From Rhodobacterales bacterium (GTDB lineage: Bacteria; Pseudomonadota; Alphaproteobacteria; Rhodobacterales; Rhodobacteraceae), in NCBI GenBank assembly GCA_017303485.1, contig JAFLCY010000028.1:1-38650 (forward strand): a DNA stretch of 38,650 nt. Reading direction: 5' to 3'. The position numbers and the translations under genes are program-made. Position 1 is the first letter of the stretch. Each line of letters opens with the position of its first letter. Positions 1-38,650 of this stretch are shown here, one piece after another. The notes below the pieces were generated by a model. That model was not told where the DNA came from and did no database searches. It saw nothing but the letters and a program-made list of their open reading frames with translations.

Positions 1-342
1 CAGGGCCGCCGCGCCTTCGGCCAGCGCGGCCAGCGTGTCGTGCAGCGCCGGATCGTCGGCCAGCGCGGCGCGGTCGATGGGGGGCATGTTTGCCGCACGG
101 GCCTGCGCCAGCCGGGCAGGGGCCAAGGGCTGCACCGGGGGAAGCTGCGCCACGAGCCTTGCCTGCAACCGGGTCAGCGCGGCGAGGAAGGTCAGATAGG
201 GCTTCAGCTCGCTGGTTTCGGCGAGGAAGGTCAAGCGTTTCGCCCGCTCCTGAAACAGGACCAGCGCCGCCGGGAGCAAGGCGAAGGGCGCCTTCGCCAC
301 GCCGCCGATCATCGAGGGGTCGGGTTTCAGAGTCTCTGCCAT
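1..342 (-). CDS. fdhE: FdhE-like formate dehydrogenase accessory protein (N-terminal part, runs off the left edge)
   Basis: Reading leftwards from ATG at 342-340, the frame is open to the window edge (114 codons). The start MAETLKPDPSMIGGVAKAPF, followed by a Leu/Ala-rich helical stretch, matches FdhE N-termini, where a conserved Pro and Phe/Leu-rich segment precedes the helical domain. FdhE is a cytoplasmic protein needed for assembly of Tat-exported respiratory formate dehydrogenases; its C-terminal rubredoxin-like cysteine motifs would lie outside the window. The gene starts 66 bp after the gamma-subunit stop and is in the same direction, so it is probably the last-but-one or last gene of the fdh operon. 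Family assignment rests on the N-terminal third plus context. Confidence 0.8.
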   Translation of the reverse strand, partial: MAETLKPDPSMIGGVAKAPFALLPAALVLFQERAKRLTFLAETSELKPYLTFLAALTRLQARLVAQLPPVQPLAPARLAQARAANMPPIDRAALADDPALHDTLAALAEGAAAL

Positions 343-408
343 GCATTCACGGGCCGACCGGCCACGCCTCCTTGCGAAGGAAAGCCCTTGGCGAAGGGCA
401 GCTCCCGA

Positions 409-1113
409 TTACTCTGCCGGACCGGAGTCCTGCCGTCCAGCCAGTTCGCGCAGCCATTTGCGGTGGTGGCGGAAAGCCCAGCCTCCGGTCACCGTGCCCC
501 GGGTCATGGCGCGGATGGTGCCCCGGGTCCAGATCGCCGCATAGACGTGCAGGATGAACACCAGGATCGTGAGGAACGCCGCGAACGAATGGATCGCCAC
601 GGCAATCCGCCGCGCGGGGATCGAGGCAAGCACGGGAGCATAGTCCTGCCACAGCGGGATCTGCTGCTCCCAGATCATCAGGCCGGTAACGATCAGCACA
701 AGGATCAGCCCCGCCATCGACCAGAACACCAGTTTCTGCCCGGCGTTGTACTTGCCAAGTTCGGGCATGTCCTCTTCGTGCCCTGACAAAAGGTCGCCGG
801 CCTTCGACATCCAGACCACATCCTCGCGCCGGGGCAGGTTCAGCCGCCACATCTGCACGAAAAGGCCAAGGAAGCTGAAGAACATCACGATGCCGATCAC
901 CGGATGCAGCCAGCGGGCAGTCGGCCCGCCGCCGAACAGCGCGGTCAGGAAGTAGAGCCGCGGGTCGAAGAAGGCAAAGCCCGACAGCAGCAGAAGGATC
1001 ATGCAGAGCGCGGTCAGCCAGTGGTTCGCCCGGGTGAAGCCCCGGTAGCGGCTTACCGTCACCGGGTCGCGGGTCTCGATCTCGTCACCGGGGGCAGAGT
1101 AGATGCGCTTCAT
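409..1113 (-). CDS. fdoI: Formate dehydrogenase gamma subunit (cytochrome b556)
   Basis: This 234-residue integral membrane cytochrome b carries electrons from the beta subunit to the quinone pool. Four hydrophobic segments are visible at about residues 32-48, 70-88, 128-147 and 170-195. Candidate haem ligands are His31 (in RANHW), His70, His175 and His189, the FdnI/FdoI pattern. The N-terminal cytoplasmic part contains SRYRGFTRANHW, typical of the family. The chosen start MKRIYSAPGD is ATG at 1113-1111, one base after the beta-subunit stop; the frame stays open upstream, but that stretch is only the antisense-like tail of the beta gene. It ends with TAA at 411-409. The tight spacing implies translational coupling with the beta subunit. 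Confidence 0.93.
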   Translation of the reverse strand: MKRIYSAPGDEIETRDPVTVSRYRGFTRANHWLTALCMILLLLSGFAFFDPRLYFLTALFGGGPTARWLHPVIGIVMFFSFLGLFVQMWRLNLPRREDVVWMSKAGDLLSGHEEDMPELGKYNAGQKLVFWSMAGLILVLIVTGLMIWEQQIPLWQDYAPVLASIPARRIAVAIHSFAAFLTILVFILHVYAAIWTRGTIRAMTRGTVTGGWAFRHHRKWLRELAGRQDSGPAE

Positions 1114-1114
1114 T

Positions 1115-2095
1115 TCACGCCTCCTTCTGCGGATCGGTTTCGTCGACCAGTTCCGCGGCCTCCTGCTCCTCAAGCTCGGACACGGTGTTGGGCCGGCCGA
1201 AGATCCCATGCAGGACCGTTCCCACCGCCGCCAGCCCGATTGCCGCCAGCCCGACCGTCTTGGCCGGACCCTTCCAGCCCTCGACCACCGCAGAAATGCG
1301 GGGCTCGTCCGGCAGGCCGGAATAGAGTGACGGCTGGTCCGCATGATGCAGGACATACATCACATGGGTGCCACCCACGCCCTGCGGATCGTAAAGCCCG
1401 GCGTTTTCGTAGCCGCGCGACTTCAGGTCCTCGATCCGCTCATTGGCCAGGGCGATCTGGCTTTCCTTGGTGCCGAAGGTGATCGCCTTGGTCGGGCAGG
1501 CCTTGGCGCAGGCCGGGCCTTGCCCGACGGCCACGCGATCCGAGCAGAGCGTGCATTTCTTCGACACATGCGCGACCTTGGAAATCCGCGGAATGTCGAA
1601 GGGACAACCCGTCACGCAGTAGCCGCAGCCGATGCAGTTGTCGCTGATGAAATCGACGATGCCGTTGGAATACTGCACGATTGCGCCCGGCGCCGGGCAG
1701 GCCTTCAGGCAGCCCGGATCCTCGCAATGCATGCAGCCGTCCTTGCGGATCAGCCATTCCAGATCGCCGCTGTCCGGGTTCTCATATTCCGAGAACCGCA
1801 TCAGCGTGAACATGTCAGGCGTCAGGTCGTGGGGGTTCTCGTAGACCCCCACGTTCTCCTCGATATCCGGATGGGTGTCGTTCCACTCGATACAGGCCGA
1901 TTGGCAGGCCTTGCAGCCGATGCATTTCGACACGTCGATCAGCTTGGCCACCTTGTCCAGCTGCCGGTCCGGCGCGGGCAGGTTCGGCGTCGCCGAGGCC
2001 CTGACCACATCCGACGACAAGAGGTTCGAGGCCAGCGGCGACACCGGCGGGTTTGCTGCCGCCGTGGTCGGCTGAGGAGCGCTTTCGGTGGTCAT
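1115..2095 (-). CDS. fdoH: Formate dehydrogenase beta subunit, four [4Fe-4S] ferredoxin-type protein
   Basis: The 326-residue electron-transfer subunit links the catalytic subunit to cytochrome b. Four cysteine groups are visible: C58-x2-C61-x2-C64-x3-C68; C121-x2-C124 with C129 and C133; C154-x2-C157-x2-C160-x3-C164; and C181-x2-C184 with C196 and C200. This is the FdnH/FdoH arrangement for four clusters. A hydrophobic segment near residues 282-305 (Ala/Gly/Leu-rich) is the usual single membrane anchor, followed by an acidic tail. Residues 1-45, rich in Pro, Ala and Thr, have no recognisable domain. The ATG overlaps the fdhA stop by 4 bp (ATGA). No Tat signal is seen, as expected, because the beta subunit is exported in complex with the alpha subunit. 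Confidence 0.94.
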
Positions 2096-5000
2096 GCCAT
2101 GCCCTCCGCTGGCTCGATGTTGACAAGAAAGGCCTTGAACTCCGGCGTCTCGATATTGGCGTCACCGACGACGGGACCCAGCGAGTTCGGGCCGAAGCCC
2201 TTGCGCGCTGCGCCCTTGAAGCCCCAGTGGATCGGAATACCGATGATATGGACGGGCTTGCCGTCGCAGATCAGCGGGCGGACCCGCCTGGTGACCACCG
2301 CCTTGGCCCAGACCTGGCCGCGCTTGGACCAGACCCGAACCCAACCGCCCTTGGTGATGCCCTTCTCGGCCGCCAGTTCCTCGCTGATCTCGACGAAGAA
2401 CTCGGGCTGGGTCGTCGCATTCACCCGGTTGTGCTTGGTCCAGTAGTGGAAATGCTCGGTCAGCCGGTAAGAGGTGGCGACGAAGGGAAACTCCGCGCTG
2501 GTCGCCATCTCTGCCAGGTCGCCGGCGAAGACCCGCGCCACCGGATTGCCCCGCATTTCGGGGTTCAGCGGGTTGGCCACCGGGCTTTCGAACGGCTCCA
2601 TATGGGTCGGGAACGGCCCGTCGCGCATCAGCTTGCGGCTGAAGAAGCGGGCGGTCCCCTCCGGGTTCATGATGAAGGGCCCAACCTCGCGCGGTTTGGC
2701 GGTCACGGCGATGTCGGGCACGTCCGCGCCTGCCCATTTCTCGCCGTTCCATTCGATCAGCGTCCGGGTCGGATCCCACGGCTTGCCGTCAGGGTCGCAG
2801 GAGGCGCGGTTGTACAGCACCCTGCGGTTGGCCGGCCAGGAGAAGGACCAGTTCTGGAACACCCCCATGTCGGACGGGTCGCTATTGTCGCGGCGCGCCA
2901 TCATGTTTCCGGCCTCGGTCCAGCAACCGGAATAGATCCAGCAGGCGCCCATGGTCGAGCCATCGTCGCGCATCTGTCCGAAGCCGGACAATTGCTGGCC
3001 CGCCTCAAGCACCACTTTGGCCGGGTCCGCCGGATCGTACAGCGTTTCCAGCGCGCGGCCGTTCAGTTCGCGCGCCAGTTCAGCAGCGGTCGGTTCGCCG
3101 GGATCCTCATACTCCCAGTCCAGATTCAAAATCGGCTCGGGCGCCTTGCCGCCCTCGTCCTCGTAGAGTTTCTTCACCCGCAGATGAATCTGCGCCATGA
3201 TCCAGATATCGGTCCTGGCCTCGCCCGGAGGGGTAGGCCCGGGCCAGTGCCATTGCAGCCAGCGGCCCGAGTTCACCGTCGCGCCCTCGTCCTCGGCGAA
3301 ACAGGTCGTCGGCAGCTCCAAGACCTCGGTCTGGATCGAGGCCGTATCCACCTCGTTGTGGATGCCGTGGTTTTCCCAGAACGACGCCGTCTCGGTCTCC
3401 AGCGGGTCCATCACGACCATCAGCTTCAGCTTCGAGAAGGCCTCGGTCATCTTGGCCCGGTTGGGGAAGCTGAGCAGCGCGTTGAAGCCCTGGAAGAAGT
3501 AGGTGGTGACTTCGCCGTTCTTCATCATGTCGAACATGCGCATGGCGTCGTATTGCGCGATGTCCAGCTTGGGCAGCCAGTCATAGCCCCAGCCGTTCTC
3601 GACAGTCGCCTTGTCGCCCCACAGCGCCTTGAGGAAGCTGACCATGAACTTGTTGTAGTTCTGCCAGTAGCTCGTCTGGTTCGGGCGGAGGGGCTTGTTG
3701 CCCCGCGTCGACATGTAGGTGGCGAAGTCGGGCTCGGTCTCCCTTGGCATTGCCAGATAGCCGGGCAAGAGGTTCGACATCAGGCCCACGTCGGTCAGGC
3801 CCTGGATGTTGGAATGCCCGCGCAAGGCGTTCATGCCGCCCCCCGCGATCCCGATATTGCCCAGCAGCAGCTGCAGCATCGCCATGCCGCGGATGTTCTG
3901 GGCGCCCTTGGAATGCTGGGTCCAGCCCAGGGCATACATCGAGGTCATCGCCTTGTCGGGGGCAGAAGTCTCGCCGATCATCTCGCAGATCTTCAGATAG
4001 CGGTCCTTCGGCGTCCCGCACAGATTCTCAACGAATTCCGGCGTATAGACGTCGACATGCTGCTTCAGAAGCTGCCAGACGCTGCGGGGATGTTCCAGCG
4101 TCTCGTCCGTCAGGACAAAGCCGTCCTCGCCGATCTGGTACTCCCAGCTGGTCTGGTCATAGCTGCGCTTCTCGGCGTCGTAGCCGGTGAACATGCCATC
4201 GGACCAGCCGAAGTCCTCGCGCACCAGATAAGAGACGTTGGTGTAGTTGCGGACATAGTCCCACTGCACCTTGTCGTTCTCGATGCACCAGCGGATCACC
4301 CCCATCAGGAAGGCGATATCCGTGCCGGGACGGATCGGGGCGTAATAGTCCGACACCGATGCCGAGCGGTTGAACCTTGGGTCCACGACGATCAGCTTGG
4401 CGCCACGATGCTGCTTGGCCTCGGTCACCCATTTGAAGCCGCAGGGATGCGCCTCGGCAGCATTGCCGCCCATGATGACGACAAGGTCGGTATTCTTGAT
4501 ATCGGTCCAGGAGTTTGTCATCGCTCCACGGCCAAAGCTCGGGCCCAAACTGGACACCGTGGGGCCGTGTCAGACGCGCGCCTGGTTGTCGAATCCTACG
4601 ATACCCAGCGAGCGGACCACTTTCCACGTCGCCCAGGCGGTTTCGTTTGTCGTGGCCGAAGCGGCCAGAAAGCCGGTGGTGGTCAGCCGGTTGACCGTCA
4701 CGCCCTCGGCGTTCTTTTCGATCAGGTTGGCATCGCGGTCGTCCTTGACCGCGCGGGCGATCTTGTCCAGCGCCTCGTCCCAGCTGATCTCGGTGAACTT
4801 GTCGGCCCCCGGCGCGCGATAGCGCGGATAGGTCAGGCGCGTCTCGGCCTTGACGTAATCCTTCAGCGCCGCACCTTTCGGGCACAGCGTCCCGCGGTTC
4901 GTCGGATGGTCGGCGTCCCCCTCGATATGCAGGAGTTCTGCCGTCTCACCCGCTGCACGGTCGCCCTTGGAATACATGATGACGCCACAGGCGACAGAGC

Positions 5001-5169
5001 AATAGGTGCAGATGTTGCGTGTCTCGGTGGTGGTGGCCAGCTTGAAGTCGCGCACATGTGCGGCGACCGCGGCTTCCGCTTGCCCGAAGCCCATGGCCCC
5101 AAGCGTCGTAGCTGCCACCCCCGCACCCGCCAGCCCCAAAAAGCTGCGGCGCGAAAGGTCGATGTTCAT
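2092..5169 (-). CDS. fdoG: Formate dehydrogenase major subunit, selenocysteine-containing, Tat-exported
   Basis: This is one 1025-residue selenoprotein, seen as two open frames split by TGA at 4572-4570. Residues 1-199 run from ATG at 5169 (ribosome site GGGAGGG just upstream). They carry a twin-arginine signal (SRRSFLG, R7-R8), a hydrophobic stretch and the [4Fe-4S] ligands C54-x2-C57-x3-C61 and C96. Codon 200 is TGA and lies in NQARV-U-HGPTV, the same context as the selenocysteine of E. coli FdnG/FdoG. After it come the molybdopterin-binding regions ([18 protein letters not shown]) and a C-terminal domain ending ...NIEPAEGMA. The product oxidises formate to CO2 in the periplasm with a Mo/W-bis-MGD cofactor, the Sec and one Fe-S cluster. 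It needs SelA, SelB, SelD and tRNA-Sec, none of which is in this window. Automated annotation would probably call this two genes or a pseudogene. Confidence 0.95.
4527..4572 (-). promoter_or_regulatory. Bacterial SECIS element with the in-frame UGA (Sec) codon
   Basis: Read on the minus strand from UGA at 4572-4570. The lower stem CACGGCC (4569-4563) pairs perfectly with GGCCGTG (4533-4527). A CGG/CCG helix (4559-4557 with 4542-4540) follows, then an unpaired U at 4556, and a GUCC/GGGC helix (4555-4552 with 4546-4543) closing the loop AGUUU. Counting the U of UGA as 1, the bulged base is U17 and the loop holds G23 and U24. These are the three positions known to be needed for SelB recognition in E. 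coli SECIS hairpins. The fold was drawn by hand. Confidence 0.92.
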
Positions 5170-5318
5170 GGGTGACCCTCCCTTTACTGCCTTGATAAAT
5201 CTAGGTTGCTCGGTTCGAGCGATGGTCGGTCAGTTGAGGCTACCGTCATTTTTTCCATCCGTCGATAGGTTTGGCCAGCTTCACGGCACAAACAGCATGG
5301 ACAGACATATCAGAGGTG

Positions 5319-5332
5319 CCGGACCAGTCCGG
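5319..5332. terminator. Short palindrome after the DUF488 gene
   Basis: CCGGACCAGTCCGG forms a 5-6 bp GC-rich stem with a 2-4 nt loop, 7 bp beyond the DUF488 stop. There is no T-run after it, so it may be a weak terminator or simply a protein site. The rest of 5170-5339 is the leader of fdhA; I see a good ribosome site but no convincing FNR or sigma-54 motif. Confidence 0.3.
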
Positions 5333-5339
5333 GGCGCGG

Positions 5340-5933
5340 CTATTGCCCGTCGCCTGACGGTGTTTCATCCAACTCTGGCGGGTAGGTTAAGGTTGTACCC
5401 GCAAGCTTGGCGAAGGGCGTCAGCTTGTGCATCCGCCAACTTCCATCGGGCATGATCTCGACCGCTTCCACCCCGCGTGCCTCAAGCGCGTCGGCGACCA
5501 GCGACCTGTGGCAGCGCCAGGGTACCGCTTCGGCGCACATGATCGCCGTGCGCGCGGCGCGGCCCATTGCGATCAGGTGTTCGACCGCATCGGCGAAGGC
5601 TTCGGTCTGCATGTAATCGGCATAGCCCCGGAAGCTCGCATTGCGCCAGCCGGTGTTGGGCGAGTTCTTCTGAGCGCGTCGCAGGCCGCCAAGCTCGGCC
5701 AGATGGACATAGGCGATTCCCGCGGCCCCAAGGCTGTCTGCCAGCGCGCTGGCCGCGTATTGCGGGTTGTGGCGTGAACCGGGCACCGTCCGGATATCGG
5801 CGAGTTGCAGGATGCCATAGCTTTGCAGGAGCGTGATGAACTGCCCGATGGGCAGGGTCGAGTGGCCAAGGGTAAAGATGGTGCCGCTCGGCCAGTTGTC
5901 GGACTCGGATGCGGGGGGCAAAGCAGCCTCCAT
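5340..5933 (-). CDS. DUF488 family protein
   Basis: A 197-residue cytoplasmic protein of the DUF488 family, whose biochemical function is not established. Family marks: TLGHST near residue 21 (the hallmark T-x-G-H-S), ADIRTVPGSRHNPQY at about 45-59, a central YADYMQ segment, and the C133-A-E...W-R-C141-H-R motif near residues 133-143. The start at ATG 5933-5931 (MEAALPPASE) is chosen because homology begins just after it. An open stretch upstream to 6119 only mirrors the cardiolipin synthase gene. It starts 34 bp downstream of the cls-like gene in the same direction, so the two are probably co-transcribed. The paired cysteines and CHR motif suggest a thiol- or metal-based activity, which is speculation. 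Confidence 0.85.
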   Translation of the reverse strand: MEAALPPASESDNWPSGTIFTLGHSTLPIGQFITLLQSYGILQLADIRTVPGSRHNPQYAASALADSLGAAGIAYVHLAELGGLRRAQKNSPNTGWRNASFRGYADYMQTEAFADAVEHLIAMGRAARTAIMCAEAVPWRCHRSLVADALEARGVEAVEIMPDGSWRMHKLTPFAKLAGTTLTYPPELDETPSGDGQ

Positions 5934-5967
5934 CGTTTTCGCCGCCCGCCATCCCGACCTTTCAGGG

Positions 5968-7542
5968 TCAGAGAATCGGGCCGACGATCGCCAGCGAATT
6001 GTTCCACAGCCTGCGCCCCGGCCCCCAGTTCCGGACCTCGTCCAGAAGGACCGGCCGGCTTTGCGCAAGATAGGTTTCCTGCCGTTCCCGCATCGCGGCG
6101 GTCGTCGCCTCGTCCTCAAGCAGGATGTTGTTCTCGTAGTTCAGGTCAAAGCTGCGGCGATCCATGTTGGCCGATCCGATCAAAGTGATCCGTCCATCCA
6201 TGGTCAGCGATTTGGTGTGCAGAAGGCCCGGCTGGAATTCGTGGATCTTCACGCCCGCTTCAAGCAGGCCTTCATAATAGCTGCGGCTGGTGGCGCCGAC
6301 TGCGAAATCGTCGTTCCGGGCCGGGAAGATGATCGTCGTATCAACCCCGCGGGCCGCGCAGGCGCATATGGCCTGCTGAATGCTGGGTGTAGGGACATAG
6401 TATGGCGTCGTGATGAACAGCGATTTCCGCGCGGCGAAGATCAGCGAGGCGAACATCTCCGGCATCGCCGAATTGCGGAAGGTCGGGCCGGTGCCGACGA
6501 CCTGCGCGGTAAAGCCGGCCCGGGCCTCCGGCATCGGCGCGGTCAGAAGGGCCGAGATGTCATCGCCTCCGTTGCCCATCCAGTCGCTTGCGAAAAGGTG
6601 CTGGTTCTCCCGCACCACCGGCCCGGTAAAGCGCATCACGGCATCCACCCAGGGACCGTATTTCGCCTTGGGCAGAAAGGCCGGGTCGGCGCAGTTCTGG
6701 CTGCCGCAAAAGGTAATGCTGTTGTCGATCACCAGGATCTTGCGGTGGTTGCGAAGGTCGATGCGACCGTTGAAAATCCGCACCAGCGGATTGCCGATCC
6801 GCAAGGCCGAGCGCGTATGAACCCCAGCTGCTGTCATCCTGTGCCAGAGTGGATCCTTCAGCAGCGCGCGCGAGCCGAGGTCGTCCACCATCGCCCGGCA
6901 GGCCACACCCCGCCCCGCGGCCCGGATCAGCGCCTCTGCAACCTTGTGCCCGTTGTTGTCGGCCAGCCAGATGTAGAACAGCAAGTGGACGTGGTCTTGC
7001 GCCGCGTCGATCGCCGCAACCATATCCTCGATCGCGGCGTCCGGATTCGCCGTCAGGACCGCCGTATTCCCACTGACCGCCGGATAGCCCGAGATCGACT
7101 GTCCGACACGAAACAACGGCGCGTAGTCCGGCGTCAGGGCCGCGACGCTCTCGGGAGCCCCCCATCCCGCGGCGGCCTCGGGGCGCGGCAAACGGCTGAA
7201 ATCGGATCTCAGCCGCTCTACGCGCCTACGCCCGACGCTGGTCTGACCCAGCAGAAGATAGGCGATTGCTCCGGCATAGGGCAGGACCAGAACGACCAGA
7301 AGCCACGCCATGCGGGATTCGGGCTGGCGGTGCCGGCGCAGCAGGATGTGCAGGGCACAGATGCCGACGACAAGGACGTGGAGGGCCAGAAAGAACAGGA
7401 CAATCTCCTGCTTGCGAAGGGCGACGCTGGGGCCGCTCTCTGGATCATGCTTGCCGAAGGCCCCGGGTTTCAAGGTTTTTCTGTCAAGCCGATGCCGTTC
7501 TGTGTTCCGGGCCGACCAGCCGCACCGGCCAACGCGAACCAT
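5968..7542 (-). CDS. cls: Cardiolipin synthase-type phospholipase D protein
   Basis: The 524-residue reading has two membrane helices near residues 46-68 and 78-98, then two phospholipase D halves. The catalytic HKD motifs are complete: H266-x-K268 followed by D273 (HRKILVID) and H442-x-K444 followed by D449 (LHTKSLTMD), each trailed by a GS-x-N motif. The layout is that of membrane cardiolipin synthases, which join two phosphatidylglycerol molecules. The start is uncertain. ATG at 7542 adds about 40 residues before the first helix that do not look family-like, and a later non-ATG start (for example TTG near residue 24) is possible. The gene faces away from the LysR gene across an 86-bp gap holding both promoters, and is followed by DUF488. 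Confidence 0.88.
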   Translation of the reverse strand: MVRVGRCGWSARNTERHRLDRKTLKPGAFGKHDPESGPSVALRKQEIVLFFLALHVLVVGICALHILLRRHRQPESRMAWLLVVLVLPYAGAIAYLLLGQTSVGRRRVERLRSDFSRLPRPEAAAGWGAPESVAALTPDYAPLFRVGQSISGYPAVSGNTAVLTANPDAAIEDMVAAIDAAQDHVHLLFYIWLADNNGHKVAEALIRAAGRGVACRAMVDDLGSRALLKDPLWHRMTAAGVHTRSALRIGNPLVRIFNGRIDLRNHRKILVIDNSITFCGSQNCADPAFLPKAKYGPWVDAVMRFTGPVVRENQHLFASDWMGNGGDDISALLTAPMPEARAGFTAQVVGTGPTFRNSAMPEMFASLIFAARKSLFITTPYYVPTPSIQQAICACAARGVDTTIIFPARNDDFAVGATSRSYYEGLLEAGVKIHEFQPGLLHTKSLTMDGRITLIGSANMDRRSFDLNYENNILLEDEATTAAMRERQETYLAQSRPVLLDEVRNWGPGRRLWNNSLAIVGPIL

Positions 7543-7628
7543 GGGTTCAGGTCATGCCTGTCGCTTTCAGGAGAGGAATAGTCACGACGCAGGTGCTATG
7601 CAGCAGAAATACTCATGGATGAACCTGC

Positions 7629-8570
7629 ATGGACATCACATTACTCCGGACCTTTCTGGCTGTATCTGCATCCGGCTCGTTCGTTTCCGCCGCGGAACAA
7701 TTGTTTGTCACCCAGTCGGCAGTATCGCTGCGGGTGCAGCGGCTGGAAGACAGCGTCGGCAAGCTGCTGTTCGTCCGCTCGAAGGCCGGGGCCGAGCTGA
7801 CACCGGCGGGACTTGCCTTCGAACGCTACGCACTCTCTCTCATGCGGACATGGGAAGAGGCCCGGCAACAGGTCGGCATTCCGACCGGCTTCACCCGCAG
7901 CCTGTCGATCGGGGCGCAATATTCGATCTGGCCCTGGCTGGGCTTTGGCTGGATGGACGGGTTGCGTGCCGCCGCGCCCGACCTCAGCCTGAAGGCGGAA
8001 GCCGGAATGCCGGATCGTCTGACCCGGCTTCTGGTCGAGGGGGTGGTCGACGTGGCGCTGCAATATCGGCCCACGCTTCGGCCGGGGCTGCGGGTGACGC
8101 CGGTGATCGAGGAAGAACTGGTCCTTGTCGCCTCTTGGCCGAACCCCACGCTGGAGCTTGAGCATGGCTATGTCCTTGTCGACTGGGGGCCGGAGTTCAT
8201 CCATGCCCAGGCCAAGGAATTTCCCGATCGTCTGAACACGGGCATCACGCTGTCGGTGGGGGCGCTGGCGCTGGACTACATCCTGCAGCGGCGAAGCTCG
8301 GCCTATCTGCCTGCGCGCCATGTCAAACCCTACGTCGAGGCCGGAACGCTGCACATGGTGCCCGATGCCGGCGTTTTCCCCTATCCCGTCTGGGCAGTCT
8401 GGCGCGAAGATATCGAGCCGATCCTGGCCAATGTGGCCGAAATGACGCTGGCCGCTGCGGCCGAGTCTGTCATGGCAGGACAGGGAGAGATGGAGGAAAA
8501 GCTGAGATTGCTGAGCAAAAACAACGAGGTGAAGGAGCTGCGCCGGCCACGTCTGTTTTCAAACAAGTGA
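7629..8570 (+). CDS. LysR family transcriptional regulator
   Basis: A 313-residue protein with the LysR N-terminal winged helix-turn-helix: MDITLLRTFL, then a GSFVSAAEQL helix and SQ/TQSAVSLRVQRLE recognition helix at about residues 16-50. The effector-binding domain begins near residue 90 (SLSIGAQYSIWPWL). The tail is unusually long and charged (EMEEKLRLLSKNNEVKELRR) and may form a short coiled coil. It is divergent from the cardiolipin synthase gene and separated from pqi by 520 bp, so its target cannot be read from context; autoregulation through the 7543-7628 gap is the default expectation for the family. Upstream, several in-frame ATG codons are close together; 7629 fits the family's N-terminus. 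Confidence 0.88.
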   Translation: MDITLLRTFLAVSASGSFVSAAEQLFVTQSAVSLRVQRLEDSVGKLLFVRSKAGAELTPAGLAFERYALSLMRTWEEARQQVGIPTGFTRSLSIGAQYSIWPWLGFGWMDGLRAAAPDLSLKAEAGMPDRLTRLLVEGVVDVALQYRPTLRPGLRVTPVIEEELVLVASWPNPTLELEHGYVLVDWGPEFIHAQAKEFPDRLNTGITLSVGALALDYILQRRSSAYLPARHVKPYVEAGTLHMVPDAGVFPYPVWAVWREDIEPILANVAEMTLAAAAESVMAGQGEMEEKLRLLSKNNEVKELRRPRLFSNK

Positions 8571-9092
8571 AAATCATGACAACGATGATTAATATAAATT
8601 TGTGGAATATGATGTCACAACCTAGGTGACGCCAGCGACACCGAGGACGGGCAAGCGGCCCCGACCTCCGGAATCAGCGTCGGAATGGCGCCAGTCATGT
8701 TGGGAAGGGAAGATGTCATGGCCAAATACGCTCGGTGGATGACTTCGCGCCCTGCCCCGGGCCGCCATTTTGCGGGCATGCCGGACAGGACCTGGCAAAG
8801 TCAGGCCGGTCCTTGGGGCGCCCCTCTGGCGGGATGCGGCGGCAACCCGGGCGTTTCGCCAGAATTCGGCTTCTAGGCAAACCGCAACGCCCGTGACCGG
8901 TTGCCGCCGAAGTCAACGCTTCGGGGGAAGGTCCATGTGTTGCTTGCCCGCTCATGAAATGTGAGTGGCGCGCCGAACTCTCGTCCTTTAGCTAACGTCT
9001 GGGTCCCTACGGCGACCCGCGACCTGACCGGAACTTCATAACCTGCTGTCTGCCCTGCCATTGCAGACCGTCTCTCATCAGGAAGGCCAGAA
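8571..9092. other. 520-bp non-coding stretch between LysR and pqi genes
   Basis: No protein in any frame looks convincing here. The first 45 bp are AT-rich, unlike the surroundings. They contain AATCAT-7 nt-ATGATT (8572-8590), a weak stem that could end lysR transcription, followed by AATATAAAT. The middle holds a long inverted repeat, listed separately. The last part leads into pqi with a good ribosome site (AGGAAGG) 6-7 bp before the ATG at 9093. Two frames of about 63 and 79 codons exist but have no family-like features. The pqi promoter should lie between about 8910 and 9080. Confidence 0.6.
8837..8909. repeat. Two-part inverted repeat (11 + 8 bp arms)
   Basis: CGGCGGCAACC (8837-8847) and its exact complement GGTTGCCGCCG (8899-8909) form the outer arms. 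Directly inside on the left, CGGGCGTT (8848-8855) pairs with AACGCCCG (8885-8892); the right arm has a 6-nt bulge between its two parts. A transcript would fold into a 19-bp stem with a loop of about 29 nt. There is no T-run on either side. It could be a terminator, a regulatory leader or a small RNA. Confidence 0.6.
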
Positions 9093-9743
9093 ATGTTGGC
9101 GCGACAGACGCATAGCGACCCATCCGGCTGGAAGCTGGACGAGCTGATCGCCTGCCCGGTCTGCGATGCGCTTCTGCGCGACCGCGAGGTCATGATCCTG
9201 TCAACGGCGCGTTGCCCGCGCTGCCATTCGGTGATCGCGGCGCCGCGCGAACGGGCGCTGACCAACATCGTGATGCTGGCCACCACGGCGGTTGTCCTGA
9301 TGTGGGCCGCCGTGTTCTTCCCGTTCCTTGAAATCAGCGCCAGGGGCCTGAACCACAAAAGCTCTCTCTTCGATGCTGTTCTCGCCTTCTCGGATGGCCT
9401 GATGCTGCCGCTGAGTTTTGCCGTCGCGGCCCTGATCATCGTGCTGCCGCTTATCCGGCTTGGCACGATCCTTTATGCCCTGGCGCCGATGGCGCTTGGC
9501 TGGCACCCCTGGCGCCACGCGGTCGCGGCCTTCCGGATCTCGGAACTGCTGCGCCCATGGGCAATGGCCGAGATCTTCGTGGTCGGCGTCGCCATCGCGC
9601 TGGTCAAGGTTGCCGGGCTTGCCACCCTCAGCATCGGCCCGGCCTTCTGGGCGATGGCGCTGCTGGTTGTCGTCACGGCGATGAAAGACATGTTCATGTG
9701 CAGGATCACGATATGGAAAACGCTCTCGACACGCGCGCGGTGA
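9093..9743 (+). CDS. pqiA: PqiA-like membrane protein, first half
   Basis: A 216-residue inner-membrane protein corresponding to one PqiA domain. A zinc-ribbon-like pair C21-x2-C24 and C41-x2-C44 precedes four hydrophobic segments at about residues 57-78, 98-122, 153-175 and 178-198. E. coli PqiA is a single protein of about 417 residues with two such domains; here each domain is its own gene. PqiA is thought to pass phospholipid to or from the PqiB tunnel across the periplasm. It overlaps the next gene by 31 bp in a different frame. The ribosome site is AGGAAGG. Confidence 0.88.
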   Translation: MLARQTHSDPSGWKLDELIACPVCDALLRDREVMILSTARCPRCHSVIAAPRERALTNIVMLATTAVVLMWAAVFFPFLEISARGLNHKSSLFDAVLAFSDGLMLPLSFAVAALIIVLPLIRLGTILYALAPMALGWHPWRHAVAAFRISELLRPWAMAEIFVVGVAIALVKVAGLATLSIGPAFWAMALLVVVTAMKDMFMCRITIWKTLSTRAR

Positions 9744-10348
9744 CAACCGCCAGCGCGGTCGGTCTTCTGGGGTGCCGATCCTGCGGGCGGGTGAACCCGA
9801 TGACGGCGACGGAATGCGCGCGCTGCGGCGGGCGGATCGCCCCGCGCAGCAAGGCCAGCCTGCAGGTGGTCTGGGCCTGGCTTGCCGCCGGGCTGATCGT
9901 CTACATCCCGGCCAACGTCTACCCGATGCTCTTGACCACGACGCTGGGCAAGCAGCGGGAAAGCACGATTGTCGGCGGCGTCATCGAGTTGGTCGAGCAT
10001 GGGTCGATCGGCATCGCGCTGATCGTCTTCGTTGCCAGCGTGGTCATTCCGATCGGCAAGTTCCTTGCCATCGGCTATCTGGCAATCATCCTGGGCAGAC
10101 CGGCCTCGGGGCGCGGTCACCGGAACCTGCATCTGTTTGAAGTGGTGGAGTTCATCGGGCGGTGGTCGATGATCGACGTCTTCGTGGTGGCGATCCTGTC
10201 CGCGCTGGTGCAGTTCGACTTTGCCGCAACGATCAACCCGGGCTACGCGGCCGTGTGTTTCGCGCTTTCCGTGGCGTTCACGATGCTGTCGGCGCTGAGC
10301 TTTGATCCGCGCCTGATCTGGGATGCCGAAGGGGAGACGCAGGCATGA
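9713..10348 (+). CDS. pqiA: PqiA-like membrane protein, second half
   Basis: A 211-residue second PqiA-domain protein, starting at ATG 9713 inside the end of the preceding gene. It opens with another Cys4 motif, C21-x2-C24 and C35-x2-C38 (CRSCG...CARCG), then four hydrophobic segments at about residues 50-72, 95-125, 145-168 and 175-195. The sequence VYIPANVYPMLLTTTLG is characteristic of PqiA domains. The stop overlaps the pqiB ATG by 4 bp (ATGA). The open frame extends upstream to 9557, but that part is out-of-frame pqiA coding sequence. The two genes together equal one full PqiA and probably form a heterodimer. Confidence 0.88.
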   Translation: MENALDTRAVTTASAVGLLGCRSCGRVNPMTATECARCGGRIAPRSKASLQVVWAWLAAGLIVYIPANVYPMLLTTTLGKQRESTIVGGVIELVEHGSIGIALIVFVASVVIPIGKFLAIGYLAIILGRPASGRGHRNLHLFEVVEFIGRWSMIDVFVVAILSALVQFDFAATINPGYAAVCFALSVAFTMLSALSFDPRLIWDAEGETQA

Positions 10349-12429
10349 CGAATATCGAACCGGCGGATCTGGACGTGCGTCCGCCGAAGAAATCCTTCTG
10401 GCGAAACCTGTCGCTGATCTGGCTGGTTCCGATCATCTCGGTCGTGGTCTCGCTGGGGATCGCCTGGCAGAACTACGCCAACCGCGGCTTGCTGGTGACC
10501 ATCGAATTCCGGAACGCCGCCGGGATCGTCGAGGGGGAAACGCTGGTCAAATACCGCGACGTGACCATCGGAACGGTCGAGACCGTCGGTTTCACCGACG
10601 ACCTCGCCCGCGTGATCGTCAGTGCGCGCATCAACCGCGAGGTCGCCGGGGTGCTTCCCGCCGATGCCCAGTTCTGGGTCGTGCGGCCAGAGCTTTCGGC
10701 ACGCGGGGTCAGCGGGCTGTCGACCGTTCTGTCCGGCGTCTATATTGATGCCGCGTTCCAGCCGTCCAGCGTCGAAAGCGCCGACCAGTTCATCGGCCTT
10801 GAAGAGGCGCCGCTGATCCGGCCTGGACGGGATGGCACCCAGGTGACCCTGCGCGCCAGGAACGCGAACCAGCTGGTCCAGGGCGCACCCGTCCTGTTCC
10901 GCGGGATCGAGGTCGGCAAGCTGGATGCGCCCCGTCTTACCGCGGATGGCGAGGGCGTGATCGCGACGGCGTTCATCTTCGCGCCCTATGATGCCGGCCT
11001 GACCACGGCGACCCGTTTCTGGGACCTTTCCGGCTTTTCGGTCTCGATCGGCGCGGGCGGCGTACAGCTTGACGTCGGCAATCTGGCCGCGCTGGTTTCG
11101 GGCGGGATTGCCTTTGACACCACCTTCCAGGGTGGCGAGCCGATAGCCGCGGACACGGTGTTCGAGCTTTACCGCGCCGAAAAGGACGCCCGGGAAAGCG
11201 TCTTCACCGCGCTTGGCGCAAATGCGGTGCGGTTCTCGGTCGAGTTCGACGAATCCGTCAGCGGGTTGTCGGTCGGTGCGGCGGTGATGTATCGCGGATT
11301 GCGCGTGGGCGAGGTGGTCGCGATCAAGCCGGTGGCCGAGACCGTGCCCTGGGGTCGTCGGGTCTACGTTCGCGCCACCGTCGCGATCGATCCGTCCGCC
11401 ATTGGCCTTGCGCCGGAAACGCCGGCCGAGGAGACCATCGCCTTTGTCGGCAGCCTTGTCGATGATGGCCTGCGCGCACAGCTTGCCACGACCAGCCTGC
11501 TCAGCGCGGCCCTGGTGATCGAGCTGAACCAGGTGCCCGATGCCTCCCCGGTGGCGCTTCGTCAGCTTGAGGGCGAGCCGCCGGTCATTCCAAGCGTCAA
11601 GTCCCAGCTGTCGGACTTCACCGCCACGGCGGAAGGTGTGCTGGAACGGGTCAACGCCTTGCCGGTCGAAGAGGTCATGGCGCGGGCGATTTCCCTCATG
11701 GAAGCGATTGAGGACGTAGCGCGGTCGGACGGGACAAAACGGGCGCCCGACGCTTTGGCAAGCCTGCTGGACGAAACCCGTGCGCTGGTCGCCGACGAAG
11801 ATACCCAGGCACTGCCGGGTGAACTCCGCAAGCTGCTGGCAGAGTTGCAGTCCATCGCGGACGACCTGCGCGCGGCGGGGACCGTGGACCGTCTGGCCTC
11901 GGCCATCGCCTCGGCCGACAAGATCGCAAGCGATGTCGCCGCATCCTCCGACCAGTTTGCCGCATTGGTCACTGACCTGCGCAACCTGGCCGAAAAGGCC
12001 AACAACCTTCCGGCGGAAGACCTTGTCGCCTCGGCCAGGAAACTGGTCGACAGCGCCAATGCGCTGATCGGGACAGAGGAAGCCGCAGCCGTGCCGCCGG
12101 CCCTGACCGCGGCCCTGAACGAGGTCTCTGCCGCGCTGAAGGCGCTGCGCGAGGGCGGCACCATCGAGACCGCGAACGCGGCCCTGGAATCGACGCGCGA
12201 TGCCGCCGATGCGGTCGCAAAGGCTACCGAAGCGCTGCCCGGGATCACCCAGCGACTGGACCAGATCGTGCAGGAGACCGGACGGCTGATCGACACCTAC
12301 GGCGCAAGGTCCGACTTCAGCTCGGAAGCGATGGCCTTGCTGCGTGACGTCAGCAGTGCGGCCAAGGCGGTAAGCTCGCTGGCCCGTGCGATCGAGAGAA
12401 ACCCGAACTCCCTTATTCTTGGAAGGTAA
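10345..12429 (+). CDS. pqiB: PqiB-like MCE protein with three MCE domains and long helical tail
   Basis: A 694-residue periplasmic tunnel protein anchored by one N-terminal helix (about residues 20-41). Three MCE domains follow at about 48-137, 164-258 and 294-396; each has the small hydrophobic/Gly pattern (for example VKYRDVTIGTV, VLFRGIEVGKL, VMYRGLRVGEV). From about residue 415 to the end the protein is Ala/Leu/Glu-rich and helical, the segment that in E. coli PqiB forms the syringe needle towards the outer membrane. PqiB of E. coli is 546 residues, so this tail is about 150 residues longer. The start is fixed by a 4-bp overlap with the upstream gene. Its role is intermembrane lipid transport with PqiA and PqiC. 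Confidence 0.92.
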   Translation: MTNIEPADLDVRPPKKSFWRNLSLIWLVPIISVVVSLGIAWQNYANRGLLVTIEFRNAAGIVEGETLVKYRDVTIGTVETVGFTDDLARVIVSARINREVAGVLPADAQFWVVRPELSARGVSGLSTVLSGVYIDAAFQPSSVESADQFIGLEEAPLIRPGRDGTQVTLRARNANQLVQGAPVLFRGIEVGKLDAPRLTADGEGVIATAFIFAPYDAGLTTATRFWDLSGFSVSIGAGGVQLDVGNLAALVSGGIAFDTTFQGGEPIAADTVFELYRAEKDARESVFTALGANAVRFSVEFDESVSGLSVGAAVMYRGLRVGEVVAIKPVAETVPWGRRVYVRATVAIDPSAIGLAPETPAEETIAFVGSLVDDGLRAQLATTSLLSAALVIELNQVPDASPVALRQLEGEPPVIPSVKSQLSDFTATAEGVLERVNALPVEEVMARAISLMEAIEDVARSDGTKRAPDALASLLDETRALVADEDTQALPGELRKLLAELQSIADDLRAAGTVDRLASAIASADKIASDVAASSDQFAALVTDLRNLAEKANNLPAEDLVASARKLVDSANALIGTEEAAAVPPALTAALNEVSAALKALREGGTIETANAALESTRDAADAVAKATEALPGITQRLDQIVQETGRLIDTYGARSDFSSEAMALLRDVSSAAKAVSSLARAIERNPNSLILGR

Positions 12430-12433
12430 TGTC

Positions 12434-13000
12434 ATGATGCCACAGTTCCGGATGGCCCTGTTTTCCGCCGCCCTGGCCCTTGCGGGATGTGGCAGCGACT
12501 CGCAGTTTCTGATCGACGCCTCGCCGGAAACCACGCGCGAGATCCCACTTCGGGTCGGCAGCATCGAAGTGCGCGAGGTGGTGCTTCCCGCCTATGCGGA
12601 AGCGACCGACATGCTACAGGAAAACGCTGATGGCGCCTTGCGCCCGGTGAAAGGGTCGATCTGGGCGGATGGATCGGCCCGGGGCATCACCGCCGAACTG
12701 TCGCGCGCGCTTGATCTGCGCACCACCGCCGATGTCGTCGCCGAGCCCTGGCCTTTCGACGATCCGGCCGATGTCCGCCTTGAAGTGCGCATTGAACGCA
12801 TCGTGGCCCGGGCTGACGGGATGTTCCAGCTTTCCGGCCAGATCACCGGCGCATCGCCCGACGACGTGATCCGCGACTTTGTCCGGCGGTTCGACATCCG
12901 TGTCCCGATGGACTCTGCCGCCCCGGGCGCGGTCGCCAGGGCCCAGGGGTCGGCCATGGGGCAACTGGCGGACACCATCGCCTCGATCCTGCGGCGATAA
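12434..13000 (+). CDS. pqiC: PqiC-like outer-membrane lipoprotein (ABC-type auxiliary / DUF330 family)
   Basis: A 188-residue lipoprotein. The signal peptide (MMPQFRMALFSAALALAG) ends in a lipobox ALAGC, making Cys20 or thereabouts the lipidated residue; the next residues G-S-D do not favour inner-membrane retention strongly. The body matches PqiC/YmbA: QFLIDASPETTREIPLRVGSIEVREVVLPAYAE at the start of the fold, WADGSARGITAELSRALDL, and DVRLEVRIERIVA. PqiC caps the PqiB needle at the outer membrane. ATG 12434 sits 4 bp after the pqiB stop; an open stretch upstream to 12386 lies inside pqiB and lacks the signal. Confidence 0.9.
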   Translation: MMPQFRMALFSAALALAGCGSDSQFLIDASPETTREIPLRVGSIEVREVVLPAYAEATDMLQENADGALRPVKGSIWADGSARGITAELSRALDLRTTADVVAEPWPFDDPADVRLEVRIERIVARADGMFQLSGQITGASPDDVIRDFVRRFDIRVPMDSAAPGAVARAQGSAMGQLADTIASILRR

Positions 13001-13022
13001 CCGCACCGGCAGCGAAAGCGAC

Positions 13023-13055
13023 GGGAGGCGCGGCAAGATCTGGCCAGCGCCTCTC
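13023..13055 (+). terminator. Hairpin after the pqi operon
   Basis: GGGAGGCGC (13023-13031) pairs with GCGCCTCTC (13047-13055): seven perfect GC-rich pairs plus a wobble and one more pair. A further GGC/GCC (13032-13034 with 13043-13045) extends the stem inwards past a bulged A. No T-run follows. It lies 22 bp after the pqiC stop and 38 bp before mgtE, so it probably separates the two transcription units, at least in part. Confidence 0.5.
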
Positions 13056-13092
13056 GGTACCATCCGACCCATCCTATCCAGCGGGGGCATCA

Positions 13093-14466
13093 ATGACCGC
13101 AAGCACCAATGGCCAGGAGCCGACCGAATCCGTCGAATCGATCCTGCTTCGTGCCATCCAGGAGGGTGATGCCGAAAAGCTGAACGCCGTGCTTGACCCG
13201 CTGAGCTACAGCGAGGCGCTGCGCGAGCTACTGGCCCTGACACCGGACGACCGCGACCGGGTGCTGGAGCTTGTCCCGACTGAACTGGCGGCGCAGCTTA
13301 TCGGCGAGGCGCCAAATGAAATGGCGGTGGAGCTTGTCGAGCGCCTGTTGCCGGAACGTGCCGCCGAGATCCTTGAGGAACTCGACAGCGACATCAAGGC
13401 GGACGTCATCGGCGAACTCGATGAAGAGGATGCCGAGGCGATCCTGCTGGAAATGGACGAGGAGGACGCCGCCGATGTGCGTCGCCTGGTCGAATACGAG
13501 GATGGCACCGCCGGCGGCCTGATGATGGTGGAAGTCTTCCGCTTTCTGGAAAGCGAGACTGTCGGGAAAGTCCTGCGCGACCTTGCCTCGGGCGACGACG
13601 AATTTGAACGGTACCGCGGCCAGCACCCCTATATCACCGATGCGGAGGGGCAGCTTCTGGGCGTCGTGTCGCTGCGGGGCCTTCTGACCGCGAAACGAAG
13701 CGCGCTCCTCAGCTCGATCATGGTGAAACCCCTCGCGGTCGGGGTCGATACGCCGCTGGAAGAGCTAGAGGACATCTTCGACGAACATCCGTTCCTCGGC
13801 GTGCCCGTTGTCGATGACCTGGGCGATCTTGTGGGCGTCGTGTCGCGGTCCTCGGTTGCCGACGCCGTGCTGGAACGCAGCGAAACGGAAAGCCTGCGCC
13901 GCCAGGGCGTTGTCATCGAGGAACTTCGGTCGATGCCCGTCCTCTTGCGCTCGCGCCGCAGGCTGGCCTGGCTGACGGCCAACATCTTTCTGAACATCCT
14001 CGCCGCCAGCGTGATTTCCGCCTATGAGGCGACGCTTGCGGCGGTCATCGCGCTGGCGATCTTCCTGCCGATGGTGTCGGACATGAGCGGCTGTTCCGGC
14101 AACCAGGCGGTCGGGGTCAGTCTGCGGGAACTCAGCCTCGGCCTCGTGCGGCCGCGTGATGCCCTGCGTGTGCTGATGAAAGAGCTTTCGGTCGGCGTCA
14201 TCAATGGTGTTACCCTCGGTCTGCTGGTCGGCGCCGTCGCCTGGGTCTGGAAGGGCAATCCGGCCCTTGGTCTGGTGATCGGCGGGGCGCTGACCCTGAA
14301 CACGGTCCTTGCGGTGCTGATCGGCGGCGTGGTGCCGCTTCTGCTCAAGCGCTTCGGTCAGGACCCCGCGGCTGCCAGCGGCCCGCTGCTGACGACGATC
14401 ACCGACATGGCAGGCTTCTTCTTCGTCCTCAGCTTTGCGACGCTTCTGATGCCCTGGCTTTTGTAA
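13093..14466 (+). CDS. mgtE: Magnesium transporter MgtE
   Basis: A 457-residue Mg2+ channel. An acidic helical N domain (about residues 15-135; repeated ELDEEDAEAILLEMDEED) is followed by two CBS domains (about 150-212 and 214-275; the sequence SIMVKPLAVGVDTPLEE opens the second). A connecting helix at about 278-300 leads to five membrane helices to the C-terminus. The pore motif appears as MVSDMSGCSGNQAVG, a variant of the common GNAGTQ form seen in a subgroup of the family. The N and CBS domains sense cytoplasmic Mg2+ and close the pore. ATG 13093 follows a GGGGG-rich leader. It is monocistronic or coupled to the antiporter 121 bp downstream. Confidence 0.94.
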   Translation: MTASTNGQEPTESVESILLRAIQEGDAEKLNAVLDPLSYSEALRELLALTPDDRDRVLELVPTELAAQLIGEAPNEMAVELVERLLPERAAEILEELDSDIKADVIGELDEEDAEAILLEMDEEDAADVRRLVEYEDGTAGGLMMVEVFRFLESETVGKVLRDLASGDDEFERYRGQHPYITDAEGQLLGVVSLRGLLTAKRSALLSSIMVKPLAVGVDTPLEELEDIFDEHPFLGVPVVDDLGDLVGVVSRSSVADAVLERSETESLRRQGVVIEELRSMPVLLRSRRRLAWLTANIFLNILAASVISAYEATLAAVIALAIFLPMVSDMSGCSGNQAVGVSLRELSLGLVRPRDALRVLMKELSVGVINGVTLGLLVGAVAWVWKGNPALGLVIGGALTLNTVLAVLIGGVVPLLLKRFGQDPAAASGPLLTTITDMAGFFFVLSFATLLMPWLL

Positions 14467-14587
14467 CCGCGGGGCATCGGCAAGGGAGACCTCGCGAAGC
14501 GGAGCGCGGGCCTCGCGTCAGACGGGAAACAGGTCAAGCAGGGGACAGGCTTGATCGCGACTACAATAAGAAAAGGAGTGCGACGGA

Positions 14588-16420
14588 ATGGCGTTGGAAG
14601 CAGTGGCTGGCGGCCTTGGAACGATCCCGGCGATTGCGCTGGTCGGCGCACTTGGCGTCGGGTCGCAATGGCTTGCCTGGCGGATGCAGATGCCGGCCAT
14701 CGTGCTGATGCTGGCGGCGGGCATCCTGATCGGTCCGGTTGCCGGCGTGCTGGAACCCCATGCCGTCTTCGGGGATTTCCTGTCGCCGCTCATCTCTGTC
14801 GCGGTGGCCGTCATCCTGTTCGAGGGCGGCCTGACCCTGAACCTCAAGCAGCTTGGCGATGCCCGCGCCGGCGTCCTGCGCCTGGTCCTGGTTGGCGCGC
14901 CTTTGGGATGGCTCCTGTCCAGTCTGGCATTGCGCTACGGTGCCGGGCTGTCCTGGGAAACTTCGGTGGTTTTCGGCGGCATCATGATCGTCACCGGGCC
15001 GACGGTGATCGCGCCCCTTCTGCGGCAGGCGCGCCTGCAGCGGCGACCGGCGGCCCTTCTGCAATGGGAGGCGATCGTAAATGATCCGATCGGCGCCATG
15101 GCGGCGGTCGTCGCCTTCCAGGCGGTCCTTGCCCTTCGGGGGGTCGACGAGGCGGGATTTGGCGGCATGGCCGCCGGCATCGTCTTTGCCGCGATCCTGG
15201 GCTACGGCATGGCCCGCGCTGTCGTCTGGATGTTCCGCAACGCGCTTGCGCCGGAATACATGAAGGTGCCGCTCCTCTTCACCGCGGTGCTACTGGCCTT
15301 TGCGGTCTCGGACATGGTGTTGCACGAAAGCGGTCTGCTGGCTGTCACCGTCATGGGGCTGGTGATCGCCAACGCCGATCTTCCCTCGTTCGAGGAGCTG
15401 CGCCGCTTCAAGGAACAGGCGACGGTCCTGCTTGTCTCGGGTCTTTTCATCCTCTTGTCCGCATCTCTCGACTTCGCCGTCTTCGGCCAGCTGACCTGGC
15501 GCGCGGTGCTGTTTCTGGTGATGGTCGTGCTGCTGGCCCGCCCGCTGACGGTCCTCATGTCACTGGTAGGGTCCAACATCCCCAGGAACGAACGCCTGCT
15601 GGTCGCCTTTACTGGCCCCCGCGGCGTGGTCCTTGTCGCGGTGGCGGGCCTCTTCGGCGAACGGCTTGTCGCGGCGGGCGTTGCGGATGGTGCGCTTGTC
15701 GGCCCCTTGGCCTTTGCGCTGGTCGCCGCGACCGTCATTCTGCACGGGTTCACCCTGGCCCCCGCCGCGCGCCTGCTGGGTCTGTCGGGCGGGGAATCCC
15801 CCGGTGTCCTCCTGGTTGGCGGATCGCGCTTTACCCTTGCCCTGGCCGAGGCGCTGCGCCGGGCCGACATCCCGGTCCTGGTCGCGGACCCGAACCGTGC
15901 CAATCTTCAAATGGCGCGGGCGCAGGGCATTCCGACCTACTACGGCGACATCTTGGGTGAGGCGGCCGAACACACGATTGAGTTGCTTGAATACCGAACT
16001 GTTCTCGCCGCGACTGATAATGATGCCTACAACACGTTGGTTGTTGCCAACTTGGCGCCAGAGTTTGGCAGGAACCACGTCTTTCGCCTGACCCGCTCCA
16101 AGGAAAGCCAGAGCAGCCATGCCCTTCCGCCCAGCCTCAGCGGGCGCTCGATCGGCGAGGGGCGGACATTCCGCAATCTGGAGGCCGCCATCGAAGCGGG
16201 CAAATCGATCCGGCTGACCCGTCTGACCGCCGAGTTTGACTTCGACCGGTGGAGAGCCATGGAACCCGATGCCGAGATCCTCGCCACGGTCCTTCCGAAC
16301 AAGGAGCTGATCTACGGGTCCGAGGTGCCGCGTGGCACGAAGACCCAGCTTGGACTCCTGCACCTTTCGGCGGGGCGCAACGGGGCGCAGGGCAGCCAGG
16401 TGGGCCAGCCACCGGACTGA
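14588..16420 (+). CDS. CPA1-type cation/proton antiporter with C-terminal TrkA-N (Rossmann) domain
   Basis: A 610-residue protein. Residues 1-395 hold about twelve hydrophobic helices with the CPA1 features: FEGGLTLN near 78-85, an extended TGPTVIAPLLR at 136-146, the ion-site pair N165-D166 (AIVNDPIGA) and TGPRGVVLV at 342-350. N-D at the transport site suggests electroneutral exchange, as known for CPA1 members such as NhaP. Residues about 405-505 form a nucleotide-binding TrkA-N domain (GVLLVGGSRF, then D434 after a beta strand in VLVADPNRANLQMA). A tail of about 100 residues follows. The ion (Na+, K+) cannot be told from sequence. ATG 14588 has an AAGGAG box 9-10 bp upstream. Confidence 0.9.
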   Translation: MALEAVAGGLGTIPAIALVGALGVGSQWLAWRMQMPAIVLMLAAGILIGPVAGVLEPHAVFGDFLSPLISVAVAVILFEGGLTLNLKQLGDARAGVLRLVLVGAPLGWLLSSLALRYGAGLSWETSVVFGGIMIVTGPTVIAPLLRQARLQRRPAALLQWEAIVNDPIGAMAAVVAFQAVLALRGVDEAGFGGMAAGIVFAAILGYGMARAVVWMFRNALAPEYMKVPLLFTAVLLAFAVSDMVLHESGLLAVTVMGLVIANADLPSFEELRRFKEQATVLLVSGLFILLSASLDFAVFGQLTWRAVLFLVMVVLLARPLTVLMSLVGSNIPRNERLLVAFTGPRGVVLVAVAGLFGERLVAAGVADGALVGPLAFALVAATVILHGFTLAPAARLLGLSGGESPGVLLVGGSRFTLALAEALRRADIPVLVADPNRANLQMARAQGIPTYYGDILGEAAEHTIELLEYRTVLAATDNDAYNTLVVANLAPEFGRNHVFRLTRSKESQSSHALPPSLSGRSIGEGRTFRNLEAAIEAGKSIRLTRLTAEFDFDRWRAMEPDAEILATVLPNKELIYGSEVPRGTKTQLGLLHLSAGRNGAQGSQVGQPPD

Positions 16421-16486
16421 ACACGCAGAACGGCCAGGTTCGCCGGGGAAATCCCGGAGCCTGCTTGCACGCTTTACTTTCACCAC

Positions 16487-16520
16487 AATGTCTGACATTC
16501 TCAGCGCAATGTCAGACATT
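16487..16520. promoter_or_regulatory. Twin palindromic operators, probably for the adjacent GntR/FadR regulator
   Basis: Two perfect 13-bp palindromes with a single central base: AATGTCTGACATT (16487-16499) and AATGTCAGACATT (16508-16520). Their centres (16493, 16514) are 21 bp apart, two turns of DNA, so two dimers would bind the same face. The second lies 41 bp before the TTG start of the GntR gene. Sites of the type TGTC-N-GACA fit the TNGTNNNACNA pattern known for FadR-subfamily GntR regulators. A TTTACT just upstream (16473-16478) could be a -35 element. Confidence 0.82.
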
Positions 16521-16561
16521 GATTGGCGTGACCTTTCAGCCAGCGCCTGTGGAGACCCTTC

Positions 16562-17278
16562 TTGACCGTCCTGCCCGCCCAAATCGTCAGGGAACCAAAG
16601 CGCCCGCGCGACGTTGCGCGGCTCCTGGCCGCGCTGGTCGAGGGCGAGGGCCTTGGCATCGGCGACCGTCTCCCGCCCGAGGTCGAGCTTGCCCGCCGTC
16701 TGGGCATCGGCCGCTCCACCGTGCGCGAGGCGCTGCGGCAATGGGAAAGCCTGGGCATCATCACCCGCAACAAGGGCGGCGGCACGCGGATCGTTGCCGA
16801 AGTCTCGACCCGGTCGCTGCACCTGCCACTCACCGTGCAGATCGAGGCCGACAGCCTCAGCCGGATGCTGGCTGTCCGCCGCCCGCTGGAGATCGAGGCG
16901 GTCCGCATCGCAACCCGCGTCGCGGACGAGGGGGCGCGGCGCCGGATCATGCTGCGGATGCTGGAACTGATCGAGGTCTACGAGTCTGGCGAGGACTGGC
17001 GCCCGGCCGACCACCTGTTCCACGCCGCCATCCACGACGCGACCGGCAATCCGCTGTTCGCCAAGGTGATCCAGCAGATTCACCGCGCCTTCAACGACCT
17101 TTACGAGGCACCCTTCGACCAGCCCCAGCTTGGAGCCTCGACGATCCCGGCGCACCGCGGCCTGGCCGAGGCCATCGTCGCGGGCGACGAGGAGAAGGCC
17201 GTCGCCATCATCTCCGGCATCCTGTCCGACGTGGACGAAGCCGCCATCCAGATCGCCCGAGGACTTCATGCCGGATAA
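16562..17278 (+). CDS. GntR/FadR-family regulator (FCD domain)
   Basis: A 238-residue regulator with a TTG start at 16562; GGAGA six bases upstream supports this over later codons. The winged helix spans about residues 12-75: LGIGDRLPPEVELARRLGIG, STVREALRQWESLGII and the wing NKGGGTRI. The FCD effector domain covers about 90-235; likely metal-ligand positions are D/H in RPADHLFHAAIHDATGN and H in AHRGLAEAI, with one more in the middle helices. It overlaps the next gene by 11 bp. The twin palindromes directly upstream imply that it controls itself and the whole downstream transport operon. The ligand is unknown. Confidence 0.9.
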   Translation: MTVLPAQIVREPKRPRDVARLLAALVEGEGLGIGDRLPPEVELARRLGIGRSTVREALRQWESLGIITRNKGGGTRIVAEVSTRSLHLPLTVQIEADSLSRMLAVRRPLEIEAVRIATRVADEGARRRIMLRMLELIEVYESGEDWRPADHLFHAAIHDATGNPLFAKVIQQIHRAFNDLYEAPFDQPQLGASTIPAHRGLAEAIVAGDEEKAVAIISGILSDVDEAAIQIARGLHAG

Positions 17279-18425
17279 GACCACCGACGACCTTGCCACC
17301 CGGCTGACCGCCATTGCCGAAGGGGCGGGCGGGTCGATCACACCACCGATCGTGCAGACATCTCTCTTTGTCTTCGACAGCTTTGACGATTTCCGCGCAC
17401 GGATGGACGGGTCAAGCGATGCGCCGATGTACAGCCGCGTCCAGAACCCGACCGTCGCCGCCTTCGAGGCGATGATGGCCGATGCCGAAGGCGGCGAGGC
17501 CGCCGTCGGCTTTGCCTCGGGAATGGGGGCGATCTCGGCGACGCTGATGGCCTTCTTGCGCCCGGGCGACCGTGTCGCCTGCGTGGAACACGTCTATCCC
17601 GACAGCTACCGCTTCATGGAGCGCATCCTGCGCCCCTTCGGGATCGAGACCACTTATCACCCGCTCAGCGCCTTCGAGGACGACCCCGACCTCTTGCAGG
17701 GCGTGAAAGTCGCCTATCTGGAAAGCCCCACCTCGGTTGTCTTCCAGCCGCTGAACCTGCCCAAGGTCGCCGCCCATGCAAAGCGACATTGCGTCGTGAC
17801 CATGATCGACAATTCCTGGGCCACCCCGGTGTTGCAGCGCCCGATCGAATCGGGCATCGACATCGTGATCCACTCGGCTTCGAAGTACATTTCCGGCCAT
17901 TCCGACACGGTGGCGGGCGTCGTCATCGGCTCAAGCGATCACATCGCCCGGCTGCGCGACCTGTCGCTGCCGTTGTTCGGCGCCAAGCTTGCCCCCTTCG
18001 AGGCCTGGCTCCTGATCCGGGGCCTGCGTACCCTGGTGCCGCGGATGCGCCAGCATCAGGCCACCGCCGACCTTTTTGCCGACCGTCTGGCCGCGCTGCC
18101 CTGCGTGCGCCGGGTGAACTCGCCCGCCGCCAACATGGTGCCGGGGTTGTCGGGCCGGTCCGGGCTGATGTCGGTCGAGTTCGACGAGACGGTCGACATC
18201 CCCCGCCTCGCCGATGCGCTGCGCTTCTTCCGTCTTGGCGTCAGCTGGGGTGGCTTCGAAAGCCTGATCCTGCCTGCGCAGGTGGGCCTGGCCCAGGCCG
18301 GCGAGTTCAACTCGATGCGCAAATTCGGGGTTCCCTCCACGCTCGTCCGGCTGAGCCTCGGGCTGGAGAACGCAGACGATCTTTGGGCCGACATGTCGTC
18401 GGCCCTGGCAACAAGCAGAATCTGA
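17268..18425 (+). CDS. MetC-like PLP-dependent C-S lyase (Cys/Met metabolism family)
   Basis: A 385-residue enzyme of the cystathionine gamma-synthase/beta-lyase family. Visible are Y55-S-R57-x2-N-P-T (phosphate binding from the neighbouring subunit), SGMGAIS at 84-90, D181 in IDNSWATP (PLP nitrogen partner), and K206 in SASKYISGHSD (the PLP lysine). Residues W184 and SWGGFESL near the C-terminus resemble cystathionine beta-lyase MetC more than gamma-synthase; Y110 takes the place of the YGGT region. It should cleave a beta C-S bond in a cysteine-type substrate. It is the only enzyme gene between a GntR regulator (11-bp overlap) and a sugar-type ABC importer (20-bp gap), so a biosynthetic MetC role is doubtful. 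ATG 17268 is used because the family homology starts there. Confidence 0.88.
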   Translation: MPDKTTDDLATRLTAIAEGAGGSITPPIVQTSLFVFDSFDDFRARMDGSSDAPMYSRVQNPTVAAFEAMMADAEGGEAAVGFASGMGAISATLMAFLRPGDRVACVEHVYPDSYRFMERILRPFGIETTYHPLSAFEDDPDLLQGVKVAYLESPTSVVFQPLNLPKVAAHAKRHCVVTMIDNSWATPVLQRPIESGIDIVIHSASKYISGHSDTVAGVVIGSSDHIARLRDLSLPLFGAKLAPFEAWLLIRGLRTLVPRMRQHQATADLFADRLAALPCVRRVNSPAANMVPGLSGRSGLMSVEFDETVDIPRLADALRFFRLGVSWGGFESLILPAQVGLAQAGEFNSMRKFGVPSTLVRLSLGLENADDLWADMSSALATSRI

Positions 18426-18445
18426 TAACCAAGGGAGAGAGAGCG

Positions 18446-19699
18446 ATGAAGAAACTTATTGCCGGTGCCGGGCTGTTGGCGCTTCTGTTGGGATCGACCG
18501 TTTCGGCCGAGACCCTGAAGCTTGTCGAGGTGATCACCAGCCCCGAACGCACCGAGGTGCTGAAGGGCATGGTCGACGGCTACAAGGCCGCCAACCCGGG
18601 CGTGGATGTGGAAATCATCTCGGTCCCCTGGGGCCAGGCCTTCGAGACCGTCGCCACCATGATCGCGGGTGGCGATACGCCGGACGTGATCGAGATGCCG
18701 GACACCTGGCAGGCGCTGTACGCCGACCAGCTGATGCCGCTGGACGACAAGATCGCCGGGTGGGAACACGGCGCGACGCTGACCCAGAAGACCATCGACA
18801 TGGGCAAGCTCGCCAACGGCAAGATCACGATGATCCCCTACGGCTTCTATTTGCGGGCGATGTTCTACAACAAGAAGCTCCTCGCCGAAGCGGGTGTCGC
18901 CGCGCCGCCGAAGACGATGGAGGAGTTCATGGCCGCCTCCGAGGCGGTGTCGAAGCTGGACGGCAAATACGGCTATTGCCTGCGCGGCGGCCCGGGCGGC
19001 ACGAACGGCTGGATCATGATGGCCGCGGTGATGAACGGATCGAACGAGTTCTTCACCGCAGACGGCAAGAGCCGCATCAACGAACCGGGCTCCGTGGCGG
19101 GCCTCCAGTTCCTGATGGACCTCTACCAGAAAGGCTACGCACCGAAGGACAGCGTGAACTGGGGCTTCAACGAGATCGTGGCCGGCTTCTACTCGGGCAC
19201 CTGCGCCTTCCTCGACCAGGACCCAGACGCCCTGATCGCCATCGCCGAACGGATGCCGGCCGAGGACTTCGCCGTGATCCCGATGCCCGTCGGGCCGTCG
19301 GGCAAGGCCTTCCCGACCATCGGCTTCGCGGGCTGGTCGGTGTTCAACTCGACCGAACACGCCGATGACGCCTGGAACCTCGTGGCCTACCTCTCCTCGC
19401 CCGAGTCGAATTCCACCTGGGCCAAGCGCGTGGGCGTGATCCCGATCCATCAGGGTGCCGACCAGGATCCCTTCTTCCAGACCGAGCAGTTCAAGGGCTG
19501 GTTCGAGGAACTGAACAGCCCGGATTACATCCCGACCATCATGCCGACCTATCTGGAGCAGTGGGGCTACTTCACCTCGACCATCCTGAAGGACACCGCG
19601 CAAGAGGCGCTTCTGGGCCAGAAGTCGGCGCAGGAGCTGGCTGACGAATGGGCGGTCTTCCTGACGGACGAATACACTGCATGGAAAGCCAAGCAGTGA
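18446..19699 (+). CDS. MalE-type (family 1) extracellular solute-binding protein
   Basis: A 417-residue periplasmic binding protein. The Sec signal MKKLIAGAGLLALLLGSTVSA is cleaved before ETLKL. Family 1 features include AANPGVDVEIISVPW near residues 49-63, IAGGDTPDVIEMPDTW at about 74-89, MIPYGFYLRAMFYNKKLLAEAG at about 129-150, and the C-lobe hinge GFAGWSVFNSTEHADDAWNLVAYL. Such proteins usually bind oligosaccharides, glycosides or polyols. A ribosome site GGGAGAGAG sits immediately upstream. It overlaps the first permease gene. Unlike the other two binding-protein genes in the window, no hairpin separates it from the permease. Confidence 0.92.
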   Translation: MKKLIAGAGLLALLLGSTVSAETLKLVEVITSPERTEVLKGMVDGYKAANPGVDVEIISVPWGQAFETVATMIAGGDTPDVIEMPDTWQALYADQLMPLDDKIAGWEHGATLTQKTIDMGKLANGKITMIPYGFYLRAMFYNKKLLAEAGVAAPPKTMEEFMAASEAVSKLDGKYGYCLRGGPGGTNGWIMMAAVMNGSNEFFTADGKSRINEPGSVAGLQFLMDLYQKGYAPKDSVNWGFNEIVAGFYSGTCAFLDQDPDALIAIAERMPAEDFAVIPMPVGPSGKAFPTIGFAGWSVFNSTEHADDAWNLVAYLSSPESNSTWAKRVGVIPIHQGADQDPFFQTEQFKGWFEELNSPDYIPTIMPTYLEQWGYFTSTILKDTAQEALLGQKSAQELADEWAVFLTDEYTAWKAKQ

Positions 19700-20622
19700 C
19701 GCAAGGTCAAAAGGCGCCCGGGACACCCCGGGCGCACCAGCGCTTTGTCTGGTCGCACCTGATCGAACCCTACCTCTACCTCACACCCGCGCTGGTGCTG
19801 ATCGCGCCGGTCATGCTCATCCCGCTGGTGGTGGGGGTGAGCTATTCGTTCCAGTCGATCATGCTTCTGAAGCCGGGGCAGGCGGAATGGGTCGCGCTGG
19901 ACAACTATGTGGCCCTCTGGTCCGACAGCAAGTTCTGGATCTCGCTGGAAAACACGCTGGTCTGGACCTTCGGCTCGCTGTTCTTCCAGTTCACGCTGGG
20001 CCTTGGCCTGGCGCTTCTGCTCAACACCAGTTTCCCGCTGAAGCGGCTGTTCCAGGCCATCGTCTTCCTGCCCTGGGCAGTGCCCACCTTCCTGACCGCG
20101 TTGACCTGGGCCTGGCTCTTCAACCCGGTGATCGGCCCCCTGCCGCACTGGCTGGCCGCCATCGGCATCCTGCCCGAGCCTTTCAATATCCTGGGCGACC
20201 CCGACCTTGCCATCTGGGGTCCGATCGCCGCGAACATCTGGTTCGGCGTGCCCTTCTTCGCCATCACGCTTCTGGCCGCACTGCAATCCATCCCGTCCGA
20301 GCTTTATGAAGCCGCCGAGATCGACGGTGCATCCGCCTTTCAGAGCTTTACCAAGATCACACTGCCCTTCCTTGCGCCGATGATCGCCATCACGGTCATG
20401 CTACGCACGATCTGGATCGCCAATTTCGCCGACCTGATCTTCATCATGACCGGAGGCGGACCGGCCAATTCCACGCAGATCCTGTCCACCTACATCTTCA
20501 CCACCGCGTTCAAGAAGCTGGACTTCGGCTACGCCTCGACGCTTGCGGTGACGCTCTTGTTCCTGCTCTTCGTCTATGCCGTGGTGCTTCTGGCGCTGCG
20601 CCGCCGCTTCGTGAGGCTGTGA
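19681..20622 (+). CDS. Sugar ABC transporter permease (MalF/UgpA type)
   Basis: A 313-residue permease with six membrane helices (about residues 25-50, 88-110, 122-145, 175-197, 225-245, 280-303). The binding-protein-dependent transport signature EAAEIDGASAFQSFTKITLPFLAPM is the EAA loop that contacts the ATPase. The start is uncertain. ATG 19681 overlaps the binding-protein gene by 19 bp; GTG 19696 would give a 4-bp overlap and has a GGAAAG ribosome site seven bases before it. It forms a heterodimeric channel with the next gene. Confidence 0.92.
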   Translation: MESQAVTQGQKAPGTPRAHQRFVWSHLIEPYLYLTPALVLIAPVMLIPLVVGVSYSFQSIMLLKPGQAEWVALDNYVALWSDSKFWISLENTLVWTFGSLFFQFTLGLGLALLLNTSFPLKRLFQAIVFLPWAVPTFLTALTWAWLFNPVIGPLPHWLAAIGILPEPFNILGDPDLAIWGPIAANIWFGVPFFAITLLAALQSIPSELYEAAEIDGASAFQSFTKITLPFLAPMIAITVMLRTIWIANFADLIFIMTGGGPANSTQILSTYIFTTAFKKLDFGYASTLAVTLLFLLFVYAVVLLALRRRFVRL

Positions 20623-21464
20623 TGACCGTCGCTGCACGCCGCAATCCGCTCCTCACCTTCGGCAAATACGCCGCGATCCTGTTCTACCTGAGCTTTGCGC
20701 TCTTTCCGCTTTACTGGCTGCTGAAGATCGCGATCACGCCCGACCAGCTGATCTTCACCGAGGGCACGGCGCTCTGGCCCTCGACCGCAACGCTCGACAA
20801 CTTTTCCAAGGTGATCTGGCAGACCGACTTCCTGCGGTTCTTCCGCAACAGCGTGATCGTCTCGCTCGCCTCGGCTGCCATCACCACCGTCATCGCCGCT
20901 GCCGCGGGCTACGCCTTCTCGCGCTTCCGCTTTCGCGGGCAGAAACTGGTCATCGCGCTGATGCTGCTGACGCAGATGTTCCCGCTTCTGATGATCATCG
21001 CACCGATCTACAAGATCGTCGCCGCTCTGGGTCTCCTGAACTCGCTTTCCAGCCTGATCCTGGTCTACACCGCCTTCAACATCCCCTTCGCAACTTTCCT
21101 GATGCAAAGCTTCTTCGACGGCATCCCGAAGGATCTTGAGGATGCGGCGATGATGGACGGCTGCACACGGTTCCAGGCGTTGCGCAAGGTGATCCTGCCG
21201 CTGACCCTGCCGGGCCTTGGCGCAACGCTCGGCTTCATCTTCACCGCCGCCTGGTCCGAGGTGCTGTTCGCGCTCATGCTCATTCGGTCCGAGGGCAGCA
21301 TGACCTTCCCGGTCGGGATGCTGACCTTTGTGTCCAAGTTTTCCGTCGACTGGGGGCAGATGATGGCGGCTGGCGTGCTGGCGCTCATTCCCTCCTGTCT
21401 CTTCTTCATCTTCATCCAGCGATATCTGGTCCAGGGCCTGACCTCTGGCGCGGTGAAAGGCTGA
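20622..21464 (+). CDS. Sugar ABC transporter permease (MalG/UgpE type)
   Basis: A 280-residue permease, second half of the channel. Six helices are seen, and the EAA-type loop reads DLEDAAMMDGCTRFQALRKVILPLTLPGL. The N-terminus (KYAAILFYLSFALFPLYWLLKIAITP) is typical of carbohydrate ABC permeases of the MalG class. ATG 20622 overlaps the previous stop by one base (TGATG), indicating coupled translation; a GTG one codon earlier is also possible. Confidence 0.93.
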   Translation: MTVAARRNPLLTFGKYAAILFYLSFALFPLYWLLKIAITPDQLIFTEGTALWPSTATLDNFSKVIWQTDFLRFFRNSVIVSLASAAITTVIAAAAGYAFSRFRFRGQKLVIALMLLTQMFPLLMIIAPIYKIVAALGLLNSLSSLILVYTAFNIPFATFLMQSFFDGIPKDLEDAAMMDGCTRFQALRKVILPLTLPGLGATLGFIFTAAWSEVLFALMLIRSEGSMTFPVGMLTFVSKFSVDWGQMMAAGVLALIPSCLFFIFIQRYLVQGLTSGAVKG

Positions 21465-21467
21465 TCC

Positions 21468-22523
21468 ATGGCTCGTCTCGACCTTATCGACATCGAAAAG
21501 CGCTTCGGCTCCGTCGACGTGCTGAGGGATGTGAACCTCTCCATCGAGGATGGCGAGTTCATCGTCCTCGTCGGCCCGTCCGGCTGCGGCAAGTCCACGC
21601 TTCTGCGCATGATCGCCGGGCTTGAGGACATCTCGTCCGGTGAGTTCCTGATCGACGGCCAGCGCATGAACGAGGTGCCGCCCCGCGACCGGGACATTGC
21701 CATGGTGTTCCAGTCCTATGCGCTTTACCCGCATATGGACGTCGCGCGGAACATGGGTTTCTCGATGGAAATCCGTGGCGCCGAGGCTTCCGCCCGCACC
21801 TCGCGCGTGGCCGAGGCCGCCCGGACCCTCGGACTGGACAAGCTGACCCAGCGCCTGCCCCGCGCTCTGTCCGGCGGTCAGCGCCAGCGTGTCGCCATGG
21901 GCCGGGCCATCGTGCGCGAGCCGCGGGCCTTTCTGTTCGACGAGCCGCTTTCGAACCTTGACGCCGCGCTACGGGTCGAGATGAGGCTGGAGATCGCCCG
22001 GCTGCACCAGCGGCTCAAGGCCACGATGGTCTATGTCACCCATGATCAGGTCGAGGCGCTGACCCTGGCCGACCGCATCGTCGTCCTGAACGGCGGTGTC
22101 GTGCAGCAGGTCGGTTCCCCGCTTGAACTTTACCAGACCCCGGCCAACCGCTTCGTCGCCCAGTTCATCGGATCTCCCACCATGAACATCCTTGGCGTCG
22201 AGCGATCAGAAAACGGCGTGCGCCTGGCCAACGGGGCCGAAATCGCGCTTCCCGGATTGACCGGTCCCGTCGCCGAGCTGGGCATCCGGCCCGAACATCT
22301 CGACATCGCCGATCCGTCCACGGCCCCGCTGACCGGGACGGCCGATGTGGTCGAACATCTGGGGTCGGACACCAACGTCTATGTCCTTGTCGATGGCGTT
22401 GGACCGCTGATGGTGCGCCAGCATGGCCATGTCGCCCTGCGCGCGGGCGACCGTCTGGGCCTGACCGTCCAGCCCGGCCAGACCCACGCCTTCGCATCAG
22501 ACGGCCACGCCCTTCGAGCGTGA
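21468..22523 (+). CDS. Sugar ABC transporter ATPase (MalK/UgpC/MsmX type)
   Basis: The 351-residue ATPase energises the MalFG-type channel. Motifs are all intact: Walker A GPSGCGKST near residues 37-45, Q-loop MVFQSYALYPHM, signature LSGGQRQR near 137-144, Walker B FLFDEPLSNLDA and switch YVTHDQVEA. The C-terminal third (from about 235) is the OB/TOBE regulatory domain; FIGSPTMNIL is the usual junction. ATG 21468 lies 3 bp after the permease stop. It closes the operon that began with the GntR gene. Confidence 0.94.
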   Translation: MARLDLIDIEKRFGSVDVLRDVNLSIEDGEFIVLVGPSGCGKSTLLRMIAGLEDISSGEFLIDGQRMNEVPPRDRDIAMVFQSYALYPHMDVARNMGFSMEIRGAEASARTSRVAEAARTLGLDKLTQRLPRALSGGQRQRVAMGRAIVREPRAFLFDEPLSNLDAALRVEMRLEIARLHQRLKATMVYVTHDQVEALTLADRIVVLNGGVVQQVGSPLELYQTPANRFVAQFIGSPTMNILGVERSENGVRLANGAEIALPGLTGPVAELGIRPEHLDIADPSTAPLTGTADVVEHLGSDTNVYVLVDGVGPLMVRQHGHVALRAGDRLGLTVQPGQTHAFASDGHALRA

Positions 22524-22820
22524 CCGGGAAGGGCGCAGCCTGCGCCAAAAAGCCTGACCCGCATCCGCGATATCGGTCGGCTCCGCGCTTGGGATGAGCG
22601 GCAGGTCTGGTCGCAGACTTCGCTGCCAATCAGAGAAGGCTCTCAATCGACCGTTGTCATGCCGCCTGCGCGGCAAACCGGGAGAACGGGCAGAGTCCGG
22701 GCGTTGTCTGGTCTTGGTGGATCATGTTCGCCACCTCGATCCCTTCACCGCAGTTCCTGCAACAGTCAGGCATCGGCGAAAGTTTGCAGGATCATCTGCA
22801 GGTCCGGACCTCGTTCCGCG
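22524..22820. other. Gene-poor junction between two convergent sugar operons
   Basis: No intact gene is seen. A short hairpin GGCGCA-GCC-TGCGCC (22532-22546) follows the ATPase stop and is trailed by AAAAA rather than T, so it is at best a weak terminator. A second structure pairs GGCAG/CTGCC (22600-22604 with 22623-22627) around GTCTG/CAGAC (22605-22609 with 22614-22618). From 22724 a decayed GMC oxidoreductase fragment begins. This is where the plus-strand importer operon meets the minus-strand mutarotase gene end. Confidence 0.6.
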
Positions 22821-22870
22821 TCACGGCATCGGAGAAAGGGTCAATGAGAAGTCTCTCGACATCACTTTGC
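22724..22870 (+). pseudogene. Remnant of a GMC-family (choline/alcohol dehydrogenase-like) flavoprotein gene
   Basis: One plus-strand frame reads ...ATSIPSPQFLQQSGIG directly followed by ESLQDHLQVRTSFRV. In intact GMC oxidoreductases, SPQxLxxSGIG and G-x-NLQDHLQ are separated by about 17-20 residues (the LxxxGIxVxxDLPGVG part), so this copy carries an internal deletion. The residues after it (SMRSLSTSLC) resemble the following LNTLxNSL segment. Nothing recognisable remains of the FAD-binding N-terminus or the His/Asn active-site C-terminus. The 3' part overlaps the end of the mutarotase gene on the other strand. The boundaries are approximate. Confidence 0.65.
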
Positions 22871-23684
22871 CGGGCGGCAGAATGGCCAGCCCGACCTGCG
22901 GTTCAGGCACTTCGTCAAGTGTGGCACCGCTGGTGTGTGTCTGTGGCTCCAGCGCAAAGCGCGCCAATCCGGGCGCAGCATAGAGCATCAGTTCACGCAT
23001 CCCCGCCTGCGCCTGCATCGTCATCCGGTAACCGAGATCGGGCTGCAGGATCAGTGCCTGACCCTTCCAGCCAGCATAGGCATTGTATCGCCAGGATCGC
23101 GGAAGGGCGGCGCCTTCCGAAAAGTCCAGTTCGGGCGGAAGCGTTATCGCATCTGTGGGAAGATGATCCGGACCTTCGAGGTAGAAATGCGTGGCCTCGA
23201 ATTGCAGGGTCGTTTGGGGCAAACCCAAGAAGTAGGGATGCGCTCCCAGACCAGCCGGCATGCCGTGGGACCCTTCGTTTCGCAACTGGACCTGCGCACG
23301 GAAAGTCGCCCCGTCAAGCTGCACGATCAGACGCGCCGAAAATGGGAACGGCAACTCTGCTTCGGTGCAGGACAAAGAGAGCTGCACATAGGCGTCGCGG
23401 ATCGTCTCGACGTTCCAGGCCCGCGACCAGACAACACCATGCAAGGCGAGAGGTTCGTCCGTATTTGGGGCAATTTGCACGCCATGCAGGCGATTTTGCC
23501 TGGCCCGATTTGCAAAGGGCAGCATCCAGAACAAGCCGGAATTGAGCGCGCCTTCGGTCTGGTTGGCGTCCGGAACCAGCACGGGTTGCCATCCCGTCCC
23601 GGCAAGAAACTCCATGCTCCAGATGCATGCACCTTCTTCCGGCCGCAGCTCCAGCCGGAGGTGTGGCGTTTCCAGTGCGATCAT
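22821..23684 (-). CDS. Aldose 1-epimerase (mutarotase) family protein
   Basis: A 287-residue cytoplasmic enzyme. GalM features: R66 region (ARQNRLHGV), H82 in LALHGVVW, H149-P-Y-F in LGAHPYFLG (acid/base histidine), and E246 with H250 in FALEPQTH (catalytic base region). It interconverts alpha and beta anomers of an aldose. The start ATG 23684 overlaps the lactonase stop by 4 bp; the longer open frame to 23939 is antisense-like sequence in the lactonase gene. It is the last gene of the eight-gene minus-strand operon, and its position fits the preparation of the beta-anomer for the sugar dehydrogenase. The C-terminus may have been placed next to foreign sequence, because a GMC remnant lies on the opposite strand there. 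Confidence 0.9.
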   Translation of the reverse strand: MIALETPHLRLELRPEEGACIWSMEFLAGTGWQPVLVPDANQTEGALNSGLFWMLPFANRARQNRLHGVQIAPNTDEPLALHGVVWSRAWNVETIRDAYVQLSLSCTEAELPFPFSARLIVQLDGATFRAQVQLRNEGSHGMPAGLGAHPYFLGLPQTTLQFEATHFYLEGPDHLPTDAITLPPELDFSEGAALPRSWRYNAYAGWKGQALILQPDLGYRMTMQAQAGMRELMLYAAPGLARFALEPQTHTSGATLDEVPEPQVGLAILPPGKVMSRDFSLTLSPMP

Positions 23685-24550
23685 GTGCCCGCCGTCGTAA
23701 AGCGCGGACGAGGCTGCCCCGTGACATTGACGTCGATGCACAACAGATGCCCGGCCAGCGGTTGTGCCCGATGATCGGCCTCGGTGAAAGCCCAGGTCGA
23801 TGTCGTGATGTAAAGGAGTGTGCCGACAAAGCAGCAGGACGTGGGCAGCTTGACTGGCAGATCGACTTTGGCGAGCGTCGTTCCATCCGGAGCCAGCCGA
23901 ACCACGCAGCCGCCATCCCATCTGGCGTTCCACAGACATCCCTCGGAATCCACCGCCGACCCGTCTGGTACGCCGGGAAGGCCGGGGTCGGGGCGAAAGC
24001 TTTCGATCCTCGGTCCGATACGGCCTGTCTCGACGTCGTAGGCGAATGCCGCAAGCTCGCCTTTGGCGCTGTCCGCGGTGTAGAAACGGCTGCCATCCGG
24101 GCTGAACGCAATCGTATTGGCAATCCCGACCCCGGGCCGCAGAAGCGCCAGATCTTTACCTGACAAACTGTAAAGCGCGCCGGTGGGCGCGCCGTCCTGC
24201 ATGTTCATGGTGCCGGCGATCAGGCGTCCCTTTGGATCGGTCCCGGCATCGTTGAAACGGTTGGTAACGAGACCGGCTTCAGGCTGTGCAATCCAGGCCC
24301 TCCGGCGTCCCTGACCGTCCAGCCGGGCAAGCCCTGACACGAATGCCCCGATGTAATCCCCGCTGTCCGTCGGTGCGAAGGCAGTCAGGGCGGGTTCGAC
24401 GTTCAGCGTCGTGACCTGCCCCGAAACCAGGTCCAGCCTGTGCCAAAGGGATCGACCGATATCCACCCATCGCAACGATCCGTCGCCGATGTCGTGGACC
24501 GGACCCTCGCCGAGAATATCCTGCGAATGGGCGGTAACCACCGGTGTCAT
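23681..24550 (-). CDS. SMP-30/gluconolactonase-like sugar lactonase
   Basis: A 289-residue six-bladed propeller enzyme. Metal-site residues of the SMP-30 family are visible: E15 in LGEGPVHD, N101-D in TNRFNDAGTDPKGR (asparagine and aspartate), N146 in GIANTIAFSPDGSRFYTADS, and D195 in PGVPDGSAVDSEGCLWNARW. It hydrolyses an aldono-lactone to the aldonate, the step after sugar oxidation by the SDR enzyme of this operon. Both ends overlap neighbours by 4 bp (ATGA), so translation is coupled to the regulator upstream and the mutarotase downstream. Confidence 0.92.
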   Translation of the reverse strand: MTPVVTAHSQDILGEGPVHDIGDGSLRWVDIGRSLWHRLDLVSGQVTTLNVEPALTAFAPTDSGDYIGAFVSGLARLDGQGRRRAWIAQPEAGLVTNRFNDAGTDPKGRLIAGTMNMQDGAPTGALYSLSGKDLALLRPGVGIANTIAFSPDGSRFYTADSAKGELAAFAYDVETGRIGPRIESFRPDPGLPGVPDGSAVDSEGCLWNARWDGGCVVRLAPDGTTLAKVDLPVKLPTSCCFVGTLLYITTSTWAFTEADHRAQPLAGHLLCIDVNVTGQPRPRFTTAGT

Positions 24551-25278
24551 TTTTCGCGCGAACCCTGGGCAATGACCTTGGCCAGATCACGGCTCGCAAG
24601 ATCAAGCAGAGCGGCCATTCGCTTGCCGGCCTCGTCCGGCCTGCGCATGCGGATGGCCTCCAGAACCTCTCCGTGCATGTCCAGCGTTGCGGCAAAGTTC
24701 TCGGACGCGGACGTTGTCAGGCGGAAGGCGTTCCTCAACGCAGTCCCGATCATCGAGCCGAAGTTGATGAACACAGGGTTATGGCTGGCCGCCAGGACGG
24801 CGAGGTGGAAGGACTCGTCCGCTCTTACGCTCGCCTCGATGTCACGCGCGTCTGCCTGGCGCATCGCATCGAAGCTATCCTGCATTCGCCCCAGATCCTG
24901 ACCCGTCGCGCGCTCGGCCGCAAAGTGTGCTGCGGCGGGTTCGATCACATGACGCGCCTCGGTCAGGCTGCGGGCAAAGTCGAGGTCCGGGGCAAGTTCC
25001 TCGCGCCAGCCCAGCAATTCCGGATCCAGGTGGTTCCATTGGGACGGCGAAAGGACGATGGTTCCGGACCTCGTCTTGCTTTCAATCAATCCTTTGCCCG
25101 CCAGGGTGCGGATCGACTCCCTCAAGGCCGTGCGGCTGACACCGAGTTGTTCGCCCAGTTCGGTTTCCGTGGGCAACTTCGCGCCCGGCGCGAAGAAGCC
25201 GGAAAGGATCTGCTTGGCGAGGGTCGAGGTGACAAGGTCGCGAGGCCGCTCACGGACTTCACCGTTGGACTTGGGCAT
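24547..25278 (-). CDS. GntR family regulator (FCD domain) of the sugar operon
   Basis: A 243-residue regulator. The winged helix lies at about residues 10-78 (LPTETELGEQLGVSRTALRESIRTLAGKGLI, wing SKTRSGTIV). The FCD domain (about 92-230) keeps the metal/effector residues D in RADESFHLAVLAASHN (with H) and H in DMHGEVLEAI. Such regulators commonly respond to sugar acids such as galactonate or gluconate. It is embedded in the operon, 2 bp after the permease gene and overlapping the lactonase gene by 4 bp, which predicts autoregulation through the promoter before the dehydratase gene. No clear palindrome was found there by eye. Confidence 0.91.
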   Translation of the reverse strand: MPKSNGEVRERPRDLVTSTLAKQILSGFFAPGAKLPTETELGEQLGVSRTALRESIRTLAGKGLIESKTRSGTIVLSPSQWNHLDPELLGWREELAPDLDFARSLTEARHVIEPAAAHFAAERATGQDLGRMQDSFDAMRQADARDIEASVRADESFHLAVLAASHNPVFINFGSMIGTALRNAFRLTTSASENFAATLDMHGEVLEAIRMRRPDEAGKRMAALLDLASRDLAKVIAQGSREK

Positions 25279-25280
25279 TC

Positions 25281-26270
25281 TCAGCTCCTGTTCAGGCGGT
25301 ACTCGGCAAGCAGAACCGCAAGGATAAGCAGGGTCCCTTTCGCCAGCATCTGATAAAAGGTCGGCACTGCGGTCAGGATCATCCCGTTGTTCAGGACGCC
25401 CAGGATGGCGACGCCAAGCAATGCGCCAACCACCGTCCCCTTGCCGCCCTGCATTGCGCAGCCACCAAGGAATGCTGCGGTAATGGCCTCAAGTTCAAGG
25501 CCTTGCGAGCCCGAGATCGGTTGGCCAGAACCCGTTCTTGCGGCCAGCAGGATACCCGCGATACCTGCAACTGCGCCCGACAGTACATACATGCTGACGC
25601 GATAGGCGTTCAGGTTCATCCCTGACAGTCGTGCGACGACAGGATTTCCGCCGATGGCATAAAGGTTCCGGCCAGGGATCGAACGGTGCAGAAAAACCCA
25701 GAAGGCGACGGCCACGAAGATCAGGATCCAGATCGGCACCGGAAGACCCAGCACCCGACCGATTCCGATCCAGCGGAAGGTACTGTCAAAAATCGAAATG
25801 GACTGACCGTCCGAAAGGATGAAGGCGATACCTCGGAAGATTGCCATGGTCCCCAGGGTCACGATGACGGCGTTAATCCGGCCATAGGTGACAAGAAGGC
25901 CGTTCATCAGCCCCGCCGCAGCGCCAAGCACGATCCCTGCTGCCAGACCGAGGCCGGCACTTTCGGTTCCCTGGATCGTCATGGCCGTGGCCACGGTCGT
26001 CAAACCGACAATGGACCCCACCGAGATGTCCAGCCCACCCGAGACGATGACCGTCGTCTGGGAAATGGCGAGCACGCCAAGGATGGCCACCCCCATCCCG
26101 ATGTTCAGCACGTTGCGCGAAGTGAAGAAGACGTCGCTTCGGATCGTCCCGAAAATGACCAGAAGAGCGGCCAAGGCGATGATGAGGCTGAGGTTGTGAA
26201 GCCCGATCTTATCTACCAGACCCTTGAAGGTGGTCTTCGATGCGTAGGTGTTTGTCATTGTCTCGCTCAT
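25281..26270 (-). CDS. Sugar ABC transporter permease (RbsC/AraH type)
   Basis: A 329-residue permease with eight to ten hydrophobic segments. Family marks: GGLDISVGSIVGLTTV near residues 77-92, GLVTYGRINAVIVTLGTMAIFRGIAFILSDG near 130-160, and IPGRNLYAIGGNPVVARLSGMN near 195-215, the loop that contacts the ATPase in ribose-type importers. ATG 26270 overlaps the ATPase stop by 4 bp. It probably works as a homodimer. Confidence 0.94.
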   Translation of the reverse strand: MSETMTNTYASKTTFKGLVDKIGLHNLSLIIALAALLVIFGTIRSDVFFTSRNVLNIGMGVAILGVLAISQTTVIVSGGLDISVGSIVGLTTVATAMTIQGTESAGLGLAAGIVLGAAAGLMNGLLVTYGRINAVIVTLGTMAIFRGIAFILSDGQSISIFDSTFRWIGIGRVLGLPVPIWILIFVAVAFWVFLHRSIPGRNLYAIGGNPVVARLSGMNLNAYRVSMYVLSGAVAGIAGILLAARTGSGQPISGSQGLELEAITAAFLGGCAMQGGKGTVVGALLGVAILGVLNNGMILTAVPTFYQMLAKGTLLILAVLLAEYRLNRS

Positions 26271-27805
26271 TTCTGTGCGACCTCCCCTTCTGGCAAGATC
26301 GGCCTGGCAGCCTGAGGCATGGCGGCACGAAGAATTCGATCCTCTGTCATCTCGCTTCCGGCAAGCTCGGCGGTGATGCGCCCTCCGGCCATGACCATCA
26401 CACGGTCAGACAACCCGATGAGTTCGGGCATTTCGGATGAGATGACGATGACTCCAAGCCCGGCGCGGGTAAGGTTGCGGATCAGCGCGTAGATCTCGGA
26501 TTTGGCGCCCACGTCGATGCCCCGCGTGGGCTCGTCCAGAATGAGCACCTTCGGCTGGCGGGCAAGCCAACGCGCAAGAACCACCTTCTGCTGGTTACCG
26601 CCTGAGAGCCGTCCGACCGGTGTATCAAGCGTTGGCGCCTTGATTGCCAGTTGCCGGGCGATGTCCCCGATCACACCCAGGGCCATGGTCTTGCTGAAAA
26701 GTCCACCGCGGGTGATCTTGTCCGGAATGCAGATCACCGCATTGTCGAGGATCGACTGCAGCAGGAGCAGCGCCTCTTCCTTCCGGTCTTCAGGCGCGAA
26801 GCCAAGCCCGGCCATGATGGCTGCTGCCGTGTCGCCGCCTGGAAGATCGACACCGTCGATCATGACACGCCCGGCGCGGCGTCGGTGAAAGCCGAAGATG
26901 CCCTTAGCAAGCTCGGACCGCCCCGCCCCCATGAGGCCGCCGATCCCCAACACCTCGCCGGCACGCAGGTCAAAGCTGATGTCGGTCACATGGTCGGTCG
27001 TCAGCCCCTCGACCCGCAGGATGATCTCTGCGCCGTGCGGGTCCTTGCTGGGGAACATCTCGGACAGGTCGCGTCCGACCATCTTGCGCGTGATGCTTTC
27101 TTCGCTGGCCCCGGCCGCCGAAGTGACATCCACCAAGCTACCGTCGCGCAGAACGGCGATGCGGTCTGCCAGCTCGATGATCTCGGGCAGACGGTGCGAG
27201 ATATAGACGACTGCCACGCCTTCCGATCTGAGACGGCGGATGATCGCAAAGAGCCGCCGCGCTTCTTCGTCCGTCAGCGATGACGTGGGCTCATCGAAGG
27301 CCACGAGGCGACCTCCGGCATGCACGGCGCGCATGATCTCGATCATCTGGCGTTGCGCAGGGCCGAGGCCTTCGCATCGCTGGTCCGGTGAAAGCTCTTG
27401 GTCCATGCCGAATTCAGACAGAAGCCGCGCCGTCTGGAGCGACAACTCGCGGGAGTCGAGCAAGACGCCCGCGCGCTTTGGAAGGTTCCCGATGAAGATA
27501 TTCTCCCCCACGGTCATATGAGGGACGATCTCGGGTTCCTGATGGATCACTCGGATGCCGGCCTCATGGGCGCTCCGGGGACCATTGAACGCGACACGTT
27601 TCCCCTCGACGTGGATTTCACCGCTATCCGGTGGAAACACCCCTTCGATAAGGCGCATCAGCGTGGATTTCCCGGCTCCGTTTTCGCCGACGAGCGCCAG
27701 CACTTCGCCTGGCATGAAACTGAGTGTGACGTCCGAAAGCGCGCGGACCACGCCGAACGACTTGGACAAGCCCTTAACGGACAGAAATGAAACCTGCGTA
27801 TCCAC
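26267..27805 (-). CDS. Sugar ABC transporter ATPase, tandem type (RbsA/AraG/MglA)
   Basis: The 512-residue protein has two ATPase halves. The first has Walker A GENGAGKST near residues 39-47, a signature region GLGPAQRQMIEI and Walker B VAFDEPTSSL. The second has the degenerate Walker A GLMGAGRSE near 291-299, an intact signature LSGGNQQKVVLARWL and Walker B LILDEPTRGIDVG. One degenerate site is normal for this family. It powers uptake by the adjacent RbsC/AraH-type permease. A 59-bp gap containing a strong hairpin separates it from the binding-protein gene upstream. Confidence 0.95.
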   Translation of the reverse strand: MDTQVSFLSVKGLSKSFGVVRALSDVTLSFMPGEVLALVGENGAGKSTLMRLIEGVFPPDSGEIHVEGKRVAFNGPRSAHEAGIRVIHQEPEIVPHMTVGENIFIGNLPKRAGVLLDSRELSLQTARLLSEFGMDQELSPDQRCEGLGPAQRQMIEIMRAVHAGGRLVAFDEPTSSLTDEEARRLFAIIRRLRSEGVAVVYISHRLPEIIELADRIAVLRDGSLVDVTSAAGASEESITRKMVGRDLSEMFPSKDPHGAEIILRVEGLTTDHVTDISFDLRAGEVLGIGGLMGAGRSELAKGIFGFHRRRAGRVMIDGVDLPGGDTAAAIMAGLGFAPEDRKEEALLLLQSILDNAVICIPDKITRGGLFSKTMALGVIGDIARQLAIKAPTLDTPVGRLSGGNQQKVVLARWLARQPKVLILDEPTRGIDVGAKSEIYALIRNLTRAGLGVIVISSEMPELIGLSDRVMVMAGGRITAELAGSEMTEDRILRAAMPQAARPILPEGEVAQK

Positions 27806-27834
27806 CAGTCAATCCGCCACTGCTGGGGTTGAAA

Positions 27835-27855
27835 GGGGCGGCTCGTCGCCGCCCC
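27835..27855 (-). terminator. Perfect 8-bp hairpin between binding-protein and ATPase genes
   Basis: GGGGCGGC (27835-27842), a 5-nt loop and GCCGCCCC (27848-27855). On the minus strand it begins 10 bp after the binding-protein stop and is followed by TTTC. It is likely to stop part of the transcription or shield the 3' end of the binding-protein mRNA, giving more binding protein than membrane components. Confidence 0.72.
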
Positions 27856-27864
27856 CGGTCGGTG

Positions 27865-28842
27865 CTATTTGCAAAGCTTGGCCTTGTAGGTCGTCTCGAA
27901 GTTCTCGGCATTGATGAACTCCGGATCGCTGTAGGTGGCCTGCGGCAGTGCTGTCCCGTCCTTGATCGAGGCGACGAGGGCCGCCACAGCATCACGGCCG
28001 TGATTTGCCGAGTTGAGCCACATCGTTCCGCGGAAGCCGGAAGGGGTGCCGCCACCGAAAGCGTCACAGGCGCGGCTGCCGTCGATGCCGATGCCAAGGC
28101 CCTGATCGGCGGTGTAACCCGCATTCTCCATGGCGCGAGCCGCCCCAAGGACCCCGTCGTCATTGCAGGAGTAGAACACCCAGTTGGTCACTTCGGGGTT
28201 TCCGGTCAGTGTCGTCGTCATGACGTCGATCGAGTTGACCATCGTGTTGTCATAGGCGACGCGGATGATGTTGGCCGGATCGAAGCCGGGCACGCCCGCA
28301 AGGAAGGCTTCCTCCGCACCCATGTTGCGCTGCATGCAGGTATCGGCCTTGCGATCTTCGATCGAGACGACCTTGACGTTCTTGTCGGCCCAGCCCTCGG
28401 AATTGTAGATCGCCGCCAGTTGTTCGCCGACCTTCAGGCCAATGTTCTTGGCATTCATGCCGACATAGGGAACGGGCGTGCCGTCTTCGAAGGTGATGTC
28501 GTCGTCAACGGCAATAAGCGGAATGCCCGCTTCCTTGGCCTTCGCGGCGACAACGGGTCCCAGAGCCTTGTCGGGGACGACAATCGCAATCCCCTTGACG
28601 CCGTCGCCGATCATCGTGTCCAGGGTCGTCACGGTCAGGTTCGCGTCGAACTGCACATCCTGGCTGACGAAGCTGGCACCCAGTTCCTCGGCCTTTTCCT
28701 TGGCACCTGCGACTTCCGCCACGAACCAGGGATGGTCTCCCATCTTGTTGATGAAGCCGATCTTGATGTCCTCGGCAGCCGCCGGGCCGGTAGCAGCCGC
28801 CAGCACCAGTGCCAGCGCCGTCAGTCCCTTGAAATCACGCAT
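27865..28842 (-). CDS. AraF/RbsB-type periplasmic sugar-binding protein
   Basis: A 325-residue periplasmic binding protein of the PBP1 fold. The signal peptide MRDFKGLTALALVLAAATGPAAA is cleaved before EDIKIGF. The line-up resembles L-arabinose-binding protein AraF: IGFINKMGDHPWFVAE near the start, VTTLDTMIGDGVKGIAIVVPDKALG, IPLIAVDDDITFEDG, and YSCNDDGVLGAARAMENAGY near residues 225-245, followed by IGIDGSRACDAFG. AraF-like proteins bind L-arabinose, D-galactose or D-fucose (6-deoxygalactose), sugars of the same ring configuration. This matches the galactonate-type dehydratase of the operon. Its gene starts 22 bp after the SDR stop. Confidence 0.92.
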   Translation of the reverse strand: MRDFKGLTALALVLAAATGPAAAEDIKIGFINKMGDHPWFVAEVAGAKEKAEELGASFVSQDVQFDANLTVTTLDTMIGDGVKGIAIVVPDKALGPVVAAKAKEAGIPLIAVDDDITFEDGTPVPYVGMNAKNIGLKVGEQLAAIYNSEGWADKNVKVVSIEDRKADTCMQRNMGAEEAFLAGVPGFDPANIIRVAYDNTMVNSIDVMTTTLTGNPEVTNWVFYSCNDDGVLGAARAMENAGYTADQGLGIGIDGSRACDAFGGGTPSGFRGTMWLNSANHGRDAVAALVASIKDGTALPQATYSDPEFINAENFETTYKAKLCK

Positions 28843-28864
28843 GGTTCTCCTCCCTTATGGCGTG

Positions 28865-29626
28865 TCAGTCGTGGTAGAGCGCCGATCTCCCTCCATCGAT
28901 CACGATGGTCTCGGCATTGATGAATGGCGCTTCGTCGGATGCGAGAAACACCGCTGTCATGGCAACTTCCTCCGGCCTGCCGATCCGACCGGGCGGGTGG
29001 ATGGCCATTGCCCGCTTCCGCTCCGCCTCCGGGTCGGGAAAGCCTGCCCAATAGGCACGCGCGATCTCGGTCTCGATGTAGCCCGGAGCAATGGCATTTA
29101 CCCGGATGCCTTCGGCTGCGAATTCAATCCCCAAGGACCGGGTCAGCCCGATCAGCCCGTGCTTGGCGACGGGATAGGGAAAGGTGTGCGGGATGATCTT
29201 GAAACCGTGGGTCGAGGCGATGTTGATGATCGACCCAGCGCCGCGCTTCCGCATTCCCGGCAGGACCGCCTCGGACATCGCCCAGGCGGCTTCAAGGTCA
29301 AGCGCCATGCAGCGCGCCCATTCCGACCTCGGCATTTCAAGCGGGCGATGAAAGACGTTCGCGCCAGCGTTGTTCACCAATACGTCGATACGACCGAACC
29401 TTTGGTCTGCCGCAGTCACGGCCGCTTCGATGTCAGCCTGAACGGTCACGTCGCAGCCAACGAAAAGCGCTCCGATCTCGTTCGCAATCCGTTGGCCGGT
29501 TTCAGCGTTCCGTTCGGCAACAACGACCCTTGCACCTTCCGCAACGAATGCCCGCGCGATAGCTTCGCCGATCCCCTGGCCGGCCCCGGTGATCAGCGCA
29601 ACCTTGTCCTGCAACCGACCAGCCAT
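28865..29626 (-). CDS. SDR family dehydrogenase, probable sugar 1-dehydrogenase
   Basis: A 253-residue short-chain dehydrogenase. Cofactor motif TGAGQGIG at residues 13-20, NNAG at 85-88, and catalytic S138, Y151 and K155 (YPVAK). The C-terminus ends IVIDGGRSALYHD. Within this operon the natural role is NAD(P)-dependent oxidation of an aldose to its lactone, feeding the SMP-30 lactonase. E38 following VVVA suggests an acidic residue at the adenosine site, which usually favours NAD. It begins 3 bp after the dehydratase stop. A role as a 2-keto-3-deoxy-acid dehydrogenase cannot be excluded. Confidence 0.9.
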   Translation of the reverse strand: MAGRLQDKVALITGAGQGIGEAIARAFVAEGARVVVAERNAETGQRIANEIGALFVGCDVTVQADIEAAVTAADQRFGRIDVLVNNAGANVFHRPLEMPRSEWARCMALDLEAAWAMSEAVLPGMRKRGAGSIINIASTHGFKIIPHTFPYPVAKHGLIGLTRSLGIEFAAEGIRVNAIAPGYIETEIARAYWAGFPDPEAERKRAMAIHPPGRIGRPEEVAMTAVFLASDEAPFINAETIVIDGGRSALYHD

Positions 29627-29629
29627 GGC

Positions 29630-30802
29630 TCACCAATCCACGATCGTGCCGTCGGGAAGGACGGCATTGGTGGCGTGGAGGATTTCCTGCTCGAAAGGAT
29701 GTCTGGTGATCTCGGCCTCGTTGACCTCGATGCCGAGGCCGGGCTTCTCGGGCAGATCCCAGCGCCCGGGCTTCCGCTCGATTGGCCATTCGACGACCGA
29801 GCCATACCAGGGAACCGCGCCCGACATTTCTTCCTGGACGATCAGGTTGGGCGTCGAGATGCCGAAGTGCAAAGCGGCGACGCCCGCGATCGGCCCGAGT
29901 GGATTGTGCGGCGCAACTCCGATGCCATGGCTTTCGCACATTGCGGCGATCTTCTTGGTCTCGGCCAGACCTCCGGCATGGCAGATGTCTGGCTGGGCAA
30001 TATGGAAGGCCCGCTTCTTCAGCGCTTCGACAAAGTCCCGGCGGCCAACAAGCCGCTCTCCCGACGCGATGTGGACATTCTGCGTCGCGGTCAGAAGGGC
30101 AAGCCCGTCCATATCCTCGGGAGGAACTGGCTCTTCGACGAACAGCGGGCGGCAAGGCTCTACAGCGCGGATGAAGTCCTTGGCCAGCGCGACAGACGCC
30201 GGGCGTCCGTGGAAATCGACCATGATATCGACATCCGGACCAACCGCCTCGCGCAGGCCCATCATCGCGTCGGCGACCCGGTCGATATCGCGGGCCGAGG
30301 CGGCATAATGGGTGTAGGGAATCGAGACAACCTTCACCGCGTCATACCCGGCCTCGACCACCGCACGGCCGCGCTCCGAAAGCTCTGTCCGACCTGACGT
30401 CTCGTAGACCGAACCCATGTCACCCATGCCGAGGTGGGTATATGTCCGGACGTACTCGCGGACCTTGCCCCCAAGCAGACGCCAGACCGGCAGGCCAACC
30501 GACTTTCCGAAGATGTCCCAAAGCGCCATCTCGATCCCGCTGATCGCGGACATGCCGATGATGCCCATGCGCCAGAACCCGTGGCGGGTGAGGATCTGAT
30601 AGCACTGCTCGATGTCGCGCGGGTCACGGCCCAGGATAAGTGGCGCAAGGTCGTCAACCGCCCCGACGATGGACCGCGTCTTCCATTCGAGCGTCGCCTC
30701 GCCCCACCCGACAAGCCCCGGAACGTCGGTCTCGACGCGAACGAATACCCAGTTCCGCATGGCGGCGTTGCAGACAACCGAGCTGATCCGGGTGATATGC
30801 AC
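29630..30802 (-). CDS. Enolase-superfamily sugar-acid dehydratase (galactonate dehydratase-like)
   Basis: A 390-residue mandelate racemase/muconate lactonising enzyme-type protein. Metal ligands fit D196 (VDFHGR), E223/E224 (FVEEP) and E249 (SGERL). The acid/base histidines are H198 in DFHGR and H299 in VAPHNPLGPI, both as in E. coli D-galactonate dehydratase DgoD; FWRMGIIGMSAISGIEMALWD also matches DgoD. It would convert an aldonate to its 2-keto-3-deoxy acid. The start is GTG at 30802, preceded by a perfect AGGAGG seven bases upstream; no ATG is suitably placed. It is the first gene of the eight-gene operon. Substrate options: D-galactonate, D-fuconate or L-arabinonate. Confidence 0.9.
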   Translation of the reverse strand: MHITRISSVVCNAAMRNWVFVRVETDVPGLVGWGEATLEWKTRSIVGAVDDLAPLILGRDPRDIEQCYQILTRHGFWRMGIIGMSAISGIEMALWDIFGKSVGLPVWRLLGGKVREYVRTYTHLGMGDMGSVYETSGRTELSERGRAVVEAGYDAVKVVSIPYTHYAASARDIDRVADAMMGLREAVGPDVDIMVDFHGRPASVALAKDFIRAVEPCRPLFVEEPVPPEDMDGLALLTATQNVHIASGERLVGRRDFVEALKKRAFHIAQPDICHAGGLAETKKIAAMCESHGIGVAPHNPLGPIAGVAALHFGISTPNLIVQEEMSGAVPWYGSVVEWPIERKPGRWDLPEKPGLGIEVNEAEITRHPFEQEILHATNAVLPDGTIVDW

Positions 30803-30955
30803 GATGATTCCTCCTAATTTGTAGTATTTAAATTCTTATTGATGGGCTGTCAACCGGGCGGTGAAGCGGCTCTGCGCGGTCTGTCACTCTCCCTTGCCTG
30901 ACCGCCGGTCGCGCGTCACGATGCGGGCAGGCAGGCGTTCTCCGGGAGAGTCGGA
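30803..30955. promoter_or_regulatory. Divergent promoter region between two sugar gene clusters
   Basis: A 153-bp gap between the minus-strand dehydratase gene and the plus-strand SDR gene. On the dehydratase side there is an AT-rich patch (AATTTGTAGTATTTAAATTCTTATTG split here for brevity; it spans 30816-30841) that stands out from the GC-rich surroundings. It probably carries the promoter and a regulator site of the eight-gene operon. No perfect palindrome was found. A purine-rich ribosome site (CGGGAGAG) precedes the ATG at 30956. Confidence 0.5.
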
Positions 30956-31729
30956 ATGGATCTTCAGCTCGGGCAGAGCGTCGTAGTCGTCACCGGGGCC
31001 GCCAGCGGCATCGGCGCAGCCATCGCACTTTGCCTGGCGGCCGAAGGCGTGGGTGGGCTTGTCCTTACAGACCGGGACGCTGCCGGACTGGCGCGCTTCG
31101 CCTCCGGGTTGCCCTCTGCGATCGCGGTTGAAACCCATGTTGCGGACCTTGCCGATCCTGCTGCCGCAACCGCAATCGCCAATGCCGCCCTGACCCGCTT
31201 CGGCCGTATCGACGGGTTGGTGAACGCCGCAGGTCTGACGACACGCGGGTCGTTCGAAACCGGCACCGTCGCAATCTGGGACCAGCTGTTCGACGTCAAC
31301 GCCCGCGCCGGATTCCTGCTGATGCAGGCCGTCATCGCCGACATGCGACGCCGCGGCGCATCCGGTGCCATTGTGAACATCCTGTCGATGAACGCCTACT
31401 GCGGCCTTCCCGAACTGGCGATCTATTCTGCCACCAAGGCGGCAATGGCGACGCTGACGAAGAATGCCGCCAATGCCCATATGGCCGACCGCATTCGCGT
31501 AACCGGTATCAACCTGGGATGGGTGGCGACAGAAGTCGAGATACAGAAACACGCCGAGATGGGGCATGGCCCGGACTGGATGGCCGCCGCCGCCGCCGCG
31601 CAACCTCTGGGGCGGTTGGTCACGGCTGAAGAATGTGCGCGGCTGGCCGCCTTTCTGCTCTCCGACGCCTCGGTGCCCATGACCGGGGTTCTCCTTGACC
31701 TTGAGCAAAAGGTTGTGGGGGCAATCTGA
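30956..31729 (+). CDS. SDR family oxidoreductase
   Basis: A 257-residue short-chain dehydrogenase. TGAASGIG at 13-20, D39 (NAD preference) in VLTDRD, NAAG at 90-93 and catalytic S144, Y157, K161 (YSATK). It lacks the usual GG near the C-terminus and ends ...GVLLDLEQKVVGAI, where most family members have an I/V-DGG motif. The stop overlaps the RpiR gene start by one base (TGATG). It is likely to be a sugar or polyol dehydrogenase of the plus-strand module; the substrate cannot be told. Confidence 0.89.
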   Translation: MDLQLGQSVVVVTGAASGIGAAIALCLAAEGVGGLVLTDRDAAGLARFASGLPSAIAVETHVADLADPAAATAIANAALTRFGRIDGLVNAAGLTTRGSFETGTVAIWDQLFDVNARAGFLLMQAVIADMRRRGASGAIVNILSMNAYCGLPELAIYSATKAAMATLTKNAANAHMADRIRVTGINLGWVATEVEIQKHAEMGHGPDWMAAAAAAQPLGRLVTAEECARLAAFLLSDASVPMTGVLLDLEQKVVGAI

Positions 31730-32568
31730 TGGCGGACGTAGCCCCCCGTGATTTCGAAGCCCTGCGCGCAGCACTGGTGGCGCGGTCGGACCGGCTGTCG
31801 AAACGGCTTTCGCAGGTCGCCCAGTTCTGCCTGAACCATCCCGAAGAGGTGGCGGTCTCCACCCTCGTGCGGTTGGCCGAATTGGCCGAAGTGCCCCCCG
31901 CCACCATCACCCGCTTCACCAAGGAGTTGGGGTTCCAGGGCTTTTCCGACCTGCAACTGGTGTTCCGCGAGCGGCTTCTTGGGCCACGGCTCCCCTATGC
32001 CGACCGCGTCTCGGGCGCGGGGGACAGCGATCTGGATCAGCCGGGGGCGGTTTTCGGCAGCTTCGTCCGGGCCGCCGTGCAATCCCTTGTGCGGATCGAG
32101 GAGGCGCTGGATCGTGACCAGCTTGCCGCCTGCGTCGAGGTGCTGGCCAGGACCGAGGTGGTCCATGTCGCAGCGGCGCGGGGGGCCTTCGGGCTCGGGG
32201 TCTACACTGTCTATGGACTGGGCAGCATCGGGCGCCGGGCGCAGTTGATCGACAACATCGGCGCCATGCGGGCGATGCAGGTGGCCGCAATGGGACCGGG
32301 GGATGCGCTTCTGGCGATGACCTTCGATGACTACACGCCCGAGACGGTGGAAGTCGTGAAACTTGCGGCCGCACGCGGCAATCCGGTGCTGGTGATCACC
32401 GACAACGCGCTCAGCCCGGTGGCAGGGCTGGCGACGCATGTCCTTTTCGTCAACGAAGCGCGGCTTGGCCATTTCCGCAGCCAGATTCCGGCGATGGTGG
32501 TGGCGCAGGCGATGATCGTCGGGCTGGGGCGCAAGCTTGGAACGGTAGAAAATTCCCATAATCAATAA
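31729..32568 (+). CDS. RpiR/MurR family regulator with SIS domain
   Basis: A 279-residue regulator. The N-terminal HTH_6 domain (about residues 15-85) has SKRLSQVAQFCLNHPEEVAVSTLV and the recognition helix VPPATITRFTKELGFQGFSDLQ. A SIS sugar-phosphate-binding domain follows at about 120-265 (VVHVAAARGAF, then MGPGDALLAMTFDDYTPETVEV). RpiR proteins sense phosphosugars or related metabolites. It is translationally coupled to the SDR gene before it and followed after 59 bp by a second SDR gene. An AT-rich patch at 32545-32585 spanning its 3' end could hold an internal promoter. Confidence 0.91.
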   Translation: MADVAPRDFEALRAALVARSDRLSKRLSQVAQFCLNHPEEVAVSTLVRLAELAEVPPATITRFTKELGFQGFSDLQLVFRERLLGPRLPYADRVSGAGDSDLDQPGAVFGSFVRAAVQSLVRIEEALDRDQLAACVEVLARTEVVHVAAARGAFGLGVYTVYGLGSIGRRAQLIDNIGAMRAMQVAAMGPGDALLAMTFDDYTPETVEVVKLAAARGNPVLVITDNALSPVAGLATHVLFVNEARLGHFRSQIPAMVVAQAMIVGLGRKLGTVENSHNQ

Positions 32569-32627
32569 AATGAAAAATCCTTTGCAACGGCTCGCCATTT
32601 GGCCAAGGATGGACCGGGGAGGACGCC

Positions 32628-33353
32628 ATGATGCACAGCCGATTCGACTTTGCGGGGGCGGAGGTCGTGGTGGTCGGCGCCAGCCGCGCCGGGATCGGGG
32701 CGGCGATTGCACGCTCCTTCCAGGAGGCGGGGGCGAGGGTCGCGATCACCGGGGCTGAGGCCGAGCCTGCACCCGAGGATGCGGCGCGCTTTGACTATGC
32801 GCAGGTCGATGTGACCGACGGGGCGGCGGTCCGGGACTTCGCCGCGCGGCATGACAAGGTGGATGTGCTGGTGAACTGCGCCGCGATCACCGCACGGGGC
32901 GAAGAGATGGCGCCCGAGTTCTTTGCCCATGTCGTCGATGTGAACCTGCACGGCACTTTCCGCATGGCCGAGGCTTTCCATGCGCCGCTCAAGGCGGCCA
33001 GGGGCGCGCTGATCAACATCGCCTCGATGTATGCGATGTTTGGCAGCCCGAAGAACCCGGCCTATGGCGCCTCGAAGGCCGCGGTGGTTCAGTTGACGAA
33101 GTCGCTGGCGATGGCCTGGGCCGGAGATGGCATCCGGGTGAACGCGGTAGCGCCGGGCTTCATCGTCACCCAGCAATCCGCCCGCAGCCGCACCGACCCT
33201 GCCCATGTCGCCGCAGTGAACTTGCGCACACCGATGGGCCGCTGGGGCCAGCCCGAGGATATCGCCGGTCCGGTCCTGTTCCTTGCGTCCCAGGCCGCCG
33301 GATTCATGACCGGCACCTGCCTGGCCATTGACGGGGGGTATTCCGTTGCCTGA
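32628..33353 (+). CDS. SDR family oxidoreductase
   Basis: A 241-residue short-chain dehydrogenase. The glycine motif is GASRAGIG (17-24), with an acidic stretch after the second strand (TGAEAEPAPEDAARFDYAQVDVTD). Catalytic residues are S133, Y146 and K150 (YGASK). The C-terminal AIDGGYSVA is standard for the family. The start at ATG 32628 is preceded by GGGGAGG; ATG 32631 is the alternative. It overlaps the oxidoreductase gene that follows by 8 bp. It is the second SDR of this module, so two successive oxidations or an oxidation/reduction pair are plausible. Confidence 0.9.
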   Translation: MMHSRFDFAGAEVVVVGASRAGIGAAIARSFQEAGARVAITGAEAEPAPEDAARFDYAQVDVTDGAAVRDFAARHDKVDVLVNCAAITARGEEMAPEFFAHVVDVNLHGTFRMAEAFHAPLKAARGALINIASMYAMFGSPKNPAYGASKAAVVQLTKSLAMAWAGDGIRVNAVAPGFIVTQQSARSRTDPAHVAAVNLRTPMGRWGQPEDIAGPVLFLASQAAGFMTGTCLAIDGGYSVA

Positions 33354-34500
33354 GCTTTCCACCATCGGCGCTGCCGTCATCGGCACCGGCTTCATCGGTT
33401 CGGTTCACCTGAACACCCTGCGGCGGCTGGGGACTCCCGTCATTGGCGTCCTCGGCTCCAGTGCCGCACGGGGGGCCGACCGGGCGCGGGCGCTTGGCGT
33501 GGCGAAGGCCTATGGCTCGCTGGATGAGCTGCTGGCCGACGCTTCGGTGCAGGTTGTCCATGTCACCTCGCCCAACGTCGCGCATTACGGGCAGGTCAAG
33601 GCGATCCTCCAGGCGGGCAAGCATGTGATCTGCGAAAAGCCGCTGGCCATGACCTCGGCCCAGTCGGCGGAAATGCTGGCACTGGCGCGGGCCTCCGGCA
33701 AGGTTGCGGCGGTCTGCTACAACACCCGCTTCTATCCTTTGAACCAGCAGGCTCATGGTATGATGAAGGCGGGTGATCTTGGCGACCTTCGCCTGATCAC
33801 CGGGCATTTCCATCAGGACTGGCTGGCGAAAGACACCGACTGGAACTGGCGGCTGGAGGCCGAGGAGGGCGGGCCGCTGCGGTCGGTCAGCGACATCGGC
33901 ACGCATTGGGTGGACCTCACGAACTTCATCACCGGGCAAAAGCCGGTGGCCGTGATGGCGGAACTGGCGACCTTTATCCCCGAGCGGCAGAAGCCGCTGG
34001 GGCCGGTGGAGACCTTCACCACCTCGAAGGGCGCGACCGAGACCCGCAAGATCGAGACCGACGACGCGGCGACGATCCTCTTGCGCTATGGCAACGGCGG
34101 GCGGGGGATGATGTCGACCAGCCAGGTCAGCCATGGCCGCCGGGGGCTGTTGAGTTGGGACATTTCCGGCTCGCGCGCTTCGGCTGCCTGGTCCGCCGAA
34201 CACCCGGAGGACCTGTGGATCGGCCATCGCGAAGGCCCGAACCAGATACTCCTGCGTGACCCGTCCCTGATGAACCCGACCGGCGCTGCTGCCGCTTTCA
34301 TGCCGGGCGGGCACCCGGAAGGCTTCGGCGACACCTGGGCCGCGTTCTTCACCCAGGTCTATCGTGACGTCGCCCGTGGCCATCGGGGAACCGAGTCGAC
34401 CTGGGCCACGTTCGATGACGGGCACTACGAAATGCTGTTCTGCGACGCTGTCCTTGCCAGCGCAGCGCGCGGAGCCTGGGTCGATGTGGCGCAAGCGTAG
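33346..34500 (+). CDS. Gfo/Idh/MocA family oxidoreductase
   Basis: A 384-residue NAD(P)-dependent sugar or polyol dehydrogenase. The N-terminal Rossmann motif GTGFIG sits at about residues 12-17, and CEKPLAMT (about 97-104) holds the conserved lysine. The second domain begins near residue 125; H in SDIGTHWVDL (about 190) matches the D/x3/H pair of the family. The start is TTG at 33346, inside the preceding gene, with GGGGGG about 7 bp upstream; TTG 33328 would add six residues. In other bacteria such enzymes act with TIM-barrel partners (next gene) on inositols or on 3-keto sugars. Confidence 0.9.
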   Translation: MPELSTIGAAVIGTGFIGSVHLNTLRRLGTPVIGVLGSSAARGADRARALGVAKAYGSLDELLADASVQVVHVTSPNVAHYGQVKAILQAGKHVICEKPLAMTSAQSAEMLALARASGKVAAVCYNTRFYPLNQQAHGMMKAGDLGDLRLITGHFHQDWLAKDTDWNWRLEAEEGGPLRSVSDIGTHWVDLTNFITGQKPVAVMAELATFIPERQKPLGPVETFTTSKGATETRKIETDDAATILLRYGNGGRGMMSTSQVSHGRRGLLSWDISGSRASAAWSAEHPEDLWIGHREGPNQILLRDPSLMNPTGAAAAFMPGGHPEGFGDTWAAFFTQVYRDVARGHRGTESTWATFDDGHYEMLFCDAVLASAARGAWVDVAQA

Positions 34501-34512
34501 GGAATATTCGAA

Positions 34513-35427
34513 ATGAAGCTTGGCATCCTGACTGCTCCGTTTCCCGACACGCCGCTGGAGGCCGTGGCCGACTATGCCGCAGGGGCAGGCTTCGAGGCGC
34601 TGGAAATCGCCTGTTGGCCGCAAGCCGGGGGCGAAAAGCGCCGCTATGCCGGGACCGCACATCTGCCGGTCGAGGACATGACCCGGGGCAGGGGCTCGGA
34701 GATCATGGCCTTGCTGAACGGCAAGGGCCTGGCCGTCTCGGGCCTTGGCTACTACCCCAACCCGCTTAGTGCCGACGCCGCCCACCGCGAGGCTGTCATC
34801 GGCCATCTGAAGAAGGTCATCACTGCCGCCAGCCTGATGGGCGTCAAGGTCGTCAACACCTTCGTCGGCGGCGACCGGGCGCTGACGGTGGACCAGAACT
34901 GGACCCGGGCGGTCGAGATCTTCACCCCCATCGTGGCCCATGCCAGGGCCAGCGGCGTGACACTCGCGTTCGAGAATTGCCCGATGATCTTTTCCAATGA
35001 CGAATGGCCGGGCGGGCACAACATCGCCTACGCCCCGCGCATCTGGCGCCGCATCTTCGACACCTGGGGCGAGGCGGTCGGCATGAATTTCGATCCCAGC
35101 CATCTTGTCTGGCAGATGATCGACCAGGCCCGCTTCATCCGTGAATTCGGGCCGCGCATGGTGCATGTCCATGCCAAGGACCTGATGATCGACCGCGACG
35201 GGCTTTATGACTATGGCATCATGTCGGCCGGGATGGGCTGGCAGGTGCCGCGGCTGCCGGGCTTGGGTGATGTGGACTGGCCCGGCTACTTCGCCGGTCT
35301 CTACCGCGCCGGTTACGACGGGCCGGTGATCATCGAACACGAAGATCGCGACTTTGAGGGGTCGGACGACAAAATCAAGCGCGGCTTTGCCTTGGCGCGG
35401 GACGTGCTGCGCCCCTTCATCAAGTAG
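34513..35427 (+). CDS. Sugar phosphate isomerase/epimerase-type TIM barrel protein
   Basis: A 304-residue AP endonuclease 2/xylose isomerase-like barrel. Metal ligands are visible in order: E155 (LAFENCPM), D190 with H193 (MNFDPSHLVW), H219/H221 (MVHVHAKD) and E275 with H276 (VIIEHED). The set E-D-H-E matches the divalent-metal site of IolE, Hyi and 3-keto-sugar epimerases or lyases. It lies 12 bp after the Gfo/Idh/MocA gene; this pair recurs in inositol catabolism and in 3-keto glycoside breakdown. The gene ends 40 bp before the convergent LacI gene. Residue numbers are approximate within a few positions. Confidence 0.9.
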   Translation: MKLGILTAPFPDTPLEAVADYAAGAGFEALEIACWPQAGGEKRRYAGTAHLPVEDMTRGRGSEIMALLNGKGLAVSGLGYYPNPLSADAAHREAVIGHLKKVITAASLMGVKVVNTFVGGDRALTVDQNWTRAVEIFTPIVAHARASGVTLAFENCPMIFSNDEWPGGHNIAYAPRIWRRIFDTWGEAVGMNFDPSHLVWQMIDQARFIREFGPRMVHVHAKDLMIDRDGLYDYGIMSAGMGWQVPRLPGLGDVDWPGYFAGLYRAGYDGPVIIEHEDRDFEGSDDKIKRGFALARDVLRPFIK

Positions 35428-35467
35428 ACCGATGCGCCCGCTCGCACCCGTCCCGGACCGTGGCCCG

Positions 35468-36478
35468 TCACCTGGCGGGAGGTGCCGTGCTGGCACGTTC
35501 GATCAGCTCGAACGGCAGGCAGACCGAGGCAGGCGCCTCGCCCGCGATGATCGCCAAAAGAACGCGCATCGCCTCGGCACCCATTTCGGCCCGGGGCTGC
35601 CGGATCGTCGTCAGTGCCGGCGTGCAGGACTGGGCGAAATGGATGTCGTCGAATCCCGCGACCGAGACCTCTGCGGGCACGCGGACCCCGGCAAGATTGG
35701 CAGAGGAGATGAAGCCCATCGCGCTTTCGTCGTTGGCAAAGAAGATCGCAGTCGGCCTGTTCGCCATCGCAAGGAAGCGGTCAAAGGCCGCGCGGCCGCT
35801 CGCCAGGCTGTAATCTCCGGGGATCACATAGCCGGCGTCTTCGGTCAGGCCGGCGGTCGCCAGCGCGCGCCGATAGCCCCGCATCCGTTCACGGGTCAGG
35901 ATGTCGTTGCTTGGCCCCGTCACATGCGCAATGCGCTGGTGTCCCTGTGCGATCAGGTGGCTGACCATCGCCTCAGCCGCTGCCACGTTGTCGATCATGA
36001 CCGCCGTGTTGGCAAAGCCCGGCGCTACCTCGGAGATCGTGACGATCGGCCGGATGCCCTTTGCGTTCGGGGCGGGCACCTCGAACCAGGCCGCCTGTGG
36101 GTCGATCAGCAACAGTGCCCCGTCCGCCCGCCCGTTGACAAGGTGGCGGACATAGCTTTCCTCGCGCGTCCTCGACCGGCGGGTATCGCCGATAAGCATC
36201 GTCAGGCCTTGGGCCGAGGCGACGCGTTCGATGCCGCCAAGAATATCCGAGAAATAGGTGTTGCCGATATCCGGTACCACGACCAGCACAGTGTCGGACC
36301 GACGCCTGCGCAGCGACTGGGCGGCGAGGTTGAGGTTGTAGCCCGTCTCGCGCACGGCGGCGAGGACACGCTCACGCGTGGGCGGGGCGACGCGTTCCGG
36401 GGTGTGCAGACAGCGGCTCACGGTCGCGATGGACACGTCGGCGAGCCGGGCGACATCCTCGATCGTCGGATGTGTCAT
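35468..36478 (-). CDS. LacI family transcriptional regulator
   Basis: A 336-residue repressor. HTH at residues 4-28 (TIEDVARLADVSIATVSRCL), hinge helix near 50-60 (LNLAAQSLRRRRSDT) and a periplasmic-binding-protein-type effector domain to the end (VVPDIGNTYFSDILGGIE, DGALLLIDPQ, VAGFDDIHFAQ). The start ATG 36478 gives the standard LacI N-terminus; the frame is open far upstream to 38005, but that stretch is the antisense of the binding-protein and ATPase genes. It is divergent from the ABC genes, with twin operators between them, so it probably represses them and itself. Confidence 0.93.
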   Translation of the reverse strand: MTHPTIEDVARLADVSIATVSRCLHTPERVAPPTRERVLAAVRETGYNLNLAAQSLRRRRSDTVLVVVPDIGNTYFSDILGGIERVASAQGLTMLIGDTRRSRTREESYVRHLVNGRADGALLLIDPQAAWFEVPAPNAKGIRPIVTISEVAPGFANTAVMIDNVAAAEAMVSHLIAQGHQRIAHVTGPSNDILTRERMRGYRRALATAGLTEDAGYVIPGDYSLASGRAAFDRFLAMANRPTAIFFANDESAMGFISSANLAGVRVPAEVSVAGFDDIHFAQSCTPALTTIRQPRAEMGAEAMRVLLAIIAGEAPASVCLPFELIERASTAPPAR

Positions 36479-36540
36479 TTGGAGAATATCCCTGCTGACG
36501 CACGCGGCTTCATGGAGGTCATCCCACCACTTCTCGGGAG

Positions 36541-36575
36541 TGTAAAGCTTTACATGGAAAATGAAAAGCTTTACA
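36541..36575. promoter_or_regulatory. Twin LacI-family operators
   Basis: TGTAAAGCTTTACA (36541-36554) is a perfect 14-bp palindrome with the CG-like centre replaced by GC. A second copy TGAAAAGCTTTACA (36562-36575) has one mismatch between its arms. Centres are 21 bp apart. Both lie in the 249-bp gap between divergent lacI and binding-protein genes, 63 and 84 bp from the lacI start. LacI-family sites of the form TGTAAA-x-TTTACA are common for sugar regulators. Confidence 0.85.
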
Positions 36576-36727
36576 TCAAGAAAAATGAATGATTCTGGCG
36601 CCAAACATGCATTCTGGTGCAGCGGGCGTGCCAGTGGGTCGATACGAATGATGACACCCGATGCCCAATGGGACAGAGGGGCGCAAAGATACTGCTCGTC
36701 GACAACCAACGATCTGGGAGGATCACG

Positions 36728-37744
36728 ATGAAAAGACTGCTTCTTGGAACCGCGCTCACCCTCGGCCTGGCCGGGATGGCCGCTGCCGAAGGCTACAAGA
36801 TCGGCATCTCGAACACCGTGCAGGGCAACGGCTGGCGCGAAGAGATGGTCTGCGCGATGAAGGCCCAGGCTCTGGCCTCGGGCAAGGTCGAAAGCCTGAA
36901 CATCGCCCACCGCAACACCGATGCCGCGGGCCAGCTTGAGGATATCCGCAACCTGATCCAGGCCGGGGTGCAGGCCATCGTGGTCAACCCGGCGAACGCC
37001 GACGGCATCAACGCCGCGATCAAGGAAGCCACCGACAAGGGCATCGTGGTGGTGGCCGTCGACCAGGCGGTGACCGAGCCTTCGGCCTATATCCTGTCGA
37101 ACAACCAGGAAGAATACGCCTATCTTGGCGCCAAGTGGCTGTTCGAGACCATGGGCGGCAAGGGTGCCGTGGTCTACATGCGCGGTGCTGCGGGCGCAGG
37201 CGCGGACAATGACCGCGACAAGGGCTTCAAGCGCGCGATGGCCGAGTTCCCGGACATCACCGTGGCACAGGAAGTCTTCACCGGCTGGCAGCAGGACCAG
37301 GGCAAGCAGCAGATCAACGACATCATCGCTGCTGGCGTGCCGTTCCAGGGCATCTGGACGAGCGGAATCGACAACGTGATCGTCGACGCGCTGGTCGAAG
37401 CCGGCGCTCCGCTGGTTCCGGTCGTCGGCGCTGACAACGCGGGCTTCGTCGGCCAGCTCTCCAGCGTCGAGGGACTGCAGGGCGCTGCCGTCACCAACCC
37501 CGGCTCGGTCGGCGGTGCGGGCGTCGAACTGGCGATCCAGATCCTCGACGGCAAGATGCCGGCCGAAAAGACCGTGTTGGTGAACCCGGCGATCTGGGAC
37601 AACGTCAGCGAGGAAGGCAAGGCGAAGCTCGCCGCCGCCGCAAACCCGAACCTGTCGCCGGAATGGCCGGTTTCCGTCTCGATCGACGGCTGGACCACCT
37701 ACACGATGGACCAGATCATCGCTTGCAAAGGCCCGGGCGAATAA
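36728..37744 (+). CDS. RbsB/XylF-like periplasmic sugar-binding protein
   Basis: A 338-residue PBP1-fold binding protein. The signal MKRLLLGTALTLGLAGMAAA is cleaved before EGYKIGI. Features: ISNTVQGNGWREEMVCAMKAQA near residues 26-47, DIRNLIQAGVQAIVVNPANADGINAAIKEA at about 77-106, IVVVAVDQAV, and the D/N pair in ADNDRDKGFKRAMAEFP at about 158-173. The ribosome site GGGAGG is six bases upstream. An open frame from 36617 is not needed. It is the first gene of the LacI-controlled ABC operon and is followed by an array of hairpins. Confidence 0.92.
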   Translation: MKRLLLGTALTLGLAGMAAAEGYKIGISNTVQGNGWREEMVCAMKAQALASGKVESLNIAHRNTDAAGQLEDIRNLIQAGVQAIVVNPANADGINAAIKEATDKGIVVVAVDQAVTEPSAYILSNNQEEYAYLGAKWLFETMGGKGAVVYMRGAAGAGADNDRDKGFKRAMAEFPDITVAQEVFTGWQQDQGKQQINDIIAAGVPFQGIWTSGIDNVIVDALVEAGAPLVPVVGADNAGFVGQLSSVEGLQGAAVTNPGSVGGAGVELAIQILDGKMPAEKTVLVNPAIWDNVSEEGKAKLAAAANPNLSPEWPVSVSIDGWTTYTMDQIIACKGPGE

Positions 37745-37750
37745 GGCCGG

Positions 37751-37870
37751 GTCCCGTTCGGGACATGCTCTGAACCAAGCACTGCCCGTCCCCTCGGGCA
37801 ATGCGCGGGTTGGGGGCTGTCTGGCCAAGGCCGGATGCCCCCAACCCGATCCTCTCCCCCAAGAGGAGAG
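37751..37870 (+). terminator. Four consecutive hairpins between binding-protein and ATPase genes
   Basis: In order: GTCCCG/CGGGAC (37751-37764); TGCCCG/CGGGCA with a 6-nt loop (37783-37800); GGGTTGGGGGC/GCCCCCAACCC (37807-37817 with 37837-37847), whose loop contains CTGGCC/GGCCGG; and CTCTCC/GGAGAG (37852-37870). The third is an 11-bp perfect stem plus 6 more pairs. No T-run follows any of them, so processing or stabilisation of the binding-protein mRNA is as likely as termination. The array fills the 188-bp gap. Confidence 0.7.
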
Positions 37871-37932
37871 ACGCGAAGGATTGCACGACAGCCACCGGAA
37901 CCCGGCTTCGGCCCGCAACGACTGAGCCCCGC

Positions 37933-38650
37933 ATGACCGACACTTCAACTGCCGCCGTTCTGGACGCCACGGGTATCGCCAAGCGCTTTGGCGCGGTGCA
38001 GGCACTGAAGAATGCCTCGCTTCAGGTCGGGCGCGGCCAGGTCGTCGCGTTGATGGGGGCCAACGGGGCCGGGAAATCGACCTTCGTCAAGATTCTGACC
38101 GGCGTTCTGAGACCCGACTCCGGCCATGTGAAGATCAAGGGCCGCACCAGCACCGTTGCCAACCCTGCCGGGGCGCGGAAATGGGGGCTGGTGCCGGTCT
38201 ACCAGGAACCCTCGCTGATCCCCGACCTGTCTGTCGCCGACAACCTGCGCCTCGGCGATACGGCGATGGAGCCGTTCCGGCATTGGGTGTCCGAGCTTGG
38301 CCTGCCCGACCTTGATCCCGAGGCGCTGATCCGCTCGCTTCCACTGGCCTCGCTGCGGATCGTCGACCTTGCCCGTGCGCTGGCCATCGAACCGGATGTG
38401 CTGCTTCTGGACGAGTTGACCGCGGCACTTCCGACCGACCTTGTCGACCGGGTGCTGAAGGTCGTGCGGGAACAGGCTGATGCGGGGCGGTCGGTGATCT
38501 ACATCTCGCACCGCTTCACCGAAATCGCCGCGATCTGCGACCGGGCGACCGTGCTGCGCGATGGCCTGACCGTGGGCGATGTCGCCATCGAGCCGGGGAT
38601 CGAGGAGCGCATCGTCGAGATGATGCTCGGCGAGGTCGTCGCAGCTGCCG
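37933..38650 (+). CDS. Sugar ABC transporter ATPase with degenerate signature (5' part, runs off the right edge)
   Basis: The frame is open from ATG 37933 to the window end (239 codons shown). Walker A GANGAGKST is at residues 42-50, the Q-loop YQEPS at 90-94, Walker B LLLDELTAALP at 157-167 and the switch YISHRF at 190-195. The signature position, normally LSxxxxQ before VEIAxAL, reads PLASLRIVDLARAL (137-150), so the LSGG-type motif is missing, and Walker B has DEL instead of DEP. The helical region between Q-loop and signature is also short. In RbsA-type tandem ATPases one half is often imperfect; the second half lies outside the window. Its permease gene presumably follows. Confidence 0.85.
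   Translation, partial: MTDTSTAAVLDATGIAKRFGAVQALKNASLQVGRGQVVALMGANGAGKSTFVKILTGVLRPDSGHVKIKGRTSTVANPAGARKWGLVPVYQEPSLIPDLSVADNLRLGDTAMEPFRHWVSELGLPDLDPEALIRSLPLASLRIVDLARALAIEPDVLLLDELTAALPTDLVDRVLKVVREQADAGRSVIYISHRFTEIAAICDRATVLRDGLTVGDVAIEPGIEERIVEMMLGEVVAAA

What the first reader, a model, noticed from the sequence alone, without database searches (positions are those of the whole stretch)
2092..5169. Formate dehydrogenase large subunit is a selenoprotein read through an in-frame TGA
Two open frames (5169-4570 and from 4569 down to 2092) join exactly at TGA 4572-4570, in the context NQARV-U-HGPTV. The signal peptide and Fe-S ligands are before it, the molybdopterin domain after it. Known FdnG/FdoG proteins have Sec at the same place (codon 196 in E. 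coli, codon 200 here). Without recoding the gene would be called broken or split.
Basis: partly seen in the sequence, partly recalled or inferred. Interest (0 to 1): 0.72.

Follow-up and report, generated by a model that had tools for sequence, protein, structure and literature searches.

The report
Ordinary selenium-containing formate dehydrogenase gene
The apparent stop in the middle of this formate dehydrogenase gene is a normal, conserved selenocysteine codon with its RNA signal, as already known from related bacteria; the RNA signal also seems to decide which amino acids may stand next to the active site.

Summary
On the minus strand, 5169-2092 is one FdnG/FdoG gene with an in-frame TGA at codon 200 (4572-4570), aligned with position 196 (Sec) of E. 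coli FdnG. The genome has selB, selC and selD. selA was not found. The likely cause is assembly: the window's contig begins inside fdhE, the selB contig is a chimeric join at selB, and two relatives, one of the same genus, carry fdhE-selA-selB-selC in that order. Such clusters are in print (PMC1794560, PMC8124441). So: a new member of a known kind. One further pattern: residues 206 and 209 are only Ser/Gly or Ala/Ala in 162 of 162 Sec-type proteins, matching a U.G or G-C pair in the SECIS stem, but mixed in 22 of 57 Cys-type proteins. The hairpin appears to fix active-site neighbours. Interest is low for the gene, moderate for the pattern.

The parts
2092..5169 (-). fdnG/fdoG: membrane-bound formate dehydrogenase alpha subunit, 1025 residues with Sec200
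4570..4572 (-). TGA codon 200, read as selenocysteine
   Evidence: 82 of 82 relatives TGA; aligned to position 196 (X) of 1kqf_A
4517..4575 (-). SECIS element (Rfam RF01989 SECIS_3)
   Evidence: 74.7 bits over gathering 63; the only SECIS_3 match in the own genome at E up to 0.1
4540..4559 (-). apical SECIS hairpin (+14 to +33 from the T of TGA): bulged U17 (4556), loop G23 U24 (4550-4549), pair 19-29 (4554/4544) linking codons 206 and 209
   Evidence: fold; pair counts; G23 and U24 in 162 of 162 distinct Sec-type proteins
1115..2095 (-). fdnH: iron-sulphur beta subunit with C-terminal membrane anchor
   Evidence: TIGR01582 470.6 bits (cut-off 334.7); PF09163; overlaps the end of fdnG by 4 bases
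409..1113 (-). fdnI: cytochrome b gamma subunit
   Evidence: TIGR01583 173 bits (cut-off 115.85); PF01292
1..342 (-). fdhE: formate dehydrogenase accessory protein, first 114 codons only (ATG at 342 read), cut by the contig end
   Evidence: TIGR01562 model positions 4-113 of 305; window begins at base 1 of contig C176

Best explanation
fdnG here is an ordinary selenoprotein gene. Shown: the TGA at codon 200 is conserved, is followed by a SECIS hairpin of a known family, and the genome carries the Sec tRNA, SelB and SelD. Inferred: SelB bound to the hairpin (bulged U17, loop GU) delivers Sec-tRNA(Sec) to the UGA; selenocysteine then ligates Mo or W in a periplasmic FdnGHI-type formate:quinone oxidoreductase, exported by Tat and matured with FdhE. 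Inferred: selA lies between fdhE and selB in the real genome but is lost in this draft assembly.
For: Family and subunit assignment. SECIS_3 match at the TGA. TGA in 82 of 82 relatives; in the first comparison of 143 rows, window included, 138 have TGA and 5 a Cys codon. dN/dS after the TGA 0.109, 0.151, 0.193 and 0.225 against 0.089, 0.126, 0.154 and 0.188 before it, for four relatives: slightly higher after it but far below 1, so the downstream part is no dead remnant. selB, selC, selD present; the SelD domain has GCGAK (that this is the catalytic motif is recalled). Hairpin: 7 of 8 inner pairs formed in 162 of 162 distinct Sec-type rows, three of them (18-30, 19-29, 21-27) with changes on both sides. 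Gene order fdnG-H-I-fdhE-selA-selB-selC, the protein genes other than fdnG each scored over their family cut-off, fdnG by alignment and selC by ARAGORN, in Pseudogemmobacter humi L055 and in the same-genus genome G004. Same cluster described in print (PMC1794560; PMC8124441; passages seen).
Against: selA is not in the assembly: the only hit is a DgaE-type paralogue on C1 (37 bits on TIGR00474, cut-off 268; 297 bits on the DgaE-type model TIGR01437, itself under its 385 cut-off). The genome is a 257-contig draft with 6.22% contamination, and the selB-selC contig C47 is chimeric at its start, so linkage of selB/selC to fdnG in this very genome, or even that C47 belongs to the same organism, is not directly shown. 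No protein-level evidence.
Confidence: 0.97

Rival explanations
1. The TGA is a true stop and fdnG is a pseudogene or a split gene.
For: Mechanically the gene is two ORFs; selA was not found in the assembly; in the same-genus genome G011 the locus is a decayed relic, so loss does occur in this genus.
Against: TGA in 82 of 82 relatives, and no other in-frame stop before the end in the window gene; purifying selection after the TGA; SECIS_3 over gathering score; selB, selC and selD present.
Confidence: 0.02
2. selA is truly absent and the DgaE-type paralogue on C1, or Ser/Cys mis-insertion, serves instead.
For: No SelA over cut-off in the own genome.
Against: The C1 protein scores 297 bits on the DgaE-type model and 37 on selA. 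The missing stretch coincides with a contig start inside fdhE and a chimeric contig start at selB, which is where L055 and L197 carry selA; in L116 too selA follows fdhE.
Confidence: 0.02
3. TGA is decoded by another residue (for example Trp by an altered code).
For: None specific.
Against: fdnG itself ends in TGA, where the fdnH frame takes over; homologues without TGA at the site have Cys codons there (5 of 5; 57 of 57 distinct); a tRNA-SeC with anticodon tca is present.
Confidence: 0.005

Closest known systems
Formate dehydrogenase-N FdnG of E. coli (PDB 1kqf/1kqg)
   Same: Match over residues 3-1021, 1412 bits; Sec at the equivalent position (X196); same FdnH and FdnI partners
   Different: Here fdnG lies in one run with fdhE and, in relatives, selA-selB-selC; hairpin type Ser206/Gly209, whereas the E. 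coli chain reads HGPTVASLAP, the Ala/Ala type
fdoGHI-selABC clusters of Alphaproteobacteria (PMC8124441, PMC1794560; passages seen)
   Same: Same genes and order in relatives L055 and L197; a single SECIS_3 in the own genome
   Different: In this assembly the cluster is broken over two contigs and selA is missing
   Same: Same family TIGR01553 (L152 and L167: 1550 and 1488 bits)
   Different: TGC/TGT at the site; SECIS loop lost (G23 in 1 of 57); residue 207 Ala in 56 of 57; residues 206/209 mixed in 22 of 57
Sec-containing formate dehydrogenases of PDB 9qm0, 8cm4, 6sdr (Desulfovibrio FdhAB; organism and subunit make-up recalled)
   Same: Named as selenocysteine-containing formate dehydrogenase alpha; about 850 bits
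   Different: More distant than FdnG; soluble two-subunit enzyme (recalled)

Membership tests
FdnG/FdoG formate dehydrogenase alpha subunit (TIGR01553) | Full-length match over the curated cut-off | tested here: met
   1409.1 bits, cut-off 814.2, model 2-1008 of 1009
FdnG/FdoG formate dehydrogenase alpha subunit (TIGR01553) | Twin-arginine signal, 4Fe-4S cysteines, molybdopterin domains | tested here: met
   SRRSFLG and C54/C57/C61/C96 read in the sequence; PF04879, PF00384, PF01568
FdnG/FdoG formate dehydrogenase alpha subunit (TIGR01553) | FdnH and FdnI partners next to it | tested here: met
   TIGR01582 and TIGR01583 over cut-off
Bacterial selenoprotein | In-frame TGA conserved at a position that is Cys in other homologues | tested here: met
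   82 of 82 relatives TGA; Cys codons in the rest of the rows compared
Bacterial selenoprotein | SECIS hairpin directly 3' of the TGA, with G in the first loop positions | tested here: met
   RF01989 74.7 bits; loop G23 U24 in 162 of 162 distinct Sec-type proteins; consensus model in passages of PMC13188914
Bacterial Sec-decoding trait | selB, selC, selD in the genome | tested here: met
   the selB-selC contig is chimeric at one end
Bacterial Sec-decoding trait | selA in the genome | tested here: inconclusive
   Not in the assembly; expected place falls in an assembly break
Bacterial selenoprotein | Selenocysteine in the purified protein | not testable with these tools
   needs mass spectrometry

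The most novel reading that the evidence does not exclude
The SECIS hairpin inside fdnG writes part of the active-site neighbourhood. Residues 206 and 209 switch together (Ser/Gly or Ala/Ala) because codon 206 base 1 and codon 209 base 2 form a stem pair, U.G or G-C, and residue 207 is held to Ser or Gly because its codon must end in the loop GU. Both mixed combinations (Ser/Ala and Ala/Gly) break the RNA pair. They occur in Cys-type enzymes, where the RNA constraint is gone, but in none of the 162 Sec-type proteins examined. Sec enzymes would thus keep residues chosen by the decoding machinery and not by catalysis, and would drop them once Sec is replaced by Cys.
Probability: 0.75. Interest if true: 0.45.

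Novelty: new member of a known kind. Interest (0 to 1): 0.25.

Why it matters
For annotation, it shows that a gene which an automatic caller would split or call broken is intact and recoded, and that an apparently missing selA can be a contig artefact. The wider point, if it holds, is that the recoding signal's RNA structure constrains identifiable residues beside the active site, with Cys-type homologues as a natural released control. That makes a testable case of an RNA element forcing paired amino-acid changes, relevant to engineering selenoenzymes, where SECIS and protein sequence must be satisfied together.

Tried and rejected
Pseudogene, altered genetic code and true absence of selA were considered and rejected as above. 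selA was sought by family model and by the P. humi SelA protein; both reached only a DgaE-type paralogue on C1. Two further tRNA-Sec model hits over cut-off, on C200 and C223, are tRNA-Ser genes. Other SECIS_3 elements in the own genome: none at E up to 0.1; other SECIS families were not searched genome-wide. A purely protein-level explanation of the 206/209 linkage is not excluded, but two further pairs that join third codon positions (18-30 and 21-27) also covary, paired in 162 of 162 Sec rows and in only 29 and 21 of 57 Cys rows, which protein selection hardly explains. U17 is no evidence: it is also kept in 56 of 57 Cys rows, being the second base of the Val205 codon. Exchange of the short hairpin block between lineages by recombination, in place of repeated double mutation, was not tested. 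The searches for the residue linkage and for compensatory change listed 1, 3 and 3 papers, none about it by title and abstract start; those papers were not opened, so it may be in print, above all in subscription journals. The first Fisher test was given a wrong cell; one search replaces it.
Full report
What was claimed.

Check of the observation. Translating 5169-2092(-) with TGA as U gives one open protein with U at residue 200; without recoding there are two ORFs, 5169-4570 and 4557-2092. The whole protein matches NCBIfam formate dehydrogenase-N alpha (TIGR01553) at 1409 bits, cut-off 814, and E. coli FdnG (1kqf_A) over residues 3-1021, residue 200 lying on X at chain position 196. FdnH and FdnI follow at 2095-1115 and 1113-409, both over curated cut-offs; fdhE begins at 342 and is cut by the end of the contig.

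Recoding signal. At gathering threshold Rfam finds one RNA family in the window, SECIS_3, on the minus strand at 4575-4517, 74.7 bits against 63. It is the only SECIS_3 match in the assembly. The folded strand shows a lower stem, a bulged U at +17 from the T of TGA, and an apical stem with loop GUU at +23 to +25. That SelB reads U17, G23 and U24 is recalled from the E. coli work, not tested.

Conservation. All 82 have TGA at the aligned codon. Being the nearest relatives, they do not sample distant Cys types. Against four relatives dN/dS before/after the TGA is 0.089/0.109 (L116), 0.126/0.151 (L055), 0.154/0.193 (L026) and 0.188/0.225 (L058), so the part after the TGA is under similar constraint.

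Machinery. In the assembly to which the window belongs (257 contigs, 99.84% complete, 6.22% contamination), selC is at C47:3049-3140 (75.2 bits; ARAGORN tRNA-SeC, anticodon tca), selB at C47:1159-3012 (388.5 bits) and selD at C239:3938-4846 (281.4 bits), the last as the C-terminal part of a longer, oxidoreductase-like frame. selA is not found over cut-off by model or by a SelA protein from Pseudogemmobacter humi; the one weak hit is a DgaE-type paralogue.

Why selA is probably an assembly loss. The window begins at base 1 of contig C176, and only positions 4-113 of the 305-position FdhE model are found in the assembly, so the rest of fdhE is missing too. Contig C47 starts with about 1.1 kb of lower-G+C DNA (0.53-0.62 in 300-base steps) with a PAS/sensor-kinase-like frame, which runs into selB without the normal selB start. 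In P. humi (L055) the order is fdnG-fdnH-fdnI-fdhE-selA-selB-selC, and in the same-genus genome G004 (L197) it is the same, SelA scoring 565 bits against 268. In the nearest relative, L116, selA also follows fdhE (567 bits), but its tRNA-SeC lies upstream of fdnG on the other strand. tRNA-SeC was found in 36 of the 51 loci given to ARAGORN (49 of the 80 loci plus the short L026 and L027). The stretch missing here is thus the one that holds the end of fdhE and selA. That C47 comes from the same organism is inferred from the 75% identity of its SelB to that of G004 and from the gene order.

Distribution. In a search of the own genome and 60 relatives, a full-length FdnG of this kind was found in G000 and G004 among 32 genomes of the genus, and in G050 outside it. 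G011 of the same genus keeps fragments: fdnG residues 1-93 and pieces of 385-671, followed by a 64-residue piece near the end of SelB, beside an intact selD. This relic of a lost cluster shows that loss looks different from the window.

Comparison with what is known. PMC1794560 states that the Sec-decoding Alphaproteobacteria, Betaproteobacteria and Pseudomonadales of its survey have selA-selB-selC operons with a neighbouring fdhA that is their only selenoprotein (passages seen). [quoted passage not shown] The nearest named relatives of the window gene are Gemmobacter, Pseudogemmobacter and Paracoccus, from which I infer Rhodobacterales. The finding is a new member of a known kind.

A further pattern. 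In the first comparison of 143 rows (window, the 82 loci above, 60 further loci), 138 have TGA and 5 have TGC/TGT. In the 138 the inner hairpin pairs 15-32, 16-31, 18-30, 19-29, 20-28, 21-27 and 22-26 are formed in every row; pair 14-33 is formed in only 58 of 138; in the outer stem pairs 5-45, 8-42 and 9-41 are formed in 89, 137 and 102 of 138, the other four in all. On 63 distinct sequences 93.1% of inner cells pair, against a mean of 78.9% and a maximum of 83.1% in 1000 shuffles, and 25-55% when one side is slid by 1 to 3 bases. Pairs 18-30 and 21-27 join third codon positions, so their covariation is largely silent in protein. Pair 19-29 joins codon 206 base 1 to codon 209 base 2, and is U.G in 53 rows (Ser206, Gly209) and G-C in 85 (Ala206, Ala209), with no other combination.

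Released control. To get more Cys-type proteins I searched 369 genomes of the class of G281, 300 of the order of G314 and 295 of the family of G433, took the loci offered (12, 30 and 29 new ones), and fetched 20 further rows, all chosen because they had no stop inside. Cys rows are thus enriched on purpose; many listed TGA rows and at least 6 listed rows without a stop were not fetched, and the list was itself cut. After removal of identical proteins 234 rows became 219: 162 TGA and 57 Cys. Residues 206/209 are Ala/Ala in 109 and Ser/Gly in 53 of the 162 Sec rows, mixed in none. In the 57 Cys rows they are Ala/Ala 33, Ser/Ala 16, Ala/Gly 3, Ser/Gly 2 and one each of Gln/Ala, Ser/Ser and Ala/Ser, so 22 mixed. 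The 19-29 pair is formed in 162 of 162 Sec rows and 36 of 57 Cys rows; 15-32, 18-30 and 21-27 in 162 of 162 each, and in 16, 29 and 21 of 57; but 20-28 and 22-26 stay formed in 54 and 57 of 57 Cys rows, 16-31 in 49 of 57, and 14-33 is formed in only 63 of 162 Sec rows. Residue 207 is Ser (AGT, 141) or Gly (GGT, 21) in Sec rows and Ala in 56 of 57 Cys rows. Fisher's test of mixed against linked gives 4e-15 but ignores kinship. On a FastTree tree built without the site region, Sec rows need 11 switches of the pair; of 7 independent contrasts on well-supported branches the two residues go together in 7 (sign test p 0.016). Cys rows need 15 changes at 206; of 14 contrasts residue 209 goes the same way in 2, the other way in 1 and does not change in 11. 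Two Cys rows (L275, L290) are distant (40% and 46% identity), and two long branches (L168, L196) are placed with less certainty.

Reading of the pattern. The simplest account is that the hairpin must stay paired while UGA is decoded, so both residues change together, and that the bar falls away once Cys replaces Sec. Not excluded: exchange of the short block between lineages, or a protein-level link that exists only beside Sec. The U/C state changes 3 times on the tree, so the Cys control rests on few independent losses. The literature searches made listed no report of this link; they do not show that none exists.

Verdict. Observation confirmed, interpretation supported; an ordinary, intact selenoprotein formate dehydrogenase. 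The linked residues are the only part that may be new.

Noticed in passing
G000 contig C47 (L021) 1-1160: Chimeric contig: about 1.1 kb of lower-G+C DNA with a PAS/sensor-kinase-like frame is joined to selB just inside its start. It would mislead anyone testing for selA by synteny.
   Followed up: partly
L198 (G011, same genus) 4738-4051, and selD at 2898-3941: Relic of a lost Sec cluster: fdnG fragments and a 64-residue piece from near the end of SelB lie in a row beside an intact selD.
   Followed up: partly
window 2053-5175, plus strand: A 1040-aa ORF runs antisense across all of fdnG; frames of 988-1107 aa lie antisense to fdnG in L055, L116 and L197 too. Probably a shadow of G+C-rich codon usage.
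   Followed up: no
G000 contig C239 (L023) 2834-4948: The selD match of this genome is the C-terminal part of a longer oxidoreductase-like frame, with GCGAK kept; 11 residues of the frame read X (masked or unknown bases).
   Followed up: no
L116 8586-8681, minus strand: In the nearest relative (Gemmobacter sp. MAG, 91% identity) tRNA-SeC lies upstream of fdnG on the opposite strand instead of after selB.
   Followed up: no
window 5968-38005: Neighbours: phospholipase D-like protein (7542-5968), MgtE (13093-14466), cation/proton antiporter (14588-16420), ABC transporter parts (17789-22523), ABC ATPase (27805-26267), LacI-type regulator inside the frame 38005-35468. Not all ORFs were searched; nothing tied to selenium seen in those that were.
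   Followed up: no
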